DNA from: Selenomonadales bacterium
GTDB taxonomy: Bacteria > Bacillota > Negativicutes > Sporomusales > UBA7701
Direction of reading: 5' to 3'
Length of the DNA stretch: 64,000 bases
Assembly: GCA_029975165.1 (NCBI GenBank)
Contig: JARKPR010000085.1
Coordinates: forward strand, 124,001-188,000
In this document: in pieces, positions 1 to 64,000 of the stretch
How positions within the stretch are numbered: position 1 is the first letter of the stretch
Layout of the letters: every line of letters begins with the position of its first letter
Position numbers and translations under genes: made by a program
Notes under the pieces: model-generated
The model's input: only the letters and a program-made list of their open reading frames with translations
Told to the model about the DNA's origin: nothing
The model's database searches: none

Positions 1-336
1 AACGGCACCGAGCTCGGCGGCGGCAGCATCCGTATCTTCCAGCGCGAGCTGCAGGAGAAGGTGCTGAAGGCCATCGGCCTGTCGACCGAGGAAGCGGGCG
101 AGCAGTTCGGCTTCCTGCTGGAGGCGTTCGAGTACGGCACCCCGCCCCACGGCGGCATCGCTTTCGGCCTCGACCGGATGGTGATGCTCATGGCCGGGCG
201 GCCGTCGATCCGCGACGTCATCGCCTTCCCGAAGACGCAGAGCGCCACCGACCTGATGGCCCAGGCGCCGTCGGCGGTTTCGCCCCGGCAGCTCAAAGAA
301 CTGTACGTTAAACTGGATTTAGTGCCCAAAAAGTAA
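1..336 (+). CDS. aspS: Aspartyl-tRNA synthetase, C-terminal part (5' truncated by window edge)
   Basis: The reading frame is open from base 1 and ends at a TAA at 334-336, giving the last 111 residues of a class II aminoacyl-tRNA synthetase. The class II motif 3 is visible as GGIAFGLDR at about residues 51-59 of the fragment, preceded by the family-typical [10 protein letters not shown] and followed by [14 protein letters not shown], which is characteristic of bacterial-type AspRS. The enzyme charges tRNA-Asp in the cytoplasm. The start, the anticodon-binding domain and most of the catalytic core lie outside the window. The downstream order aspS-6S RNA-rarA-iscR-iscS-mnmA matches the conserved Bacillota arrangement, which supports the call. 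Confidence 0.96.
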
Positions 337-496
337 CTGTGCGGCGGCCCGGGAATGCAGGCGCGGCGCGGCTTAGGCCAACCACGCGCTGGCAGAAAAT
401 CCCGGCCGCCTTTTCCTTGCTTTTCACCAGCAAGTTTGCTAATATTAAAGACGGAACAGGGGATAACGGAAAAATCAAATAATTTGCGCGGTTAAT

Positions 497-676
497 AAAC
501 CCTGCTGTGTGCGTGAGATGCCGATGTTTTGAGCCAACACATTTACAGCGGGAGCCCGGACTCTGATTGTGGCGTGTATGCCCTGGTTCGTTTTGGGGAC
601 ACATAAAGCAGTCAGGAGGGCACCCACCTGCCTGGGGCAGGTTCAAAACAAGGGCGATACGGCATGGTGGGGCTTA
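497..676 (+). ncRNA. ssrS: 6S RNA (SsrS/BsrA type), regulator of RNA polymerase
   Basis: The spacer folds as a 6S RNA. An 11-bp closing stem with wobbles pairs 500-510 with 662-672. A second stem pairs GTTTTGAG (526-533) with TTCAAAAC (642-649). The 3' side of the central bubble carries the small hairpin CCTGCC-tgg-GGCAGG (627-641) that is typical of the family, and an apical arm closes over GCCC...CTGA with TCAG...GGGC. 6S RNA mimics an open promoter and sequesters housekeeping-sigma RNA polymerase. The position between aspS and rarA is the same as bsrA in Bacillus. The 5' end is estimated from the stem; no clear promoter box was found. Confidence 0.88.
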
Positions 677-684
677 TTATTTGT

Positions 685-717
685 GGCCGGCACGTAAAGG
701 TGCGGGCTTTTTGTTTT
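685..717 (+). terminator. Intrinsic terminator of 6S RNA
   Basis: An imperfect hairpin GGCCgGCAC-gtaaag-GTGCgGGCT is followed by CTTTTTGTTTT. It lies just downstream of the closing stem of the 6S RNA and before the ltaE ribosome binding site. Confidence 0.65.
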
Positions 718-792
718 GCCCTCATAGGAATTTCCCCGTCCGGCCAGAATTACTATAAATTAACGGCTGATAAAAACGATGTAGGAGTGGGT

Positions 793-1839
<1,047 letters not shown>

Positions 1840-1855
1840 AAGAGGGACAAGCCGC

Positions 1856-3169
1856 ATGAGCCTTTTTGATGAAGAACCGGCTGCCGGCCCGGCGCTGCCG
1901 CAGCCGCTGGCGGTGCGGATGCGGCCGGCGACGCTGGCGGAGTTCGTCGGCCAGGCCGATCTCATCGCCCCCGGCCGCTTCCTCCGCCGCATGATCGACG
2001 CCGATACCGTGCCGTCGATGATCCTGTTCGGGCCGCCGGGGACGGGCAAAACCACCCTCTCCCATATCATCGCCCGCGAGACCGACGCCCAGTTCGAGCA
2101 GCTCAACGCCGTATCCGCGGGAGTGGCCGACATCCGCCGCATCATCGACGCCGCTCAGAAACGCCTGCGGCTGCAGCGCCGGCGGACCATCCTCTTCATC
2201 GATGAGATCCACCGTTTCTCCAAGTCGCAGCAGGATGTGCTGCTGCCGTTCGTGGAGAACGGCACGGTCGTCCTCATCGGCGCCACGACCGAAAATCCTT
2301 ATTTCGAGGTGAATTCGCCGCTGCTGTCGCGGGCCCGGGTGTTCCGGCTGCTGCCGCTCGGCCAGGGCGAGGTGGCCGGTATCCTGGCCTCCGCCCTGGC
2401 GGACAAGGAGCGCGGCCTGGGGGCTATGGGGCTCGAATGCGAGCCGGCCGTGCTGACGGCCATCGCCGACGTGGCCGGCGGCGACGCGCGCGTGGCGCTC
2501 AATCTTTTGGAGCAGGCGGCGGCGATGGTGGATCCCGGCGGGCCGCAGGCGATAACGCTCGAGCTGCTGCGCGCCATCGCCGGCGAACGGGTCATCGGCT
2601 ACGACAAGAAGGGCGATACCCACTATGACGTGGCGTCGGCGTTCATCAAGAGCATGCGCGGCTCCGACCCGGACGCCGCCCTCCATTACCTCGCCCGCAT
2701 GCTGGAGGCCGGCGAGGACGTGAAATTCATCGCCCGCCGGATCGTCATCTGCGCCGCCGAGGATGTCGGCAACGCCGACCCCCAGGCCCTGCTGGTGGCG
2801 ACGGCGGCCATGCACGCCGTGCAGTTCATCGGCCTGCCCGAGGCCCGCATCCCGCTCGCCCAGGCGGTGATATACGTGGCCGCCGCCCCGAAGAGCAACG
2901 CCGCCTATATGGGCGTCGACCAAGCCATGGCCGACGTGCGCGAGAAGGACGTCGGCCGGGTGCCGGTGCATCTGCGCGACTCTAACTACAAAGGCGCCAA
3001 ACAGTGGGGCTACGGCAAGGATTACAAATACCCCCACAACTTCCCCGGCGCTTACATACCCCAGCAGTACCTGCCCGACGAACTCGAAGGCGCGATCTAT
3101 TACCGGCCGGGCGACCGGGGGTTCGAGGCCGAGATCGCCCGCCGGCTGCGCGAAAAAAGCCGGAAATGA
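1856..3169 (+). CDS. rarA: Replication-associated recombination ATPase RarA/MgsA
   Basis: A 437-residue AAA+ ATPase of the clamp-loader-like RarA/WRNIP1 family. The Walker A motif GPPGTGKTT is at about residues 58-66 and Walker [10 protein letters not shown] follows. GATTENP resembles sensor 1, and the C-terminal MgsA-type tetramerisation region includes [17 protein letters not shown]. RarA acts at stalled replication forks together with SSB and recombination proteins. The start ATG 1856 (protein begins MSLFDEE) has AGAGGG at 1841-1846; the upstream in-frame extension to 1790 overlaps ltaE and is not conserved in the family. A terminator follows at 3192. Confidence 0.95.
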
Positions 3170-3191
3170 TGTGGCGACACAGGCTGTAAAC

Positions 3192-3222
3192 CCGCTGCCG
3201 GGCCGGCGGCGGCTCTTTTTTT
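3192..3222 (+). terminator. Intrinsic terminator after rarA
   Basis: A 9-bp stem CCGCTGCCG / CGGCGGCGG with a 3-base loop is followed by CTCTTTTTTT. Confidence 0.8.
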
Positions 3223-3273
3223 CGCCCCCGGCATAATGCCGAGTTGCCGGGTCAAAAATAATAGGGCGGCATC

Positions 3274-3302
3274 TTTACAATCGGCCCGTTTTTTGGTATA
3301 TT
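3274..3302 (+). promoter_or_regulatory. Sigma-A promoter of the iscR-iscS-iscU-mnmA operon
   Basis: TTTACA at 3274-3279 and TATATT at 3297-3302 are separated by 17 bases, so transcription would start near 3309. The candidate IscR operator lies immediately downstream. Confidence 0.7.
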
Positions 3303-3315
3303 TTAAACATAATAA

Positions 3316-3336
3316 TTCCTATCGCATTACTCGGAA
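3316..3336 (+). promoter_or_regulatory. Candidate IscR/Rrf2 operator (imperfect inverted repeat)
   Basis: TTCCTA and a GGAA-ended right half form an imperfect dyad around a central CGCATTAC, just after the predicted transcription start and before the iscR start. The position suits autoregulation by the Rrf2 protein encoded next. The assignment rests on symmetry and position only; the sequence does not match the E. coli IscR sites closely. Confidence 0.35.
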
Positions 3337-3350
3337 AAGCGGGTGATAAA

Positions 3351-3773
3351 GTGAAGTTGTCCACCAAGGGCCGTTATGGCGTTTCCGCCATGTACGACCT
3401 GGCCGTCCACCACGGGCAGGGACCGATTTCCCTCAAGAGCGTGGCGTTGCGCCAAGGGATTTCCGAGCATTATCTCGAACAACTTATGGGCACGTTGCGC
3501 AAGGCGGGCTATGTCAAGAGCGTGCGCGGCGCCCAGGGCGGCTACACGCTCACCAGGCAGCCGGCCGAAATAACGGTCGGCGACATCATCCGGATCATGG
3601 AGGGGCCGACGGCGCCGGTGGACTGTCTGCTGGCCGACGCCGAGAACAACAAGTACTGCGTGCGGGCCGGACACTGCGTGACGAGGGGCGTGTGGGCCAA
3701 GGTGCGCGACAGCATCGATGCCGTGCTTGACTCGATCACCCTCGCCGACCTCGCGAAAGAAGACAAATCATAG
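3351..3773 (+). CDS. iscR: Rrf2-family Fe-S regulator, IscR-like
   Basis: A 140-residue Rrf2-family transcription factor. An N-terminal winged helix (about residues 1-70, with the KGRYGVSAMYDLA start and RGAQGGYTL wing) is followed by a dimerisation helix and a three-cysteine segment, Cys92, Cys103 and Cys109, with His108 next to it. This spacing can hold an Fe-S cluster as in IscR, whereas CymR, its positional counterpart in Bacillus, lacks these cysteines. The gene leads the iscS-iscU-mnmA operon, so it probably controls Fe-S assembly in response to cluster demand. Start is GTG 3351 after GGGTGAT. The iscS start is 10 bases downstream. Confidence 0.88.
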   Translation: MKLSTKGRYGVSAMYDLAVHHGQGPISLKSVALRQGISEHYLEQLMGTLRKAGYVKSVRGAQGGYTLTRQPAEITVGDIIRIMEGPTAPVDCLLADAENNKYCVRAGHCVTRGVWAKVRDSIDAVLDSITLADLAKEDKS

Positions 3774-3783
3774 GAGTGAGAGC

Positions 3784-4992
3784 ATGAAACGCATTTACTT
3801 CGACCATTCGGCAACAACCCCCGTCGATAAGGAAGCGGCAGCGGCGGCGCTGGAATACATGACCGAGAAGTTCGGCAACGCTTCCAGTATCCACAGCTTC
3901 GGCCGCGAAGCCCGCAAAGCGGTGGACGAGGCGCGGGAAAAGGTGGCCGCCCTGATCGGCGCGACGCCCAACGAGATCTTTTTCACCAGCGGCGGCACCG
4001 AGGGCGACAACCTGGCCATCAAAGGGGTGGCCTTCGCCAACCGCAAGAAGGGCAACCATATCATCACCTCGGCGGTCGAGCACCACGCCGTCCTCCATAC
4101 CTGCGAATACCTCGAAAAACACGGCTTCACCGTTACTTACCTGCCGGTCGACGAGTACGGCATGGTCCGCCTGGAGGATCTGAAGAACGCCATCACCGAC
4201 AAGACCATCCTCATCACCATCATGCTGGCCAACAACGAGGTCGGCACCATTCAGCCGGTGCGGGAGATCGGCCGCCTCGCCCGCGAAAAGGGCATCTATT
4301 TCCACACCGACGCCGTGCAGGCGGTCGGCAATTACCCCATCAACGTGCAGGAGATGAACATCGACCTGCTCACCATGTCGGGGCACAAGTTCCACGCCCC
4401 CAAAGGCATCGGCGCCCTTTACATCAGGCGCGGCGCCCGGATCGAGGCCCTGCAGCACGGCGGCGCCCACGAGCGCAACATGCGGGCCGGCACCGAGAAC
4501 GTGCCCGGCATCGTCGGCCTCGGCAAGGCGGCCGAGATCGCCAAGCGGGATATGGACAAGAAGGTCGCCTATCTTGCCCAGCTCAGGGACAAGATTATCA
4601 GCGAGATCATGGCGAAGATTCCCCACGTCAAGCTCAACGGCCATCCTACCGAGCGCCTGCCGGGCAATGTCAACATCAGTTTCCTGTATCTCGAAGGGGA
4701 GTCGCTGCTCTTGAACCTGGACCTCAAAGGCATCGCCGCCTCCAGCGGCTCGGCCTGCACTTCCGGCTCGCTCGATCCCTCCCACGTCCTGCTGGCGATG
4801 GGCCTCACGCACGAGGTGGCCCACGGCTCGCTGCGGGTCACTCTGGGGCGGGACAACACCATGGAAGACGTGAACTACTTCCTCGAAGTACTGCCGGAAA
4901 TCATCGACCGCCTGCGGTCGATGTCGCCGCTGTTCGGCGAGAGCGCCCACACCGTCGTATCCAATCCGTGCAGCGAATGTCACGTGCATTAA
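3784..4992 (+). CDS. iscS: Cysteine desulfurase IscS/NifS
   Basis: A 402-residue fold-type I PLP enzyme that removes sulfur from L-cysteine as a persulfide for Fe-S clusters and tRNA thiolation. It starts YFDHSATTPVD, carries SGGTEGDN, the PLP lysine in SGHKFHAPKG (Lys202) and the mobile-loop catalytic cysteine in SSGSACTSG (Cys325), as in the IscS/NifS class I group. The C-terminus ends CSECHVH, a short Cys/His tail that might help deliver sulfur. ATG 3784 has GGAG at 3772-3775; the longer frame from 3718 is an overlap into iscR. It is followed by its scaffold iscU and by mnmA, both of which use the persulfide. Confidence 0.96.
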   Translation: MKRIYFDHSATTPVDKEAAAAALEYMTEKFGNASSIHSFGREARKAVDEAREKVAALIGATPNEIFFTSGGTEGDNLAIKGVAFANRKKGNHIITSAVEHHAVLHTCEYLEKHGFTVTYLPVDEYGMVRLEDLKNAITDKTILITIMLANNEVGTIQPVREIGRLAREKGIYFHTDAVQAVGNYPINVQEMNIDLLTMSGHKFHAPKGIGALYIRRGARIEALQHGGAHERNMRAGTENVPGIVGLGKAAEIAKRDMDKKVAYLAQLRDKIISEIMAKIPHVKLNGHPTERLPGNVNISFLYLEGESLLLNLDLKGIAASSGSACTSGSLDPSHVLLAMGLTHEVAHGSLRVTLGRDNTMEDVNYFLEVLPEIIDRLRSMSPLFGESAHTVVSNPCSECHVH

Positions 4993-5017
4993 TCGACCAG
5001 GATAGGGGAGAAAATAA

Positions 5018-5392
5018 ATGTATACGGAAAAAGTGATGGACCATTTCTCCAACCCGCGCAATGTCGGCGAGATCAAGGACGCCAACGGCATCGGCGAGGT
5101 CGGTAACGCCAAATGCGGCGATATCATGCGCATCTACCTGAAAGTGGACGAGAACGACGTCATCACCGACGTCAAGTTCAAGACCTTCGGCTGCGGAGCG
5201 GCGATCGCCACCAGCAGCATGGTTACCGAGATGGTGAAGGGCAAGAAGCTCGACGAGGCGCTGACGATCTCCAACCAGGCCGTGGCCGAGGCCCTCGGCG
5301 GCCTGCCGCCGGTCAAGATGCACTGTTCGAACTTGGCCGCCGACGCGCTGCACGAAGCCATCAAGGATTACATCGCCAAAAAAGGAAAGTGA
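5018..5392 (+). CDS. iscU: Fe-S cluster scaffold protein IscU/NifU N-terminal type
   Basis: A 124-residue protein with the three cluster-ligand cysteines of the IscU fold: Cys33 in NAKCGD, Cys59 in FGCGAA and Cys103 in MHCSNLA. Asp35, next to the first cysteine, is also conserved. It accepts sulfur from IscS and assembles clusters for transfer to apoproteins. The length and the absence of a C-terminal thioredoxin-like Nfu domain make it the short scaffold seen in Clostridia-type isc operons. The start ATG 5018 follows a purine-rich GGGGAG. It lies 25 bases after iscS and is almost contiguous with mnmA. Confidence 0.95.
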   Translation: MYTEKVMDHFSNPRNVGEIKDANGIGEVGNAKCGDIMRIYLKVDENDVITDVKFKTFGCGAAIATSSMVTEMVKGKKLDEALTISNQAVAEALGGLPPVKMHCSNLAADALHEAIKDYIAKKGK

Positions 5393-5396
5393 TAGC

Positions 5397-6485
5397 GTGA
5401 CCGCTAAACCGAAGGTGGTCGTCGCCATGAGCGGAGGGGTGGACAGTTCTTTGACTGCCGCCCTTCTCGTGCGCCAGGGCTATGAGGTGATCGGCGCGAC
5501 GATGCAGATCTGGGACAGCGAGCGCGAGGACGCGGACGAGCGCGGCTGCTGTTCGCTGACGGCGGTCGGCGATGCCCGCCGCGTGGCCGACACGCTCGGC
5601 ATCCCCTATTATGTGCTCAACTTCCGCCAGATGTTCCAGGAGACGGTCGTCGACTATTTCATCGCCGAGTACGCCGCCGGCCGCACCCCCAACCCCTGCA
5701 TCGCCTGCAACCGCCACGTCAAGTTCGCCGGCCTGCTGCAGAAGGCGCTGGCCCTGGGGGCCGAGTACGTGGCCACCGGCCACTACGCCCGCATCGGCTA
5801 CGACGAGGGCCGAGGCCGCTATCTGCTCCGCAAGGGCGTCGACCCGGCCAAGGACCAGTCCTATGCGCTCTATCACCTCAATCAGCATACCCTGAAGCAT
5901 TTCCTCATGCCGCTGGGCGACTACACCAAGGCGGAGACGCGGCGGCTGGCGCGGGAGTTCGGCCTGGCGGTCGCCGACAAGCCCGACAGCCAGGAAATCT
6001 GCTTCGTCCCCGGCGACGACTACCAGGCTTTCCTGGCGGAAAAAGCGCCGGCCAGCCTCAAGCCGGGCGATATCGTCGATACCCGCGGCCGGGTGCTGGG
6101 CCGCCACCAGGGCCTGCCGCTCTACACCGTCGGCCAGCGCAAGGGCCTCGGCATCGCCGCCGGGCGGCCGCTGTACGTCGTGGCCCTCGACACCGGCCGC
6201 AACCGGCTCGTCGTCGGCGACGACGGCGACGTGTTCGCCAGCGGGCTCATCGCCGGCGACCTCAACCTCATCGCCTTCGACGCCCTCCCCGACCGGCTCG
6301 AGGCCACGGCCAAGATCCGCTACAGCGCCCGCGAGGCGCCGGCGGCCGTCACGCCGCTGCCCGGCGGACAAGCCAGAGTGAGCTTCTCTTCGCCCCAACG
6401 GGCCATCACTCCCGGCCAATCGGTCGTTTTCTACGCGGGCGACGTGGTCCTCGGCGGCGGGATCATCGAAAAAATTTTGTGCTAA
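5397..6485 (+). CDS. mnmA: tRNA-specific 2-thiouridylase MnmA
   Basis: A 362-residue tRNA 2-thiouridylase that installs s2U34 in tRNA-Lys, Glu and Gln using sulfur from the adjacent IscS. The PP-loop SGGVDSS is at about residues 11-17. The two catalytic cysteines lie in NPCIACN (about 101-107) and EICFVPGDDY (about 201). The C-terminal beta-barrel ends in VLGGGIIEK. It starts with GTG 5397, 4 bases after iscU and with GGAAAG upstream, so it is translationally close to the isc genes. A strong terminator closes the operon. Confidence 0.97.
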   Translation: MTAKPKVVVAMSGGVDSSLTAALLVRQGYEVIGATMQIWDSEREDADERGCCSLTAVGDARRVADTLGIPYYVLNFRQMFQETVVDYFIAEYAAGRTPNPCIACNRHVKFAGLLQKALALGAEYVATGHYARIGYDEGRGRYLLRKGVDPAKDQSYALYHLNQHTLKHFLMPLGDYTKAETRRLAREFGLAVADKPDSQEICFVPGDDYQAFLAEKAPASLKPGDIVDTRGRVLGRHQGLPLYTVGQRKGLGIAAGRPLYVVALDTGRNRLVVGDDGDVFASGLIAGDLNLIAFDALPDRLEATAKIRYSAREAPAAVTPLPGGQARVSFSSPQRAITPGQSVVFYAGDVVLGGGIIEKILC

Positions 6486-6497
6486 AAAAATGCCGTA

Positions 6498-6543
6498 AAG
6501 GCCGCGGGACAGTTCGGGCGCGAACTTTTCCGCGGCCTTTTAA
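6498..6543 (+). terminator. Terminator of the isc-mnmA operon
   Basis: AAAGGCCGCGG (6498-6507 region) pairs with CCGCGGCCTTT (6530-6540) around a large loop and is followed by a T/A-rich run. The symmetric A and T tracts could also allow termination from the opposite strand. Confidence 0.75.
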
Positions 6544-6606
6544 ATAAAAATCGCCGACATCGGCAATACTAGCAGTGACAATCTGTTTTGCGGAAAGGCT
6601 GGCTGT

Positions 6607-7131
6607 ATGCAGAAGCTGCGCCGTTTGCTCGGCCTGCCGGTGCTGGAGATCGTACACGGCACCCAGATTGGCGAAGTGCAGGAAGTGGCGCTGAACGTCG
6701 AACAGGCGACCGTCGCCGGGGTGATAATAGCCGAGCCGACGTGGTTCAGCCACGAGCGGGGCGTCGCCTTCGCCGACCTCCACAGCATCGGGCGCGACGC
6801 GGTAACGGTAAGGGACGCCGGGGCGGTGCGGGATTTTTCCGCTGTCTTGAGCGTCGCCGGCACCCACAAACTGCAAGCGCTGTGCGACAAGCAGATCTAC
6901 ACGGAGGACGGCGAATATCTCGGCATGCTCACCGATGTGGCCTGCGACCGGACGACGGGGGAGATTCGCTTCTACGAACTGTCGGACGGCTTCATAACCG
7001 ATTTTCTCAGCGGCCGGCTGGTCATGCCGCTGCCGCCGGCCCAGACGGTGGGGGACGACAGGCTGATCGTGCCGGCGTCCATGGCCAAGCTGGTGCAGGC
7101 CGCAAATCACGATCCGGGTGGTGTTGTGTAA
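6607..7131 (+). CDS. PRC-barrel domain protein
   Basis: A 174-residue protein with two PRC-barrel-like repeats. The first is at about residues 6-75 (LLGLPVLEIVHGTQIGEV) and the second at about 95-165 (KQIYTEDGEYLGMLTDV). PRC-barrels occur in photosynthetic reaction centre H subunits, RimM and many small Bacillota proteins of unknown role, including sporulation proteins such as YlmC/YmxH. No catalytic residues are visible. The start ATG 6607 follows GGAAAGG. It is directly followed, without a gap, by a zinc-ribbon protein and then a YtxH-like protein, and the three probably form one small operon of unknown function. Confidence 0.8.
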   Translation: MQKLRRLLGLPVLEIVHGTQIGEVQEVALNVEQATVAGVIIAEPTWFSHERGVAFADLHSIGRDAVTVRDAGAVRDFSAVLSVAGTHKLQALCDKQIYTEDGEYLGMLTDVACDRTTGEIRFYELSDGFITDFLSGRLVMPLPPAQTVGDDRLIVPASMAKLVQAANHDPGGVV

Positions 7132-7371
7132 ATGGTGACTTGCCCTGTGTGCGCCAAGCGCGCGATTGGCAAAGTCGGGGCTGACCAGTACTATTGCTGG
7201 GACTGTTGCGTGGAATTCGTCGTACGCGGTCCACGGGTGACGATCTTCAATGTCGAACCTGACGGCAGTCTGACACTGTACGCCGACCCCTTGGCCGGGG
7301 GCGTAAATTTGGCGATGCAAGAGGGGGGTTATGATGCGCAGCAAATTCATGCAGGGGTTAATTTGGGGTAG
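7132..7371 (+). CDS. Small zinc-ribbon-like protein, function unknown
   Basis: A 79-residue protein with CPVC at residues 4-7 and CWDCC near residues 22-26, a spacing suited to one zinc site. The rest is a short beta-rich segment. The ATG is placed directly after the TAA of the PRC-barrel gene, so translational coupling is likely. The 3' end overlaps the next gene by 41 bases in another frame. No family assignment can be made beyond a zinc-ribbon-type small protein. Confidence 0.7.
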   Translation: MVTCPVCAKRAIGKVGADQYYCWDCCVEFVVRGPRVTIFNVEPDGSLTLYADPLAGGVNLAMQEGGYDAQQIHAGVNLG

Positions 7372-7531
7372 CGTTGTCGGTACGGTAATCGGCGCTGTTG
7401 TGAGTCCCATGCTGCGGCCGCAGAGGAAACCGCTGATCGAACGGGGCGCCGAAGCTCTGGAGCATACGACACGGGACTTGATGCGGGAAGCCCGCCGGGC
7501 CAGGAAAAGGATTATGAAGAAGCTTGACTGA
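7331..7531 (+). CDS. YtxH-like small membrane protein
   Basis: A 66-residue protein with one N-terminal glycine-rich transmembrane segment (about residues 8-27, GLIWGSVVGTVIGAVVSPML) and a basic, amphipathic helical tail (EARRARKRIMKKLD). This is the organisation of YtxH/DUF3792-like gas-vesicle-like small proteins of Bacillota. GAGGGGGG at 7321-7328 precedes the tandem ATGs at 7331 and 7334. It overlaps the zinc-ribbon gene by 41 bases, which suggests coupled expression. Confidence 0.7.
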   Translation: MMRSKFMQGLIWGSVVGTVIGAVVSPMLRPQRKPLIERGAEALEHTTRDLMREARRARKRIMKKLD

Positions 7532-7536
7532 AAGGG

Positions 7537-7562
7537 AAGGGGAGACCGCCGGGTCTCCCCTT
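7537..7562 (+). terminator. Strong hairpin, probable terminator
   Basis: AAGGGGAGACC pairs perfectly with GGTCTCCCCTT around GCCG. The T tract is short, so read-through into the AI-2E permease gene is possible. Confidence 0.55.
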
Positions 7563-7578
7563 CGCCGTAAGGTGAGGT

Positions 7579-8607
7579 ATGATGATCATTACGCGGAAAA
7601 CGGTCCGGTCCGTGCTGCTGGCCGCCGCCGCTCTGCTGGGCGCCTATTTCCTCTGGCGGGTGCGCGGCGGCCTTTACCCGTTCGTCATCGCCTTTTTTTT
7701 GGCGTATGTGCTCAATCCGGCGGTCGACTGGCTCGAACGCAAGGGGCTCAGGCGGGTGTGGGCCATCGCCTGCCTTTACGTCGTGCTGTTCGCGTGCGTA
7801 TTCGTCGCCGGCAGCCGCCTCATCCCGCTCCTGGTCCGCGAGCTCGAAAGCTTCGGCCAGGAGTTGCCGCTGATGACGGCCAAGAGCCAGGAGCTCATCG
7901 ACATCCTGCAACGGCAGTACCAGAATTCCACCCTGCCGCATTCGCTGCGCGTCGCCCTCGACAGCGGCCTCGTCTCCCTCCAGGAGTCGGTGCAGGCCTT
8001 AGCCGCCGCCGCCGTCGCCGGTATCATCCACATCCTCGCCCATTTCATCGGCCTGGCGATCAGCCCGATCCTGGCCTTTTACCTGCTCCACGACTGGCAC
8101 GGGCTCGGCGCCGCCGCCCTGCGGACCTTGCCGGCCCGCTGGCGCCACGAGACCGTCCTCGTCCTCCGCGACGTCGACAAGGTGCTGTCCGGGGTAATCC
8201 GCGGCCAGGTGGCGGTGGCCGTCATCGTCGGTATCCTCGTCAGCACCGGGCTGTACTTCCTCGACGTCCGCTACGCCCTCATCATCGGCATCCTCGCCGG
8301 CGCGCTTGACGTCATCCCCTACTTCGGCGCCTTCATCGGCGCCACGCCGGCCGTGACCGTGGCCCTGCTGACGTCGCCCTGGCTGGCTATCAAGGTGGCC
8401 CTGCTGTTCTTCGTCATCCATCAGCTCGAAGGGACGATCATCGGCCCGAAGATCCTCGGCGACAACGTCGGCCTCCACCCCCTGGCCGTCATCTTCTTCT
8501 TGTTCGTCGGCGAAGAGCTCGGCGGCCTTGTCGGCATGCTGCTGGGCGTGCCGGCGGCGGCGGTGGCGAAGGTGCTGCTCAGCCACCTGCTGCGAATCAT
8601 GATATGA
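7579..8607 (+). CDS. AI-2E family transporter (YrrI/PerM-like permease)
   Basis: A 342-residue polytopic membrane protein of the AI-2E/UPF0118 family. Hydrophobic segments lie near residues 10-65. A soluble amphipathic region (about 75-145) follows, and then a C-terminal cluster of membrane helices contains the family motifs ALIIGILAGALDVIPYFGAFIG and HQLEGTIIGPKILGDNVGLHPLAV. Members export small molecules or ions; the substrate here is unknown. As with yrrI in Bacillus, the gene sits just upstream of alaS. The start ATG 7579 follows AAGGTGAGG. Confidence 0.9.
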   Translation: MMIITRKTVRSVLLAAAALLGAYFLWRVRGGLYPFVIAFFLAYVLNPAVDWLERKGLRRVWAIACLYVVLFACVFVAGSRLIPLLVRELESFGQELPLMTAKSQELIDILQRQYQNSTLPHSLRVALDSGLVSLQESVQALAAAAVAGIIHILAHFIGLAISPILAFYLLHDWHGLGAAALRTLPARWRHETVLVLRDVDKVLSGVIRGQVAVAVIVGILVSTGLYFLDVRYALIIGILAGALDVIPYFGAFIGATPAVTVALLTSPWLAIKVALLFFVIHQLEGTIIGPKILGDNVGLHPLAVIFFLFVGEELGGLVGMLLGVPAAAVAKVLLSHLLRIMI

Positions 8608-8742
8608 TGTCAATCATTGGCGGCAACGCAGCAATGGTTGCCTGCTGCGCAGCCGTACGAGGGAGTCACCTGTTCCTCCCGGATGCCAATTAAGTGGCCG
8701 TTTCAGTGCCTATTGACGCTCAGCGGCATCGTAGACGGTGCA

Positions 8743-8771
8743 TTGACATCGTTGTCCAAATTATGTATAAT
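8743..8771 (+). promoter_or_regulatory. Consensus sigma-A promoter of alaS
   Basis: TTGACA (8743-8748), a 17-base spacer and TATAAT (8766-8771): a full consensus promoter. The start would be near 8778, leaving a leader of only about 30 bases, so no T-box can fit between promoter and gene. The 135 bases upstream hold one small hairpin (GGCAAC/GTTGCC at 8622-8642) and nothing else recognised. Confidence 0.88.
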
Positions 8772-8809
8772 TCCAAGAGAATGTTTGCCGATTGTGGAGG
8801 TTGATAAGT

Positions 8810-11425
8810 TTGACCGGAAACGAACTACGCAGGAAGTTTCTGCAGTTTTTCGCCAGCAAGGACCATCTCGTCCTTCCCAGCTATTCGCTCATTCCCGAGA
8901 ACGATCCGACCCTGCTGTTAATCGGCGCCGGCATGGCGCCGTTCAAGCCCTTTTTCACCGGCAAGATGAAGCCTCCCCATCTGCGGATCGCCACCAGCCA
9001 GAAGTGCGTGCGCACCGGCGACATCGAGAACGTCGGCCGCACCGCCCGCCATCATACTTTCTTCGAAATGCTCGGCAATTTTTCGTTCGGCGACTACTTC
9101 AAGAAGGACGCCATCGCCTGGGGGTGGGAGTTCGTCACCAAGGAGCTCGGCCTGCACCCGGACAAGCTGTGGGTGACTATTCATACCAAGGACGACGAAG
9201 CGTACGAGATCTGGCGCAATGACATCGGCGTGCCGGCCGAGCGGATCGTCCGCATGGAGGACAATTTCTGGGAGATCGGCCCCGGCCCCTGCGGCCCCTG
9301 TTCGGAGATCTACGTCGATCTCGGGCCGGAGCGCGGCTGCGGCAAGCCCGGCTGCGCCGTCGGCTGCGACTGCGACCGTTACCTGGAAATCTGGAATCTC
9401 GTCTTTACCCAGTTCGACCGCGACGAAGCCGGCAACTACACGCCGCTCGCCAAGAAGAACATCGACACCGGCGCGGGCCTGGAGCGGATCGCGTCCGTGC
9501 TGCAGAACAAGAAGTCCAACTTCGAGACCGACCTGCTTTTCCCGATCATTGCCCACATGGAAAAGGTGGCCGGCGTCAAATACGGCGCCGCCGAGGCCAC
9601 CGACGTCTCGCTCAAGGTCATCGCCGACCACGGCCGCAGCCTGGTCGTCATGATCGGCGACGGTATCCTGCCGGCCAACGAGGGCCGGGGCTACGTGCTG
9701 CGCCGCATCCTCCGCCGCGCCGTCCGCCACGGGCGGCTGATGGGGGTGGATAAGCCTTTTCTGACCGATATCGTCGATGTGGTGGCCGGAATCTTCGCCG
9801 AACCGTTCCCCGACATCGGCGAAAAACGGGCCTATATCAGGAAGGTCGTCCAGATGGAGGAAGAGCGCTTCAGCGCCACCCTCCTCCAGGGCCTCGACCT
9901 GCTCACCAAACACATCGAGGAAATCAAGGCCGCCGGCGGTACGATGCTCGACGGCAACGCCGCCTTCCGCCTGTATGACACTTATGGTTTCCCCTGGGAA
10001 CTCACCGACGAGATTTTGGCCGAGAACGGCATGACCATGGACAAGGCCGCCTTCGATGCCGCCATGGGCGAGCAGCGGGAGCGCGCCCGCGCCGCCCGCA
10101 GCGAGAACGAGCGCATCGACCTGCCCGACCTCGCCGGCGTCATCACCGAGCCGCTTACCCAGGATCCCTGCGCCGACACCGCCCAAATCGTCGTCATCCT
10201 CAAGGACGGCCAGGTCGTCCCCGAAGCCAGCGACGGCGACGAAGCGGCGGTCGTCCTCAGCGTTACGCCCTTTTACGCCGAAAGCGGCGGCCAGATCGGC
10301 GACGCCGGCGTCATCGCCGGGCCGCTCGGCAGGATGCAGGTCGGCACGGCCCGCAAGCTTCCCGACGGCACCGTCTACCATGTCGGCTATGTCGCGGAGG
10401 GAGCGCTGAAGACGGGCGACACCGTCAAGATTGCGGTCGAAATACCCCGCCACAAGGCCACGGCCCGCAACCATACCGCCACCCATCTCCTCCACGCCGC
10501 CCTCAAACAGGTCGTCGGCAGCCACGTCAACCAGGCCGGCTCGCTCGTCGGCCCCGACCGGCTGCGCTTCGATTTCACCCACTTCGCTCCCGTAAGCGAC
10601 GCCGAGCTGGCCGAAGTCGAGCAGCTCGTCAACCAGGCCATCCTCGACAACATCCCGTTGGCCGTTCTCGAAACCACCCAGGATGTCGCTAAAGAGATGG
10701 GCGCGGTGGCGCTGTTCGGCGAAAAGTACGGCCGCAAGGTGCGGGTCGTCGTCGCCGGCGATTTCAGCAAGGAACTGTGCGGCGGCAGCCATGTCGGCAG
10801 CACGGCCGAGATCGGCCTGTTCAAGATCGTCAGCGAAGCGAGCGTGGGCTCCGGCCTGCGGCGCATCGAGGCGGTCACCGGCAGCGGGGCCGTCGAATAC
10901 GTCAACAGCCGGGAAAAGATTCTCGTCGCCGCGGCGGCGATCCTCAAAACCCGGCCGGAGGAGCTCGCCGGCAAGGTGGAAGCCCTGACGGCCGAGATCA
11001 GGGAGGTCGAGCGCGAGCTGGCCAGGGCCAACGCCGATAAGGCGAAGGGCGAGGTCCAGCGCCTGGCCGAGAACGCCAAGCAGATCGGCGGCTGTCACGT
11101 CATCAGCGCCCAGGTCGCCATCCCCGACCTCGCCGACCTGCGCAGCCTGGCCGATATGCTCCGCGACCGGCTGGCCGGCAAGGCGGGGGTTATCGTCCTT
11201 GCCGCCGTACAGGCCGACAAGGTAAACTTCGTGGCTACCGCCACCCCGCAGGCCGTGAGCCTCGGCGCGCACGCCGGCAATATCGTCAAGGCGGCGGCGG
11301 CGGTCGCCGGCGGCGGCGGCGGCGGCCGGCCGGATATGGCCCAGGCCGGCGGCAAACTGCCCGCCAAGGCGGAAGAAGCGCTGAAAGCGGCCGAAGAGGC
11401 CATCGCGAACCAGCAGAAGAAGTAA
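8810..11425 (+). CDS. alaS: Alanyl-tRNA synthetase
   Basis: An 871-residue AlaRS. The class II catalytic core is N-terminal (FFEMLGNFSFGDYFKK, then GPGPCGPCSEIYVDLGP and NIDTGAGLERI). The editing domain follows, with HTATHLLH and CGGSHV forming its zinc site, and the C-Ala domain ends with the glycine-rich GGGGGGRPDMAQAGG motif. It charges tRNA-Ala and clears Ser/Gly mischarges. The start is a TTG at 8810: GGAGG at 8796-8800 is spaced 9 bases from it and the protein then begins with the family-like TGNELRRKFLQFF. A GTG at 8792 would overlap the ribosome binding site. A consensus promoter precedes it and a terminator follows. Confidence 0.97.
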   Translation: MTGNELRRKFLQFFASKDHLVLPSYSLIPENDPTLLLIGAGMAPFKPFFTGKMKPPHLRIATSQKCVRTGDIENVGRTARHHTFFEMLGNFSFGDYFKKDAIAWGWEFVTKELGLHPDKLWVTIHTKDDEAYEIWRNDIGVPAERIVRMEDNFWEIGPGPCGPCSEIYVDLGPERGCGKPGCAVGCDCDRYLEIWNLVFTQFDRDEAGNYTPLAKKNIDTGAGLERIASVLQNKKSNFETDLLFPIIAHMEKVAGVKYGAAEATDVSLKVIADHGRSLVVMIGDGILPANEGRGYVLRRILRRAVRHGRLMGVDKPFLTDIVDVVAGIFAEPFPDIGEKRAYIRKVVQMEEERFSATLLQGLDLLTKHIEEIKAAGGTMLDGNAAFRLYDTYGFPWELTDEILAENGMTMDKAAFDAAMGEQRERARAARSENERIDLPDLAGVITEPLTQDPCADTAQIVVILKDGQVVPEASDGDEAAVVLSVTPFYAESGGQIGDAGVIAGPLGRMQVGTARKLPDGTVYHVGYVAEGALKTGDTVKIAVEIPRHKATARNHTATHLLHAALKQVVGSHVNQAGSLVGPDRLRFDFTHFAPVSDAELAEVEQLVNQAILDNIPLAVLETTQDVAKEMGAVALFGEKYGRKVRVVVAGDFSKELCGGSHVGSTAEIGLFKIVSEASVGSGLRRIEAVTGSGAVEYVNSREKILVAAAAILKTRPEELAGKVEALTAEIREVERELARANADKAKGEVQRLAENAKQIGGCHVISAQVAIPDLADLRSLADMLRDRLAGKAGVIVLAAVQADKVNFVATATPQAVSLGAHAGNIVKAAAAVAGGGGGGRPDMAQAGGKLPAKAEEALKAAEEAIANQQKK

Positions 11426-11429
11426 TGCG

Positions 11430-11466
11430 GCGGGGCGGGCCTGTAGCCCGCCCCGCGATTTATTTT
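11430..11466 (+). terminator. Terminator of alaS
   Basis: GCGGGGCGGGC pairs with GCCCGCCCCGC around CTGTA and is followed by GATTTATTTTT. Confidence 0.8.
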
Positions 11467-11545
11467 TCCGGCGACAGGAAATAAATAGCCAGGGTAGAAT
11501 ATAATGGTATAAGACAGGGAATAATACAGGGGAGGAGGGTGTCCC

Positions 11546-11800
11546 ATGGCCAATCCGTCGGAACAGACTATGATGTTCAAGGTCGACAGCGAGGAGAGCA
11601 ATGCCGCCGTCGTCATCAACACCGTCTACGAGGCGCTGAAGGAAAAAGGCTACAATCCGATCAACCAGTTGGTAGGATACCTTCTGTCGGGAGACCCGAC
11701 GTACATCACGAGCTATAAGAGCGCCCGCACGCTGATCCGCAAGCTGGAGCGGGACGAACTTCTGGAAGAGCTGGTCAAGTCCTACCTGGAAAAGAAGTAG
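11546..11800 (+). CDS. ireB: IreB family regulatory phosphoprotein (YrzL, UPF0297)
   Basis: An 84-residue protein matching the IreB/UPF0297 family over its whole length ([10 protein letters not shown] at the N-terminus, [28 protein letters not shown] in the middle). In Enterococcus, IreB is phosphorylated by the PASTA kinase IreK and affects cell-wall stress tolerance. The N-terminal threonine in SEQTMMF would be the phospho-acceptor region. It keeps the alaS-yrzL-ruvX neighbourhood of Bacillota, with an oxidoreductase gene inserted before ruvX. A TATAAT-like box at 11500-11505 is a possible -10, but no good -35 is seen. GGGGAGGAGGG precedes ATG 11546. Confidence 0.92.
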
Positions 11801-12742
11801 ATGGAATACCGCAGCCTCGGCAACACGGGTCTTAAGGTGTCGCGCCTCTGTTTCGGGGCCCTCACGATCGGACCGCTGCAAGCCAGATTGCCTCTGCAGG
11901 ACGGTGCCGCCGTTATCCGGGCGGCCCTCGATGCAGGGGTTAATTTTATTGATACCGCCGAAATGTACGGTACCTACCCGTATATCAAGACTGCCTGCCG
12001 GGGCGCGGAGGTGGTCGTGGCCTCGAAATCCTACGCCTACACGTCCGCCGCCATGCGCCGCAGCGTGGAGGACGCCTGCCGGGCCATCGGCCGCGACTAC
12101 ATCGATATTTTCATGCTCCACGAGCAGCCCAGCCGCCTGACGCTGGCCGGCCATGCCGACGCCCTCGCCTTTCTCGGCGACGCCAAACGGCAGGGCCTCA
12201 TCCGGGCCGCCGGAGTCTCCACCCACACCGTCGAGGTGGTACGGGCGGCGGCCGAGATGGCGGACATCGACGTCATTCATCCTTTGTTCAATATGCACGG
12301 CATCGGCATCATGGACGGCACGGCCGCCGAGATGGCGGCCGCCATAACCGCGGCCGCGGCGGCCGGCAAGGGCATATATACCATGAAGGCGCTGGCCGGC
12401 GGCCACCTTATCGGCGATGCCGCGGCCGCGCTTTCCTGGGTGCTCGCCGCCGCCGGCGTCAGCGCCGTGGCCGTCGGCATGCAGTCGCCGGACGAAGTGG
12501 CCTACAACTGCACCCTGTTCAGCGGCGCGGCGCCCGATACGGCCCTCGCCGCCCGCCTGGGAAAGCGCACGCGGCGCCTGCTTGTCGAGGACTGGTGCGT
12601 AGGCTGCGGGCGCTGCGCGGCCAGGTGCCCGGCCGGCGCCCTGCGCGTCCGGGACGGACGGGCCGTCGTCGACGCCGCGAAATGCCTGTGTTGCGGGTAT
12701 TGCGGGGCGGAATGCCCGGAGTTTTGTTTGAAGATAATATGA
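11801..12742 (+). CDS. Aldo/keto reductase fused to a C-terminal 2x[4Fe-4S] ferredoxin domain
   Basis: A 313-residue protein. Residues 1-235 are an aldo/keto reductase TIM barrel (RSLGNTGLKVSRLCFG, then FIDTAEMYG with the catalytic Asp and Tyr, and DIFMLHE). Residues about 264-310 carry two four-cysteine clusters, CVGCGRCAARCP and CLCCGYCGAECP, suited to two [4Fe-4S] centres. Such fusions in anaerobes probably couple substrate reduction to ferredoxin-level electrons, but no substrate is known. The canonical Lys is replaced in part by VVVASKSYAY, which keeps a lysine. The ATG follows the ireB stop with no gap, so expression is coupled to ireB. Confidence 0.88.
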   Translation: MEYRSLGNTGLKVSRLCFGALTIGPLQARLPLQDGAAVIRAALDAGVNFIDTAEMYGTYPYIKTACRGAEVVVASKSYAYTSAAMRRSVEDACRAIGRDYIDIFMLHEQPSRLTLAGHADALAFLGDAKRQGLIRAAGVSTHTVEVVRAAAEMADIDVIHPLFNMHGIGIMDGTAAEMAAAITAAAAAGKGIYTMKALAGGHLIGDAAAALSWVLAAAGVSAVAVGMQSPDEVAYNCTLFSGAAPDTALAARLGKRTRRLLVEDWCVGCGRCAARCPAGALRVRDGRAVVDAAKCLCCGYCGAECPEFCLKII

Positions 12743-12757
12743 TAATCAGGAGTCGAT

Positions 12758-13186
12758 ATGCGTATACTAGCTCTTGACGTGGGCGACAAAACCATCGGCG
12801 TGGCGGTGAGCGACGAGCTGGGCCTGACCGCCCAGGGAGTGGAGACCATCCGCCGCACCTCGCCGGCCGCCGATTTCCGGCGCCTGGCGGAGATTGTCGC
12901 CGCCTACGGCGTCGCCACCATCCTCATCGGCCTGCCGAAAAACATGAACGGCACGATCGGTCCGCGAGGCGAAGCCGTGCAGCGTTTCGCCGCCGAGGTG
13001 GCCGCCGCCTTTCCGGCGCAGGCCGTCAAACTGTGGGACGAGCGGTTGTCGACGGTGGCCGCCGAAAGGACGCTGCTCGAAGCCGACGTCAGCCGCCGGC
13101 GCCGCCGCGAGGTGATCGACAAGATGGCGGCCGTGTTCATTCTCCAGGGGTATCTGGACAGTCTGCCGGCCCAGAAACTTCCTTGA
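12758..13186 (+). CDS. ruvX: RuvX/YqgF family Holliday-junction-resolvase-like nuclease
   Basis: A 142-residue RNase H-fold protein of the YqgF family. The first catalytic aspartate is in [17 protein letters not shown] (Asp7), the middle strand has IGLPKNMNG, and [11 protein letters not shown] supplies the later acidic residue, with a final [16 protein letters not shown]. YqgF proteins process the 5' end of pre-16S rRNA and may act on DNA junctions. ATG 12758 is preceded by AATCAGGAG. The stop overlaps the promoter of the next gene. Confidence 0.94.
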
Positions 13187-13212
13187 CAGGGCTATTTCTT
13201 CTAGGCTACAAT
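13183..13212 (+). promoter_or_regulatory. Sigma-A promoter of the DUF1292 gene
   Basis: TTGACA (13183-13188) overlaps the ruvX stop codon; an 18-base spacer leads to TACAAT (13207-13212). Confidence 0.75.
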
Positions 13213-13242
13213 TACAGTGACGTACAAAAAAGAGGTGACGAC

Positions 13243-13575
13243 ATGGCCGATTACGAAAAGGACGATATGGAAGTGGAAGAAGAACCCGTCGTCGTGATGA
13301 CCGACGAGGAAGGCAACGAATATTACTATCACGAGGAAGTAATTATCCCGGTGGGCGACAAGAAGTTCGCCATCCTCGTGCCGATCGACATCGACGAAGA
13401 TGAAGAAGAAGGCTGCGAATGCGGCTGCGAAGAAGAAGAGACCGATGTGTACATCGCGCGCATCGATATTGACGAAAATGGCGAAGAAGTCTACGTCGAT
13501 CCCACCGACGAAGAGTTCGACGAAGTCCGCAAGGCCTATGAGGAACTGCTGACGGAAGAGGACGACGAAGAATAG
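13243..13575 (+). CDS. Acidic DUF1292 (YrzB-like) protein with a CxCxC motif
   Basis: A 110-residue, strongly acidic protein of the DUF1292 family, the usual neighbour of ruvX in Bacillota (yrzL-yrrK-yrzB). The family core VVMTDEEGNEYYYHEEVIIPVGDKKFAILVP is at about residues 15-47. In the middle an acidic loop holds three closely spaced cysteines (C-E-C-G-C at about 59-63), which could bind metal; whether this is typical of the family was not checked. The function of the family is unknown. The start ATG 13243 follows AGAGGTGACG; the longer frame from 13033 runs inside ruvX and is a shadow. Confidence 0.87.
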   Translation: MADYEKDDMEVEEEPVVVMTDEEGNEYYYHEEVIIPVGDKKFAILVPIDIDEDEEEGCECGCEEEETDVYIARIDIDENGEEVYVDPTDEEFDEVRKAYEELLTEEDDEE

Positions 13576-13587
13576 CCCAGACTGGCA

Positions 13588-13642
13588 TTTTGCGCTGACA
13601 AGGCCCGTGTAGCCAGAACGTGCATCTGGACCTTTCTCACCG
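13588..13642 (+). repeat. Half copy of a dispersed palindromic repeat (copy 1)
   Basis: The segment from TTTTGCGCTGA to TCTCACCGG matches the right half of the copy at 62915-63054, including the shared stretch AGAACGTGCATCTGG and the CCTTTCTCACC end. No left half is present, so this is a truncated or degenerate copy placed between the DUF1292 stop and its terminator. Confidence 0.6.
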
Positions 13643-13664
13643 GTCCGATTTGTCTAAAAACTGG

Positions 13665-13692
13665 ATGAAGCCTTGGGGGCTTCATTTTTTTT
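13665..13692 (+). terminator. Terminator downstream of the DUF1292 gene
   Basis: ATGAAGCC pairs with GGCTTCAT around TTGGG and continues into a run of eight T. A -10-like TATAAT for mltG follows at 13704-13709. Confidence 0.88.
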
Positions 13693-13734
13693 GTCCCAGT
13701 GTGTATAATATATTCTACCGAGTGAGGTGATAAA

Positions 13735-14754
13735 ATGCTGCCATGGGACAAGCAGAAAAATAAATGGCTGGTGCCGCTGATTATCGCGGCAATAGTAGCG
13801 GCGCTCACCGGCAGCACCGTATACAGCCTGGCCCTGCCGGTCAACGCCGCCGCTGCCGGCGACACGGTGGTCGTCGTCATCCCGCCGGGCATGACCACCA
13901 AGGCCATCGGCGAACTGCTGGACAGCAAGGGGCTGCTCAGGAGCGCGGCGCTGTTCCGGGCCGTCGTGTCTATCGAGGGAGCCGGGGGCAAGCTGCAGGC
14001 GGGCGAGTACGTTTTCAGCAAGGCGATGACCGCGAGGGAGATCGTCGGCAAGCTGGTGCGCGGCGAGACGGGCTATCGGCAGTTTACCATTCCCGAAGGG
14101 TTCACCATCGACCAGATTGCCGCCCTCCTGGAAAGCCAGAATATCGTCCCGGCGGCCAAATTCAAGGCCTACGCCGCCGGCGCCGTGCCGTACGATTATA
14201 TAAATCCCGCCGCCAACGTCAAATACAAGTCGGAAGGCTTCCTGTTCCCCGACACTTACCGGATATCGTCCGGCACGGGCGAGGAACAGATTTTCAAAAT
14301 GATGGCCGCCCAGTTCGACCGGCAATTCACGCCGGCGATGCGGTCGCGGGCCGCCGAGCTCGGCTTGTCGGTGCGCCAGGTGGTCATCCTGGCCTCCCTG
14401 GTCGAAAAGGAAGCCCAGCAGGCCAAGGAACGGCCGGTGATCGCCGGCGTATTCCTCGGCCGGCTCAAGCAGGAGATGCCCCTGCAGTCGTGCGCCACCA
14501 TCCAGTATATCCTCGGCTACGCCAAACCGGAGCTGACCGTGCAGGACACCGAACTGCCGTCGCCCTACAACACTTACCGGAACATGGGCCTGCCGCCCGG
14601 CCCCATCGCCAGCCCGGGGCTGGCCGCCATCCAGGCGGTGCTGTATCCCGCCGCCACCGACTACCTGTATTTCGTGGCCGGCAAGGACGGCAGCCACGTC
14701 TTCAGCCGGACTTACGAGGAGCACCTCGCCGCCATCGACCAGGTCAGCAATTAG
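13735..14754 (+). CDS. mltG: Endolytic murein transglycosylase MltG (YceG-like)
   Basis: A 339-residue protein with one N-terminal membrane anchor (about residues 11-33), an outer LysM-like subdomain (about 42-112) and the catalytic YceG domain. The domain includes EGFTIDQIA, EGFLFPDTYRI and the catalytic glutamate in ILASLVEKEAQ (Glu224). MltG cuts nascent glycan strands and sets their length outside the membrane. YceG/MltG genes often sit close to ruvX, as here. GAGTGAGGTGAT precedes ATG 13735. The U32 peptidase gene follows after 47 bases. Confidence 0.94.
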   Translation: MLPWDKQKNKWLVPLIIAAIVAALTGSTVYSLALPVNAAAAGDTVVVVIPPGMTTKAIGELLDSKGLLRSAALFRAVVSIEGAGGKLQAGEYVFSKAMTAREIVGKLVRGETGYRQFTIPEGFTIDQIAALLESQNIVPAAKFKAYAAGAVPYDYINPAANVKYKSEGFLFPDTYRISSGTGEEQIFKMMAAQFDRQFTPAMRSRAAELGLSVRQVVILASLVEKEAQQAKERPVIAGVFLGRLKQEMPLQSCATIQYILGYAKPELTVQDTELPSPYNTYRNMGLPPGPIASPGLAAIQAVLYPAATDYLYFVAGKDGSHVFSRTYEEHLAAIDQVSN

Positions 14755-14801
14755 CCGGACTGGCATTGCCATTCCCGCCGTCAGGGAGACGACACGATAC
14801 C

Positions 14802-16031
14802 ATGAAGATTCCCGAGCTTCTCGCACCCGCCGGCAACCTGGAGAAACTCCGGGTTGCCGTTGCCTATGGCGCCGACGCCGTCTACTTCGGCGGCAGGAAT
14901 TTCGGGCTGCGCGCCTATGCCGACAATTTCAGCGACGAGGAGATACCGGCCGCCGTCGCCGCCGCCCATGCCGCCGGCCGCAAGGCGTACGTCACGGTCA
15001 ACGTATTCCCGCACAACGACGACCTGGCGGCGCTGCCGGCCTATCTCGCCCTGCTGCGCGACTGCGGCGCCGACGCGGCCATCATTTCCGATCCCGGCGT
15101 CTACCGCATCGCCCGCCAGGTCGCCCCGGAGCTGCCCCTCCATGTCAGCACCCAGGCCAACACGACCAACTGGTCGGCGGCGCTGTTCTGGCAGGAGCTG
15201 GGCGTCAGCCGGGTGGTGCTGGCCCGCGAGCTGTCGCTGGCCGACATCCGCCTCGTCCGGGCGAAGACGGCCGTCGAGCTGGAGGCCTTCGTCCACGGCG
15301 CGATGTGCATCTCGTATTCCGGGCGCTGCCTGCTGAGCAATTACCTGGCCGGCCGCGACGCTAACCGGGGCGAGTGCGCGCAGGCCTGCCGCTGGCGCTG
15401 GCACGTCGTGGAGGAGACGCGGCCCGGCCAGTACCTGCCGCTCCAGGAGGACGGGCGCGGCAGCTATATCTTCAATTCCCGCGACCTCTGCCTGCTGCCC
15501 CATATCCCGGAGCTGGCCGCCAGCGGGCTCGACAGCCTCAAGATCGAGGGCCGCATGAAAAGCGTCCACTACGTCGCTACCGTCGTCAGGGTGTACCGAG
15601 AGGCGCTGGACGCGTACGCCGCCGCCCCGGGGGAGTTCGCCGTCCGCGACGAATGGCGGGACGAGCTGGCCAAGGTCTCCCACCGCTCCTACACGAACGG
15701 CTTCGCTTTCGGCCGGACGGGCCGCGGGGACCAGGTCTACGACGGGGCCACCTACAGCCAGAGCCACGATTTCGTGGGCCTTGTCCGGGGATACGATGCG
15801 GCCACTGGCCGGGCGCTGGTCGAGCAGCGCAACAATATGAAGGTCGGCGAGGAGATCGAGGTGCTCCAGCCGCAGGGCGCGAACTTCCGCCAGACCATCG
15901 CCGCCATGTACGATGCCGCCGGGCAGCCGATCGCGGCCGCTCCCCATCCCCAGCAGCTCGTCCATATACCGCTGGCGCGGCCGGTTGGCGAGCTGGCCAT
16001 GCTGCGGCGGCGGGTGACGGGCGATGTTTGA
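14802..16031 (+). CDS. Peptidase U32 family protein, probable tRNA 5-hydroxyuridine synthesis (TrhP/YrrO-like)
   Basis: A 409-residue U32 protein. It opens PELLAPAGNLEKLRVAVAYGADAVYFGG and carries the conserved cysteines in FVHGAMCISYSGRCLLSNY and the GECAQACRWRW segment, which form the Fe-S-like four-cysteine set of the TrhP/RlhA group. C-terminal signatures are SLKIEGRMKSVHYVATVVRVYR and the SHRSYTNGF segment. Bacillus and E. coli relatives are needed for ho5U34 in tRNA. Older annotations call them collagenases. The start ATG 14802 is internal to a longer shadow frame. It overlaps the following DUF4911 gene by 8 bases. Confidence 0.88.
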   Translation: MKIPELLAPAGNLEKLRVAVAYGADAVYFGGRNFGLRAYADNFSDEEIPAAVAAAHAAGRKAYVTVNVFPHNDDLAALPAYLALLRDCGADAAIISDPGVYRIARQVAPELPLHVSTQANTTNWSAALFWQELGVSRVVLARELSLADIRLVRAKTAVELEAFVHGAMCISYSGRCLLSNYLAGRDANRGECAQACRWRWHVVEETRPGQYLPLQEDGRGSYIFNSRDLCLLPHIPELAASGLDSLKIEGRMKSVHYVATVVRVYREALDAYAAAPGEFAVRDEWRDELAKVSHRSYTNGFAFGRTGRGDQVYDGATYSQSHDFVGLVRGYDAATGRALVEQRNNMKVGEEIEVLQPQGANFRQTIAAMYDAAGQPIAAAPHPQQLVHIPLARPVGELAMLRRRVTGDV

Positions 16032-16242
16032 CGCGGCGACCGTTTTCGTCCGCGTCGCCCCCCGCGACGTCAACTACGTCAACCGCATCATGGAGGGCTA
16101 CGAATACCTAGGCGTGGTCACGACGGTCGACAAGGCGAGCGGCGTCCTGGCGGTAAGGGCGACGGCCGATACGGCGGCCGACGTGCGGGCCATCCTGGCG
16201 CGGCTGCCGGTGACGCTCGAATTTCTCGACAGGCCCGAATAA
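16024..16242 (+). CDS. DUF4911 domain protein
   Basis: A 72-residue protein with a compact alpha/beta pattern (VFVRVAPRDVNYVNRIMEGYEYLGVVTTVD, then ADVRAILARL). It matches DUF4911, a small family that usually follows a U32 peptidase gene in Bacillota and may help it. It overlaps that gene by 8 bases, so coupling is expected. No catalytic residues are visible. A strong terminator follows. Confidence 0.8.
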   Translation: MFDAATVFVRVAPRDVNYVNRIMEGYEYLGVVTTVDKASGVLAVRATADTAADVRAILARLPVTLEFLDRPE

Positions 16243-16256
16243 GCTATCCATCACCG

Positions 16257-16289
16257 CCCCCCGGCAGTAGGCCGGGGGGTTGCATTTTT
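16257..16289 (+). terminator. Terminator after the DUF4911 gene
   Basis: CCCCCCGGC pairs perfectly with GCCGGGGGG around AGTAG and is followed by TTGCATTTTT. Confidence 0.88.
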
Positions 16290-16365
16290 GGCGGCCCTGC
16301 CAGTCCGCCGCATGCGGCAGGCAATAAATGGAGAAACTAAGGGTAAACATTGTGCGAGGTGCCGC

Positions 16366-18027
16366 ATGTTAACTGCCCAAAGGCGAATCTACCGCCTGGC
16401 GCTGCTGTTCGCCGCCCTGTGCGCCCTGCTTGGCGGCCGGATCGTCTACCTGCAGCTCGTCGCCGGGCCGCACCTGGCCCTGCTCAGTCTCGGCGGCCGG
16501 GTGCAGGAGGTGCCGGTGGAGGTGGACCGGGGCGAGATTCTCGACCGCGGCGGCGTGCCGTTCACCAATACCGCCCAGCATTTCAGCCTGGCCGTGTTTC
16601 CGGCCCAGATAGCCGATGCGCGGCGCGCGGCCGCCGAGCTGGCCGGGCTCACCGGGCTGGACGCGGCGCGGATCGCCGCCCGCATCGGCCGGGAAGAGCG
16701 GCCGTTCATGCTGAAGACCGACATGGACGCGGCGAGCGCACAGCGGATCAATGCCCGCCGCATCCCCGGGGTGATGGCCGTGGCCGAGCGGGTGCGCTAC
16801 GGCTACAGTTCGCTGGCCGCCCATACCGTCGGCTACATCAACGCCGCCGACAACCGCGGCGTCAGCGGCATCGAGGGCATGTACGACGATGTCCTCCGCG
16901 GCAGCCAGCCTACTTATCTCGCCGCGCTGGTCGACGCCGGCCAGCGCATAATCCCCGGCCTGGGCTACAAGCGGCTGCGCCTGGCGGACAGCAGTGGTCC
17001 CAGCCACGTCGTCCTGACGCTCGACAGCCGCGTGCAGAAGATCGTCGAGAATGTCATGGACCAGTACGTCAACAAGGGCGCGGTCGTCGTCATGCAGCCG
17101 GCGACCGGCGAAATACTGGCGATGGCGTCCCGGCCGGGGTTCGACGCCAACAACCTCGACCGGTACCTGGGGAGGGACGCGGCGCCGCTGCTGAACCGCG
17201 CCGTCGTCGCCTATCAGCCGGGGTCGGTGTTCAAGCTGGCGGTGGCGGCCGCTGCTCTGGAGGAGCATGCCGTCAGGCCGACCGACACTTTCTACGACCC
17301 CGGCTATATCGACGTCAACGGGCTGAGGTTCAAGGGCTGGGATTACGAGAAGGGCGGGCGGGGCGAGATCTCGTTCGCCGAGGCGATGGCGTATTCCAGC
17401 AACCCGGTGTTCATTCAGGTGGGGACGAAGCTGGGGGCGGCCAAGCTCGTCGCCTACGCCGGCAAGCTGGGCTTCGGCCGCAAGACCGGTCTGGGGTTCG
17501 ACGGCGAGGCGGACGGCAACCTGCCCGACCCGGACAGCGTTTATCCCGGCGACCTCGCCAACCTGTCGATCGGCCAGGGGACGCTGGAGGCCACCCCGCT
17601 GCAGATCGCCTGCCTGGTCGCCACCATCGTCAACGACGGCATTGCGGTCGATCCGTACATCGTCAGCCGCCTCACCGCCACCGACGGGACGGTGGTCAAA
17701 AGCTTCCCCGCCTCGCGCGGCCGGCGCGTGCTCTCGCGGCGGACGGCCGGCCAGATGCGGGCGATGATGCAGGCCGTGACCCGCTTCGGCACCGGCCAGG
17801 AGGCATATGTCGAGGGCCCCGGCGCGGCCGGCAAGACCGGCACGGCGGAGACCGGGCGTTCGGGCCCCGCGGGCCGGAGCGTCAACCATGCCTGGTTCGC
17901 CGGCTACGCCCCTCTTGATAATCCGCAGTATGTCGTGGTAGTATTGGTAGAAGACGGTATGTCCGGCAGCGATGTCGCCGCCCCTATCTTCCGCGAGGTC
18001 GTCGCCCGCGTGCTGGCCGGCGGCTGA
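16366..18027 (+). CDS. Class B penicillin-binding protein (transpeptidase)
   Basis: A 553-residue membrane-anchored PBP. The N-terminal membrane helix lies at about residues 8-28. The dimerisation/pedestal domain (VDRGEILDRGG) runs to about residue 230. The transpeptidase domain has its serine in the SVFK motif (Ser287, Lys290), SSN at 344-346 and KTG at 490-492. No PASTA domains are present, unlike FtsI and SpoVD of many Bacillota. It cross-links peptidoglycan outside the membrane; elongation, division or spore cortex cannot be told apart here. The start ATG 16366 is family-like; the frame extends upstream to 16288 without a good start. A tldD-like gene follows. Confidence 0.9.
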   Translation: MLTAQRRIYRLALLFAALCALLGGRIVYLQLVAGPHLALLSLGGRVQEVPVEVDRGEILDRGGVPFTNTAQHFSLAVFPAQIADARRAAAELAGLTGLDAARIAARIGREERPFMLKTDMDAASAQRINARRIPGVMAVAERVRYGYSSLAAHTVGYINAADNRGVSGIEGMYDDVLRGSQPTYLAALVDAGQRIIPGLGYKRLRLADSSGPSHVVLTLDSRVQKIVENVMDQYVNKGAVVVMQPATGEILAMASRPGFDANNLDRYLGRDAAPLLNRAVVAYQPGSVFKLAVAAAALEEHAVRPTDTFYDPGYIDVNGLRFKGWDYEKGGRGEISFAEAMAYSSNPVFIQVGTKLGAAKLVAYAGKLGFGRKTGLGFDGEADGNLPDPDSVYPGDLANLSIGQGTLEATPLQIACLVATIVNDGIAVDPYIVSRLTATDGTVVKSFPASRGRRVLSRRTAGQMRAMMQAVTRFGTGQEAYVEGPGAAGKTGTAETGRSGPAGRSVNHAWFAGYAPLDNPQYVVVVLVEDGMSGSDVAAPIFREVVARVLAGG

Positions 18028-18079
18028 CCGTGCATGACGCCGGGCATGGCGCGGATAATATGAACAGCGGAGGTTGCCC

Positions 18080-19420
18080 GTGGACTATCTTGAACTGGCG
18101 CACCACGCCGTACGCGAGGCCGGAAAGCGGGGCGCGCACGCCGCCGAGGCCTATATCATCGACTCCCGGTCGCTGCTCGTCGAAGTGGCCGACCAGGCTG
18201 TGGAGACCCTGAAGTTCGCCAACGACACCGGCGTGGGGGTGCGGGTCGTAACCGCCGACGGCCGCGTGGGCTTCGCCTTCGCCACCGACATCGCCGTCCC
18301 GTCGCTCGCGGCCATTGTCGGCCAGGCCATCGCCAACAGCGCCGGCACCTTCCCCGACCGCCACAACCTCCTGCCGCCCCCCGCCGGCGAGCTGCCCCGC
18401 CTCAAGCTGCTCGACCCGGCGATCGCCGCCGCGCCGGTCGAAGACAAGATCGCCCTCGCCAAAGCCGTCGAAGCGGCCGCCCGCGGCGCCGACGCCCGGG
18501 TGAAACGGACGGAGCGGTGCGTGTACGAGGACGCCGAATACGGCGTGGCCCTCGCCAACTCTCACGGCCTGGCGGTTGCCTACCGCGCCGGCTACTGCGG
18601 CCTGTACGGGGTGGTGCTGGCCGAGGAGGACGGCGACGTGCAGGCGGGCATGGGGCTCGGCTATGCCCGTGATCTGGCCGCCCTCGACGCCGGCGACGTG
18701 GGCCGCGAGGCCGCCCGCGAGGCTTGCCTCCTCTTGGGCGCGAAGGAGACCGGCACCGTCAAGGCCGCGGTCGTGCTGCCCCCGTACGTGGCCACGAATT
18801 TTTTATCCGTGCTCATCCCCGCCCTGGGCGCCGACGCCGTGCAGAAGGGGCGTTCGCTGTTCGCCGACAAGGTCGGCCGCAAGGTCGCCTCGCCGCTGCT
18901 GTCGCTCATCGACGACGGCCGCCTCGACGGCGGCATCGCCACCGCCCCGGTCGACGGGGAGGGGGTGGCGACCCGGCGGACCGAGCTGATCGGCGGCGGG
19001 GTGCTGAATGGTTTCCTGTACAACACTTACACCGCCAGCCGCGGCGGCGCGGCCAGCACCGGCAACGGGGTGCGCCCGTCGTTCAGGAGCATGCCGGAAG
19101 TCGGCGCCACCAACATCTTCCTCGCCGCGGGCGAAACGCCCCGCGACGCCTTGATCGCCGGCGTGCGGGACGGACTTTACGTCACAAGCGTCATGGGCAT
19201 GCACACCGCCAACCCGATCTCCGGCGAATTCTCCGTCGGCGTGACCGGCGTATGGATAAAGGACGGCGAATTCACCCAACCGGTGCGGGGCGTGGCCATC
19301 GCCGGCAACATCCTCGACATCCTCGGCGAGGTGGACGCCGTCGGCGACGACCTGCGCTTCTTCGGTTCCCAGGGGGCGCCGACGCTGCGGATCGGCAAAA
19401 TAACGATCAGCGGCGCCTGA
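18080..19420 (+). CDS. TldD/PmbA family metalloprotease
   Basis: A 446-residue protein of the TldD/PmbA (modulator of DNA gyrase) family, closer to PmbA in the N-terminal AEAYIIDSRSLLVEVADQAVE. The middle region has PYVATNFLSVLIPALGADAVQKGRS, and the C-terminal core is GMHTANPISGEFSVGVTGVWI. TldD/E pairs degrade unfolded peptides and mature some RiPPs. Only TldD carries the zinc-binding HExxxH, and no such motif is visible here, so this is the PmbA/TldE-like partner. No second gene is adjacent. The start is GTG 18080, 6 bases after CGGAGG (18068-18073). Confidence 0.86.
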   Translation: MDYLELAHHAVREAGKRGAHAAEAYIIDSRSLLVEVADQAVETLKFANDTGVGVRVVTADGRVGFAFATDIAVPSLAAIVGQAIANSAGTFPDRHNLLPPPAGELPRLKLLDPAIAAAPVEDKIALAKAVEAAARGADARVKRTERCVYEDAEYGVALANSHGLAVAYRAGYCGLYGVVLAEEDGDVQAGMGLGYARDLAALDAGDVGREAAREACLLLGAKETGTVKAAVVLPPYVATNFLSVLIPALGADAVQKGRSLFADKVGRKVASPLLSLIDDGRLDGGIATAPVDGEGVATRRTELIGGGVLNGFLYNTYTASRGGAASTGNGVRPSFRSMPEVGATNIFLAAGETPRDALIAGVRDGLYVTSVMGMHTANPISGEFSVGVTGVWIKDGEFTQPVRGVAIAGNILDILGEVDAVGDDLRFFGSQGAPTLRIGKITISGA

Positions 19421-19504
19421 CGGAGATGGGGCAGCGCGCTAGGCAAGCCAGGATAATTGTGGTAAAATATATAAGTTAATATCACAGCCGGGGGAGGATC
19501 ATGC

Positions 19505-19963
19505 ATGAATAACGCCAGACCGCGGGTGCTCGTCATCCACGGGCCCAACCTCAACCTTCTCGGCCGGCGGGAAACGAACGTCTACGGCACGATGACCCTG
19601 GAAGACATCGACGCCCTCTTGTTGAAGAAAGCCATCGCCCTCGGGCTCGACCTGGAGATCGTCCAGACCAACCACGAGGGCGAAATGGTCGAGGCCATCC
19701 AAAAGACTCTCAGCGGTTACGCCGGGATCGTCATCAATCCCGCCGCCTTCAGCCATTACAGCATCGCCGTGCGCGACGCCGTCGCCGCCGTGCCGGTGCC
19801 GGTCATCGAGGTTCATCTTTCCAATATCTACAGCCGGGAGGAGTTCCGCCACCACTCGGTCGTCGCCCCGGTGACGAAAGGGCAGATCAGCGGCCTGGGG
19901 CCGCTCGGCTACCTGTTCGCCCTCGAAGCGGTCGCCGCAATCGGCGGCGGAGGAAAACAATGA
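19505..19963 (+). CDS. aroQ: Type II 3-dehydroquinate dehydratase
   Basis: A 152-residue dodecameric-type dehydroquinase of the shikimate pathway. It has LVIHGPNLNLLGRRE at the N-terminus, the catalytic loop tyrosine in NVYGT, QTNHEGEMVEAI, INPAAFSHYSIA and VHLSNIYSREEFRHHS with the catalytic histidine region. Its length is normal for the type II class. TTGTGG and TAAAATATATAAG upstream look promoter-like but are not spaced convincingly. A GGGGGAGGATC precedes ATG 19505. The stop overlaps the ATG of the Xaa-Pro peptidase (ATGA), a pairing that is common in Bacillota upstream of efp. Confidence 0.96.
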   Translation: MNNARPRVLVIHGPNLNLLGRRETNVYGTMTLEDIDALLLKKAIALGLDLEIVQTNHEGEMVEAIQKTLSGYAGIVINPAAFSHYSIAVRDAVAAVPVPVIEVHLSNIYSREEFRHHSVVAPVTKGQISGLGPLGYLFALEAVAAIGGGGKQ

Positions 19964-21018
19964 CCGTACGCCTCGGCGCCCTGCGCGCCCTCATCGCCGG
20001 CCATGATCTGGCCGCCGTCATCGTCGCCAAACCGGAAAATCGCCGCTACTTCAGCGGTTTCACCGGCTCGTCCGGCCTGCTGCTGGTCAGCGCCGACCGG
20101 GCCAGGCTGATTACCGACTTCCGTTATACCGAGCAGGCCGACCAGGAGGCGCCCGCTTTCACCGTCGTCCGCCACGGCAGCGATATGTACGAAACGCTGG
20201 CGGCGGAGGTAAAGACCGCCGGCGGCGGCAGGATCGGCTTCGAAAGCGATTTCGCCACCTGGGAAACGCACCAGAAGATGAGCGCCGCCATCGGCGACCT
20301 TGCCCCCCTGCACCTGGACAGGTTGCGGATGGTGAAGGACGAAGCCGAGCTGGCCGCCCTCGGCGTGGCGGTGCGGCTGGCCGACCAGGCCTTCGGCCAC
20401 ATCCTGTCGTTCATCAAACCGGGGGTGAGCGAACGCGACATCGCCCTCGAACTGGAATTCTTCATGCGGAAAAACGGGGCGGAAAAGGCCGCCTTCGACA
20501 TAATCGTCGCCTCCGGGCCGCGTTCGGCCCTGCCCCACGGGCGGGCCGGCGACCGGCTGATCGCCGCCGGCGATTTCGTCACCATGGATTTCGGCGCGGT
20601 CTACGACGGCTACCACTCGGACATCACCCGCACGGTCGTCGCCGGCAAGGCCACGGCGCGCCAGCGCGAGATATATTCGCTGGTGCAGGCCGCCCAGCGC
20701 GCCGGCCTCGAGGCGGTCGCGGCCGGCAGGACGGGCCGCGAGGTCGACGAGGCCGCCAGGCAGGTCATCGCCGGCGCCGGCTATGGCGACTATTTCGGCC
20801 ACGGCCTCGGCCACGGCGTCGGGCTGGCCATCCACGAGGAGCCGCGCCTGTCGCCGTCCGGCGACGAGGTGCTGGCGCCCAACATGACGGTGACCGTGGA
20901 GCCCGGCGTATACCTGCCCGACTGGGGCGGGGTGCGCATCGAAGATACGGTGGTCGTGACCGCCGACGGGGTTCGGATACTCACGGCGAGCAGCAAGGAA
21001 CTCATCCAGTTAGATTAG
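19960..21018 (+). CDS. Xaa-Pro aminopeptidase family (M24B, YqhT-like)
   Basis: A 352-residue M24B metallopeptidase. The N-terminal creatinase-like domain spans about residues 1-125 ([15 protein letters not shown]), followed by the pita-bread domain. Its five dimetal ligands are in [13 protein letters not shown] (two Asp), [10 protein letters not shown] (His), VTVEPGVY (Glu) and RIEDTV (Glu). It removes N-terminal residues preceding proline. It overlaps aroQ by 4 bases and is followed after 18 bases by efp. This aroQ-yqhT-efp order is conserved in Bacillus, and the functional logic may involve proline-rich peptides and EF-P. Confidence 0.93.
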
Positions 21019-21036
21019 AATATTGGAGGGTATGCA

Positions 21037-21594
21037 ATGATTTCAAGCAACGATTTCCGTACCGGCGTAACCATCGAGCTTGACGGCGGCGTATGGCAGG
21101 TGGTCGATTTCCAGCACGTCAAACCCGGCAAGGGCTCGGCCTTCGTGCGCACCAAGCTCAAAAACGCCAAAACGGGCGCCGTCGTCGAGCGCACCTTCAA
21201 CGCCGGCGAAAAAGTGCCCCGCGCCCACCTCGACCGCCGCGAGATGCAGTACCTTTACGAAGGCGACGGCGCGTACAACTTCATGGACACCGAAACGTAC
21301 GAGCAGATTACCCTCAGCAACGACCAACTGGGCGACGCGATGAAGTTCCTCAAGGAAAACATGAACATCGGCGTGCTCTTCTTCCAGGGCACCGTCATCG
21401 GCATCGACCTGCCCAACTCGGTCGAGCTCGAAGTCGTCGAAACCGACCCCGGCATCCGCGGCGACACGGCTACCGGCGGCACCAAGCCGGCCAAGCTTGA
21501 AACCGGCTACATCGTCAAGGTGCCGCTGTTCATCAACACCGGCGACGTGCTGCGCATCGACACCCGGACAGGCGATTACATCGAACGCGCTTAG
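21037..21594 (+). CDS. efp: Elongation factor P
   Basis: A 185-residue EF-P with three beta-barrel domains. It relieves ribosome stalling at polyproline stretches. The loop that carries the modified residue reads [10 protein letters not shown], with Lys32 at the tip, and ends in the family C-terminus [11 protein letters not shown]. No EpmA/B or rhamnosyl pathway gene is in the window, and an Arg32-type EF-P is excluded. TTGGAGGG precedes ATG 21037. It closes an aroQ-pepP-efp group; no clear terminator is seen after it. Confidence 0.97.
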
Positions 21595-21683
21595 CCGCAT
21601 CCTTCCTTGCTGTTATGTTTTCGGCCTGTTGTGGTAATACTACCACCAGCACCGATGCATAACGGTTAAAAAGGGGGGTAATC

Positions 21684-22115
21684 ATGGGCAATATCAAGGA
21701 AAAAGTGGCCTATCTGCAAGGGCTTACCAAGGGACTGAACGTCAGCGGCCAGTCGTCGGAAGGCAAACTGTTGCTCAACATGGTCGATGTGCTGCAAGAT
21801 ATGGCTGAGGAAATCTCCTGCCTGCACTCCGGGCAGGACGACCTGGAAAACTACGTGGAGACCATCGACGAAGACCTGACCGACCTCGAAGAGGAAGTCT
21901 ACGAGGATGTCGAGGATATCGAGACGGTCGAGATCGAATGCCCCGGCTGCCACGAAACGGTGGCCTTCGAATCCGACCTCCTCGAGGAGGACGACGTCGT
22001 CGAAGTTACCTGCCCCAACTGCGGCGAGGTCGTATACGACAATACCCTCGATTTCGCCGACGCCGAAGGGGAAACGGAGATCGTGCTCCGCCGCAGCACC
22101 CACCCCGGCGTATAG
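21684..22115 (+). CDS. CD1247 N-terminal domain-containing protein with a zinc ribbon
   Basis: A 143-residue protein. The first 75 residues form a helical, acidic domain (IKEKVAYLQGLTKGLNVS, then DDLENYVETIDEDLTDLEEEVYEDVEDIE), which matches the CD1247-type domain of Clostridia and Negativicutes. Residues about 86-113 hold a zinc ribbon with CPGC and CPNC. It is a conserved neighbour of spoIIIA in these groups, but its role is not known. AAGGGGGG precedes ATG 21684. A strong bidirectional terminator separates it from spoIIIAA, so it is not part of that operon. Confidence 0.8.
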   Translation: MGNIKEKVAYLQGLTKGLNVSGQSSEGKLLLNMVDVLQDMAEEISCLHSGQDDLENYVETIDEDLTDLEEEVYEDVEDIETVEIECPGCHETVAFESDLLEEDDVVEVTCPNCGEVVYDNTLDFADAEGETEIVLRRSTHPGV

Positions 22116-22142
22116 CGCCATAGCTCCCCATCCTGATAGACT

Positions 22143-22170
22143 AAAAAATCCCGGTTGTCCGGGATTTTTT
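22143..22170. terminator. Bidirectional-type terminator upstream of spoIIIA
   Basis: A perfect 12-bp palindrome pairs AAAAAATCCCGG with CCGGGATTTTTT around TTGT. It ends the CD1247-like gene and insulates the spoIIIA operon. Confidence 0.92.
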
Positions 22171-22179
22171 GCTTTTCTG

Positions 22180-22208
22180 GCATAAACACTTTTTCCTGTC
22201 CATATCTA
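22180..22208 (+). promoter_or_regulatory. Candidate sigma-E promoter of the spoIIIA operon
   Basis: GCATAAA (22180-22186) fits the sigma-E -35 pattern in six of seven positions. After 14 bases, CATATCTA (22201-22208) begins with the CATA of the sigma-E -10. In Bacillus spoIIIA is transcribed by sigma-E. Confidence 0.5.
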
Positions 22209-22233
22209 TGTAAAGAAAGGCGGGACAAACGCT

Positions 22234-23229
22234 ATGCCCCACGGTGCCGTTCTCGCGCAAACCCTTTACCCGCTGCTGGCCCCCGCGGTGGCCGGCATCC
22301 TGCGGGCCGCGCCGTCCGCGCTGCTCGCCCGGGCGGCCGAAATACGCCTGCGGACCGGCCAGCCGCTGTCGCTCGTAACCGGCGGCGGCGATGTTTTTCT
22401 CGATAGTACGGGCCGGCCGTCCCAGCCGGCGGCCGCCTATATCGCCAGCGGCGCGGATGTGGCCAAAACGCTCCAGCTTGTCAGCCGCAACTCCCTGTAT
22501 GCCTTCGAGGAAGAACTGCGGCAGGGGTTCATCACGGTGGCGGGCGGCCACCGCATCGGCCTCGCCGGGCAGGCGGTCATGGCCGGCGGCGAGCTCAAAA
22601 CCCTCAAAAACATCGCCGCCCTCAACATCCGCCTGGCCAGGGAGATAAACGGCGCCGCCGACGCGGTCGCACCCTACGTCGTGGCCGCACCCCGCCAGGT
22701 ATTGAGCACCCTCGTCATCTCGCCGCCCCGCTGCGGCAAGACCACCGTGCTGCGCGACCTGGCGCGGCAGCTCAGCGGCGGCATCGCCGGCCTGGGCTTC
22801 GCCGGCGTGCAGGTGGGGGTGGTCGACGAGCGCTCCGAACTGGCCGCCTGCCAGGATGGCGTACCGACCGCCGACCTCGGGCCGCGGGCCGATGTCCTCG
22901 ACGGCTGCCCCAAGGCGGTGGGGATGCTGATGCTTATCCGCTCGATGGCGCCCCAGGCGATCGTCACCGACGAACTGGGCCGCGAGGCCGACGCCATGGC
23001 GGTGCGCGAGGCGCGCCACGCCGGCGTCGCCGTGGTGGCCAGCGCCCACGGCCGCGATGCAGCCGACATTGCCGCCCGGCCGCATATCGGCGCCCTGGTC
23101 GCCGAACGCGTCTTCGAGCGTTACGTAGTCCTGACCGATACGCCGGCCGCCGGCACGGTAAAAGAAATCACCGCCGGCGGCGGCGAGATCCTCTATCCGC
23201 GCACCAAGGGAGTGAGAGCATGGGGTTGA
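22234..23229 (+). CDS. spoIIIAA: Stage III sporulation protein AA (mother-cell ATPase)
   Basis: A 331-residue ATPase related to secretion ATPases. Walker A SPPRCGKTT is at residues 163-171, VGVVDERSEL is the Walker B-like strand, and the IVTDELG and ASAHGRD segments are typical. It is thought to power the feeding-tube channel between mother cell and forespore. The start ATG 22234 has AAAGGCGGG upstream. It overlaps spoIIIAB by 10 bases, the first of a tightly packed eight-gene operon. Confidence 0.96.
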   Translation: MPHGAVLAQTLYPLLAPAVAGILRAAPSALLARAAEIRLRTGQPLSLVTGGGDVFLDSTGRPSQPAAAYIASGADVAKTLQLVSRNSLYAFEEELRQGFITVAGGHRIGLAGQAVMAGGELKTLKNIAALNIRLAREINGAADAVAPYVVAAPRQVLSTLVISPPRCGKTTVLRDLARQLSGGIAGLGFAGVQVGVVDERSELAACQDGVPTADLGPRADVLDGCPKAVGMLMLIRSMAPQAIVTDELGREADAMAVREARHAGVAVVASAHGRDAADIAARPHIGALVAERVFERYVVLTDTPAAGTVKEITAGGGEILYPRTKGVRAWG

Positions 23230-23741
23230 AGCTAATTGGCTGCGTCCTGGTCGTCCTCGCCGGCACCGGCCTGGGGTTTAGCATGGCGGCGCGCTGCAGC
23301 GAGCGGCCTCGCCAGATAAGCCAGCTCATCGCCGGCCTGGCCGCCTTCGCCGCCTACGTCAGCTACGCCACCCTGCCGCTGGCCGAGGCGCTGACCCGCG
23401 CCGCCAGCGGCCTGAGCGGCCCGGTGGGCACCTTCCTGCGCCAGGCGGCGGCCATCCTCGCCGACCGCGGCCTGCTTTCGCCGCGGGAGGCGCTGGAAGA
23501 GGCGCTGGCGTCCGGCGGCCGGCGGCTGGCCTGGGAACGGGCCGAACGGGAGATAATCCTGCAACTCGGCAGCAACCTGGGCACGACCGGCCGCGACGAG
23601 CAGCAGAAGTATCTGGCGATGGTCCTCGACCAACTGCGGCGGCTTGAACAGGAAGCGCTGCGCCACCGGGACCAGAACGCGAAGATGTACCGCTACCTCG
23701 GCGTGTGCGGCGGCCTGGCGGTGGCGATAATCCTCGTATAG
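23220..23741 (+). CDS. spoIIIAB: Stage III sporulation protein AB
   Basis: A 173-residue protein with an N-terminal membrane segment (about residues 4-23), a central helical region and a C-terminal hydrophobic helix (YLGVCGGLAVAIILV). This resembles the GspF-like organisation proposed for SpoIIIAB. Typical features include FSMAARCSERPRQI near the start and GTTGRDEQQKYL in the middle. It overlaps spoIIIAA by 10 bases; GGGAGTGAGAGC provides the ribosome site. Confidence 0.94.
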   Translation: MGLKLIGCVLVVLAGTGLGFSMAARCSERPRQISQLIAGLAAFAAYVSYATLPLAEALTRAASGLSGPVGTFLRQAAAILADRGLLSPREALEEALASGGRRLAWERAEREIILQLGSNLGTTGRDEQQKYLAMVLDQLRRLEQEALRHRDQNAKMYRYLGVCGGLAVAIILV

Positions 23742-23756
23742 AAAGGAGCAGGGGCG

Positions 23757-23954
23757 ATGAACCTCGACCTGTTGTTCAAGATCGCGGGGGTGGGCATATT
23801 GATCTCGGTTTTCCACACCGCCCTCAAGCAGGCGGGCAAGGAGGACATGGCCAGCCTCGTCACCTTGGCCGGCTTCACCATCGTGCTGCTGTGGGTCGTG
23901 CAGCTCCTCGGCCAGTTGTTCACCACCGTCCAGGCCGTTTTCAAGCTCTACTGA
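23757..23954 (+). CDS. spoIIIAC: Stage III sporulation protein AC
   Basis: A 65-residue protein with two membrane helices separated by the conserved HTALKQAGKEDMA loop, as in all SpoIIIAC proteins. It is a membrane component of the SpoIIIA-SpoIIQ complex. AAAGGAGCAGGGG precedes ATG 23757; spoIIIAD follows after 10 bases. Confidence 0.95.
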   Translation: MNLDLLFKIAGVGILISVFHTALKQAGKEDMASLVTLAGFTIVLLWVVQLLGQLFTTVQAVFKLY

Positions 23955-23964
23955 GGGTGCGGCC

Positions 23965-24351
23965 ATGGAGATCATCCAAATCGTCGGCCTGGGGTTCATC
24001 GTCACCCTCCTCATCCTGATAATCCGCAGCCAGAAACCGGAAATAGCCGTCCAGATCAGCATCACCCTGGCGACGGTCATCTTCCTCCTCGTCCTCGCCA
24101 AGATCGAGGTCGTGCTCAACCTGTTCCGCGACCTGGCGGACAAGGCCAGCATCAGCCAGATGTACCTCAACACTATCCTGAAGATAATCGGCATCGCCTA
24201 CATCACCGAATTCGGCGCCCAGGTCTGCCGCGACGCCGGCGAAGGGGCCGTGGCCGGCAAGATCGAATTCGCCGGCAAAATCCTCGTCATGGTCATGGCC
24301 ATCCCGATCATCGCCCTGGTCCTGGAAACCATCGTCCGACTCATACCCTGA
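23965..24351 (+). CDS. spoIIIAD: Stage III sporulation protein AD
   Basis: A 128-residue, four-helix membrane protein. It contains the SpoIIIAC/AD signature GIAYITEFGAQVCRDAGEGAVAG-type segment at about residues 75-97 and a preceding NLFRDLADKASIS loop. It belongs to the mother-cell membrane part of the feeding tube. The ATG at 23965 lies 10 bases after spoIIIAC. Confidence 0.95.
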   Translation: MEIIQIVGLGFIVTLLILIIRSQKPEIAVQISITLATVIFLLVLAKIEVVLNLFRDLADKASISQMYLNTILKIIGIAYITEFGAQVCRDAGEGAVAGKIEFAGKILVMVMAIPIIALVLETIVRLIP

Positions 24352-24362
24352 AGGTGGCTGCA

Positions 24363-25517
24363 ATGAGAATCTGCCTGCTCCTGCTCGTCTTCCTCACGCT
24401 CTTCGTCCCGCCGCCGGCCGCCGCCGCCCCCGACGAGGCCGCGGCCGGAATGGCCGACATCATCTCCTACGACGATGTCAACAGCTTCATCGGCAAGATC
24501 AACCGGGAACTGAACGAAGACATCCCCCTGCTGAGCGGCGAAACCATCAGCACCATCGCCGCCCGAGGGTTCACGTTCGACTGGGAGGGCATCAAACGGT
24601 CGCTGGCGGCGCGGCTGTTCAAGGAGCTGGCCGCCAACGCCCACTTGATGGGCAAGCTGCTCTTCCTCGCCGTGCTGTGCGCCCTGCTCCAGAACCTGCA
24701 GAGCTCGTTCGAGCGCCCGGCGGTGGCGATGCTCACCTACAGCATCTGCTACATTTTCCTGGCGGTCATCGCCCTCACCGCCTTCTACAACGCCATGGCC
24801 GTCGCCCGCGACACGGTCGGCAACATGGTCGGTTTCATGGAGGCGCTCCTGCCGCTTCTGATATCCCTGCTGGCCGGCGTCGGCGCCCTGACGAGCGCCG
24901 CGTTGTTCACCCCTCTGATGCTGTTCGTCGTCGGCACGGTCAGCCTGATCGTCAAGGACGTCGTGCTGCCGCTCTTTTTCCTCGCCGCCGTGCTGCAATG
25001 CGTCAACTATCTCTCGGAAAAATACCAGGTCGGCAACCTGTGCGGCCTCTTCCGGCAGGGGGGCATGGTCGTCCTGGGGCTGACGCTCGTCGTCTTCGTC
25101 GGCGTCGTCACCGTCCAGGGAGTGGCCGGCGGCGTCGCCGACGGGGTTGCCCTGCGCACCGCCAAATACGCCACCGCCACCTTCGTCCCGGTGGTCGGCA
25201 AAATGTTCGCCGATACGGTCGAGATGGTGATGGGCGCTTCGCTGCTGCTCAAGAACGCCATCGGCCTGTTCGGCATCGCCACCGTGCTCACTATCTGCGC
25301 CCTGCCGCTCATCAAGCTGGGAGCGCTCATCTTCGTCATAAAGATGTCCGGGGCGCTCATCCAGCCGATGGGCGACGAGAAGATGGCCAAGTGCCTGAAC
25401 GAGATGGGCGACACGCTGCTGCTCGTCTTCGGCGGCGTGCTGGCGGTGGCGCTGATGTTTTTTCTCACCATCACGATGATTATCGGCGTCGGCAGCATGA
25501 CGATGATGCTGCGGTAG
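24363..25517 (+). CDS. spoIIIAE: Stage III sporulation protein AE
   Basis: A 384-residue polytopic membrane protein with an N-terminal signal-like segment (residues about 3-22, ending AAAAP) and seven or more hydrophobic helices. It matches SpoIIIAE over its full length, including QGVAGGVADGVALRTAKYA and GKMFADTVEMVMG. ATG 24363 follows AAGGTGG by 5 bases; a GTG at 24354 lies inside that ribosome site. spoIIIAF follows after 14 bases. Confidence 0.95.
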   Translation: MRICLLLLVFLTLFVPPPAAAAPDEAAAGMADIISYDDVNSFIGKINRELNEDIPLLSGETISTIAARGFTFDWEGIKRSLAARLFKELAANAHLMGKLLFLAVLCALLQNLQSSFERPAVAMLTYSICYIFLAVIALTAFYNAMAVARDTVGNMVGFMEALLPLLISLLAGVGALTSAALFTPLMLFVVGTVSLIVKDVVLPLFFLAAVLQCVNYLSEKYQVGNLCGLFRQGGMVVLGLTLVVFVGVVTVQGVAGGVADGVALRTAKYATATFVPVVGKMFADTVEMVMGASLLLKNAIGLFGIATVLTICALPLIKLGALIFVIKMSGALIQPMGDEKMAKCLNEMGDTLLLVFGGVLAVALMFFLTITMIIGVGSMTMMLR

Positions 25518-25531
25518 GGAGGGAAGGCATT

Positions 25532-26125
25532 GTGTTGGCCGCGATAACCGACTGGGTCAAGAACATCGTGCTCATCGTCCTGTTCGCCTCCTTCCTCGAA
25601 CTCCTCCTGCCGTCGAGCGGCATGCAGCGGTTCGTCCGCGTCATCATGGGCCTCCTCATCCTGCTCGCCATCCTCACGCCGGTCGTCGACGTCCTCCAGA
25701 GCCGCCTGACGCCGGAAGTACCGGCGCTCGGCGGGCTGAGCGCCCCGGCCGCCGACCGGGTGCGGAGCGGGGCGGAAACGCTGGTCCACGAACGTGACCA
25801 ATTGGCGGTGTCGTTATACAAAAAAGACCTAGCCCGGCAGATCAGGGCCGTCGTCGTCGCCGTCGACGGCGTGGCCGACGCCAGGGTGGCGGTGGAAGTG
25901 GCGAAGGGCCAGGGCGGCCGGACGGGCGCCCTCGACAAGGTCACGGTGTATGTCCAGCCCGGACTGGCCGCCGAAGACCGGAAGGTGGCCAAAATAGCCG
26001 TCGGCGAAGGACGGGAGGCGCGTACGGCCGAGCTCAGGCCGGCGCTGCGCGACAAGATCGCCCGCACGGTGGGCGAACTCTATCAGCTGCCGGCGGCGCG
26101 GGTCGAAGTCATCAAGATGAATTGA
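25532..26125 (+). CDS. spoIIIAF: Stage III sporulation protein AF
   Basis: A 197-residue protein. Two N-terminal membrane helices (about residues 7-50, with TDWVKNIVLIVLFASFLELLLP) are followed by a soluble domain of ring-building type (KVTVYVQPGL and VGELYQLPAARVEVIKMN), as in SpoIIIAF. The start is GTG 25532, placed after GGGAGGGAAGG; no ATG is available near the conserved N-terminus. The frame is open far upstream inside spoIIIAE but only as a shadow. Confidence 0.92.
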   Translation: MLAAITDWVKNIVLIVLFASFLELLLPSSGMQRFVRVIMGLLILLAILTPVVDVLQSRLTPEVPALGGLSAPAADRVRSGAETLVHERDQLAVSLYKKDLARQIRAVVVAVDGVADARVAVEVAKGQGGRTGALDKVTVYVQPGLAAEDRKVAKIAVGEGREARTAELRPALRDKIARTVGELYQLPAARVEVIKMN

Positions 26126-26140
26126 GGAGGAAGGGCGGCG

Positions 26141-26743
26141 ATGGGTGCGATGGGAGAATTCATGGCCACGGCGAAACGGCTGTGGCCGGCGAGACTTGTC
26201 GGCGAGGGCGTCCTGAGTCCACGGCTGCTGCTGCTCGGCCTCGTCGGCGTAGCCCTCCTGGCGGCCGGCAGCCTGTACGACGCCGCGCCGGCCCAGCCCC
26301 GGCAGGCGGCGCCGACGGAGACGGCCAAGCCGGCGGCCGTGGCGCGCAGTTACGAGGAAGCGCTGGAAGCGAAGCTCGCCAACCTGCTGTCGCAGGTAAA
26401 AGGGGCGGGCGGAGTGGCGGTGAACATCACGCTGGAGAGCGGCGCCAGCCAGGAGTTCGCGAAGAATATCGTCCGCGAGAGCCGCACCATCCAGGAACGC
26501 GACACCAGCGGCGGCACACGGACGACCAGCGAGAGCAAGGAGAGCGAGCAGGTGCTGCTTAGCCGCGACAACGGCGCCGACCGGCCGGTGACGGTGCGCG
26601 AGGCGAAGCCGGCGGTCAAGGGCGTGCTGGTCATCGCCGAAGGGGCTGCCGACTCGGCCGTCAAGGCCAACCTGACCAGGGCGGTCGAGGCCGGCCTGGG
26701 CATCCCGTCCTATAAAATCACGGTATTGCCGCTGCGAAAGTGA
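26141..26743 (+). CDS. spoIIIAG: Stage III sporulation protein AG
   Basis: A 200-residue protein with one membrane helix (about residues 28-45) and an extracytoplasmic ring-building-motif domain. The domain includes YEEALEAKLANLLSQVKGAGGV and GVLVIAEGAADSAVK, which are typical of SpoIIIAG, a large ring of the forespore channel. An S/T/E-rich loop (residues about 110-135) matches the region that forms the extra beta-ring in Bacillus. GAGGAGGAAGGG precedes ATG 26141. Confidence 0.94.
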   Translation: MGAMGEFMATAKRLWPARLVGEGVLSPRLLLLGLVGVALLAAGSLYDAAPAQPRQAAPTETAKPAAVARSYEEALEAKLANLLSQVKGAGGVAVNITLESGASQEFAKNIVRESRTIQERDTSGGTRTTSESKESEQVLLSRDNGADRPVTVREAKPAVKGVLVIAEGAADSAVKANLTRAVEAGLGIPSYKITVLPLRK

Positions 26744-26753
26744 GGTAGCCAAG

Positions 26754-27281
26754 ATGAGAATATTGCTTTTGAGGAAAGCGGGCCGCCTGCTGAAGGTGGC
26801 CGTAGGTGCGGCCGTCGTCCTGTCCCTGGTCGCCGCCGTGTTCGTCTACGGCCGCGAATACCGCAGCGCCAAGGTCGACCGCACCAACGCCATGCAGGTC
26901 ATCCGGCCGGTAGCCGAGCTGGCCGCGCCGGCCGTCAGCGACTTCTTCACCGAATACCGCTTGGAGCGTGACCGGGTGCGGAGCGAACGGTCCGACCTGC
27001 TGCGGGAGGTTCTGCGGACCGCGAAAACGGAGGAGGCCCGCGTCAAAGCCCAGGAGGCGGTGCTCAAACTGGCGCTCGAAAAGCAGCGGGAGTCGGAAAT
27101 GGAGAACCTCATCAAGGCGCGGGGCTTTGCCGACGCGCTGGTCTTCGTGCGCGACAACTCGGTGAGCGCGGTGGTCAAGACCCAGGCGCTGAACAGGGAG
27201 GAGGTAATCCAGGTCGCGGACGTGATCGGCCGGGTGAGCGGCGTGAAGCCGGAGGATATAACGATCAGCGCAAAACCATAG
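26754..27281 (+). CDS. spoIIIAH: SpoIIIAH-like protein
   Basis: A 175-residue protein with an N-terminal membrane helix (about residues 14-33), a charged coiled-coil segment (residues 65-115, SDFFTEYRLERDRVRSER) and a C-terminal ring-building-motif domain (VVKTQALNREEVIQVADVIGRVSG). It is the mother-cell partner of SpoIIQ across the intermembrane space. It closes the spoIIIA operon; a terminator follows immediately. Confidence 0.93.
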   Translation: MRILLLRKAGRLLKVAVGAAVVLSLVAAVFVYGREYRSAKVDRTNAMQVIRPVAELAAPAVSDFFTEYRLERDRVRSERSDLLREVLRTAKTEEARVKAQEAVLKLALEKQRESEMENLIKARGFADALVFVRDNSVSAVVKTQALNREEVIQVADVIGRVSGVKPEDITISAKP

Positions 27282-27307
27282 GCCGCTTGGAGCGGCCCTT
27301 TTTATTT
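27281..27307 (+). terminator. Terminator of the spoIIIA operon
   Basis: GGCCGCT pairs with AGCGGCC around TGG and is followed by CTTTTTATTT. Confidence 0.88.
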
Positions 27308-27335
27308 GCTAAGAAGCGGAAAAGTCTGGTATAAT
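27306..27335 (+). promoter_or_regulatory. Sigma-A promoter with extended -10 for the Asp23-nusB operon
   Basis: TTGCTA (27306-27311), an 18-base spacer and TATAAT (27330-27335) with TGG directly upstream, which is an extended -10. Confidence 0.7.
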
Positions 27336-27405
27336 AATGCAGAGTTATAAAGTGTCGCAAATGAAAATATATTTGTTGTAATCGGGAAGAAGGGAGAGCG
27401 GCGTT

Positions 27406-27801
27406 GTGGAAAAACGGCTGGAAAGAACGGAACATAACGATGTCGGTTCGATTCGGATCGCCGACGAGGTCGTGGGCATAGTCGCCGGCATGGCGGCCAC
27501 CGAGGTTCCCGGGGTGGCCGGGATGAGCGGCGGCCTGGTGGGCGGCATCGCCGAGATGCTCGGCAAGCGCAATCTGTCCAAGGGTGTGAAAGTCGAGGTC
27601 GGCGAACGGGAGGCGGCCGTCGACCTGTTCATCATCGCCGAATACGGCGTGCGCATCCCCGACGTAGCCCTCCAGGTGCAAGAAAATGTCAAGCGGGCCA
27701 TAGAATCCATGACCGGCCTCGAGGTCGTCGAAGTCAACATCCACGTCCAAGGGGTGGGCTTTGCCGCCGAAGCCAAGGACGAAGATGTCCGCGTCCGTTA
27801 G
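27406..27801 (+). CDS. Asp23/Gls24 family envelope stress protein
   Basis: A 131-residue Asp23/DUF322 protein with IRIADEVVGIVAGMAATEVPGVAGMSGG at the N-terminus and RIPDVALQVQENVKRAIESMTGLEVVEVNIHVQGV at the C-terminus. Asp23 proteins form a membrane-associated network linked to cell-wall stress through AmaP, which is encoded next. The start is GTG 27406 with AGGGAGAG upstream. In Bacillus the relative yqhY occupies the same place before nusB and has been tied to lipid homeostasis. Confidence 0.92.
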   Translation: MEKRLERTEHNDVGSIRIADEVVGIVAGMAATEVPGVAGMSGGLVGGIAEMLGKRNLSKGVKVEVGEREAAVDLFIIAEYGVRIPDVALQVQENVKRAIESMTGLEVVEVNIHVQGVGFAAEAKDEDVRVR

Positions 27802-27813
27802 AAAGGAGTAGCC

Positions 27814-28353
27814 ATGGGGATTTTTGACCGGATAATCCTTTCCATCTATACGCTCCTGCTCGCCTTTTTGTCGCTGGGCGTCATCCTCATTTCCCTCCGC
27901 CTCATTTCTTTGGAGCAGGTGTGGACAAGCATTTCCCTCATCTACGGGCAGTGGGAGGCCGGGCTGGTGGCCGCCGTCTTCCTGCTCGTCAGCATCAGGC
28001 TCCTTCTGGCCGGCCTGCGGTCGCGGCGCAACGGCAGCGCCATCGTCCACCACAACGAGATGGGCGACATCCACATTTCCCTCGACGCCATCGAAAACCT
28101 CGTCGAGAAGGCGGCCCGCCACGTGCGCGGCGTGCGAGGCGTCAAGGTCGTGGCCAGCCACTCGCCCGCCGGCCTCACGATGCGCCTCAAGGCCGTCATC
28201 AGTCCTGAAAGCAATATCCCCACCGTCACCGCCGAGATCCAGCAGCGGGTGAACGATTACGTCAAGAACACCGTCGGCGTCGAACTTACCGACATGCATA
28301 TCCTGGTCGAAAATATCGCCAACGACTTCAAATCCAAGCACCGGGTAGAGTAG
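27814..28353 (+). CDS. amaP: Alkaline shock response membrane anchor protein AmaP
   Basis: A 179-residue protein with two membrane helices (about residues 8-30 and 48-66) followed by a cytoplasmic Asp23-like domain (DIHISLDAIENLVEKAARHVRGVRGVKV). It anchors Asp23 family proteins to the membrane. The AAAGGAG before ATG 27814 and the 12-base gap from the Asp23 gene indicate co-translation. Confidence 0.9.
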   Translation: MGIFDRIILSIYTLLLAFLSLGVILISLRLISLEQVWTSISLIYGQWEAGLVAAVFLLVSIRLLLAGLRSRRNGSAIVHHNEMGDIHISLDAIENLVEKAARHVRGVRGVKVVASHSPAGLTMRLKAVISPESNIPTVTAEIQQRVNDYVKNTVGVELTDMHILVENIANDFKSKHRVE

Positions 28354-28363
28354 GAGGGACGCC

Positions 28364-28591
28364 ATGGACCGCGAATTGCTCGAGGAAATCTGGCAGCACC
28401 ACAGCGGCAAGATCGTCGGCGTGGCGATCGGCTTCATCCTGGGGGTCCTCGTCATCACCTTCGGGTTCTTTCAGACGCTGTTCGTCCTGCTGTGCGTGAT
28501 CGCCGGCTACGTGGTCGGCAAACGCATCGACGAAAAAGAAGATATCATGGACATTCTGGACAAGCTATTACCGCCGGGCTACCACAGGTAA
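28364..28591 (+). CDS. DUF2273 small membrane protein
   Basis: A 75-residue protein with two hydrophobic helices (about residues 18-37 and 39-52) and an acidic/basic tail. It matches DUF2273, the usual third partner of the Asp23-AmaP pair. It probably belongs to the same membrane stress complex; no direct function is known. AGGAGGGACGCC precedes ATG 28364. Confidence 0.88.
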   Translation: MDRELLEEIWQHHSGKIVGVAIGFILGVLVITFGFFQTLFVLLCVIAGYVVGKRIDEKEDIMDILDKLLPPGYHR

Positions 28592-28609
28592 AGAAGCGGA
28601 GGACGAAGC

Positions 28610-29023
28610 ATGAGCCGCAGGAAGGCCAGGGAGATGGCCCTGCAAACACTCTATCAACTGGATTTCAACGCCACCGAGCCCGAGCAGGCGTTGGCCTCCG
28701 CGCTGGACGAGGCGGGCGACGTGGACGTGAAAACGCGCGATTACGCCTGGACGCTGGTCGACGGGGCGACGGCCAACCGCGCCGCCATCGACGCGATCAT
28801 CGGCGGCCTGTCGACGGAATGGAAGCTCGACCGCATGGCCAGCGTCGACCGCAACATCGCCCGCATCGCCGTTTACGAGATGCGGTTCGGCAGCGAGCCG
28901 CTCACCCCTGGCGTCGTCATCAACGAGGCGGTCGAACTGGCGAAGACCTTCGGCACGGAGGAATCGGGCCGCTTCGTCAACGGTATCCTCGGCTCGCTGG
29001 TCAAGAACAAGGGGACGACATGA
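28610..29023 (+). CDS. nusB: Transcription antitermination factor NusB
   Basis: A 137-residue all-helical NusB that binds boxA RNA with S10 and supports rRNA antitermination. Diagnostic segments are REMALQTLYQLDFN at residues 5-18, ATANRAAIDAIIGGLSTEWKLDRMASVDRNIARIAVYEM, and INEAVELAKTFGTEESGRFVNGILGSL near the end. It overlaps the TsaD paralog by 4 bases (ATGA). Confidence 0.96.
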   Translation: MSRRKAREMALQTLYQLDFNATEPEQALASALDEAGDVDVKTRDYAWTLVDGATANRAAIDAIIGGLSTEWKLDRMASVDRNIARIAVYEMRFGSEPLTPGVVINEAVELAKTFGTEESGRFVNGILGSLVKNKGTT

Positions 29024-29991
29024 GCCTGTTTCTTGGCCTCGACACGAGCTGCTACACCACTTCGGTCGCGCTGCTGGACGGGGACGGGCGGCTGGTGGCC
29101 GACGAGCGCCGCCCGTTGGTCGTAAAACCGGGCGGACGGGGACTGGCCCAGGCCGAAATGGTCTTCCAGCATACCCGCCACCTGCCGGAGCTGTTCGCCG
29201 CCGCCGTGGCCAAAGCCGGCGGGCCGTTCGCTCTCTCCGCCGTCGCCGCGTCGACGCAGCCCCGGCCGCGGCCGGAATCGTATATGCCCGCTTTCCTGGT
29301 AGGGGCAGGCTATGCCCGGGTCATCGCCGCGGCACAGGCCGTGCCTTTTGTTTCTCTCAGCCACCAGGAGGGCCATATCCTCGCCGGCGCGTGGTCGGCG
29401 GGCGGGCCGGCCGACGGGCGTTTCCTGGCCGTCCACGCCTCGGGCGGCACGACTGAGGTCGCTCTGGTGGCGCGCGGCGCCGCCGGTCTGACGGTGGCAA
29501 TCGCCGGCGGCACGGACGATATCGCCGCCGGGCAGTTCATCGACCGCATCGGCGTGGCCCTCGGACTGCCTTTTCCCGCCGGCCCGCATTTGGAGGAACT
29601 CGCCCGCGGCGGCGAGGCCGAGCCCGCGCCTATCCCCGTTGCCGTAAAGGGCGACCGGACCAGCTTCGCCGGGCCGGAAACGCAGGCCCGGCGCCTTTTG
29701 GACAGGGGTGCGGCCCCGGCGGCGGTCGCGGCCGGCGTGCAGGCCTGCGTGGCCGATTCGCTCGCCGGGCTGTGCCGGGCGGCGCTCGCCGCCACCGGTG
29801 CCGGCGCCATCCTGTTCGTGGGCGGCGTGCTGGCCAACGGCTACATCCGCCGCCGGGTGACCGCCGCCCTCGGCGACCACGCCCGCCTTTACTGCCCCGC
29901 GCCCCGTTACAGCGGCGACAACGCCGTCGGCGCGGCCTGCTTCGCCTTGTCCGCCGGCACCACCGCCGCCGCCCGCGCATATGATACATAA
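29020..29991 (+). CDS. TsaD/Kae1-like paralog (M22 family), role uncertain
   Basis: A 323-residue ASKHA-fold protein with LGLDTSCYTTSVAL at the start, a metal-ligand-like HQEGHI (near residue 111), a phosphate-binding HASGGTTE (about 142) and FVGGVLANGYIRRRV at the end. This is the second, shorter TsaD-like protein often found between nusB and xseA in Clostridia and Negativicutes. The genuine t6A enzyme TsaD has HxxxH-type ligands; here the spacing differs, so it should not be called tsaD. The ATG at 29020 overlaps the nusB stop. Confidence 0.85.
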   Translation: MSLFLGLDTSCYTTSVALLDGDGRLVADERRPLVVKPGGRGLAQAEMVFQHTRHLPELFAAAVAKAGGPFALSAVAASTQPRPRPESYMPAFLVGAGYARVIAAAQAVPFVSLSHQEGHILAGAWSAGGPADGRFLAVHASGGTTEVALVARGAAGLTVAIAGGTDDIAAGQFIDRIGVALGLPFPAGPHLEELARGGEAEPAPIPVAVKGDRTSFAGPETQARRLLDRGAAPAAVAAGVQACVADSLAGLCRAALAATGAGAILFVGGVLANGYIRRRVTAALGDHARLYCPAPRYSGDNAVGAACFALSAGTTAAARAYDT

Positions 29992-30015
29992 AAACATGCG
30001 GCGGAGGTGGCGGCG

Positions 30016-30153
30016 ATGTTGGTGTACATTCTGGGCGGCGCGGTGGTCGGGGCGGTCCTCGGGCATCTCGTGCCGCCGGGTTCGCTGTTCTGGTTCGCGG
30101 TCGGCGCCGTCAGCGGCGCGCTGGTGCAGCGCTTCTGGGGCCGCCGCTTCTGA
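30016..30153 (+). CDS. 45-residue small membrane protein
   Basis: ATG 30016 follows a good GCGGAGGTGG (30001-30010) and encodes 45 residues to TGA 30151. There are two short hydrophobic glycine-rich stretches (YILGGAVVGAVLGHLVP and FWFAVGAVSGALVQ) and a basic tail ending WGRRF. It lies 24 bases after the TsaD paralog and before the xseA promoter. No family is recognised; the ribosome site and codon use like neighbouring genes support it as real. Confidence 0.65.
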   Translation: MLVYILGGAVVGAVLGHLVPPGSLFWFAVGAVSGALVQRFWGRRF

Positions 30154-30178
30154 TCGCCGGCCCCGGACTTGTTTTTTT

Positions 30179-30207
30179 TTGCACCGCTATTGTATCATTA
30201 ATATTAG
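30179..30207 (+). promoter_or_regulatory. Possible sigma-A promoter of xseA
   Basis: TTGCAC (30179-30184) and TATTAG (30202-30207) are 17 bases apart, in the AT-rich spacer before xseA. Moderate match only. Confidence 0.4.
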
Positions 30208-30231
30208 TGAGAATAACCGGCAGGTGAGAGT

Positions 30232-31473
30232 GTGAACATACTGAGCGTCGGGGCGGTCACCCGCTACATCAGGGCGCTGTTCGACCAGGACGGGACGCTG
30301 GCGGACGTGCTGGTCCGCGGCGAGATATCTAACTTCAAGCGCCATTATTCCGGCCACTGCTATTTCACCCTCAAGGACAGCGAGGCGACGCTGCGGGCGG
30401 TGATGTTCCGCGGCCGGGCCCAGCTGGTGCGCTTCGAGCCCAAGGACGGCATGAAGGTCGTCGCCGGCGGGCAAATCTCGGTCTTCGAGCGGGACGGGCA
30501 GTACCAGCTGTACGTCGATCAGCTCATCCCCGAGGGGGTCGGCGAGCTCAGCCTGGCTTTCGCCCAGCTCAAGGACAAGCTGGCGGCCGAGGGACTGTTC
30601 GACGACGACCGCAAACGGCCGCTGCCGCTGCTGCCCGGCGCCGTGGGCATCGTCACCTCGCCGACCGGCGCGGCGGTGCGGGACGTCATCACCGTCGCCA
30701 AGCGCCGCCATCCCGGCGTACAGCTCATCCTCGTCCCCGTCCAAGTCCAGGGACCGGAAGCGCCGGGCCAGATCGTCCAGGCGATCAAAACGCTCAATCG
30801 CCTGCGGCAGACCGACGTCATCATCGTCGGCCGCGGCGGCGGCAGTATGGAAGAGCTGTGGGCCTTCAACGACGAGGCCGTCGTGCGGGCTATTGCCGCC
30901 TCGGCGATCCCGGTGGTGTCGGCGGTCGGCCACCAGACGGACTACACGCTGGCCGATTTCGCCGCCGACCGCCGGGCGGCCACGCCGTCGCAGGCGGCCG
31001 AGCTGGTCGTCCCCGACGTCCGCGAGCTGGACAAGTATGTGCGGACGCTGAGCGGCATGCTCGAGACCCATGCCCGCGGCCTGCTGGCCGCCGGCCGCCG
31101 CCGCCTCGACCAGTGCCTGGCCAGCAGGCTGTTCGCGAAGCCGGAGCTGCTGTTCGCCGTCAAGCGGCAGACGGTCGACATTTATATCCAGCGCCTCGAA
31201 CAGGCCCTGCGGACGACGGTGACCGCCAGGCAGCACCGTTTCCGGGTGGCGGCGGAAAAGCTGGCGATGCTCGACCCGCTGGCCGTGCTGGCCAGAGGCT
31301 ACAGCATCACCCGCACCCCCGACGGCCGGGTGGTGCGCCGGGCGGCGGGGGTCGAGGCCGGGCAGTTCCTGGAGGTCGTGCTCGGACAGGGCCGACTGGA
31401 TGTGCAGGTAATTTGGGCGGAGGAGGAATACGACAGTGGCAAAAAAGGCCCGCGCGCAGGACGTATGTTTTGA
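30232..31473 (+). CDS. xseA: Exodeoxyribonuclease VII large subunit
   Basis: A 413-residue protein with an N-terminal OB fold (VLVRGEISNFKRHYSGHCYFTLKD at about residues 22-46), the catalytic region DVIIVGRGGGSMEELWAFNDE and SAVGHQTDYTLADFAADRRAATPSQAAEL, and a C-terminal helical part. With XseB it degrades single-stranded DNA to oligonucleotides. The start is GTG 30232 after CAGGTGAGAG. It overlaps xseB by 38 bases. Confidence 0.96.
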   Translation: MNILSVGAVTRYIRALFDQDGTLADVLVRGEISNFKRHYSGHCYFTLKDSEATLRAVMFRGRAQLVRFEPKDGMKVVAGGQISVFERDGQYQLYVDQLIPEGVGELSLAFAQLKDKLAAEGLFDDDRKRPLPLLPGAVGIVTSPTGAAVRDVITVAKRRHPGVQLILVPVQVQGPEAPGQIVQAIKTLNRLRQTDVIIVGRGGGSMEELWAFNDEAVVRAIAASAIPVVSAVGHQTDYTLADFAADRRAATPSQAAELVVPDVRELDKYVRTLSGMLETHARGLLAAGRRRLDQCLASRLFAKPELLFAVKRQTVDIYIQRLEQALRTTVTARQHRFRVAAEKLAMLDPLAVLARGYSITRTPDGRVVRRAAGVEAGQFLEVVLGQGRLDVQVIWAEEEYDSGKKGPRAGRMF

Positions 31474-31693
31474 GGACGCGCTAGGCAAATTAGAAACGAT
31501 CGTGAAAGAATTGGAAAAGGGCGAGCTGCCGCTGGAGGAAGCCCTGGGCAAGTTCGCCGAGGGGGTCGGCCTGTCGCAGGTCTGCCTGGTCAAGCTCAGC
31601 ACGGCCGAGCAGGCCGTCGACAAGATAATCCGCGAGGAAAAAGGCCAGCTCGCCGAATACCCGCTCAAGATCCAGGAGGAGGAAAAATGCTGA
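31436..31693 (+). CDS. xseB: Exodeoxyribonuclease VII small subunit
   Basis: An 85-residue, two-helix protein with the XseB signature CFEDALGKLETIVKELEKGELPLEEALGKFAEGV at about residues 11-44. Several XseB units pack around XseA. The start is GTG 31436 inside xseA, preceded by GGAGGAGG; the 38-base overlap means coupled translation. The stop overlaps the ispA start by 7 bases. Confidence 0.94.
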   Translation: MAKKARAQDVCFEDALGKLETIVKELEKGELPLEEALGKFAEGVGLSQVCLVKLSTAEQAVDKIIREEKGQLAEYPLKIQEEEKC

Positions 31694-32559
31694 AGGAATA
31701 CCGCCGCCGCCAGGTCGCCCTCGTCGACCGGGCGCTCGACGAAATGCTCGCGCCGGCCTACCCGCCGGTCATCTACGAAGCGATGCGCTACAGCTTATTT
31801 GCCGGCGGCAAGAGATTGCGCCCCATCCTGCTGATGGCGGCGGCCGACGCCGCCGGGAGCGACGGCGCAAAATACCTCCACGTCGCCTGTGGCCTGGAGA
31901 TGATCCACACCTATTCGCTCATCCACGACGACCTGCCGGCCATGGACGACGACGACTACCGGCGGGGCAAGCTCACCAACCACAAGGTCTACGGCGACGG
32001 CATGGCCGTTCTGGCCGGCGACGGCCTGCTCACGGCCGCGTTCGAAGCCATGCTCGGCCAACCGGACGTAGAGGCGGCCACGCTCGTGGCCGTCGTGCGC
32101 GAAGTGGCCGCTGCCGCCGGCGCCGCCGGCATGGTCGGCGGTCAGGCGGTCGACCTGCAGTCGGCCGGGCGGGAGATCGACGGCGACACCCTCAAATACA
32201 TGCACCGCGCCAAGACGGGGGCGCTGTTCCGGGCCGCCATCCGGGCCGGCGCCATGCTGGCCGGCGCTTCCGCCGCCAAGCTCGCCGCCCTGACCGAGTA
32301 CGCCGAGCAGTTCGGCCTCGCCTTCCAGATCACCGACGACATCCTCGACGTCGCCGGCGACGCGGCCAAGATCGGCAAACCGGTCGGCAGCGACGAGAAA
32401 AACCGCAAAGCCACGTACGTTTCCCTCTACTCGCTGGCTGAAGCCCGGCAGATGGCCGGCGTCGCCGTGGCCGCCGCCCTCGCCGCCCTCGAGGGCTTCG
32501 GACCGGAGGCCGGAGTGCTGCGGGAATTGGTGGACTATCTTCTCGCCCGAGACAGTTAA
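31687..32559 (+). CDS. ispA: Polyprenyl (farnesyl/geranylgeranyl) diphosphate synthase
   Basis: A 290-residue short-chain E-isoprenyl diphosphate synthase. The first aspartate-rich motif lies in HDDLPAMDDDDYRRG (about residues 79-93), the second in ITDDILDVAGD (about 217-227), and the GGKRLRP and HRAKTGALF motifs are also present. It makes FPP or GGPP for undecaprenyl, quinone and other isoprenoids from precursors of the DXP pathway, whose first enzyme Dxs is encoded two genes downstream. It overlaps xseB by 7 bases. Confidence 0.95.
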   Translation: MLKEYRRRQVALVDRALDEMLAPAYPPVIYEAMRYSLFAGGKRLRPILLMAAADAAGSDGAKYLHVACGLEMIHTYSLIHDDLPAMDDDDYRRGKLTNHKVYGDGMAVLAGDGLLTAAFEAMLGQPDVEAATLVAVVREVAAAAGAAGMVGGQAVDLQSAGREIDGDTLKYMHRAKTGALFRAAIRAGAMLAGASAAKLAALTEYAEQFGLAFQITDDILDVAGDAAKIGKPVGSDEKNRKATYVSLYSLAEARQMAGVAVAAALAALEGFGPEAGVLRELVDYLLARDS

Positions 32560-32568
32560 GGTGGTGTT

Positions 32569-33024
32569 ATGGCCGAACTGATCGCCGCCGTGGGGCGGAA
32601 CATCGTGCTGATGTCCGCCCTCACCGCCTGGTTTAGCGCCCAGGTGCTGAAAACAATCACATCCTACTGGAAGCATCGCGAGTTCCGGGCCGAGCGGCTG
32701 GTCGGCGCCGGCGGCATGCCCAGTTCCCACACCTCGCTCGTCGTCGCCTTGACGTCGGCGGTGGCCTTCCACGACGGCGTCGCCTCGCCGCTGTTCGCGG
32801 TCAGTTCCGTGCTGGCCGGCATCGTCATGTACGACGCCGCCGGCGTACGGCGGGCCGCCGGCAAGCAGGCCAAGGTGATCAACAAACTCGTCCGCGAGAT
32901 GCGGGTCGAACATACCGTCAAAGACAACCGGCTGAAGGAACTGCTCGGCCACACGCCGCTGGAGGTCCTCGCCGGCGCGCTGCTGGGCTTCGTCGTCGCC
33001 TATCTGTTCAACAGATTTTTCTGA
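32569..33024 (+). CDS. Divergent PAP2 family protein (DUF212, YuiD-like)
   Basis: A 151-residue membrane protein with three or four helices. The divergent PAP2 signature includes GGMPSSHTSLVVALTSAVAFHDG and YDAAGVRRAAGKQAKVINKL, and the C-terminus has LLGHTPLEVLAGALLGFVVAYL. Relatives may act as lipid phosphatases; position between ispA and dxs suggests isoprenoid or lipid-carrier metabolism, which is inference. GGTGGTGTT precedes ATG 32569. Confidence 0.9.
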   Translation: MAELIAAVGRNIVLMSALTAWFSAQVLKTITSYWKHREFRAERLVGAGGMPSSHTSLVVALTSAVAFHDGVASPLFAVSSVLAGIVMYDAAGVRRAAGKQAKVINKLVREMRVEHTVKDNRLKELLGHTPLEVLAGALLGFVVAYLFNRFF

Positions 33025-33042
33025 TGGCGGACAGCCATTTTA

Positions 33043-33051
33043 TGCTATAAT
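33043..33051 (+). promoter_or_regulatory. Extended -10 promoter element of dxs
   Basis: TGC followed by TATAAT (33046-33051) is an extended -10. No clear -35 is present at 17-18 bases upstream. Confidence 0.5.
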
Positions 33052-33104
33052 AATAAAGTGGCGTGCGTAATTATACGTTTTTGTCGGAAAGAGAGGTCTT
33101 CCAG

Positions 33105-34991
33105 TTGGAAAGCATTCTGGAAACGATCAAGAGCCCCGCAGACCTGAGAACGCTGTCGCTGCCGCAAATGGAAAAGCTCGCCGGAGAAATCCGCGGGCTT
33201 CTTATACATACAGTCTCGCAAACCGGCGGCCACCTGGCGCCCAATCTCGGCGTGGTCGAGCTCACCATCGCCCTCCACCGCGTGTTCGACAGCCCGCGCG
33301 ACCGGATCGTCTGGGACGTCGGCCACCAGGCCTACGTCCACAAGATTCTCACTGGCCGGCGGCAACGGTTCGCCACCCTCCGCCAGCTGGGCGGCATCAG
33401 CGGCTTCCCGAAGCGCGAGGAAAGCGAGCATGACGCCTTCGGCGTCGGCCATTCCTCCACGTCGATCTCCGCCGCCCTCGGCATCGTCCTCGCGCGGGAC
33501 ATCAACAAGGAAAAACACAAGGTCGTGGCCGTGATCGGCGACGGCTCGCTCACCGGCGGCCAGGCTTACGAGGCCCTCAATTACGCCGGCCACCTGGAAA
33601 GGGACCTGACCGTCATTCTCAACGACAACGAAATGTCCATCGACCGCAATGTCGGCGCGATGTCGGAATATCTCTCCAAGCTGCGCACCGACCCGGCCTA
33701 CTACCGGATGAAGCGGGACGTCGAGTATCTCCTGAAACGCATCCCCGCCATCGGCGAACGGGTAGCCAGCACGGTGGAGAGGCTGAAGGACGGCCTCAAA
33801 TACCTCGTTGTGCCCGGGATGCTCTTCGAGGAACTGGGCTTTACCTACATCGGCCCCATCGACGGCCACAACCTCGCCGCGCTTATCGACGTGCTGCAGA
33901 AGAGCAAACCCATGGCGGGACCGGTGCTCATCCACGTCATAACCCGCAAAGGCAAGGGCTACGGCCCGGCCGAGAGCAACGCCGACAAGTTCCACGGCGT
34001 CGGCCCGTTCCGCGTCGAATCGGGCGAGATCGTCAAGAACGGCAACAAGCCCTCATACACCGCCGTCTTCGGCGATGCCATGATCGCGGTCGCCGAACAA
34101 GACCCCGACGTCATCGCCATCACCGCCGCCATGCCGGAAGGCACGGGCCTCAAGCAGTTCGCCGCCCGCTTCCCGGGGCGCTTCTTCGACGTCGGCATCG
34201 CCGAGCCCAACGCCGTCACCATGGCCGCCGGCCTGGCTGCTGCGGGGAAGAAGCCGGTCGTCGCCATTTACTCGACCTTCTTGCAGCGGGCCTACGACCA
34301 GGTCATCCACGACGTCTGCCTGCAGAGGCTGCCGGTCGTGTTCGCCATCGACCGCGCCGGCATCGTCGGCGAAGACGGGCCTACCCACCAGGGGGTCTTC
34401 GACTGTTCCTACCTGCGCAGCATCCCCGGCCTCACCATCATGGCCCCCAAGGACGAAAACGAACTGCGCCACATGCTTTATACGGCCATCAACCTCGACG
34501 GCCCCGCAGCCATCCGCTACCCGCGCGGCTGCGGCCTCGGCGCGGACACCGGCGAACAACTGCGCGCCATCGAGATCGGCAGGGGCGAAGAACTGCGCGC
34601 CGGCAAGGACGTCGCCCTGCTGGCGGCGGGCGTCATGGCCGACCCGTGCCTCGCGGCCAGCGACCTGCTGGCGCGCAACGGCATCCGGGCCGGCGTCGTC
34701 AACGCCCGCTTCATCAAACCCCTCGACGAAAACCTCATCCGCCGCCTGGCCCGGGATGTGGGCGTCATCGTCACCGTCGAAGACAACGCGCTGGCCGGCG
34801 GCTTCGGCTCGGCCGTCCTCGAATACGTCAACGCCGCCAATCTCAACTGGGTAAAAATCTTCCGCATCGGCCTGCCCGACAAATTCATCGAGCACGGCAC
34901 GCGCCCCCAGCTCCTCGCCAGGTACGGCCTCACCGGCGAAGGCATCGCCGCCGTCGTCGCGTCCTTCATGCAGCGGTTCGGGGTAAAATGA
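33105..34991 (+). CDS. dxs: 1-deoxy-D-xylulose-5-phosphate synthase
   Basis: A 628-residue thiamine-diphosphate enzyme that condenses pyruvate and glyceraldehyde 3-phosphate, the entry step of the non-mevalonate pathway. It shows [20 protein letters not shown], the TPP-binding [22 protein letters not shown], and the transketolase-type [12 protein letters not shown], with a final [12 protein letters not shown]. The best start is TTG 33105: GAGAGG at 33091-33096 is 8 bases upstream and the protein then begins [16 protein letters not shown], as in the family. A GTG at 33063 would add 14 residues but has almost no leader. It overlaps tlyA by 4 bases. Confidence 0.94.
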
Positions 34992-35794
34992 TGGCCAAGG
35001 AACGCCTCGACACGCTGCTGGTGCAGCTGGGGCTGGCGGCCAGCCGGGAGAGGGCCAAGGCCATGATAATGGCCGGACAGGTCTTCGTCGACGGCCGCAG
35101 GACGGACAAGGCGGGAACGCCGGTCGAAGCGACGGCCGCCGTAACCGTCAGCGGCCGCGACATCGGCTACGTCAGCCGTGGCGGCCTCAAGCTGGCCAAA
35201 GCATTGCAGGTGTTCGGCATCGACCTCGCCGGCAAAACGGTCGCCGACATCGGCGCCTCCACCGGCGGCTTCACCGACTGCGCCCTGCAAAACGGCGCCG
35301 CCAAGGTCTATGCCATCGACGTCGGCTACGGGCAATTAGCCTGGTCGCTCAGGACCGACCCGCGGGTGGTCAACATGGAGCGCACCAACATCCGCGCCGT
35401 AACGCCGGCTGACATCGGCGAGCCGCTGGCCTTCGCGACCGTCGACGTAGCCTTCATCTCCCTTACGAAAGTGCTGCCGGTCGTCAGGACGCTGCTTGCT
35501 CCGGAAGGCGAAGCGGTGACGCTCGTCAAGCCGCAGTTCGAGGCCGGCCGTGAGAAGGTCGGCAAGCGCGGCGTCGTGAAAGATGCCGGCGTGCACCGCG
35601 AAGTCATCGGCCGCGTGCTCGAGGCGGCCCGCGAGGCGGGGTTCGTCCCGGCCGGGCTTACATATTCACCGGTCAAGGGACCGGAAGGCAATATCGAATA
35701 CCTGTTGTATCTGCAAATTGCCGCCGCAGGGCAAGGCGTAGACGATGCGGCCGTCGCGGCGACGGTGGCCGCCGCCCACGCCGCCCTGGGCTGA
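34988..35794 (+). CDS. tlyA: TlyA family rRNA 2'-O-methyltransferase
   Basis: A 268-residue protein: S4 RNA-binding domain at about residues 4-65 ([31 protein letters not shown]) and an FtsJ-like SAM domain with [14 protein letters not shown] (about 90) and DVGYGQLAW. TlyA methylates 16S and/or 23S rRNA riboses in other bacteria. Tandem ATGs at 34988 and 34991 both overlap the dxs stop; the second has the better spacing from GGGG at 34980-34983. The dxs-tlyA-nadK-argR-recN order is conserved across Bacillota. Confidence 0.93.
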
Positions 35795-35814
35795 TGAATG
35801 GGGAGAGAGACCCG

Positions 35815-36684
35815 TTGTTGACCATCGGCATATTCCCGAACACCAAGAAAGAAAACGTCGGCGCCGTGCTCGGCCGGCTTGTCCGGCACTGCAAGGAAAA
35901 TAACATTCCCGTCCTCATGCCTGTGGAGGCGGCCAGGGAGATGAACTACCCCGACCTCGGCCGCGAACAGGAGGCGCTCAAGGAGGAAATCACCCTCGCC
36001 ATAACCCTGGGGGGCGACGGGACGCTCATCAGCGCCGTCCGCGAGATCGCTCCGGCCGGCGTCCCTGTCTGCGGCGTCAACATGGGCCAGCTCGGCTTCC
36101 TCACCGAAGTGGAGCTGCCCGACCTGAACGGGGCCATCGACAAACTCAGCCGCGGCGAATACGACATCGAAGAACGGCTGATGCTCGAAGCCGTCGTCCG
36201 GCGCGGCGACCAGCAGATCCATCTATCCTCGGCCGTCAACGAGGTCGTGGTCACTAAAGGCGGCTTTTCGCGCCTCCTCAGGCTGAGGGTGTTCGTCGAC
36301 GGCGAGCTGACCGCCCGTTACCCGGCGGACGGCATCATCGTCGCCACTCCCACCGGCTCCACCGGCTACTCGCTGTCGGCCGGCGGGCCGGTCGTCAACC
36401 CCAACCTCAAAGTCATCCTCCTGACGCCCATCTGCCCCCACACGCTGCACGCCCGCTCCCTCATCGTCTCCGAGAAGGAAGAGATCAAGGTCACCATGCA
36501 GGCCACCCACGACGACATCGTCATGACGACGGACGGCCAGATGGCCTACAGCCTGCGCCCCGACGACATCGTCGTCGTCAGGCGCTCTCCTTACCGAGCG
36601 AGCTTCGTCCGCCTCAGCGGGCGGAGCTATACGCAGGCGCTGCGCACCAAGCTGTGGCGGGACGCTATCAATGACAATAGCTAA
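35815..36684 (+). CDS. nadK: NAD(+) kinase
   Basis: A 289-residue ATP-NAD kinase with the GGDGTLI motif (about residue 68), NMGQLGFLTEV, the conserved NEVVVTKGG and the YPADGIIVATPTGSTGYSLSAGGP segment. It makes NADP in the cytoplasm. The start is taken as TTG 35815, 7 bases after GGGAGAG (35801-35807), giving the family-like N-terminus LTIGIFPNTKK. An ATG at 35794 overlapping the tlyA stop would add seven residues that include the ribosome site itself. It overlaps mnmM by 14 bases. Confidence 0.93.
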   Translation: MLTIGIFPNTKKENVGAVLGRLVRHCKENNIPVLMPVEAAREMNYPDLGREQEALKEEITLAITLGGDGTLISAVREIAPAGVPVCGVNMGQLGFLTEVELPDLNGAIDKLSRGEYDIEERLMLEAVVRRGDQQIHLSSAVNEVVVTKGGFSRLLRLRVFVDGELTARYPADGIIVATPTGSTGYSLSAGGPVVNPNLKVILLTPICPHTLHARSLIVSEKEEIKVTMQATHDDIVMTTDGQMAYSLRPDDIVVVRRSPYRASFVRLSGRSYTQALRTKLWRDAINDNS

Positions 36685-37246
36685 CGCCGTCGCCATGGCC
36701 CACCGTCTGCTGGCGGACAAGCTGGCAACCGCCCGGACGGTGGTGGACGCCACCGCCGGCAACGGCCGCGACACCCTTTTCCTGGCGGCGAATACCCCGG
36801 GAGATGCCGTCGTCTGGGCCTTCGACCGGCAGCAGGCGGCCCTCGACAACACCGCCCGGCTGCTGGCCGAACACGGCCTCGGCGGCAAATGCCGCCTGGT
36901 CGCCGACTGCCACAGCCGGCTGGGCGACTATGTCTCCGGTCCGGTGGATGCGGCCATGTTCAACCTCGGCTACCTCCCCGGCGGCGACCACGGTTTCACC
37001 ACCTGCGCCGCCTCCACCGTCGCCGCCCTCGGCTGCCTTACCGGCCTGCTGGCGCCCGGGGGCCTCGTCACCGTCGTCGCCTATCACGGCCACCCGGCCG
37101 GCTGCGAGGAAAACGCCGCGGTAGCCGAATACCTGGCCAAGCTCCCTCAGACTGCCTTCGCCGTCGCCGCCTGGCGGATGCTCAACCAGCGGAACCGGCC
37201 GCCCATCCTATACATAATCGGCAGAACAGGGAGGGAAACGGCGTGA
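36671..37246 (+). CDS. mnmM: Class I SAM methyltransferase, MnmM/YtqB-like
   Basis: A 191-residue Rossmann methyltransferase. Motif I is VDATAGNGRDTLFLA at about residues 25-39, the family-specific motif MFNLGYLPGGDH is near residue 97, and VVAYHGHPAGCEE follows. Bacillus YtqB (MnmM) completes mnm5s2U34 in tRNA in organisms lacking the MnmC methylase, which fits with mnmA elsewhere in this window. The ATG lies 14 bases inside nadK, and the stop overlaps the GTG of argR. Confidence 0.88.
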   Translation: MTIANAVAMAHRLLADKLATARTVVDATAGNGRDTLFLAANTPGDAVVWAFDRQQAALDNTARLLAEHGLGGKCRLVADCHSRLGDYVSGPVDAAMFNLGYLPGGDHGFTTCAASTVAALGCLTGLLAPGGLVTVVAYHGHPAGCEENAAVAEYLAKLPQTAFAVAAWRMLNQRNRPPILYIIGRTGRETA

Positions 37247-37692
37247 AAGCATCCCGCCACGCGCGCATCAAGGAGATCATCGACAGTCAGGCCGTGGAGA
37301 CCCAGGAAGAACTGGCGGAAGCGCTGCGGAAAAAAGGCATCGAAGTCACCCAGGCCACCGTATCGCGCGACATAAAGGAACTCATGCTCATCAAGGTCCC
37401 CACCGGCGGGGGCCGCTACCGCTACGCCTTCCCGCCGGAACAGAACCTCGTGTTTTCGCAGTCCCGCCTGGAGCGGTCCTTCCAGGACTCGGTCGTCGCC
37501 ATGGACCACAGCCTCAACATCATCGTCATCAGGACGGTGCCGGGCCTGGCCCAGGCCGTGGCCTACGCCGTCGACAGCACCCGCTGGCCGGAGATCATCG
37601 GCACGGTCGGCGGCGACGACACCATCTTCGTCGTTGTCAAGCCGCCCGAAGCAACGGGCGAAGTGCTGGCAAGGTTTCGGGCCCTGATGTAG
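37243..37692 (+). CDS. argR: Arginine repressor ArgR/AhrC
   Basis: A 149-residue regulator. The N-terminal winged helix (about residues 1-70, RHARIKEIIDSQAVETQEELAEAL and VTQATVSRDIKELML) is followed by the C-terminal oligomerisation and arginine-binding domain (GLAQAVAYAVDSTRWPEIIGTVGGDDTIFVVV), with the conserved GDD-type loop for L-Arg. The start is GTG 37243 with GGGAGGGAA upstream. ArgR upstream of recN is a near-universal Bacillota arrangement. Confidence 0.96.
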   Translation: MKASRHARIKEIIDSQAVETQEELAEALRKKGIEVTQATVSRDIKELMLIKVPTGGGRYRYAFPPEQNLVFSQSRLERSFQDSVVAMDHSLNIIVIRTVPGLAQAVAYAVDSTRWPEIIGTVGGDDTIFVVVKPPEATGEVLARFRALM

Positions 37693-37712
37693 CGCAGGGG
37701 AGGGGACTCGCG

Positions 37713-39422
37713 ATGCTGAAGTCGCTCACCGTCACTAATTTCGCTCTCATCGAACAGGCCGGCGTGGAATTCGCCGGCGGCCTCAACGTGCTGACCGGCG
37801 AGACAGGCGCCGGCAAATCCATCCTCGTCGACGCCCTCACCACTCTGCTCGGCAGCCGCGCCGACCGCGAGGCTATCCGCAGCGGCTGCGAATCCTTCCG
37901 GGTCGAAGCCGTGTTCGACATCGCCGCCAACGCCGGCGTCAAAGCTATCCTCGACGACCAGGACATACCCCTCGACGACGGCGCCACCCTCATTCTCAGC
38001 CGGTTCCTGTCGCGGCAGGGCAAAACGGCCATCCTCGCCAACGGCTGCCATGTCACCGTGGGCGTGCTGCGCCAGATCGGCGAGGGCCTCGTCGACATCC
38101 ACGGCCAGCACGAGCACCAGGCCCTGCTGCGGCCCGAAGCCCATCTGGCGATGATCGATTCCTTTCTGCCGCCCGCCGGCCGGGAAACGCTCGCACGCTA
38201 CCGCCGCCTGTACGCCTCCTGGAACGAACTCGGCGCCGCCCTGGCCCGCACCGAGAGCGACTCGCGCGAACGCGCCCAGCGCCTCGACATGCTGGCCTGG
38301 CAGACAAAGGAGATCGCCGCCGCCGCCCTGCAGGCCGACGAAGAAGAACAACTGGCGGGCGACATCCGCATCCTCGGCAATGCCGAAAAGATCGTCAGCG
38401 CCGTCAACCGGGTTTACGGACTGCTTGCCGAAGGCGGCAGAGGCTCGGGCGGTGTCCTGTCCGACCTCGCCGACTGCCGCAAGGAACTGGAAATAGCGGC
38501 CAGGTTCGACCCCGCCCTCGAAGCGAAAATGGCCGTCATCAGCGACACGCTTTACCAGCTCGAAGACATCGCCGCCGAGCTCGGCAACTACCGGGAAAAT
38601 GTCGAATTCGACCCCGGCCGCCTCGCCAAGCTGCAGGAACGGATGGACATCATCCACGGCCTAAAGCGCAAGTACGGCGCCACGGTCGCCGCCGTCCTCG
38701 CCTATCACCGCCAGGCGGCCGCCGAGCTTGCCGACATCACCAATTACGAAGAACGGCTGGCCGCCCTGACCGCCGAGCGGGCCGCGGTCGAAAAAGACCT
38801 CGCCCAGGCGGCCGGCGGGCTCGACACGGTGCGCCGCGCCACGGCTGCCGGGCTGGCGGACAAGATCCGCGCGCACCTCGCCGACCTCGGCATGCCCCAC
38901 GCCGCCTTCCTTATCGACATCAAGGCCCCGGCCCGCTTCACGCCCGCCGGCAGCGAAGCGGCCGCGCTGTTCTCCGCCAACCCCGGCGAGGAAGCCAAGC
39001 CGCTCGCCAAGGTCGCCTCCGGGGGCGAGCTGTCCCGCATCGCCCTGGCCATCAAAACGGTCGCGGCCAGTGCAGGCGGCGTCGGCACGATGATCTTCGA
39101 CGAAGTCGACGCCGGCATCGGCGGCCAGACCGCCCGCATGGTGGCGGAAAAAATCGCCCTCGTGTCCGTCGACAAGCAGGTGCTGTGCGTCACTCACCTG
39201 CCGCAGGTCGCCGCCATGGCCGACCGCCACCTGGCGGTGGAAAAGCACGTCGCCGGCGACCGCACCCAGACCGTCGTCCGCATCCTCGACGGCCCGGCCC
39301 ACCGCCGCGAAGTCACCAGGATGATATCTGGCGACAACATGACCCAGGCCGCCCTCGACAATGCCGCGGAAATGATTAATTCCGCACAGCTAAGCAAAGA
39401 AAAGTGGAAAAATAAAGCGTAA
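37713..39422 (+). CDS. recN: DNA repair protein RecN
   Basis: A 569-residue SMC-like ATPase. Walker A TGETGAGKSILVDAL is at about residues 29-43, the coiled-coil arms span about 150-370 and include GLVDIHGQHEHQALL, and the C-terminal ABC signature VASGGELSRIALAIK leads to Walker B MIFDEVDAGIGG. It acts early at double-strand breaks. It is the last gene of the nadK-argR-recN run, 20 bases after argR. The AT-rich spacer after it contains the spoIVB control region. Confidence 0.96.
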   Translation: MLKSLTVTNFALIEQAGVEFAGGLNVLTGETGAGKSILVDALTTLLGSRADREAIRSGCESFRVEAVFDIAANAGVKAILDDQDIPLDDGATLILSRFLSRQGKTAILANGCHVTVGVLRQIGEGLVDIHGQHEHQALLRPEAHLAMIDSFLPPAGRETLARYRRLYASWNELGAALARTESDSRERAQRLDMLAWQTKEIAAAALQADEEEQLAGDIRILGNAEKIVSAVNRVYGLLAEGGRGSGGVLSDLADCRKELEIAARFDPALEAKMAVISDTLYQLEDIAAELGNYRENVEFDPGRLAKLQERMDIIHGLKRKYGATVAAVLAYHRQAAAELADITNYEERLAALTAERAAVEKDLAQAAGGLDTVRRATAAGLADKIRAHLADLGMPHAAFLIDIKAPARFTPAGSEAAALFSANPGEEAKPLAKVASGGELSRIALAIKTVAASAGGVGTMIFDEVDAGIGGQTARMVAEKIALVSVDKQVLCVTHLPQVAAMADRHLAVEKHVAGDRTQTVVRILDGPAHRREVTRMISGDNMTQAALDNAAEMINSAQLSKEKWKNKA

Positions 39423-39505
39423 GCATGAGCTTGCGCTACTTATTTAGTATTTTATCGACAAAATAGACCACCAAGGCAATATATGCTACATATTCCGGAA
39501 TAATC

Positions 39506-39520
39506 CCCGAAAATTTCGGG
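39506..39520. promoter_or_regulatory. Palindrome upstream of spoIVB
   Basis: CCCGAAA-A-TTTCGGG is a perfect 7+1+7 palindrome in the 160-base spacer between recN and spoIVB. It could end recN transcription (only a weak T run, CACCTTT, follows) or be an operator. A near 0A box (TGTCGAT on the minus strand, about 39454-39460) lies 45 bases upstream. No convincing sigma-F/G promoter could be placed. Confidence 0.4.
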
Positions 39521-39582
39521 CACCTTTACTGTGCGGGTAAAGTTGCTCCCGAAAAAAAGCGTACTCGGGGTGATGACGGAAG

Positions 39583-40956
39583 ATGTCAGGCATGAGTTGT
39601 CGCGCAAAGCTTGGCTTGCTGCTCGCCGTCCTGATCGTCGTTTTTTGCTTTTCCCCCCAGTTTCGCGCCGTCTACCAGCTGCCCCCGCACCTGCGCATCA
39701 TCGAAGGCGAAACCGCCAGCCTCGTCGTCGGCTTTCCCTGGACGATGACGGTAAACCAGGACAAGACGGTGCGGCTCCGTTCGCCGTACGGCGGCTTTTC
39801 CCGCCCGGTGTCGCTCGAGCCGGTCGGGCTCGGCCAGGCGACGCTCGAATTCAGGCTCCTCGGGCTCATCCCGGTGCGGACGGTGCAGGTTGATGTCCTG
39901 CCGACGCTCAAACTCGTGCCGGGAGGCCATTCCATCGGCGTCGTCCTCCATTCTCAGGGCGTCATCGTCGTCGGCCATTCCCCCGTCACTGCCGGCGACG
40001 GGCAAAGCCGCACCCCCGCCAAGGACGCCGGCATACTGATCGGCGACGTCATCCTCAGCATCAACGGCATACCGGTCACCAGCGACAGCCAGGTCGCGGA
40101 GGTCATCGACGCCGGCGGCCACGGGAACCGGCCGCTCGACCTCCTGGTAAAGCGCGGGGAAAACCGCCTGACCATTACCCTGAAGCCGTTGTTCTGCCAG
40201 GATACCAGGCGCTATCGCATCGGCCTCTTCGTCCGCGACAGCGCCGCCGGCGTAGGCACGCTCACCTTCTACGAACCGCAAACGCACACCTACGGCGCGC
40301 TCGGCCACATAATAACCGACAGCGACACCAATCAGCCCATCGACTGCAACCAGGGCAGGATCGTCCTCGCCACCGTCTCCGGCATCCAGCACGGCCGGCG
40401 CGGCCAACCGGGCGAAAAGATCGGCGTTTTCATCGAAGAGGACCAAGTTCTCGGCAGCATCGAAAAAAATACCCCCTTCGGCATATACGGACAGCTTTCC
40501 GCCTATCCGCCGCAAAACATGTACGCCGCCGGCATACCGGTCGCATCCATGAGCCAGGTAGAACTGGGGCCGGCCGAACTCTTGACCGTGGTCGACGGCC
40601 AGCAGATCGAGCGGTTCGCCATCGAGATCCAGAAGGTCAATCTCCAGGATACGCCCGAGGGCAAAGGCCTGGTCATCAAAATAACCGACCCGCGCCTCAT
40701 CGAGCGGACCGGCGGCATCGTGCAGGGGATGAGCGGCAGCCCCATCCTCCAAAACGGCAAAATAATCGGCGCCGTGACCCATGTTTTCGTCCACGACCCG
40801 ACCCGCGGCTACGGGTGTTTCGTCGACTGGATGCTGATGGAGAGCGGCTTGATCCCCCGCAGGGAACGGCAATCGGCCAGGAGGCTGTTCACGCTTTCTG
40901 GCCCTTTCTTCCGCCCCGGACCGCCATTTTCATACTTTTTGCGGGGCGCGGCATAA
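39583..40956 (+). CDS. spoIVB: SpoIVB serine peptidase (sigma-K checkpoint signalling)
   Basis: A 457-residue forespore-secreted protease. An N-terminal signal/anchor helix is at about residues 8-26. A PDZ domain (about 118-205, AKDAGILIGDVILSINGIPV) precedes the SA-clan catalytic region with GHIITDSD (His242, Asp246) and the serine motif GMSGSP (382-387). In Bacillus it cleaves SpoIVFA to trigger pro-sigma-K processing. It is somewhat longer than the Bacillus protein (426), mostly at the C-terminus. Start may be ATG 39583 or 39592. It is followed by spo0A, the standard pairing. Confidence 0.95.
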   Translation: MSGMSCRAKLGLLLAVLIVVFCFSPQFRAVYQLPPHLRIIEGETASLVVGFPWTMTVNQDKTVRLRSPYGGFSRPVSLEPVGLGQATLEFRLLGLIPVRTVQVDVLPTLKLVPGGHSIGVVLHSQGVIVVGHSPVTAGDGQSRTPAKDAGILIGDVILSINGIPVTSDSQVAEVIDAGGHGNRPLDLLVKRGENRLTITLKPLFCQDTRRYRIGLFVRDSAAGVGTLTFYEPQTHTYGALGHIITDSDTNQPIDCNQGRIVLATVSGIQHGRRGQPGEKIGVFIEEDQVLGSIEKNTPFGIYGQLSAYPPQNMYAAGIPVASMSQVELGPAELLTVVDGQQIERFAIEIQKVNLQDTPEGKGLVIKITDPRLIERTGGIVQGMSGSPILQNGKIIGAVTHVFVHDPTRGYGCFVDWMLMESGLIPRRERQSARRLFTLSGPFFRPGPPFSYFLRGAA

Positions 40957-40991
40957 AAATAATAAAAATTTGGATTTTTTTTCCAGACGAG

Positions 40992-41020
40992 GAAGGATAT
41001 GTCGCGTTAATGTCGAATTG
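40992..41020 (+). promoter_or_regulatory. Sigma-H promoter of spo0A with overlapping 0A box
   Basis: GAAGGATAT (40992-41000) fits the sigma-H -35 RnAGGAwww completely; after 11 bases GTCGAATTG (41012-41020) fits RnnGAATww in all but one position. TGTCGAA (41011-41017), an exact 0A-box core, overlaps the -10, which would let Spo0A~P control its own gene. Confidence 0.78.
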
Positions 41021-41055
41021 TATTTTCCAGGAAAAAGGGCAGGGAGGATTATCTG

Positions 41056-41829
41056 ATGATGGTACGAGAGGCAATCAAGGTGGCAATTGCTGACGACAAT
41101 CGCGATTTTGCGGAAATCATGCAGGAATGCCTGAATCAACAGCAGGACATCAACCTTGTTGGCGTCGCCTACAACGGGGAGGAGATGCTGACCCTCATCG
41201 ATGACAAGAAGCCGGATGTCGTCATCCTGGACATCATCATGCCCCATCTCGACGGCATCGGGGTGCTGGAGCGGATCAGCGCCATGAGCGGAAAACGGCC
41301 TAAGGTGATCATGCTCACGGCCTTGGGCCAGGAAAATATAACCCAGCGGGTCGTCGAGCTGGGCGCCGATTACTACATACTGAAACCTTTCAACATGGAA
41401 GTGCTTATCAACCGCATCCGCCAGCTGGCCAACGTCATCTCGTCGCAGCGCCCTGCCGCCACCCAGTCGATAAAGGCGCGGCCCCTCGACGTCGAGGTGA
41501 CGAACATCATCCGCGAGATCGGCATACCGGCACACATCAAAGGCTATCAGTACCTGCGCGACGCCATCATGATGATCATCAACGAAATCGAACTGCTCGG
41601 CGCCGTCACCAAGGTCCTTTACCCGATGATCGCCGAGAAATACGCCACTACCCCCAGCCGGGTCGAGCGGGCCATCCGCCACGCCATCGAAGTGGCCTGG
41701 AGCCGCGGCAACATGGACATGATCAACCGTTTGTTCGGCTACACCGTCAAGCTGGAGAAAGGCAAGCCCACCAATTCCGAATTCATGGCGATGATCGCCG
41801 ACAAGCTGAGGATGGAGCTGCGCGCCTGA
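41056..41829 (+). CDS. spo0A: Sporulation transcription factor Spo0A
   Basis: A 257-residue response regulator and master switch of sporulation. Receiver domain at about residues 6-125: acidic pocket Asp13/Asp14, phospho-acceptor Asp59 in [13 protein letters not shown], Thr in MLTALGQ and Lys in YYILKPF. The C-terminal effector domain (about 145-257) has [20 protein letters not shown] and the recognition helix region [28 protein letters not shown] precedes ATG 41056 by 8 bases. It has its own sigma-H promoter and is followed by a strong terminator. Confidence 0.98.
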
Positions 41830-41840
41830 CCGCGCACGCG

Positions 41841-41887
41841 ACGAGCCCTGCGCTTCCGGACAGCGAAGCGCAGGGCTCGTCTGCTTT
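41841..41887 (+). terminator. Terminator of spo0A
   Basis: A perfect 16-bp stem, ACGAGCCCTGCGCTTC with its complement, around CGGACAGC, followed by CTGCTTTAAAA. Confidence 0.85.
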
Positions 41888-41977
41888 AAAAGGGAGAGCA
41901 GGCAGGATTTCGCCGTTCCAAAAGGAATACACTATATAGGCCGCTAGAAATGACGCCGGTCGGAATGGAGTGATACG

Positions 41978-42664
41978 ATGCAGGCAACCAGGGAACTTTT
42001 AGCGCAAGGCCCCCGCATAAAAGTGTTCGTCGGCGAATTCGGCAGCGGCAAGACCGAACTGGCGGTCAATTACTCCCTCCAGCTCAAACAGCTCGGCCAC
42101 CAGACGGCCATCGTCGACATCGATCTCGTCAAACCCTACTTCCGGACGCGGGAGAACAGGTCGCTGCTCGAAGAACGCGGCGTGCTCGTCGTGGCCCCGG
42201 ATCGCAAGCTGGCCCATTCCGACCTGCCGATAATGCCGGAAAATCTCACGCGGATACTGTACGACGACCAGTATCAGGTCGTGATGGACGTGGGCGGCGG
42301 CGAGTCGGCCATCGTCCTCGGCCAGCTCAACCGCAAGTTCGACGAAAATCCCTACCAGGCCTGGCTGGTCGTCAACACCCGCCGGCCGTTCACCAACACG
42401 CCGGCGGCCATCGTCGACGTCTGCCGCCGGATCGAGCGGGTCTCGCGCCTCACCGTGTCGGGGGTCGTAAGCAACACCAACCTGGCGGGCGAAACGACCG
42501 CCGCCCATATCTACGAAGGGCTGGCCGTCACCGAGCAGGCCGCCGGTCTGCTGGGGCTGCCGATAAAATGGGTGGTCGCACCCGAGTGGCTGGCCGCCGA
42601 GGTCAAGGTGGCTTATCCTCTGTTTGTGCTGAAACCCTATACTCAATATCCTTGGATGGGTTAA
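41978..42664 (+). CDS. P-loop NTPase (MinD/CobQ-like), function unknown
   Basis: A 228-residue ATPase. The P-loop is FVGEFGSGKTELA at about residues 18-30. A switch-like IVDIDLVKPYFRTRENRSLLEERG follows at about 44-67, and VVMDVGGGESAIVLGQL is the Walker B-like strand. VVSNTNLAGETTAAHIYEG and a final KPYTQYPWMG resemble SIMIBI-class ATPases that deliver proteins or cofactors. No partner or substrate can be named. TTCC-AAAA-GGAA lies upstream at 41916-41927. The stop overlaps the stop of a small convergent minus-strand gene. Confidence 0.8.
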   Translation: MQATRELLAQGPRIKVFVGEFGSGKTELAVNYSLQLKQLGHQTAIVDIDLVKPYFRTRENRSLLEERGVLVVAPDRKLAHSDLPIMPENLTRILYDDQYQVVMDVGGGESAIVLGQLNRKFDENPYQAWLVVNTRRPFTNTPAAIVDVCRRIERVSRLTVSGVVSNTNLAGETTAAHIYEGLAVTEQAAGLLGLPIKWVVAPEWLAAEVKVAYPLFVLKPYTQYPWMG

Positions 42665-42789
42665 TGCAGTTTCATCCGCAGGTATTGCGCCAGCGTGCGC
42701 CGCTCGCCGCCCAACATTGTCAGGAAGCGGCGGAAGTCCCTGGCCCGGCCGCTGAAATACAGGCCGCGCGCGGTGATGACGATATGCAT
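42661..42789 (-). CDS. 42-residue basic small protein, probable sporulation gene
   Basis: On the minus strand, ATG at 42789-42787 is preceded at ideal distance by AGAGGAGGG and runs 42 residues to TAA at 42663-42661. The protein is basic and amphipathic: MHIVITARGLYFSG, then RARDFRRFLTML, then LAQYLRMKLH. No signal peptide or membrane helix is seen. A sigma-E-like promoter lies upstream (42841-42812). It is one of only two minus-strand genes supported in the window and sits convergent to the P-loop ATPase gene, with overlapping stops. The family is not recognised. Confidence 0.72.
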   Translation of the reverse strand: MHIVITARGLYFSGRARDFRRFLTMLGGERRTLAQYLRMKLH

Positions 42790-42811
42790 GGGACGTCCCT
42801 CCTCTGGGCGT

Positions 42812-42841
42812 AATATATGCACGGGGAGGGAACTATTATTC
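42812..42841 (-). promoter_or_regulatory. Candidate sigma-E promoter of the 42-residue minus-strand gene
   Basis: Reading the minus strand, GAATAAT (42841-42835) matches the sigma-E -35 in six of seven positions; 15 bases later CATATATT (42819-42812) matches the -10 in six of eight. The distance to the start codon leaves a short leader with the ribosome site. Confidence 0.5.
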
Positions 42842-42848
42842 CATACAG

Positions 42849-43031
42849 GCGACTCGCTATAAAGTCCATCTGCTGCGTTGCTCCTCAGATGCTTGCTAGC
42901 GTACGTTCCGAGTACGCGTCGCGGCGTGATCGAGTAACCTGCGTTTCGCAGATATACAACCGCAAGGAATTATAGTAGTCAAGCTGCTACGAACACGGTT
43001 GCCTTGCATCTGGAGCTTTCTAGCGAGTCGC
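42849..43031. repeat. Palindromic dispersed repeat with terminal inverted repeats (copy 2)
   Basis: An 183-bp element between the small minus-strand gene and nudF. Its ends are an 11-bp perfect inverted repeat, GCGACTCGCTA (42849-42859) and TAGCGAGTCGC (43021-43031), extended inward by AAAG/CTTT and TCCA/TGGA. Inside, CCATCTGCTGCGTTGCTCCT on the left and TTGCATCTGG on the right are shared with the copy at 62915. An internal palindrome GCGTAC...GTACGC is centred near 42910. No reading frame of note is inside. Confidence 0.75.
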
Positions 43032-43059
43032 TCTCAAATATATTCCAGGAGGCACAAAA

Positions 43060-43587
43060 ATGACCGACCTTACCGAGAAGCAGATATCCTCGCAGACGGT
43101 GTTCACCGGCAAGATACTGACCATCTGCAACGACAAAGTGCGCCTGCCCAACGGCCATGAGGCCACGCGCGAGGTTGTCAGGCATCCGGGCGCGGTGGCT
43201 GTCGTCCCCGTCACCGCCGCCGGCGACGTCATTCTCGTGCGCCAGTACCGCTACCCCGTCGCCCAGAAGCTGCTGGAAGTGCCGGCCGGCAAGCTCGACA
43301 AAGGCGAGCGGCCGGACGCGTGCGCCCGCCGCGAGCTCGAGGAAGAAACGGGCTACCGGGCGGGGCGGCTGGAGCACCTGGCCACCTATTACAGCGCGCC
43401 GGGCTTCACCGACGAGATCATGCACCTCTACCTGGCGCGCGACCTCGTCCCGACGGCCCAGAACCCCGACGACGACGAATTCGTCTACATAGAGCAGTAC
43501 ACTGCCGCCCAGATCAAGGAGCTGCTGGCCGCTAAAAAGATTGTCGACGCCAAAACGCTCATCGGCCTGCTGATGGCCGGGTATTGA
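43060..43587 (+). CDS. nudF: ADP-ribose pyrophosphatase-like Nudix hydrolase
   Basis: A 175-residue Nudix protein. The Nudix box G-x5-E-x7-RELEEETGY is present at about residues 76-98 (GKLDKGERPDACARRELEEE), preceded by LVRQYRYPVAQKLLEVPAG, which is typical of ADP-ribose pyrophosphatases. It hydrolyses ADP-ribose to AMP and ribose 5-phosphate. ATG 43060 follows CAGGAGGCAC. It is the first gene of a run nudF-endoQ-spoIIM-DUF4227-xerD that is conserved in Bacillota, and it lies directly downstream of a palindromic repeat. Confidence 0.93.
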   Translation: MTDLTEKQISSQTVFTGKILTICNDKVRLPNGHEATREVVRHPGAVAVVPVTAAGDVILVRQYRYPVAQKLLEVPAGKLDKGERPDACARRELEEETGYRAGRLEHLATYYSAPGFTDEIMHLYLARDLVPTAQNPDDDEFVYIEQYTAAQIKELLAAKKIVDAKTLIGLLMAGY

Positions 43588-43589
43588 CC

Positions 43590-44777
43590 ATGCAGACGGC
43601 TTTCGCCGATCTCCATATCCACGTCGGCTTGAGCGAGGGCGGCCAATGGGTCAAGATCCCCACCTCGAACCGCCTGACCCTCCGCAACGTCCTGGCCGAG
43701 GCCGCGGGCCGCAAAGGCCTGCAGATCATCGGCGTCGTCGACGCCCTCTCGCCTTTGGTGCGCGAAGACTTGACCCTGCTGGCGGCCGAAGGCCTGCTGA
43801 CGCTGGACAGTCAGGGCGGCTACCGTTACGATAACAAGCTGACCCTTCTCCTGGGAGCGGAGATCGAAACGAGCGAAACGGACGGCGGCATGGCCCATAC
43901 GCTGATCTTCCTCCCCGACGTCGCCCTCATGGCCGCCTTCGCCGCCACGATGGGCCGGCACATCCGCAATATCCATATGAGCTCGCAGAACGCGCACATG
44001 CCGCTGGCCGGGCTCATCCGCACCGCCGCCCCGTTCGGGGCGCTCATCGTCGTCGCCCACGCCTTCACGCCCCATAAGGGCCTGTACGGCAGCTGCACGG
44101 CCCGTATGGCCAATATCCTCGGCGAGCGGGAGATGGCGGCCGTGAACGCGGTCGAACTTGGTCTTAGCGCCGACAGCTCGCTTGCCGACCGCATCGGCGA
44201 ACTGGCCTCGTACACCTTCGTCACCAATTCCGACGCCCATTCCCTGGACAAGATCGCCCGCGAATACAATCAGCTCGCCATCGCGGACGCCACCTTCCAG
44301 GAGTGCGCCCTGGCTTTCGCCCGCCAGCGGGGGAGGGGGGTCACGGCCAACTATGGCCTCGACCCGCGCCTCGGCAAATACCATCGCACCTTCTGCGGCA
44401 AGTGCGGCTACTTCGACCCGGCCGGCGAAACCTTCACCGTCCGCTGCCCGCGCTGCGGCAGCGCCAAGATCGTCCGCGGCGTCTTCGACCGCATCGACGC
44501 CATCGCCGACTGGGCCGAGCCCCGCCATCCCGCCCACCGTCCGCCCTATTGCTCCCAAGTGCCCCTCAGCTTCATCCCCGGCGTCGGCCCCAAAGCGCTC
44601 GACAAGCTGCTGGCTGCCTTCGGCAGCGAGATGAACGTCCTGCACCGCGCCGGCGCAAGCGAAATCAGACAGGTCGTCGGCGACAAAGCGGCCGCGGCCA
44701 TCCTCGCCGCCCGGGCCGGCGAGGCGGCGATCACCGCCGGCGGCGGCGGCACCTACGGACGGCTGGCGAAAAATTGA
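43590..44777 (+). CDS. PHP-domain nuclease, endonuclease Q (EndoQ)-like
   Basis: A 395-residue protein. The PHP domain (FADLHIHVGLSEGG at residues 5-18, GAEIETSE near 90, VVAHAFTPHKG near 155, VTNSDAHS near 212) carries the metal ligands. Two CxxC pairs (FCGKCGYF and VRCPRCGS, about 269-295) form a zinc site. The C-terminal helix-hairpin-helix-like SFIPGVGPKALDKLLAAFG is at about 330-348. EndoQ nicks DNA at deaminated bases in archaea and some Bacillota. The ATG at 43590 lies 3 bases after the nudF stop. Confidence 0.86.
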   Translation: MQTAFADLHIHVGLSEGGQWVKIPTSNRLTLRNVLAEAAGRKGLQIIGVVDALSPLVREDLTLLAAEGLLTLDSQGGYRYDNKLTLLLGAEIETSETDGGMAHTLIFLPDVALMAAFAATMGRHIRNIHMSSQNAHMPLAGLIRTAAPFGALIVVAHAFTPHKGLYGSCTARMANILGEREMAAVNAVELGLSADSSLADRIGELASYTFVTNSDAHSLDKIAREYNQLAIADATFQECALAFARQRGRGVTANYGLDPRLGKYHRTFCGKCGYFDPAGETFTVRCPRCGSAKIVRGVFDRIDAIADWAEPRHPAHRPPYCSQVPLSFIPGVGPKALDKLLAAFGSEMNVLHRAGASEIRQVVGDKAAAAILAARAGEAAITAGGGGTYGRLAKN

Positions 44778-44786
44778 TGGACTAGA

Positions 44787-44815
44787 GTATAAAGCCTATC
44801 CTGCCGGCATACATT
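44787..44815 (+). promoter_or_regulatory. Sigma-E promoter of spoIIM
   Basis: GTATAAA (44787-44793), a 14-base spacer and CATACATT (44808-44815), the latter an exact sigma-E -10. spoIIM is a sigma-E gene in Bacillus. Confidence 0.72.
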
Positions 44816-44843
44816 TTAGGAGTTGACAGCGGGAGGAAGGCGC

Positions 44844-45485
44844 ATGCTGGGCCATTTTCGCCAGAACCTAAACGAGTATTTCCGTGCCAACATCGTCGCC
44901 TATTTCTTCATGACCCTGATTTTCGTCATCGGCGTCGCTATCGGCGCCCTGGCCGTGAAAACGCTGCCCGAAGACCAGAAGCTCGAACTCATCGGCTACC
45001 TCAAGATATTCTTCCAGGGGCTGGTGCACGGCCCGGGAAGCCTGGACACGCCCGCCCTGTTCAGCACCGTGCTGCTCAGCGGCCTGAAGACCGTCGGCAT
45101 TATCTGGCTGCTCGGCTTCACGGTTGTCGGCATACCGTTCGTCCTCTTCATCGTCTTCACCCGCGGCTTCGTCATCGGCTTCACCGTCGGTTTCCTGGTG
45201 AATGAATATGTAATGAAGGGCCTGGCCTTCGCCCTCGCGTCCGTCCTGCCCCACAATTTTTTCGCCGTCCCCGCGCTGCTCGTCACCGCCGTGGCGGCGA
45301 CATCGTTCTCGCTGCTGCTCGTCAGGCGCCGCCAGCGGGCCAATAGCAGCCTGCTGTACGAATCGTTCGGCTACACTGTCCTGTGCCTGCTGATGCTGGG
45401 CATGATGCTGGTGGCCGCCGTCGTCGAGGTGTATATTTCGCCGGTGTTCATGAAGCTTGTCGCCGGACTGCTGCTGAAATCTTAG
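44844..45485 (+). CDS. spoIIM: Stage II sporulation protein M
   Basis: A 213-residue membrane protein with five predicted helices. It matches SpoIIM, which with SpoIID and SpoIIP drives septal peptidoglycan removal and engulfment. Diagnostic segments are NLNEYFRANIVAYFFMTLIFVIGVAIGALAV at the N-terminus, FTRGFVIGFTVGFLVNEYVMKGL and LPHNFFAVPALLV. ATG 44844 has GGGAGGAAGG upstream; the frame is open 7 codons further upstream. It has its own sigma-E promoter. Confidence 0.95.
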   Translation: MLGHFRQNLNEYFRANIVAYFFMTLIFVIGVAIGALAVKTLPEDQKLELIGYLKIFFQGLVHGPGSLDTPALFSTVLLSGLKTVGIIWLLGFTVVGIPFVLFIVFTRGFVIGFTVGFLVNEYVMKGLAFALASVLPHNFFAVPALLVTAVAATSFSLLLVRRRQRANSSLLYESFGYTVLCLLMLGMMLVAAVVEVYISPVFMKLVAGLLLKS

Positions 45486-45630
45486 CCGGATATCGCCGGA
45501 GGCTGTCGAGCGGGGCGAATGCGGGCGTCCGTTTCCGTCGGCCTCTGTTTTAATTTACATTGCCGGGAATATCTATAACCAGCCGTGAATAAGTATGGTA
45601 TTAAGTTAAGCGGGGCGAGGTGAAGGGAAA

Positions 45631-45837
45631 ATGATCGTCGGCATCTCACGGCGAACTTTTTCTCGGCGCGCCAGATTTTGTGTCCAGGTACTGGCGCTGG
45701 CTGTCCTGGTCCTGTATGTGCTGCCCAAGTTGTTGTGGTTTTTTTGGCAGTTACATAATCCGGAACCCAAAATACGGGATAACCAATTTATGGAAAAACC
45801 TCTGCGGGTAATATCCACAAATTGGGAAATAATTTAG
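45631..45837 (+). CDS. DUF4227 (YqzK-like) small membrane protein
   Basis: A 68-residue protein with a basic N-terminus (RRTFSRRARF), one membrane helix (about residues 18-40, VLALAVLVLYVLPKLLWFFW) and a short tail. It corresponds to YqzK/DUF4227, which sits between spoIIM and xerD in Bacillus too. Function unknown. GGGGCGAGGTGAAGGG precedes ATG 45631. Confidence 0.82.
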   Translation: MIVGISRRTFSRRARFCVQVLALAVLVLYVLPKLLWFFWQLHNPEPKIRDNQFMEKPLRVISTNWEII

Positions 45838-45867
45838 TTTACGAAAAAGATTAAAAAATTTATTATT

Positions 45868-45874
45868 TTCGACA
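45868..45874 (-). promoter_or_regulatory. Candidate 0A box upstream of xerD
   Basis: TTCGACA on the plus strand reads TGTCGAA on the minus strand, an exact Spo0A-box core, with an A-rich flank (TGTCGAAAA). It lies just upstream of the sigma-H -35 of xerD. Confidence 0.5.
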
Positions 45875-45881
45875 GGAAAAG

Positions 45882-45911
45882 AAAGGAAAACAGCCACCTT
45901 ATGTAGAATAA
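45882..45911 (+). promoter_or_regulatory. Perfect sigma-H promoter of xerD
   Basis: AAAGGAAAA (45882-45890) and GTAGAATAA (45903-45911) match the sigma-H -35 (RnAGGAwww) and -10 (RnnGAATww) in every specified position, with a 12-base spacer. Transcription would begin near 45918 with a leader of about 60 bases before xerD. Confidence 0.75.
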
Positions 45912-45977
45912 TTGCTTCCACATAGAAGAGGGCGCGACGATACCGGAAATTTTGCCAAGGAAAAAAGGGTGAAATGA

Positions 45978-46865
45978 ATGGAAGGTTACGTAAACGAGTT
46001 TATTCACTATCTTGCAGTGGAGCGGGGCTTGGCCCAAAACACCTTGGAATCATACGGCCGCGATCTGCGGCAGTTTCAGGCCTACCTGCACAACGGGCAA
46101 CTCGATTTCATCAAGGACTCCAACCGTAGCACCATTCTTGGCTACCTGAACAACCTGCAGACCAAGGGCCGGGCGGTTTCCACCATCTCCCGCAACCTCG
46201 CCGCCATCAAGTCGTTTTATCAGTACCTGGTCCGCGAGCGTTACCTGGAGAAAGACCCGGCCGCCCACCTCGAATCCCCCAAGCTCGAGAAGAAACTGCC
46301 GAAGATTCTCACCATCTCCGAGGTGGAGGAGCTCCTCAAGCAGCCGAATACCTTCCTGCCGACCGGGCTCAGGGACAAAGCGATGCTGGAGCTGCTCTAC
46401 GCCACTGGCATCCGGGTATCGGAGCTGATCTCGTTAAATATTTCCGACATCAACCTCGACATGGGCTATATCAAGTGTTACGGCAAGGGCGCCAAGGAAC
46501 GGATCGTGCCCCTCGGGTCGATCGCTGCCAAATGCGTCCACGAATATATCGGCAAGGGACGGCCCAAGCTCGTCCGTACATACGACGAACCGGCCCTGTT
46601 CGTCAACCACCACGGCAACCGCCTGACACGGCAGGGCTTCTGGAAGATAATCAAGAAATACGCCCAGGAGGCCAGCATCAACAAGGAAATCACCCCGCAC
46701 ACCCTCAGGCATTCCTTCGCCACCCACCTGCTGGAAAACGGCGCCGACCTGCGCTCCGTACAGGAGATGCTCGGCCATGCAGATATATCGACCACCCAGA
46801 TCTACACCCATGTCACGAAAAACCGGCTTAAGGAAGTGTATGACAAAGCGCACCCCCGCGCATGA
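45978..46865 (+). CDS. xerD: Tyrosine recombinase XerD
   Basis: A 295-residue tyrosine recombinase that resolves chromosome dimers at dif with XerC. The N-terminal SAM-like domain ends near residue 105. The catalytic set is Arg146 (ATGIRVSEL), Lys170/173 region, His241 and Arg244 (HTLRHS), His267 (LGHADI) and the nucleophile Tyr276 (TQIYTH). The xerD-deoB-pdp-dacF-spoIIA order matches Bacillus, which supports XerD rather than XerC. A sigma-H promoter and a 0A box lie upstream. Confidence 0.93.
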   Translation: MEGYVNEFIHYLAVERGLAQNTLESYGRDLRQFQAYLHNGQLDFIKDSNRSTILGYLNNLQTKGRAVSTISRNLAAIKSFYQYLVRERYLEKDPAAHLESPKLEKKLPKILTISEVEELLKQPNTFLPTGLRDKAMLELLYATGIRVSELISLNISDINLDMGYIKCYGKGAKERIVPLGSIAAKCVHEYIGKGRPKLVRTYDEPALFVNHHGNRLTRQGFWKIIKKYAQEASINKEITPHTLRHSFATHLLENGADLRSVQEMLGHADISTTQIYTHVTKNRLKEVYDKAHPRA

Positions 46866-46896
46866 TAACCGCATGACTCGAGGGAGAGAAGCGAAA

Positions 46897-48072
46897 GTGT
46901 TTACGCGCATCGTTACCGTCGTGCTTGACAGCGTCGGCGCCGGCGCGCTGCCGGACGCCGCCGAATACGGAGACCTCGGGACCGACACCCTGGGGAACAT
47001 AGCCCGCTGCCATGGCGGGCTTTTTTTGCCTACCCTGGCTAGCCTTGGCCTGGGCTGCATTAGGAGGCTCGAAGGCGTGGCCGCCGTGGACAAGCCTTTG
47101 GCCAGCCATGGGCGCATGGCCGAAGTCTCCAAAGGCAAAGATACCACCACCGGCCACTGGGAGATGGCCGGTTGCCCGGTTTTCAGGCCGTTCCCCGTCT
47201 TTCCCGGCGGCTTTCCGGCCGCCGTCGTCGCCAGGATCAGCAGCCTCACCGGCCGGCAGGTCATCGGCAACAAGGCCGCTTCGGGCACAGAGATAATCGC
47301 CGCGCTCGGCGAAGAACATCTGCGGACCGGGGCGCTCATCGTCTACACCTCGGCCGACAGCGTCCTCCAGGTCGCCGCCCACGAAAGCGTCGTCCCGGTG
47401 GACGAGCTGAACGCCATCGGCCGCCGCCTGCGGGAAGAGGTCTGCCAGGGCGACTACGCCGTAGGCCGGGTCATCATCCGCCCCTTCGTCGGCTCCCCCG
47501 GCGCCTTCGTGCGCACGGCCAACCGCCACGACTTCAGCCTCGAGCCGCCCGCGCCGACTGTCATCGACCGCCTGAAAGCCGCCGGCCTTATGGTCACCGG
47601 CGTCGGCAAGATCGGCGACATCTTCGCCGGCCGCGGCCTCACCGCTTCGTATCCCACCAAATCCAACGACCACGGTATGGAAACGCTGGCCGGACTTGTC
47701 CGCGAAGAACGCCGCGCCGGCCTCATCATGGCCAACCTCGTCGAATTCGACAGCGTCTACGGCCACCGCAACGACTGCCGCGGCTACGCGCGGGCCCTCG
47801 AAAGGGTGGACGGGCAGCTGGCCCTTCTCTTGCCGCTGCTGGCCGATGACGACCTGCTCGTCATTACCGCCGACCACGGCTGCGATCCTACGACACCCGG
47901 CACCGACCACACCCGCGAGTACGTGCCGCTGCTGGCCTACGCCCGCGGCCGGCCGGGGCGCGACCTCGGCGTGCGGGCCACCTTCGCCGACCTGGCGGCC
48001 ACGGTGGCGGAAAACTTTGCCCTGGAGCCTCTGCCTTATGGCACGAGCTTCCTCGGCGACATTGCGGGGTGA
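46897..48072 (+). CDS. deoB: Phosphopentomutase
   Basis: A 391-residue alkaline-phosphatase-superfamily enzyme interconverting ribose (or deoxyribose) 1- and 5-phosphates. It shows VVLDSVGAGALPDAA at the start, the catalytic threonine in GKDTTTGHWEM (near residue 85), VGKIGDIFAGRG, and the metal-binding ITADHGCDPTTPGTDHTREYVPLL. The start is GTG 46897, 8 bases after AGGGAGAG; the frame is open upstream into xerD but that part is a shadow. It is followed 4 bases later by pdp, which supplies its substrates. Confidence 0.95.
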   Translation: MFTRIVTVVLDSVGAGALPDAAEYGDLGTDTLGNIARCHGGLFLPTLASLGLGCIRRLEGVAAVDKPLASHGRMAEVSKGKDTTTGHWEMAGCPVFRPFPVFPGGFPAAVVARISSLTGRQVIGNKAASGTEIIAALGEEHLRTGALIVYTSADSVLQVAAHESVVPVDELNAIGRRLREEVCQGDYAVGRVIIRPFVGSPGAFVRTANRHDFSLEPPAPTVIDRLKAAGLMVTGVGKIGDIFAGRGLTASYPTKSNDHGMETLAGLVREERRAGLIMANLVEFDSVYGHRNDCRGYARALERVDGQLALLLPLLADDDLLVITADHGCDPTTPGTDHTREYVPLLAYARGRPGRDLGVRATFADLAATVAENFALEPLPYGTSFLGDIAG

Positions 48073-48076
48073 CAAT

Positions 48077-49408
48077 ATGCGCGTTGTTGACGCCATCCTC
48101 GCCAAACGCGACGGCCGCGAACTGGCGGCGGAGGAAATAAGCGAACTCATCCGCGCCTATACCGCCGGCGAGATCCCCGACTACCAGCTGGCGGCCTTCC
48201 TCATGGCCGTCTATTTCCGCGGCATGACCGCCGCCGAAACGGCCGCCCTCACGCTCGCCATGGCCGGCTCCGGCGCCACCGTCGACCTGTCCGCCATTCC
48301 CGGCGTCAAGGTCGACAAGCACAGCACCGGCGGCGTCGCCGACACCACCACCCTCGTCCTCGCGCCGCTCGTGGCGGCGGCCGGCGTGCCGGTGGCCAAG
48401 ATGTCGGGCCGCGGCCTCGGCTTCACCGGCGGCACGATCGACAAGCTCGAAGCCATCCCCGGCTTCCGCACCGCCCTCAGCGGCGACGAATTCCGCGCCA
48501 ACCTGGCCGCGATCGGCGTGGCCATCACCGGCCAGACCCCGGACATCGCCCCCGCCGACGGCAAGCTCTACGCCCTGCGCGATGTCACCGGCACCATCGA
48601 GAGCATCCCTCTCATCGCCTCGTCGGTGATGAGCAAGAAGATCGCCGCCGGCGCCGACAAGATTCTCCTCGATGTCAAAACGGGCAGCGGCGCCTTCATG
48701 AAAACCGCCGAGGACGCCGTCAAGCTGGCGGCGACAATGGTCGACATCGGCACGCTCGTCGGCCGCGAGACCATGGCCGTCGTCTCCGCCATGGACGAGC
48801 CCCTCGGCCTGGCGGTCGGCAACAGCCTCGAAGTGCTCGAGGCCATCGACATCCTCGCCGGCACGGGCGGCGCGCCCGAACTGCGTGAAGTCTGCCTGAC
48901 CCTCGGCGCCCATATGCTCGTCCTCGCCGGCCGCGCCGCCGACTTCGCCGCCGGCTACGACCGGCTCGCCGACCTGCTCAGTAGCGGGGCGGCCCTGGCG
49001 AAATTCGCCGCCCTCGTGGCCGCCCAGGGAGGCGACCCGGCCGTCGTCGCCGACCGCGCCCGGCTGCCGCTGGCCGCCCACCGCCGCGATGTCCCCTGCC
49101 CGGCGGACGGCTTCGTCCAGGCCGCGGACGCGGCCCGCATCGGCTACGCCGCCATGCTGCTCGGCGCCGGCCGCGAATACAAGGGTCAGGCCATCGACCT
49201 CGGCGCCGGGCTCGTCATGCGCTGCCGTATCGGTGACCGGCTGGCGGCGGGCCAGCCGCTGGCCACCCTCTATACCTCGGACCCGGCGAAAATCCCCGCC
49301 GCCGCCGCCGCCGTGGCTTCCGCCCTCGCCATCGGCCCCGCGCCGGCCGCCAGGCCGCGGCTCATCCTCGGCACCGTCACCGCCGCCGGCGCGCATATCG
49401 CCAAATAA
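48077..49408 (+). CDS. pdp: Pyrimidine-nucleoside phosphorylase
   Basis: A 443-residue nucleoside phosphorylase of the anthranilate phosphoribosyltransferase fold. It starts VVDAILAKRDGRELAAEEI and contains the phosphate-binding DKHSTGGVADTTTL (about residues 80-93), KMSGRGLGFTGGTIDKLE, and IASSVMSKKIAAGADKILLDVKTGSGAFM. It cleaves thymidine, uridine or deoxyuridine with phosphate, feeding DeoB. The protein is full length including the C-terminal domain. Its stop is followed by a strong terminator. Confidence 0.95.
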   Translation: MRVVDAILAKRDGRELAAEEISELIRAYTAGEIPDYQLAAFLMAVYFRGMTAAETAALTLAMAGSGATVDLSAIPGVKVDKHSTGGVADTTTLVLAPLVAAAGVPVAKMSGRGLGFTGGTIDKLEAIPGFRTALSGDEFRANLAAIGVAITGQTPDIAPADGKLYALRDVTGTIESIPLIASSVMSKKIAAGADKILLDVKTGSGAFMKTAEDAVKLAATMVDIGTLVGRETMAVVSAMDEPLGLAVGNSLEVLEAIDILAGTGGAPELREVCLTLGAHMLVLAGRAADFAAGYDRLADLLSSGAALAKFAALVAAQGGDPAVVADRARLPLAAHRRDVPCPADGFVQAADAARIGYAAMLLGAGREYKGQAIDLGAGLVMRCRIGDRLAAGQPLATLYTSDPAKIPAAAAAVASALAIGPAPAARPRLILGTVTAAGAHIAK

Positions 49409-49423
49409 ACGCGAAAACCAATC

Positions 49424-49462
49424 CAGGCCGCCACTTACCGCGAGTGGCGGCCTGCCATTTTT
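49424..49462 (+). terminator. Terminator after pdp
   Basis: CAGGCCGCCACT pairs perfectly with AGTGGCGGCCTG around TACCGCG and is followed by CCATTTTT. Confidence 0.85.
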
Positions 49463-49539
49463 CCGCCCCGATATTCCGTCGCCATCGGGACATGCTAAAA
49501 CAGACGGCCTTCAAAAACGCAACGGCAGGGAGGGCGGAA

Positions 49540-50136
49540 ATGGAAACACTGCTGACAGGCGTCACGGCATATATCGGCGTGTGGGGCTATTGGGCCATCT
49601 TCTGGGGCATCGCTCTCGGCAACGCCAACATCCCCATTCCCAGCGAAATCGTCCTCGGCTTCACCGGCTATCTCGTGTACGCCGGCCAGCTCGATTTCGC
49701 CCGCTCGGTCGCCGTCGCCACCGCCGGCGGCGTGGCCGGCTCGGTCGTCTCCTACCTCGTCGGCCTGTACGGCGGGATGCCGTTCGTCCACCGCTACGGC
49801 CGCTACGTCCTGCTGTCCGAAAGCAAGCTCAGGCTCGCCGAACGGTGGATGGAACGCTACGGGCTGCATGTCGCCTTTTTCGGCCGGCTCGTGCCCGTCG
49901 TCCGCGCCTTCGTCTCACTGCCGGCCGGCTTCGCCAGGATGAATTTCGCCCGCTTCCTGCTCTACACGGTCGCCGGCTCGTTTATATGGGCGATCGGGCT
50001 GATCTGGCTGGGGATAATTTTCGGCGAAAACTGGCGGCAACTGCGCAATTACATCGACACGGCCGCGGCGGTCCTGGCCGTGGCGATCGCCGGCTGGTTC
50101 ATTTTCCGCCGGCACAGGGCCCGCTCCGTCGGCTAA
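49540..50136 (+). CDS. DedA family membrane protein
   Basis: A 198-residue DedA/SNARE-associated-type membrane protein. The re-entrant motif ENANIPIPSE-like (GNANIPIPSEIVLGFTGYLV at about residues 26-45) is followed by GGVAGSVVSYLVGLYGG and the diagnostic FGRLVPVVRAFVSLPAGFARM. DedA proteins have been linked to undecaprenyl phosphate or phospholipid flipping and proton-motive force. ATG 49540 follows GGGAGGG; earlier in-frame ATGs at 49492 and 49444 overlap the terminator and are unlikely. Its neighbour is a flippase gene. Confidence 0.9.
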   Translation: METLLTGVTAYIGVWGYWAIFWGIALGNANIPIPSEIVLGFTGYLVYAGQLDFARSVAVATAGGVAGSVVSYLVGLYGGMPFVHRYGRYVLLSESKLRLAERWMERYGLHVAFFGRLVPVVRAFVSLPAGFARMNFARFLLYTVAGSFIWAIGLIWLGIIFGENWRQLRNYIDTAAAVLAVAIAGWFIFRRHRARSVG

Positions 50137-50159
50137 ACTGAGAAAAAGGCGGAAACGGC

Positions 50160-51788
50160 ATGCAGACGCACAAGCGCATGGGGCAAAGCTTGCTGAAAGG
50201 CACGCTCGTCCTGACGGTCGCCGGCATTATCGTAAAAACCATCGGTTCGCTCAACTGGGTCATCCTGTCCCGCGTCCTCGGCGGCGAGGGGATGGGTCTG
50301 TACCAGATGGCCTACCCGCTTTACTTCCTGGCCCTCAGCGTATCGTCGGCCGGCATTCCGGTCGCCATCTCGATCATCACCGCCGAGCGGGTGGCGGCTA
50401 GGGACCATCGCGGGGCGCGGCGCGTCTTCCGCGTCTCCCTGCTGCTGCTGGCCGCTACCGGCCTCATCTTCAGCCTCCTGCTGTTCTTCGGCGCCTCCTG
50501 GCTCATTCAGGAGCGGTTCATCCGCGACCCGCGGGCCTACTACTCCCTTGTCGCCCTCGCGCCGGCCATCTTTTTCGTCACCATCCTGTCCAGCTTCCGC
50601 GGCTTCCTCCAGGGCTGGCGGTTCATGACCCCCACGGCCGTGTCGCAGATCGCCGAACAGGTGGTGCGGGTCGTCACAATGCTCGTTTTCGCCACCCTGC
50701 TCGCCGGCCGGGGAATAGAATACGCCGCCGCCGGCGCCACCTTCGGCGCTGCCCCCGGGGCGGTCGCCGGCCTGCTCGTCATCCTCTTCTACTACTGGCG
50801 CCAGCGGGCGCAGCTGGCGCCGCAGCCGACGTCCGTGGAAACGCTCGCGATCCAGCCCGGCGGCGAGATCGTCCGCCGCATCCTCCGCCTGTCCGTGCCC
50901 ATATCCGTCTCCAGCGTCATGCTGCCGGTCGTCGCCAACCTCGACCTCTTCATCGTCCCCCGGCGGCTGGAGGCCGCCGGCTACACGGTCGCCGCGGCCA
51001 CCGAACAATTCGGCTACCTCACCGGCATGGCCGTGCCGCTCGTCAACCTCGCCACCGTGCTCACCGGCGCTTTAGCCACCAGCATCGTCCCGGCCGTCTC
51101 CGAAGCCCATGCGCTCGGCGCGGGCGAGCGGCTCCACCGGCGGACCGCCGCCGGCTTCCGCCTGGCCAACATCGTCACCGTGCCGGCGTTCGTCGGCGTG
51201 TGGGTTCTGGCCGAGCCGCTCTCCATGATGCTCTACCATGCCCCCCAGGCGGCCCCGGCCGTAAAAGCCCTGTCCTTCGCCGTCGTCCTGCTCGGCATCC
51301 ACCAGGTCTCCACCGGCGTACTGCAGGGATTGGGCCGCACCTTCATCCCCGTCGTCAACATGACAATTTCCGCCGCCGTCAAGGTCGGTCTTAACTGGAC
51401 GCTCACCGCCAGTCCCGCCCTGGGCATCGTCGGCGCCGCCTGGGCCACGGTGGCCGATATCGGCATCGCCGCCCTGCTCAACATGTACTACGTGCGGCGC
51501 TACACCGGCTTCGCCAGCGACTACGCCGCCCTCGCCAAGAGCGCCGCCGCCGCCGCCGTCATGGGCGGCGCCGTCTTCGCCGTCCACACCTTCCTGGCCG
51601 CCGCCGCCCGCAGCAACAACCTCGCCACCCTGGCCGCCATCGGCGTCGGCGTCGGGATTTACGGCCTTTGCCTGCTGGCCCTCGGCGCCATCGGCGAATA
51701 CGACATCAAAATGATCCCCGTCGTCGGCAGGCCGCTTATCCTCGTTCTCCGCCGCCTGCGGCTCCTGCGGACGGAAAGCGATGTTTGA
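50160..51788 (+). CDS. spoVB: MOP-superfamily lipid flippase, SpoVB-like
   Basis: A 542-residue polysaccharide-biosynthesis/MurJ-MATE superfamily transporter with about 14 membrane helices. It matches SpoVB, needed for spore cortex, at GTLVLTVAGIIVKTIGSLNWVILSRVLGGEGMGLYQMAYP and FRGFLQGWRFMTPTAVSQIAEQVVRV. It probably flips lipid II or related lipid-linked precursors. Paralogs (YkvU, YtgP, MurJ-like) are hard to tell from SpoVB, so the symbol is provisional; neighbourhood with dacF and spoIIA supports a sporulation role. It ends 90 bases before dacF. Confidence 0.82.
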   Translation: MQTHKRMGQSLLKGTLVLTVAGIIVKTIGSLNWVILSRVLGGEGMGLYQMAYPLYFLALSVSSAGIPVAISIITAERVAARDHRGARRVFRVSLLLLAATGLIFSLLLFFGASWLIQERFIRDPRAYYSLVALAPAIFFVTILSSFRGFLQGWRFMTPTAVSQIAEQVVRVVTMLVFATLLAGRGIEYAAAGATFGAAPGAVAGLLVILFYYWRQRAQLAPQPTSVETLAIQPGGEIVRRILRLSVPISVSSVMLPVVANLDLFIVPRRLEAAGYTVAAATEQFGYLTGMAVPLVNLATVLTGALATSIVPAVSEAHALGAGERLHRRTAAGFRLANIVTVPAFVGVWVLAEPLSMMLYHAPQAAPAVKALSFAVVLLGIHQVSTGVLQGLGRTFIPVVNMTISAAVKVGLNWTLTASPALGIVGAAWATVADIGIAALLNMYYVRRYTGFASDYAALAKSAAAAAVMGGAVFAVHTFLAAAARSNNLATLAAIGVGVGIYGLCLLALGAIGEYDIKMIPVVGRPLILVLRRLRLLRTESDV

Positions 51789-51818
51789 GCGCCGCCGGGC
51801 GATGCTTGCAATTTCCAC

Positions 51819-51847
51819 GTGTAAGCGCTTTTTTTCTTGGACACGCT
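51819..51847 (+). promoter_or_regulatory. Candidate sigma-F/G promoter of dacF
   Basis: GTGTA (51819-51823), a 15-base spacer and GGACACGCT (51839-51847) fit the sigma-F pattern GYATA-N15-GGnnAnAnT with one mismatch in each box. dacF is forespore-specific in Bacillus. Confidence 0.42.
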
Positions 51848-51878
51848 AGCAACAAAAGCGGAGAGGGGTGTTTTACCG

Positions 51879-53057
51879 ATGAGGCGACAGCGCCCGATGG
51901 CCCTTGTTATCCTCTTTCTGTTCAGCATCACCATAATCGCCGGACCGCTGCCGGCGGTCGCCGCCCCGGCGCCGAAAGCTCCCGCCAACGCGCCGCTGCA
52001 GACGACGGCCGTCTCCGCCATCCTCATGGACGGCAACGGCACTATCCTGTACGAGAAGGACCCCGACAAGCAACTGCCGCCGGCCAGCGTCACCAAGGTC
52101 ATGACCCTGCTGCTCGCCGTCGAAGCCGTCGAACAGGGCCGCCTGAAACTCGACGACATCATCCACACGAGCGCAACCGCCGCGCATCAGGGCGGTTCGC
52201 AGATCTGGCTGGAGCCGGGAGAAGCGATGACGGCCAAAGAAATCCTTACCGCCGTGGCTGTCGTCAGCGCCAACGACGCGGCCTTCGCCCTCATGGAGCA
52301 CATTTACGGCAGCGAGCAGGCGGCCGTCGAAGCCATGAACCGGCGGGCCGAGGAACTCGGCCTCCAGAACACCCGCTTCGTCAATGTCAACGGCCTGCCG
52401 GCCCTCGAGCATTACATGAGCGCCCGCGACGCCGCCTTCATCGCCAGGGAAGCCGTCAAACACCCGCTGTACATGGAACTGTGCGGCATCAAGGAACACT
52501 GGCTACGCGGCGGCAAGAACTGGCTGGTCAACACCAACAAGCTGTTGTGGTGGTACAAAGGCGGCGACGGCCTCAAGACCGGCTGGACGGAAGACGCCAA
52601 ATACTGCTTCGTCGGCACCGCCTTACGCGACAACCTCCGGCTGATCGCCGTCGTCTTCGCCACCCCCGAGCCGCGCTCCCACCTGCGGGAAAGCATGAAG
52701 CTCATGGACTGGGGCTTCGCCAACTACGCCGCCGTGCCGATCATTGAAACGGGCGGCGTGGCGGAGCGGCTGCGGGTCACCAAGGGAACCGAGCGGGAGG
52801 TGCCGCTCGTGGCCAAGGAAGACCTTACCCTCGTCCTGCCCAAAGGCCAGCAGAAAAACCTGCAGCGAAAAGTCGTCAGCGACGGCGCGGTAAGAGCCCC
52901 GGTGGCCGAAGGACAAAAATGCGGCGAACTCATCGTCCTCAAGGACGGCAAGGAGATCGGCAAGGTCGACCTCGTCGCCGGCAAAGAGATCCCCAGAGCC
53001 GGTTTCTTCCACGTATTCCGCGACATATTCGCCAACCTTTTCACTCTGGCGAGATAA
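51879..53057 (+). CDS. dacF: D-alanyl-D-alanine carboxypeptidase DacF (PBP5-like)
   Basis: A 392-residue S11 peptidase with a signal peptide (about residues 1-31, ending PAVAAPAPKA). The catalytic SVTK is in PPASVTKVMTLLLAVEA (near residue 70), SAND supplies the SxN motif (near 131), and KTG is in GDGLKTGWTEDAKYC (near 235). The C-terminal beta domain ends in a likely amphipathic membrane anchor (FFHVFRDIFANLFTLAR). It trims peptidoglycan side chains and modulates spore cortex cross-linking. ATG 51879 has GAGAGGGGTG 8 bases upstream. Confidence 0.93.
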   Translation: MRRQRPMALVILFLFSITIIAGPLPAVAAPAPKAPANAPLQTTAVSAILMDGNGTILYEKDPDKQLPPASVTKVMTLLLAVEAVEQGRLKLDDIIHTSATAAHQGGSQIWLEPGEAMTAKEILTAVAVVSANDAAFALMEHIYGSEQAAVEAMNRRAEELGLQNTRFVNVNGLPALEHYMSARDAAFIAREAVKHPLYMELCGIKEHWLRGGKNWLVNTNKLLWWYKGGDGLKTGWTEDAKYCFVGTALRDNLRLIAVVFATPEPRSHLRESMKLMDWGFANYAAVPIIETGGVAERLRVTKGTEREVPLVAKEDLTLVLPKGQQKNLQRKVVSDGAVRAPVAEGQKCGELIVLKDGKEIGKVDLVAGKEIPRAGFFHVFRDIFANLFTLAR

Positions 53058-53061
53058 AAAG

Positions 53062-53095
53062 AGCGGAGCGGGCTTCGGGCCCGCCGCTTTTTTTT
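53062..53095 (+). terminator. Terminator of dacF
   Basis: AGCG-ga-GCGGGC pairs with GCCCGC-CGCT around TTCGG and runs into eight T. It separates dacF from spoIIAA, which has its own promoter. Confidence 0.85.
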
Positions 53096-53126
53096 GTCCA
53101 CCCGGCGCAAGCTTTCCCGCCTGCTT

Positions 53127-53155
53127 GCAGGAAAAATTTTCCTTATGGCGAATTA
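53127..53155 (+). promoter_or_regulatory. Perfect sigma-H promoter of the spoIIA operon
   Basis: GCAGGAAAA (53127-53135), an 11-base spacer and GGCGAATTA (53147-53155) match RnAGGAwww and RnnGAATww at all specified positions, as expected for spoIIA. No exact 0A box core was found in the 70 bases upstream. Confidence 0.8.
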
Positions 53156-53188
53156 AGGTAAGAAATGCAGGCAGCGGGAGGTAGGAAA

Positions 53189-53521
53189 TTGAATATCAGC
53201 ACTCAAATCCGACAAGACGTCCTCATCGTCAGGGTGGAAGGGGAGCTCGACATGCACGTGGCCGACGAATTCCGCCAGCGGATCGACACCGCCCTGGAAA
53301 GCGGCGTCCGCCACGTGCTCCTCAACCTCAAAGGGGTCACGTTCGTAGACAGCTCCGGCCTGGGAGTCATCCTCGGCCGCTATAAAAAGGTCAGCGCCGC
53401 CGGGGGACGGATGCTGGCGGCCAACATACGGCCCCAGGTCGCCAGGGTGTTCGAACTGTCCGGCCTGCTGAAGATCATCCGGACGTTCGGCACCGAGGCC
53501 GAAGCCCTTAACAGCCTGTGA
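53189..53521 (+). CDS. spoIIAA: Anti-sigma-F factor antagonist SpoIIAA
   Basis: A 110-residue STAS-domain protein. The phosphorylatable serine is Ser56 in FVDSSGLGVILGRYKKV; dephosphorylated SpoIIAA releases sigma-F from SpoIIAB in the forespore. The start is taken as TTG 53189: GGGAGG at 53176-53181 is 7 bases upstream and the protein then begins NISTQIRQDVLIVRVEGELD. An ATG at 53165 would add eight residues (QAAGGRK) translated from the ribosome site. spoIIAB follows after 11 bases. Confidence 0.94.
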   Translation: MNISTQIRQDVLIVRVEGELDMHVADEFRQRIDTALESGVRHVLLNLKGVTFVDSSGLGVILGRYKKVSAAGGRMLAANIRPQVARVFELSGLLKIIRTFGTEAEALNSL

Positions 53522-53532
53522 GGAGGACGACC

Positions 53533-53964
53533 ATGGCGAGCAAGAACCGCATCAAAATGTCTTTCCCCAGCGGCAGCGAAAATGTCGCGATAGCCAGGGT
53601 GACCGCCGCTGCCTTCGCCGCGCAGCTCGACCTTACCCTGAACGACATCGAGGAGATCAAGGTCGCCGTATCGGAAGCGATCTCCAACGCCGTCATCCAC
53701 GGCTACGGCGATCAGCCGGGCGAAATCGAATTCACCCTTTCCCTGGACGGCGACCGGCTGGAATTCGTCGTCACCGACTACGGCAAAGGCATCGCCGACA
53801 TCGAGCAGGCCAGGCAGCCGTCTTTTTCCACCGATCCCGAGCGGATGGGCCTGGGGTTCGTATTCATGGAATCCTTCATGGACGAGCTTGCCGTCGAATC
53901 GGCCGTCGGCAAAGGCACAACCGTCAGGATGGCGAAAAGAGTACCCGCCGCCCCGGCGCACTAG
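53533..53964 (+). CDS. spoIIAB: Anti-sigma-F factor and kinase SpoIIAB
   Basis: A 143-residue GHKL-fold serine kinase. The N box is EIKVAVSEAISNAVIHGYG (about residues 40-58), DYGKGIADIEQ is the G1 box, and ERMGLGFVFMESFMDEL the G2 region. It holds sigma-F inactive and phosphorylates SpoIIAA. ATG 53533 has GAGGAGGACG upstream. It is followed by sigF after 9 bases, the standard tricistronic spoIIA operon. Confidence 0.96.
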   Translation: MASKNRIKMSFPSGSENVAIARVTAAAFAAQLDLTLNDIEEIKVAVSEAISNAVIHGYGDQPGEIEFTLSLDGDRLEFVVTDYGKGIADIEQARQPSFSTDPERMGLGFVFMESFMDELAVESAVGKGTTVRMAKRVPAAPAH

Positions 53965-53973
53965 GGGGCGCGT

Positions 53974-54705
53974 ATGCTTGGCGACGAGGAAACCCAGGAA
54001 CTGTTGCGCAGATCCCGGAGCGGCGATGCCGACGCCAAAGCGCTCATCCTCGAGCACAACCTCAATCTCGTGCGCAGCATCGTTCACCGCTTCACCGGGC
54101 GCGGCTTCGAATGGGACGACCTTTTCCAGATCGGCTGCATCGGGCTGATCAAAGCCATCGAACGCTTCGACACCGGCTACAGCGTCAAATTCTCCACCTA
54201 TGCCGTGCCGATGATCATCGGCGAAATTCGCCGCTTCATCCGCGACGACAACCCCGTAAAGGTCAGCCGGCCGCTCAAGGAACTGGCCTACCGCGTCCAC
54301 CGCGTCCAGGAAAGGCTCCAGGGCACGCTCGGCCGCGAGCCCACCATCGGCGAGGTGGCCGAAGAACTGGCCCTCGCCCCGCAGGACATCGCCGTGGCCC
54401 TCGAGGCCGTGCAGCCGCCGGCTTCCCTCTACGACCAAACCTTCTTCGAAGACGGCGATCCTATCCGTCGTCTCGACCAGCTCGGCGGCGACGACGGCCG
54501 GGACGGCACGGACATCGACAGCCTTGCCCTGCAGGAGGTGCTGGCGCGCCTGCCGCCGCGGGAGCGGCTCGTTATCAGGCTGCGCTTCTTCGAGGACAAG
54601 ACCCAGGCCGAGATCGCCCGCCTGATAGGCTTGTCCCAGGTGCAGGTGTCGCGGATCGAAAAACAGGCCCTGCGGCTTATAAAAGAATATCTTCAGTCCT
54701 CTTGA
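53974..54705 (+). CDS. sigF: RNA polymerase sigma-F factor
   Basis: A 243-residue sigma-70 family factor of the sporulation group. Region 2 has NLVRSIVHRFTGRGFEWDDLFQIGCIGLIKAIERFD (about residues 31-66) and FSTYAVPMIIGEIRRFIRDD; region 3 has GREPTIGEVAEEL; region 4 has LPPRERLVIRLRFFEDKTQAEIARLIGLSQVQVSRIEKQAL. It directs the first forespore-specific genes. Sigma-G is similar, but the position behind spoIIAB identifies sigma-F. GGGGGCG precedes ATG 53974. Confidence 0.96.
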   Translation: MLGDEETQELLRRSRSGDADAKALILEHNLNLVRSIVHRFTGRGFEWDDLFQIGCIGLIKAIERFDTGYSVKFSTYAVPMIIGEIRRFIRDDNPVKVSRPLKELAYRVHRVQERLQGTLGREPTIGEVAEELALAPQDIAVALEAVQPPASLYDQTFFEDGDPIRRLDQLGGDDGRDGTDIDSLALQEVLARLPPRERLVIRLRFFEDKTQAEIARLIGLSQVQVSRIEKQALRLIKEYLQSS

Positions 54706-54729
54706 GCCTCCGCGGGCTTATTTTTTTTG
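54704..54729 (+). terminator. Terminator of the spoIIA operon
   Basis: A short stem AGCCT / GGGCT around CCGC, overlapping the sigF stop, is followed by TATTTTTTTT. The stem is short, so read-through into the spoVA region is possible. Confidence 0.6.
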
Positions 54730-54739
54730 CCGGGCGAAG

Positions 54740-54746
54740 CATACTA
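54740..54746 (+). promoter_or_regulatory. Candidate sigma-G (-10) element of the spoVA operon
   Basis: CATACTA is an exact sigma-G -10. The -35 region at 17-18 bases upstream (CTTATT) is a weak match. spoVA is a sigma-G operon in Bacillus. Confidence 0.5.
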
Positions 54747-54763
54747 ACGCCGAGGTGAAGGAC

Positions 54764-55018
54764 ATGGTTAGCGCCGGACGATGGTGGGTCGCCCTGCTGA
54801 CGGTGACGCTGCTGCTCGCCGGGAGTGCGGCCGCCTGGCTCTACTTCGACCGACCGGCCCCCAAGGTTCCCGCCCGGGCCCGCCAGGTAATGGCGACGGA
54901 ACCGGGCAGGGGTTTATCTTTGTCGCACAGCGGAGAAAATAGCGAAGGAATAAAACAGCAAATATTGCGCACACTATCAACCGGGTCGATCAAACAACAC
55001 AACAAGGAGGCAGAATAA
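54764..55018 (+). CDS. Small membrane-anchored or secreted protein heading the spoVA operon
   Basis: An 84-residue protein with one hydrophobic helix (about residues 7-26, WWVALLTVTLLLAGSAAAWLYF) and a hydrophilic tail rich in R, S, G and E. The helix can act as signal anchor, leaving about 55 residues outside the membrane. No SpoVAA or SpoVAB similarity is evident. ATG 54764 follows GAGGTGAAGG; a GTG at 54755 lies inside that site. The TAA overlaps the ATG of the dodecin gene (TAATG), so the two are coupled. Unknown function; forespore expression is inferred from the sigma-G-like -10. Confidence 0.68.
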   Translation: MVSAGRWWVALLTVTLLLAGSAAAWLYFDRPAPKVPARARQVMATEPGRGLSLSHSGENSEGIKQQILRTLSTGSIKQHNKEAE

Positions 55019-55221
55019 TGGGGGTCGTAAAAGTCATCGAACTTGTCGGTACCTCCCGTCAAAACTGGACGGACGCCGTGGACAACGCCGTGATCGAGGC
55101 ATCGAAAACCCTGGACGACATCGTCGGCGTAGAAGTGACCAACTTTACCGCCAACATCGACAACGGCCGGGTCGCCGAATACAAGGCCGACGTGAAGATC
55201 GCCTTCCACGTCCACAACTGA
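55018..55221 (+). CDS. Dodecin family flavin-binding protein
   Basis: A 67-residue dodecin: VVKVIELVGTSRQNWTDAVDNAVIEASKTLDDIVGVEV, with the flavin-stacking tryptophan at about residue 17 of the mature helix entry, and ADVKIAFHVHN at the end. Dodecins form hollow 12-mers that store or buffer flavin (FMN/riboflavin). AAGGAGGCAG lies upstream, and the start overlaps the preceding stop. A terminator-like hairpin follows, so this gene may be made in excess over spoVAC. Its placement at the head of a spoVA operon suggests forespore expression, which is unusual for a dodecin. Confidence 0.88.
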   Translation: MGVVKVIELVGTSRQNWTDAVDNAVIEASKTLDDIVGVEVTNFTANIDNGRVAEYKADVKIAFHVHN

Positions 55222-55232
55222 CAGCAAACCTT

Positions 55233-55262
55233 AAGGGTGCCGCAAGGCACTCTTTCGTTTTT
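55233..55262 (+). terminator. Intra-operon terminator/attenuator between dodecin and spoVAC
   Basis: AAGGGTGCC pairs with GGCACTCTT (one G-T pair) around GCAA and is followed by TCGTTTTTC. It either ends a short two-gene unit or reduces transcription into spoVAC. Confidence 0.72.
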
Positions 55263-55317
55263 CCCGCACGAATTAATTCCGTCCGCAGTGGCAAGAATAA
55301 AGGCGGAGGTGAACGCC

Positions 55318-55782
55318 GTGCCGGCAAGCGACGGAAGCGAGGGCCAGCAGGAATTCCAGAAATGGTACCAGGCCCAGTTCAATCAGGTCAAACCCAAGCC
55401 GCCCATTGTGAAAAACGCCCTCTGGGCTTTCGTGGTAGGCGGCCTTATTTGTACATTCGGCCAGGTCATCCTGAACTACTTCCTCGGCCTCGGTCTGTCC
55501 ATGAAAGAGGCTGCCGGGCCGACCTCGGCCGTCCTCATTTTCCTGGCGGCCCTGTTCACCGGGCTGGGCGTCTACGATGAGCTCGGCCGCTACGCCGGCG
55601 CCGGGTCGATCGTGCCCATCACCGGCTTCGCCAACTCCATCGTCGCCCCGGCGATGGAATTCAAGCGCGAAGGCTACGTATTCGGCCTCGGGGCGAAAAT
55701 GTTCGTCATCGCCGGACCGGTCATCGTCTACGGACTGGTTACCGCTTTCGTCATCGGCCTCATATACTGGCTGCGCCACTAG
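55318..55782 (+). CDS. spoVAC: Stage V sporulation protein AC
   Basis: A 154-residue inner-membrane protein with several helices (from about residue 33 on). It matches SpoVAC, a mechanosensitive channel component for dipicolinic acid (Ca-DPA), at KNALWAFVVGGLICTFGQVILNYFLGLGLS, GLGVYDELGRYAGAGSIVPITGFANSIVAPAMEFKREGYVFGLG. The start is GTG 55318 with GGCGGAGGTGA upstream; the frame extends to 55237 without a better site. Its stop overlaps the spoVAD ribosome site. Confidence 0.94.
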   Translation: MPASDGSEGQQEFQKWYQAQFNQVKPKPPIVKNALWAFVVGGLICTFGQVILNYFLGLGLSMKEAAGPTSAVLIFLAALFTGLGVYDELGRYAGAGSIVPITGFANSIVAPAMEFKREGYVFGLGAKMFVIAGPVIVYGLVTAFVIGLIYWLRH

Positions 55783-55792
55783 GAGGACAAAC

Positions 55793-56794
55793 TTGGACAA
55801 GAAACACGGCAAGCAGAGTATTTCATTCGCCGCCCCGCCGGCCATGACCGCGACGGCCACCGTCGCCGGCCCGATGGAAGGGGACGGGCTACTGGGCGGG
55901 CAATTCGACCGGATCCTCGAAGACAACCTCGCCGGCCAGGACAGCTGGGAAAAAAGCGAAGCGGCGATGCTCGAATGGGCCATAAGAACGGCGGTCGCGC
56001 GGGGCGGGACGCTGGCGGACATCGACTTCATCCTCGCCGGCGACCTTCTCAATCAGCTCATGTCGGCCCATTTCGCGGTCCGCGGCCTTGGCCGCCCTTT
56101 CCTCGGCCTGTACGGCGCCTGCTCCACCATGGCCGAGAGCCTGCTGATCGGCGCCATTCTCATTGACGGCGGTTTCGCCTCCCGGGTGGCGGTCGGCGTA
56201 TCCAGCCACCATGACGCCGCTGAACGCCAGTACCGCTACCCCACCGAGCAGGGCGTGCAACGCCCGCCGCTGGCGCAGTGGACGGTTACCGGCGCAGGGT
56301 CGGCCGTGCTGACGCAAGGCGGGGCGGGGCCGAAAGTCACCGCCGCCACCGTCGGCAAAGTCGTCGACGCCGGCTTGAAAGACGTAAACGCTATGGGTCC
56401 GGCCATGGCGCCGGCGGCCGCCGATACCCTCTGGCACCATCTGCAGGACTTCGGCCGCCAGCCGGGCTATTACGACATCATCCTCACCGGCGACCTCGGC
56501 CAGATCGGCAAGAAGCTGCTCATCCAGCTCATGCAGGAAAAAGGCGTCGACATCGCCGCCAACTACGAAGACTGCGGCCTGATGATCTACCGCGACGACC
56601 AGGACCCCCACGCCGGCGCCAGCGGCTGCGCCGCCTCCGCCCTCGTGCTCTGCGCCCACGCCTACCCGCTGCTTGTGATCGGGAGGCTCAAGCGCATCCT
56701 CCTGATCGGCACCGGCAGTCTGCACAGCACCACCTCGTACCAACAGAAGGAATCCATCCCCTGCATCGCCCATGCGGTGGCCATCGAAGCGTAG
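55793..56794 (+). CDS. spoVAD: Stage V sporulation protein AD
   Basis: A 333-residue thiolase-fold, DPA-binding protein of the SpoVA channel. It has LLGGQFDRILEDNLAGQDSWEKSEAAMLEWAIR, YGACSTMAESLLIGAILIDGGFASRVAVGVSSHHDAAERQYRYPTE and DYILTGDLGQIGKKLL-type segments typical of SpoVAD. The start is TTG 55793, 6 bases after TAGGAGG, giving DKKHGKQSISF as in relatives. The length is that of the family (338 in Bacillus). Confidence 0.95.
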   Translation: MDKKHGKQSISFAAPPAMTATATVAGPMEGDGLLGGQFDRILEDNLAGQDSWEKSEAAMLEWAIRTAVARGGTLADIDFILAGDLLNQLMSAHFAVRGLGRPFLGLYGACSTMAESLLIGAILIDGGFASRVAVGVSSHHDAAERQYRYPTEQGVQRPPLAQWTVTGAGSAVLTQGGAGPKVTAATVGKVVDAGLKDVNAMGPAMAPAAADTLWHHLQDFGRQPGYYDIILTGDLGQIGKKLLIQLMQEKGVDIAANYEDCGLMIYRDDQDPHAGASGCAASALVLCAHAYPLLVIGRLKRILLIGTGSLHSTTSYQQKESIPCIAHAVAIEA

Positions 56795-56808
56795 AGGAGG
56801 GAAAACTC

Positions 56809-57162
56809 TTGCAGACATATCTCATGGCGTTCATCATCGGCGGGCTGATCTGCATTATCGGCCAACTGCTCATGGATCTCACGCCGCTCACCCCGGCCCA
56901 TGTCCTCGTGTTGTTCGTCGTCCTGGGCGGCATCCTCAGCGGCCTGGGCCTCTATCAGCCCCTCGTCGAGATGGGAGGGGCCGGGGCCACCGTGCCGCTG
57001 CCCGGTTTCGGCCACTCGCTCGTAAGCGGCACCATCGAGGACATCAACAAATACGGCTTCACAGGCATCTTCAGCGGCGCCCTCAGGGCCACCGCCACCG
57101 GAATAACGGCCGCCGTCGTCTTCGGTTTTCTCGCCGCCGTCACCTTCAAGCCCAAAGGGTAG
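56809..57162 (+). CDS. spoVAE: Stage V sporulation protein AE (AEB type)
   Basis: A 117-residue membrane protein with three or four helices. It matches SpoVAEB: AFIIGGLICIIGQLLMDLTPLTPAHVLVLFVVLGGILSGLGLYQPLVEMGGAGATVPLPGFGHSLV. It forms part of the DPA channel with SpoVAC. The start is TTG 56809, 7 bases after GAGGAGGG, so three consecutive spoVA genes use GTG or TTG. Good conservation to the end. Confidence 0.94.
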   Translation: MQTYLMAFIIGGLICIIGQLLMDLTPLTPAHVLVLFVVLGGILSGLGLYQPLVEMGGAGATVPLPGFGHSLVSGTIEDINKYGFTGIFSGALRATATGITAAVVFGFLAAVTFKPKG

Positions 57163-57172
57163 GCGGCGCCCG

Positions 57173-57562
57173 ATGCTCACCGTCGACTTCGCCGGCCTGT
57201 TATTCACCATCTGCCTCGTAGGGCTGCGCTATCCGCACTGCGTCCTCGGCGCGGCCGCCATCCACGACCTGGGACGCATCCTCGTCGCCCTATGCCTGCA
57301 AGGCCACATCGACACGATCATCACCGCCGGCGCCTTCGGGGCGGCGGGCGTCAGCGGCCTGAAGGCAGGGTGGCCGGGCGCGGCGGTCGCTTTCGGCGGG
57401 CCGCTGATGAATTATCTGGTCAGCGCCAACCTCGGCGGCACGGCCGGGGTGAAAAACGCCCAATTGCTCCACCCCGGGGCGGCGCTTACCCGTCCCTTCG
57501 CCGTCGTCAACATGCGCCTGGCCATGCTGTCGGCGCTTGTCACCATCTGGCAGCTTATCTGA
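57173..57562 (+). CDS. Unrecognised membrane protein within the spoVA operon
   Basis: A 129-residue hydrophobic protein with about four short membrane helices. Segments of note are LRYPHCVLGAAAIHDLGRILVALCLQGHIDTIITAGAFGAAG and a C-terminal LLHPGAALTRPFAVVNMRLAML. A conserved-looking HDLGR and HPGAxLTR recall site-2-protease-like patches, but no HExxH motif is present. It is not similar to SpoVAA, AB, AEA or AF by eye. It starts 11 bases after spoVAE and is followed 14 bases later by the Q-rich gene, so it is clearly in the operon. Function unknown. Confidence 0.7.
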   Translation: MLTVDFAGLLFTICLVGLRYPHCVLGAAAIHDLGRILVALCLQGHIDTIITAGAFGAAGVSGLKAGWPGAAVAFGGPLMNYLVSANLGGTAGVKNAQLLHPGAALTRPFAVVNMRLAMLSALVTIWQLI

Positions 57563-57576
57563 AACGAGGGAGAATT

Positions 57577-58296
57577 ATGGCGAGAACAATGGGGCGCCGG
57601 TCCGGCAGCCAGCAAGGGCGCCGGCGGGACGAGGAATACGGCCGGGACGACGCCAGCCGCGCCCCCGGCGACAACCGGCAGCAGGACACCGACAGCCTGA
57701 TAGCCGATATGGCGAAAGGCTTCGTCGAAGCGCAGGCGAAGATCGCCGCGGCGCCCGCCGGCGACCCCAACCGGGAAATGATGGACCTCCTCGAGAAAAT
57801 CAGCCGTCAGCTTGCCCAAATGCAGGCGCTGTCGGCTGCCGGCCAGAGCCGGGAAGGGCAACAGCAAGCAGACGACGCACAGGAAAACGCGGGCAGCCGG
57901 CAAGCCCAGGCAGGCAGTCAGGGCAAAGGCGGCCAAGCCGACCTGAGCGCCATTTTCAGCCGCCTGCTGTCGGCCGACAAGTCGGAAAACGCCGCCCAAC
58001 AAGGGGGCGATAGCCAGGGCGGCGGCAGCCGGGGCCAGGGCGGACAGCAAGCCCAGGACGGCAGCGGCAGCGGCCGGCAGGGGCAAAGCGGCAGTCAGCA
58101 GCAGGGCGGCCAGCCCGGCAGCCAGAGCGTCACTGCCCGGACGGCGGCCCAGGCGCTGGCCCAGGCCCAGTACGAACTCGCCAACGAGCTTGAGGCGAGC
58201 CTGAGCAAGCTTAAGCAAGTCATCAGCGAGAGCGAAAAACTGGCCGACCGGATCAGCAACCTGCTCGGCCAGGAAGGCGGCTCCCGTCAGACATGA
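57577..58296 (+). CDS. Low-complexity Q/G/S-rich protein in the spoVA operon
   Basis: A 239-residue hydrophilic protein. Residues 1-45 are basic and Q-rich, about 45-95 form a helical segment (DMAKGFVEAQAKIAA, LLEKISRQLAQMQAL), about 95-190 are a Q/G/S repeat-like region (runs such as GGDSQGGGSRGQGGQQ), and about 190-235 form an A/E/L coiled coil (ALAQAQYELANELEASLSKLKQVISESEKLADRISNLL). No signal or membrane helix. The Q/G/S composition resembles gamma-type SASPs in kind, but size and coiled coil differ, so that link is only a suggestion. ATG 57577 follows GAGGGAG. Confidence 0.75.
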   Translation: MARTMGRRSGSQQGRRRDEEYGRDDASRAPGDNRQQDTDSLIADMAKGFVEAQAKIAAAPAGDPNREMMDLLEKISRQLAQMQALSAAGQSREGQQQADDAQENAGSRQAQAGSQGKGGQADLSAIFSRLLSADKSENAAQQGGDSQGGGSRGQGGQQAQDGSGSGRQGQSGSQQQGGQPGSQSVTARTAAQALAQAQYELANELEASLSKLKQVISESEKLADRISNLLGQEGGSRQT

Positions 58297-58305
58297 GGTG
58301 AAAAA

Positions 58306-58908
58306 TTGACAAGCAAAGTCAGGGTTATAATCGTAACCGACGGCGACCGCTGCGCCCAGCACGCGGTCGAAAACATCGCCGCCGAACTCGGCCTGCGGTG
58401 CATATCGGCCTCAGGCGGCAACCCGACCCCGATCGGCGGCCGGGAGATCGTCGACCTGATAAAGAAGGTCCCCCACGACCCGGTGATGGTCATGTTCGAC
58501 GACCGCGGCCGCCGCGACAAGGGCAAAGGCGAAACCGCCCTGGAATACGTGGCCAACCATCCGGACATCGAAGTTCTGGGCGCGGTGGCGGTCGCGTCCA
58601 ACACCACCGGCATCCAGGGGGTCGCCGCCGACGCCAGCGTGAGCGGCGAAGGGCGGGTAGTCGACAACGCCGTCGACAAGTACGGGCAGGAGAAGGTGGC
58701 CGGCCGGGACAAGACCGTCATCAACGGCGACACCGTCGACGTGCTCAACGACGTCGACGTGCCGGTCATCATCGGCGTCGGCGACATCGGCAAGATGGAC
58801 AAGGCCGACGACATCCGCCGCGGCGCGCCCGTCACCCGCAAAGCGATCGAGGAGATATTGAAACGGAGTGGCGTCAGCTATGCAGGAAGCGCGCAAAATC
58901 GACAATGA
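58306..58908 (+). CDS. spoVAEA: Stage V sporulation protein AE, soluble AEA type
   Basis: A 200-residue soluble alpha/beta protein matching SpoVAEA: VRVIIVTDGDRCAQHAVENIAAELGLRCISASGGNPTPIGGREIVDLIKKVPHDPVMVMFDDRGRRDKGKGE and VIIGVGDIGKMDKADDIRRGAPVTRKAIEEIL. It is a germination-related partner of SpoVAF. The start is TTG 58306 with GAGGTGA upstream. It overlaps spoVAF by 29 bases. Confidence 0.93.
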   Translation: MTSKVRVIIVTDGDRCAQHAVENIAAELGLRCISASGGNPTPIGGREIVDLIKKVPHDPVMVMFDDRGRRDKGKGETALEYVANHPDIEVLGAVAVASNTTGIQGVAADASVSGEGRVVDNAVDKYGQEKVAGRDKTVINGDTVDVLNDVDVPVIIGVGDIGKMDKADDIRRGAPVTRKAIEEILKRSGVSYAGSAQNRQ

Positions 58909-60412
58909 CATCGACAACAACATCAACTATTGCAAAGAACTTCTCGGCGTAGGCGAATCCTTCGACATCGTTTTCCGCGAGTTCAAGATCGGCCGGCGCA
59001 AAGCCGCGACCTTCTCCATCAACGGCATGACCAACGACATCGTGCTCACCAGCGTCTACCAGGCCGTCATGACCTGCCACCCCGAAGAGCTCAGCATCAA
59101 CACTCTCAACAAGGTCTTCTACCAGCGCCTGCCCCATTCCCAGGTCAAGCTGATCGACAATATGAACGACGGCCTTGTCAGCCTGCTGTCCGGGGAGATG
59201 CTGCTCTTCATCGACGGCGAAACACAGGTCGTCGTCATCGACGCCCGCGCCTACCCGGTCCGCTCGCCGTCCGAATCCAACATCGAGAAAGTCACCAGAG
59301 GCTCGCGCGATTCCTTCGTCGAAACCATCCCCTTCAACACCACCCTCATCCGCCGCCGCCTGCGCGACGTCAACCTGCGTTTCGAGATCGTCAAGGTCGG
59401 GGCCCGCTCCAAGACCGACGTCGCCGTCTGCTACATCAAGGACATCACCGACCCCGGCTTGGTCGACATCGTCAAGGAACGGCTCAACGGCATCAGCATC
59501 GACGGCGTCCCCATGGCCGAAAAAGCGATCGAGGAATTCGTCGTCCGCGGCAGCAAATGGAACCCCCTGCCCAAGGTCCGCTACACCGAACGGCCCGACG
59601 TGGCCGCCGTCCACCTTCTCGAAGGACACGTCTGCCTCGTCGTGGACACCTCGCCCGACATCATCATCCTGCCCACCACCTTCTGGCACCATGTCCAGCA
59701 TGTCGAGGAATTCCGCCAGAACATGACCGCCGGCACCTTCCTGCGCATAGTCCGCCTCGGGGCGGTGCTGCTGTCGCTGCTGCTGCCGCCCGTCTGGCTG
59801 GCGCTGGCCTTCCAGCCGCGCCTCCTTCCGGAAACGCTGGCCTTCCTCGGGCCGCGCGACCCGGGCATCATCCCGCTCGGCTTCCAGTTCCTGCTGGCCG
59901 AATTCGGCGTCGAGATGGTGCGCATGGCCACCGTCCACGTCCCCTCGGCCCAATCGACCGCTCTCGGCTTCATCGGTGCCTTCATGCTCGGCGAATACGC
60001 CAGCCGCGTCGGCCTGTTCGGCAACGAGGCCATCTTTTACATCGCCGTGGCTACCGTCGGCACCTTCGCCACCCCCAGCTTCGAGCTGGCCATGGCCATG
60101 CGCCTCTTCCGCATCCTCCTCCTCGTGCTGGTCATCGCCTTCAAGCTGCCGGGCCTGCTTGCCGGCCTCGTCTTCCTGCTGCTGCTGACGGCGCTGACCA
60201 AATCCTTCGGCGTCCCTTACCTCTGGCCGGCGTTGCCCTTCAACTTCAAAGCCATGAAAGACGTCCTCATCCGCCTGCCGCTCCCCAGCAAGGTCCTCAG
60301 GCCGGCGGCGCTCAAGCCCCAGGACCCCGACCGCATCGAGGACAACCGTCCGGGCCGGGAGAAGGGGAGAGGCTCAAGGGGAGAAAAGGGGGAAGAGGGG
60401 AAGGACAAATAA
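58880..60412 (+). CDS. spoVAF: SpoVAF (GerA-A family spore membrane protein)
   Basis: A 510-residue GerAA/SpoVAF protein. A soluble N-terminal domain spans about residues 1-285 (INYCKELLGVGESFDIVFREF, then MLLFIDGETQVVVIDARAYPVRSPSES, RGSRDSFVETIPFNTTLIRRRLRD). The C-terminal membrane domain has about six helices with LGEYASRVGLFGNEAIFYIAVATVGTF. With AEA it forms an ion channel that speeds germination. The ATG at 58880 overlaps spoVAEA by 29 bases; the GTG at 58868 lies in the ribosome site. The C-terminus ends in a charged K/E/G-rich tail. Confidence 0.95.
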   Translation: MQEARKIDNDIDNNINYCKELLGVGESFDIVFREFKIGRRKAATFSINGMTNDIVLTSVYQAVMTCHPEELSINTLNKVFYQRLPHSQVKLIDNMNDGLVSLLSGEMLLFIDGETQVVVIDARAYPVRSPSESNIEKVTRGSRDSFVETIPFNTTLIRRRLRDVNLRFEIVKVGARSKTDVAVCYIKDITDPGLVDIVKERLNGISIDGVPMAEKAIEEFVVRGSKWNPLPKVRYTERPDVAAVHLLEGHVCLVVDTSPDIIILPTTFWHHVQHVEEFRQNMTAGTFLRIVRLGAVLLSLLLPPVWLALAFQPRLLPETLAFLGPRDPGIIPLGFQFLLAEFGVEMVRMATVHVPSAQSTALGFIGAFMLGEYASRVGLFGNEAIFYIAVATVGTFATPSFELAMAMRLFRILLLVLVIAFKLPGLLAGLVFLLLLTALTKSFGVPYLWPALPFNFKAMKDVLIRLPLPSKVLRPAALKPQDPDRIEDNRPGREKGRGSRGEKGEEGKDK

Positions 60413-60440
60413 AAAACGCCGGCATTGCCGGCGCTTTTTT
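60411..60440. terminator. Bidirectional terminator between spoVAF and the lipoprotein gene
   Basis: AAAAAACGCCGGC pairs with GCCGGCGCTTTTTT around ATT. It lies between two convergent genes and can stop both. Confidence 0.9.
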
Positions 60441-61182
60441 ATCGGCCGCGATAATACTCGCGGACCTTGCCCAGGCTCTCGTTCAGGTTGGACACCTGTT
60501 CCTCGGCCGCCCCCTGGCTTTCGGCGTTCACGGCGTCCTTGAGCTGCTTCACGTAAGCGTGGCTCGTCGTCACCGCGCCGAGGATGCCGACCTGCTCCAT
60601 GGCGGGCTTGGCGTTGTTCCAGGTATCCTCCAGCCCTTTAACCTTCGACGCCGCCTTGCTCCAGTTCTTGTCGGCGACGTAGAAGCTGACGCTGCGCACC
60701 GCATTGCCTACGGCGATGAGGTCGGCCACCGGCGATAGCTTGTACGACTTGCCGACATCGCCGACGCTGCCCATGAACTTGTTCAGGCTCTCGTACGACG
60801 CGGTGATCTTTCTATCCATGACGCTGGCCGCCAGTTGGCCGATCGCCTCGTCGGCGTCCTTCACGCCCTTCTTGTCGCCTACCGCGTCCTTGGCCTGCTG
60901 CCACACGGCCTGCAGGTTGTAAAGCCCGGCCTCGGCCTGCTGCCAGTTCTCCTTGTTCACGCCCTCGAACACCGTGCCGGCGATGGCCTCCAGGTCGTAA
61001 AGCTGGGCCGGCGCGGCCGCGAAGCGCTCCATCACCGGCGGATTGGGCTTGGCGTCGGGCGGTTTGCCGGCCGGGCCGATGTCCGGCTTTTGGGCCGGGG
61101 CCATGAGACCGCAGCCGGCCGCGATCGACGCAGCGAGCAGCAGGATGGCGCACCCGCCCGCAAAAGTATGATATTGCCGCAA
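60439..61182 (-). CDS. Probable lipoprotein, helical, function unknown
   Basis: A 247-residue minus-strand protein. The signal peptide (about residues 1-23, AILLLAASIAAGC) ends with a lipobox-like AAGC, Cys24 being the likely lipid-modified residue. A proline-rich linker (about 28-48) leads to an all-helical domain of about 195 residues with repeated aromatic/helix patterns (LYDLEAIAGTVFEGVNKENWQQAEAGLYNLQAVWQQAK, and SVSFYVADKNWSKAASKVKGLEDTWNNAK), suggestive of an internal duplication. The start is TTG (61182-61180), preceded by GGAAAGGAGGAG. No family is recognised. It is convergent with spoVAF and divergent from the lysA promoter. Confidence 0.78.
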   Translation of the reverse strand: MRQYHTFAGGCAILLLAASIAAGCGLMAPAQKPDIGPAGKPPDAKPNPPVMERFAAAPAQLYDLEAIAGTVFEGVNKENWQQAEAGLYNLQAVWQQAKDAVGDKKGVKDADEAIGQLAASVMDRKITASYESLNKFMGSVGDVGKSYKLSPVADLIAVGNAVRSVSFYVADKNWSKAASKVKGLEDTWNNAKPAMEQVGILGAVTTSHAYVKQLKDAVNAESQGAAEEQVSNLNESLGKVREYYRGR

Positions 61183-61246
61183 AACGACTCCTCCTTTCCG
61201 CTAGTTTGTACGTCCGGCGAAGACCTTATTCCCCGGCGCGGGGATA

Positions 61247-61275
61247 TTGACAGGGGGCGGCGTATATACTAAAAT
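61247..61275 (+). promoter_or_regulatory. Sigma-A promoter of the lysine riboswitch-lysA unit
   Basis: TTGACA (61247-61252), 17 bases and TAAAAT (61270-61275). The start would be near 61282, just before the riboswitch. Confidence 0.85.
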
Positions 61276-61294
61276 GTAACCAAATTGAATACCC

Positions 61295-61478
61295 GTGTAG
61301 TATAGAGGTGCGGGCTGTTATCAGTACCGGCGGCGAGCTTGCCGAAGCTATGAGCCGCCGGGAAAGGAACACCCGCCGAAGCCGTTGTTTTCCGGCAGAA
61401 AGCGCGGCTGGGCTTGGGCTGAACAAGCACAGGACTGTCATCCGGCGTCCACGCCGGGTGGAGCGCTATCTCACCGGC
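61295..61478 (+). promoter_or_regulatory. Lysine riboswitch (L box)
   Basis: The leader has the conserved L-box blocks in order: TATAGAGGTGCG at 61301-61312, CAGTA (about 61322), GCCGAAGC (about 61376), CTGGGC with AGGACTGTC (to about 61441), and GCTATCTC at 61465-61472, whose CTAT closes P1 with TATAG. The position before lysA, the lysine biosynthesis gene, agrees. Lysine binding would favour the terminator downstream. Confidence 0.93.
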
Positions 61479-61498
61479 TGAAGGTCTTTGGACGCGCG

Positions 61499-61532
61499 CG
61501 GTTGTGAGATGGCTCACAACCGTTTTTGTGTT
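61499..61532 (+). terminator. Expression-platform terminator of the lysine riboswitch
   Basis: CGGTTGTGAG pairs perfectly with CTCACAACCG around ATGG and is followed by TTTTTGTGTTTT. It lies 27 bases after the aptamer and 45 before the lysA start, so regulation is by premature termination. Confidence 0.9.
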
Positions 61533-61575
61533 TTGTATCCGGGAACTTACCGTCAACACCGAAAGGAGAATCCCC

Positions 61576-62910
61576 ATGAAGCTTCACGGCACCATGCGCA
61601 TCAACCAGGCCGGCCATCTGGAAATCGGCGGCTGCGACGCCATGGAACTGGTCCGCCAGTTCGGCACACCCCTCTATGTCATGGACGAAACCTTGCTGCG
61701 CGACAACTGCCGCGCCTACGTCGAATCCTTCCAGAAGCACTACCCCGACGCCGAAGTCATCTACGCCAGCAAGGTATTTTCCACCATGGCCATGTGCCGG
61801 CTGGTGGCGGAAGAAGACATGGGCCTTGACGTGGTTTCCGGCGGCGAGCTTTATACCGCCCTGGCCAGCGGCTTCCCGGCCGGGCGCATCTACTTTCACG
61901 GCAACAACAAAACCCCCGAGGAACTGGAGATGGCCCTCGAAGCCCGCGTCGGCCGCTATGTCGTCGACAACTACGGCGAGCTGGAGCTCCTCAACGAACT
62001 CGCCCGCCAGCGCAGGACCAAAGCAAAAATCCTCATTAGGGTCTCGCCCGGCATCGACGCCCACACCCACCACTACATCAAGACCGGCATGATCGACTCC
62101 AAGTTCGGCCTGGCGATCGCCAACGGCCAGGCGATGATGGGCGTCGAAAAGGCTCTCGGCATGAAAAACCTTGAAATCAAAGGCATCCACTGCCATATCG
62201 GCTCGCAGATCTTCGACCTCGATTCGTTCAAGGAAGCGGCCGCGACCATGATGGCCTTCGTCAGGGATATCAGGGCCCAGACCGGCTTCGTCTGCGAAGA
62301 ACTCAACCTCGGCGGCGGCCTCGGCATCCACTACACCGAGGATGACGCGCCCCGGCCGGCCGGCGACCTCGTCGCCGTCATCGCCGCCGCGGTGCGCGCG
62401 GCGGCGGCCGATTATGGCCTGCCCCTGCCGAAGATCATCGTCGAACCCGGCCGCTCCATCGTCGGCGAGGCCGGTGTCACCCTCTATACCGTCGGCTCGG
62501 TCAAAGACATCCCCGGCATCCGCAAATACGTGGCCGTCGACGGCGGCATGACCGACAACCCGCGCCCCGCCCTCTACCAGGCCAAGTACGAGGCCGCCCT
62601 GGCCAACAAGATGAACCTGCCGGCCGAAGAAACCGTCTCCATCGCCGGCAAATGCTGCGAATCGGGCGACATGCTCATCTGGGACCTCGAACTGCCGCCG
62701 GCCGTGACCGGCGACATCCTGGCGGTGACCTCCACCGGCGCCTACAACTACGCCATGGCCAGCAACTACAACCGCAACCCTCGCCCGGCGGTCGTTTTCG
62801 CCAGCGGCGGCAAGGCCGAACTCGTCGTCCGGCGGGAAAGCTACGAAGACCTCGTCCGCAACGATGTCGTGCCCGAGCGGATGCAGAGCAAGGTCGCCTG
62901 CCTGGCGTAA
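61576..62910 (+). CDS. lysA: Diaminopimelate decarboxylase
   Basis: A 444-residue fold-type III PLP decarboxylase, the last step of lysine synthesis. The PLP lysine is Lys66 in IYASKVFST. HCHIGSQI, the GGGLGIHY PLP-phosphate loop, EPGRSIVGEAGV and the catalytic cysteine in GKCCESGDML are all present. GAAAGGAGAA precedes ATG 61576; the frame is open upstream through the terminator only as a leader shadow. A lysine riboswitch controls it. Confidence 0.96.
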   Translation: MKLHGTMRINQAGHLEIGGCDAMELVRQFGTPLYVMDETLLRDNCRAYVESFQKHYPDAEVIYASKVFSTMAMCRLVAEEDMGLDVVSGGELYTALASGFPAGRIYFHGNNKTPEELEMALEARVGRYVVDNYGELELLNELARQRRTKAKILIRVSPGIDAHTHHYIKTGMIDSKFGLAIANGQAMMGVEKALGMKNLEIKGIHCHIGSQIFDLDSFKEAAATMMAFVRDIRAQTGFVCEELNLGGGLGIHYTEDDAPRPAGDLVAVIAAAVRAAAADYGLPLPKIIVEPGRSIVGEAGVTLYTVGSVKDIPGIRKYVAVDGGMTDNPRPALYQAKYEAALANKMNLPAEETVSIAGKCCESGDMLIWDLELPPAVTGDILAVTSTGAYNYAMASNYNRNPRPAVVFASGGKAELVVRRESYEDLVRNDVVPERMQSKVACLA

Positions 62911-62914
62911 CCCA

Positions 62915-63054
62915 GGCCGGCGATAAAGGCCCATCTGCGGCGCTGCTCCTTCGGTGCGCCCCGTACATTGTTCGTACTGACTATCGCCAGAAGGCGTTTT
63001 GCGCTGATAGAACTGGCGAAATCAGAACGTGCATCTGGGCCTTTCTCACCAGCC
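62915..63054. repeat. Palindromic dispersed repeat with terminal inverted repeats (copy 3)
   Basis: A 140-bp element between lysA and its terminator. The ends GGCCGGCGATAAAGGCCCA (from 62915) and TGGGCCTTTCTCACCAGCC (to 63054) are imperfect inverted repeats. The left inner sequence CCATCTGCGGCGCTGCTCCT and right inner GTGCATCTGG are shared with the copy at 42849; the right half is also shared with 13588-13642. A GTAC...GTAC inner hairpin is centred near 62970. Confidence 0.75.
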
Positions 63055-63071
63055 TTTAGCCTTCGCTTTCT

Positions 63072-63106
63072 ATGGGGCCCGGTCGAAAACCGGGTCCCAT
63101 ATTTTG
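63072..63106 (+). terminator. Terminator downstream of lysA
   Basis: ATGGGGCCCGGT pairs with ACCGGGTCCCAT (one G-T pair) around CGAAA and is followed by ATTTTGC. The repeat copy lies between lysA and this stop. Confidence 0.8.
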
Positions 63107-63131
63107 CATCGGGACGATTTTCGGTTATAAT
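63103..63131 (+). promoter_or_regulatory. Possible sigma-A promoter of the nucleotidyltransferase gene
   Basis: TATAAT at 63126-63131 is exact; the -35 (TTTGCA at 63103-63108, 17 bases) is partial and overlaps the terminator tail. Confidence 0.5.
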
Positions 63132-63165
63132 TTAAAAGTGAAGTCAGCAAAACGGAGAAATCGCC

Positions 63166-64000
63166 ATGCACGACGACTCTGCCGGGCTGCTCGCCCGCCA
63201 TCCCCGGGCGCCGCTGCTGGCCGCCGTCGGGAGCCGGGCCGCGGCCGCCGGGTACCGGACGGCGGCGGTGGGCGGGTTTGTCCGCGACCTCCTCCTGGGC
63301 ATAATAAGCCGGGACATCGACATCGTCGTCGAAGGGGACGCCATTGCCTGCGCCCGTCACCTGGCCGCGTCCCTGGGCGGCGCCGTCACCAAGACCTCCC
63401 GTTTCGGCACGGCCGTCCTGATGGTCGGCGACGCCCACATCGACCTGGCGACAGCCAGGACGGAGCGCTACCGCCACCCCGGCGCCCTCCCGGACACATA
63501 TCCCGGCAAGCTAGCCGACGACCTGTGGCGGCGCGACTTCACCATCAACGCCATCGCCATGGAAATCACCCCGGGCAATGCCGGCCGTCTCATCGACCCG
63601 ACAGGGGGGAGGGCCGACCTCGCCGCACGGACCATCAGCGTCCTGCACCCCGCCAGCTTCCGCGACGACCCCACCCGCATGCTGCGGGCCGTCCGCCTGG
63701 CCAACCGGCTTGATTTCGCCCTCGCCGCTCCCACCGCGGAGCTTCTCCGCGCCGCCGTCCGCGAGCGCTGCTGGCTGACCGTGGGCTCCTACCGCCTGGG
63801 GCAGGAAATAAGGCTGCTATTCCGGGAAGCAGACATCGCCGGCCTCTGCCGCCGCCTTGACGCCTGGCGGCTGTTCCGGCCCCTGTTCCGCCGCCGGCCC
63901 GACGACGCCGTGCTGGCCGCTTTGGCCCGTATCGCCGCCGCCGGCGAGCAGCTCGCAAGCTATGGCATTGCCCATGACTTTGCAGCGACGGCCGCCTTGG
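63166..64000 (+). CDS. CCA tRNA nucleotidyltransferase / poly(A) polymerase family, N-terminal part (3' truncated by window edge)
   Basis: The frame is open from ATG 63166 to the window end, giving 278 residues. The nucleotidyltransferase head shows AVGGFVRDLLLG (about 34-45), the metal-binding RDIDIVVEGD (about 49-58), RRDFTINAIAM and the RDDPTRMLRAVRLANRLDF signature of class II CCA-adding enzymes. The enzyme adds or repairs the 3' CCA of tRNAs. A C-terminal part, perhaps with CBS or HD domains, lies beyond the window, so CCA-adding, A-adding and poly(A) polymerase cannot be told apart. It has its own promoter-like -10. Confidence 0.9.
   Translation, partial: MHDDSAGLLARHPRAPLLAAVGSRAAAAGYRTAAVGGFVRDLLLGIISRDIDIVVEGDAIACARHLAASLGGAVTKTSRFGTAVLMVGDAHIDLATARTERYRHPGALPDTYPGKLADDLWRRDFTINAIAMEITPGNAGRLIDPTGGRADLAARTISVLHPASFRDDPTRMLRAVRLANRLDFALAAPTAELLRAAVRERCWLTVGSYRLGQEIRLLFREADIAGLCRRLDAWRLFRPLFRRRPDDAVLAALARIAAAGEQLASYGIAHDFAATAAL

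Follow-up and report, generated by a model that had tools for sequence, protein, structure and literature searches.

Within the 64-kb window, by which we mean the whole stretch of DNA that was analyzed, a gene for a XerD-type tyrosine recombinase is found in the order spo0A, spoIIM, a 68-aa open reading frame (ORF), xerD, deoB, a gene for pyrimidine-nucleoside phosphorylase (pdp), and a gene for a dacF-like carboxypeptidase, followed by the sporulation genes spoIIAA and spoIIAB and a gene for a SigF/SigG-type sigma factor (Table 1). The recombinase scores well above the TIGR02225 cutoff of 329.6 bits and also just passes the XerC model TIGR02224 (344.9 versus 335.15). Its R, K, HxxR, H, and Y residues, which we take to be the catalytic residues of XerD, align with PDB entry 1a0p, and its closest matches among the named loci come from Selenomonadales metagenome-assembled genomes (MAGs; 98% identity) and a Sporomusaceae MAG (96%), so that the genome presumably belongs to a member of the Negativicutes close to Sporomusaceae. 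Relatives of the 68-aa ORF recur 5′ of xerD in many Negativicutes loci, and DUF4227 itself occupies that position in loci L226 (fur, DUF4227, xerD) and L238 (spoIIM, fur, DUF4227, xerD), presumably the order of fur, DUF4227, and xerD in Bacillus subtilis. The genome encodes SigH (TIGR02859 over its cutoff, E value of 2.9e-113; G000:C17:11497-12093). No dif site was found in its 100 contigs with one Firmicutes-like dif pattern at up to three mismatches.

Sigma-H promoters follow the consensus RNAGGAWWW-N11/12-RNNGAATWW, the AGGA and GAAT cores of which agree with the motif in the main text of a study of Sporomusa sphaeroides KIAC (PMC12456013). Upstream of xerD, the nonamers AAAGGAAAA and GTAGAATAA are separated by 12 nt and form an element (45882-45911) that, as the original prediction had stated, matches at all specified positions; the match is far above chance. 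Equally as predicted, an exact TGTCGAA lies just upstream, 7 nt 5′ of the -35 nonamer; the binding site of Spo0A, the 0A box, is given as TGNCGAA with the core TGTCGAA (PMC3485338). The further claim that the same promoter class occurs at spo0A and spoIIA was right, the sigma-H motif being perfect at spoIIAA and having one mismatch at spo0A, but at both genes a 0A-box-like heptamer overlaps the -10 element instead.

Table 1. Features of the xerD region and comparison sites within the 64-kb window
Feature	Position	Strand	Remark
Additional perfect sigma-H match	11474..11502		Inside long minus-strand ORFs
Sigma-H-like site before spo0A (comparison site)	40992..41020	+	One mismatch
68-aa ORF in the DUF4227/YqzK position	45631..45837	+	Itself without a Pfam or NCBIfam match
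Spo0A (0A) box TGTCGAA	45868..45874	-	Exact match, read from the sequence; TTCGACA on the plus strand
Sigma-H -35 nonamer	45882..45890	+	Every specified consensus position matched
Sigma-H -10 nonamer	45903..45911	+	Every specified consensus position matched
xerD, tyrosine recombinase	45978..46865	+	ATG at 45978; TIGR02225, 403 bits; PDB 1a0p (XerD), E value of 2.2e-76
deoB, phosphopentomutase	46897..48072	+	NF003766 and TIGR01696 over cutoff
Intrinsic-terminator-like hairpin with T-run	47001..47027	+	Inside the deoB frame
Sigma-H motif before spoIIAA (comparison site)	53127..53155	+	Perfect

Searching both strands of the window with spacers of 11 and 12 nt returned three perfect matches, those at xerD, at spoIIAA, and at 11474, compared with none in five first-order resamplings of the window. 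Beyond the match at 11474, a plus-strand aldo/keto-reductase-like ORF begins 298 nt further on, and the match may be due to chance or may be a distant promoter. Across the genome (4.19 Mb) there are 14 perfect matches with the 12-nt spacer and 38 with the 11-nt spacer, whereas the pattern read backwards gives 1 and 0, respectively. For 44 of the 52 sites the locus could be retrieved; by a loose test, an ORF of at least about 50 codons starts between just inside the site and 300 nt beyond it in 41 of the 44. Forty of these 41 ORFs were scanned and 32 had a Pfam family, including SpoVS, a STAS protein (spoIIAA), and a sigma-70 factor with sigA-type regions, as well as an MreB-like protein, RuvC, and an amidase. 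In Clostridioides difficile, spoVS, spoIIAA, and sigA2 are listed as sigma-H genes (Table 3 in PMC7438776). The excess over the backwards control, together with the names of the genes behind the sites, suggests that many of the perfect sites in this genome are real. For comparison, 13 of 30 spoVS upstream regions, with paralogues mixed, carry a site with at most one mismatch.

To evaluate conservation, as the original prediction had proposed, the 250 nt upstream of xerD were scanned in Negativicutes. Our sample of 150 genomes contained XerD in 76 (E value of ≤1e-103) and Spo0A in 45; the 76 loci scanned derive from 75 of the XerD genomes (G055, in which the match begins at residue 40, was left out) and from G006. 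Among 41 Spo0A-positive genomes, the best site was perfect in 27 and had one mismatch in 8, two in 5, and three in 1, the last being G006, in which xerD is split. Hence, 35 of the 41 have at most one mismatch, where first-order resampling gives 2.6% (0.1% for perfect sites). The 35 Spo0A-negative genomes comprise 4 with a perfect site, all from one genus of family f17, 5 with two mismatches, and 26 with three or more (resampling background, 0% perfect and 1.0% with at most one mismatch). Counted by family, a site with at most one mismatch occurs in 13 of 17 Spo0A-positive families. Five Negativicutes families are Spo0A-negative, three of them represented by single genomes, and such a site is present in one of the five and absent from the other four. 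Because the Spo0A-negative XerD proteins outside f17 have diverged (<50% identity over the stretch compared, with one unmatched), loss of the promoter there is inseparable from change in the gene. When the Spo0A-positive sites are aligned, with G006 dropped, positions 1, 3, 4, and 5 of the -35 element (A, A, G, and G) and the GTnGAAT of the -10 element are the same in 40 of 40, an identity that is partly by construction given that the alignment is anchored on the best match. The T at the second -10 position is also invariant, although the search consensus does not require it.

Two further observations concern individual Negativicutes. The f17 genus with the perfect motif before xerD (L170, L171, L172, and L174) is also represented among the named loci by L106, where SpoIIM and DUF4227 matches are absent between a PHP-like gene and xerD. 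Three small genomes of 1.6 to 1.7 Mb (G032, G039, and G050) encode Spo0A and lack a match at the level of XerD (best E values of 1e-18 to 1e-34); dimer resolution there must depend on another recombinase, unless the gene is missing from the assembly.

The motif extends beyond this class. A phylum-level sample of 398 genomes contained XerD in 245 (E value of ≤1e-108) and Spo0A in 345, and from the 245 we took 90 loci, 30 best scoring and 60 hand-picked for family spread. After L269, with 13 bases upstream, was dropped, 89 loci from 58 families remained, of which 12 have a perfect site, 27 a site with one mismatch, 23 with two, and 27 with more. Accordingly, 39 of 89 upstream regions have at most one mismatch and 50 have two or more, against a resampling background of 1.5% (0.04% perfect); neither the complementary strand nor the reversed text has a site with fewer than two mismatches. 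Of the 58 families, 31 include a genome with no more than one mismatch, and 36 of the 39 sites begin 46 to 116 nt before the reference point, which is set 18 nt before the profile match rather than at the annotated start. Two of the four Spo0A-less genomes in this sample have the motif, perfect in G369 and with one mismatch in G359, where it lies near the start at -30. A collection of 80 named loci, 78 of them with upstream sequence (L058 and L105 are without), overlaps partly with the genome samples, and the counts were never summed. Here the best site is perfect in 32, has one mismatch in 30, two in 14, and more in 2. Sites with at most one mismatch occur in Anaerospora, Propionispora, Pelosinus, Lucifera, Sporomusa, Tumebacillus, and Pelotomaculum; two Thermincola and five Aneurinibacillus loci have one mismatch, and the third Thermincola and the sixth Aneurinibacillus locus have two. 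Four of five Brevibacillus loci and two Paenibacillus-type loci have two mismatches, and Brevibacillus fluminis has four.

As a control, 13 hand-picked xerC upstream regions were searched with the same consensus, and one has a one-mismatch site. We also scored all upstream regions with a weight matrix built from the complete C. difficile sigma-H table (40 rows), which covers genes with lowered expression in a sigH mutant (PMC7438776); this matrix is not wholly free of the consensus because the rows were aligned with it. Scores above 99% of the null were obtained for 37 of 41 Spo0A-positive and 4 of 35 Spo0A-negative Negativicutes, 44 of the 89 phylum-level xerD regions, and 0 of the 13 xerC regions. 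The xerD site in the window scores 21.8, compared with 18.4 for spo0A, 18.0 for spoIIAA, and a training median of 17.3. A matrix from 28 hand-picked rows gives 39 of 41, 4 of 35 (all f17), 46 of 89, and 0 of 13; the 12 rows left out include the well-scoring CD1317, CD1498, and CD2447. Given the motif match, its conservation in the class and the phylum, the matrix scores, and the near-empty xerC control, xerD is, on sequence grounds, very probably a sigma-H gene, and we are highly confident that a functional sigma-H promoter precedes it.

The 0A box was examined in the same 40 anchored Spo0A-positive Negativicutes. Measured from where the -35 nonamer begins, the plus-strand form TTCGNCA is exact at an offset of -14 in 10 genomes (G000, G001, G002, G004, G008, G010, G015, G030, G038, and G040), which span six families and include four members of the genus represented by the window. 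Within one mismatch, the box is present at this offset in 16 of the 40. Elsewhere between -45 and -1, a single offset, -4, has the box within one mismatch in as many as three genomes, and in none of them is it perfect. The sigma-H motif and the box therefore stand in a fixed phase in these genomes, and it is likely that xerD responds to Spo0A in the genome studied here; to judge from the sites, it is probably a Spo0A gene in some lineages.

Several other readings of the promoter must be weighed. TTCGACA could be bound by a factor other than Spo0A, or could be an AT-rich promoter element, with Spo0A not acting here. In keeping with this, the exact box is absent from 30 of the 40 Spo0A-positive genomes, and 24 have at least two mismatches at the offset; an exact box in a quarter of them, at one offset and in six families, against a background of 0.011% per position, makes such a reading unlikely. 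That the sigma-H match is itself due to chance, or marks a sigma-A promoter, is hardly credible. The sequence TAGAAT (45904-45909) does match the sigma-A -10 hexamer TATAAT at five of six positions, yet the AGG and GAAT of the sigma-H elements are kept in all 40 anchored genomes, whereas the third -10 position, the A that makes TAGAAT here, is mostly G or T (18 genomes each). Moreover, sigma-A-type pairs with at least 9 of 12 matches occur in 15 of the 40 genomes where 12.2 are expected, and the xerC control stands against both possibilities. A candidate for a vegetative promoter that would pair with the sporulation promoter, as at spo0A, exists as TTTACG-N17-TATTAT at 45838-45866 and is unsupported; because such pairs are at background over the 40 genomes, we do not claim a sigma-A promoter upstream.

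The promoter might instead serve the genes downstream (deoB, pdp, and dacF, towards spoIIA), with xerD merely the first of them. The distance from xerD to deoB, mostly <130 nt in named loci with a DeoB match, is compatible with this, as is the fact that dacF and spoIIAA follow xerD in many named loci. However, of 14 named loci in which up to 5 kb downstream gave no DeoB match, 11 keep the motif, which hence goes with xerD. In addition, spoIIAA is preceded by a perfect sigma-H site of its own, and the reading frame of deoB contains a constrained terminator-like hairpin. Counting duplicates, this hairpin is seen in 18 of 90 deoB loci, with 11 distinct sequences. Among five members of the genus, codons 34 to 44 of deoB are the most synonym-constrained such stretch among conserved residues, with 9 of 10 conserved-residue codons identical compared with 41% on average. 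The hairpin may keep sigma-H transcripts from the genes beyond. We regard service to the downstream genes as quite improbable, and the suggestion in the original prediction that deoB-pdp nucleoside salvage is coupled to the onset of sporulation is not favored.

Where the gene order is Bacillus-like (L226 and L238), DUF4227 and xerD adjoin without a gap, and the closest sigma-H matches show two and four mismatches, respectively, as expected of background. In C. difficile, xerD may follow CD1221, a gene for a membrane protein. CD1221 is listed in Table 3 of the C. difficile sigma-H study with a ratio of 0.5, and the promoters described there for spo0A, spoIIAA, spoVS, minC, and ftsZ share the -35/-10 pair and the spacing seen at xerD; the same table contains genes for cell division and the chromosome (ftsZ, minC, and a Spo0J-like protein) but does not name xerD (PMC7438776). 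The same promoter class, as an AGGA/GAAT motif, was mapped by differential RNA sequencing at 322 transcription start sites in growing S. sphaeroides KIAC, a member of the same class of bacteria (PMC12456013); “xer” is absent from the main text of that study. The string is likewise absent from the main texts of PMC7438776, PMC4358009, PMC3485338, PMC3738446, and PMC4028888. The XerC/D-family gene recV (CD1167), which going by its name is not xerD, is listed as sigma-E controlled (PMC3789822). As a XerD-type recombinase, the protein resembles the B. subtilis RipX/CodV-dif system (PMC5357621, PMC7515245). In line with the original prediction, we found no description of xerD or ripX as a sigma-H or Spo0A gene in the literature searched, the scope of which left aside supplements and primary regulon papers. 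Sigma-H control of xerD appears to be conserved in many relatives and not to have been described in that literature.

The dependence on sigma-H and Spo0A, the timing, and the purpose that we infer for the promoter can be combined into one model, to which we assign a probability of roughly 0.75. RNA polymerase with sigma-H would transcribe xerD from the element described. The predicted start is at about 45916-45918, which leaves a leader of about 60 nt, and a large share of the transcript may terminate within deoB. Spo0A~P, bound at the 0A box centered near -46, would help recruitment in this genus and some other families. XerD would then rise with sigma-H and Spo0A~P at the transition phase, before polar septation, which would allow chromosome dimers to be resolved at dif ahead of the SpoIIIE-driven transfer of one chromosome into the forespore. 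The link to the onset of sporulation made in the original prediction is upheld as regards the phylum-wide sigma-H motif and the 0A box in phase, and its purpose in sporulation is unproven. For that purpose, taken by itself, we put the chances at just short of even.

A real sigma-H promoter could also belong to a broad growth- or transition-phase factor that has xerD among hundreds of targets, its link to sporulation being incidental, a reading that we hold to be a little under an even bet. In S. sphaeroides KIAC, besides the many start sites with the motif, SigH is raised on H2/CO2 with the cell-division category enriched (PMC12456013). SigH was found in 149 of our 150 Negativicutes (E value of ≤1e-20; 136 over the curated cutoff), against the 45 with Spo0A, and the xerD motif occurs in six Spo0A-less genomes (the four of f17 and two of the four in the phylum sample), which also speaks against a role in sporulation only. 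Because a sigma-A-type promoter upstream is not above chance, sigma-H may serve xerD in ordinary growth too. B. subtilis xer mutants reportedly do not show the effect on sporulation predicted by one model (PMC7515245). Against a broad role stand the exact 0A box in fixed phase across six families and the absence of the motif from most Spo0A-less Negativicutes families, as far as three single genomes and diverged XerD proteins allow.

Sigma-H control of xerD could be an ancestral part of the Bacillota endospore program that disappeared in the lineage of Bacillus, which would explain why the model organism has not revealed it. On this view, which we hold to be somewhat less likely than not, dimer resolution would be stepped up shortly ahead of the asymmetric division, and ruvC, with its similar conserved promoter motif, would be a partner. 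A phylum-wide sigma-H promoter on xerD suggests that selection outside Bacillus tied dimer resolution to sigma-H, which bears on the question of a particular danger from chromosome dimers when a chromosome has to be pumped across the polar septum; several models coexist for the cohesion of termini in sporulating B. subtilis (PMC7515245). For many uncultured relatives, the xerD promoter further provides a conserved marker for sigma-H.

A perfect sigma-H-like motif likewise precedes the start of ruvC in this genome, outside the window (G000:C36:94691-94720). In a sample of 30 of the 55 genomes with RuvC (L310-L339), 11 upstream regions have a site with at most one mismatch, compared with 1.1% expected, and 9 of the 11 sites lie at -52 to -60. 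All 11 carry GTCGAA in the -10 element, which in this genome reads TGTCGAA.
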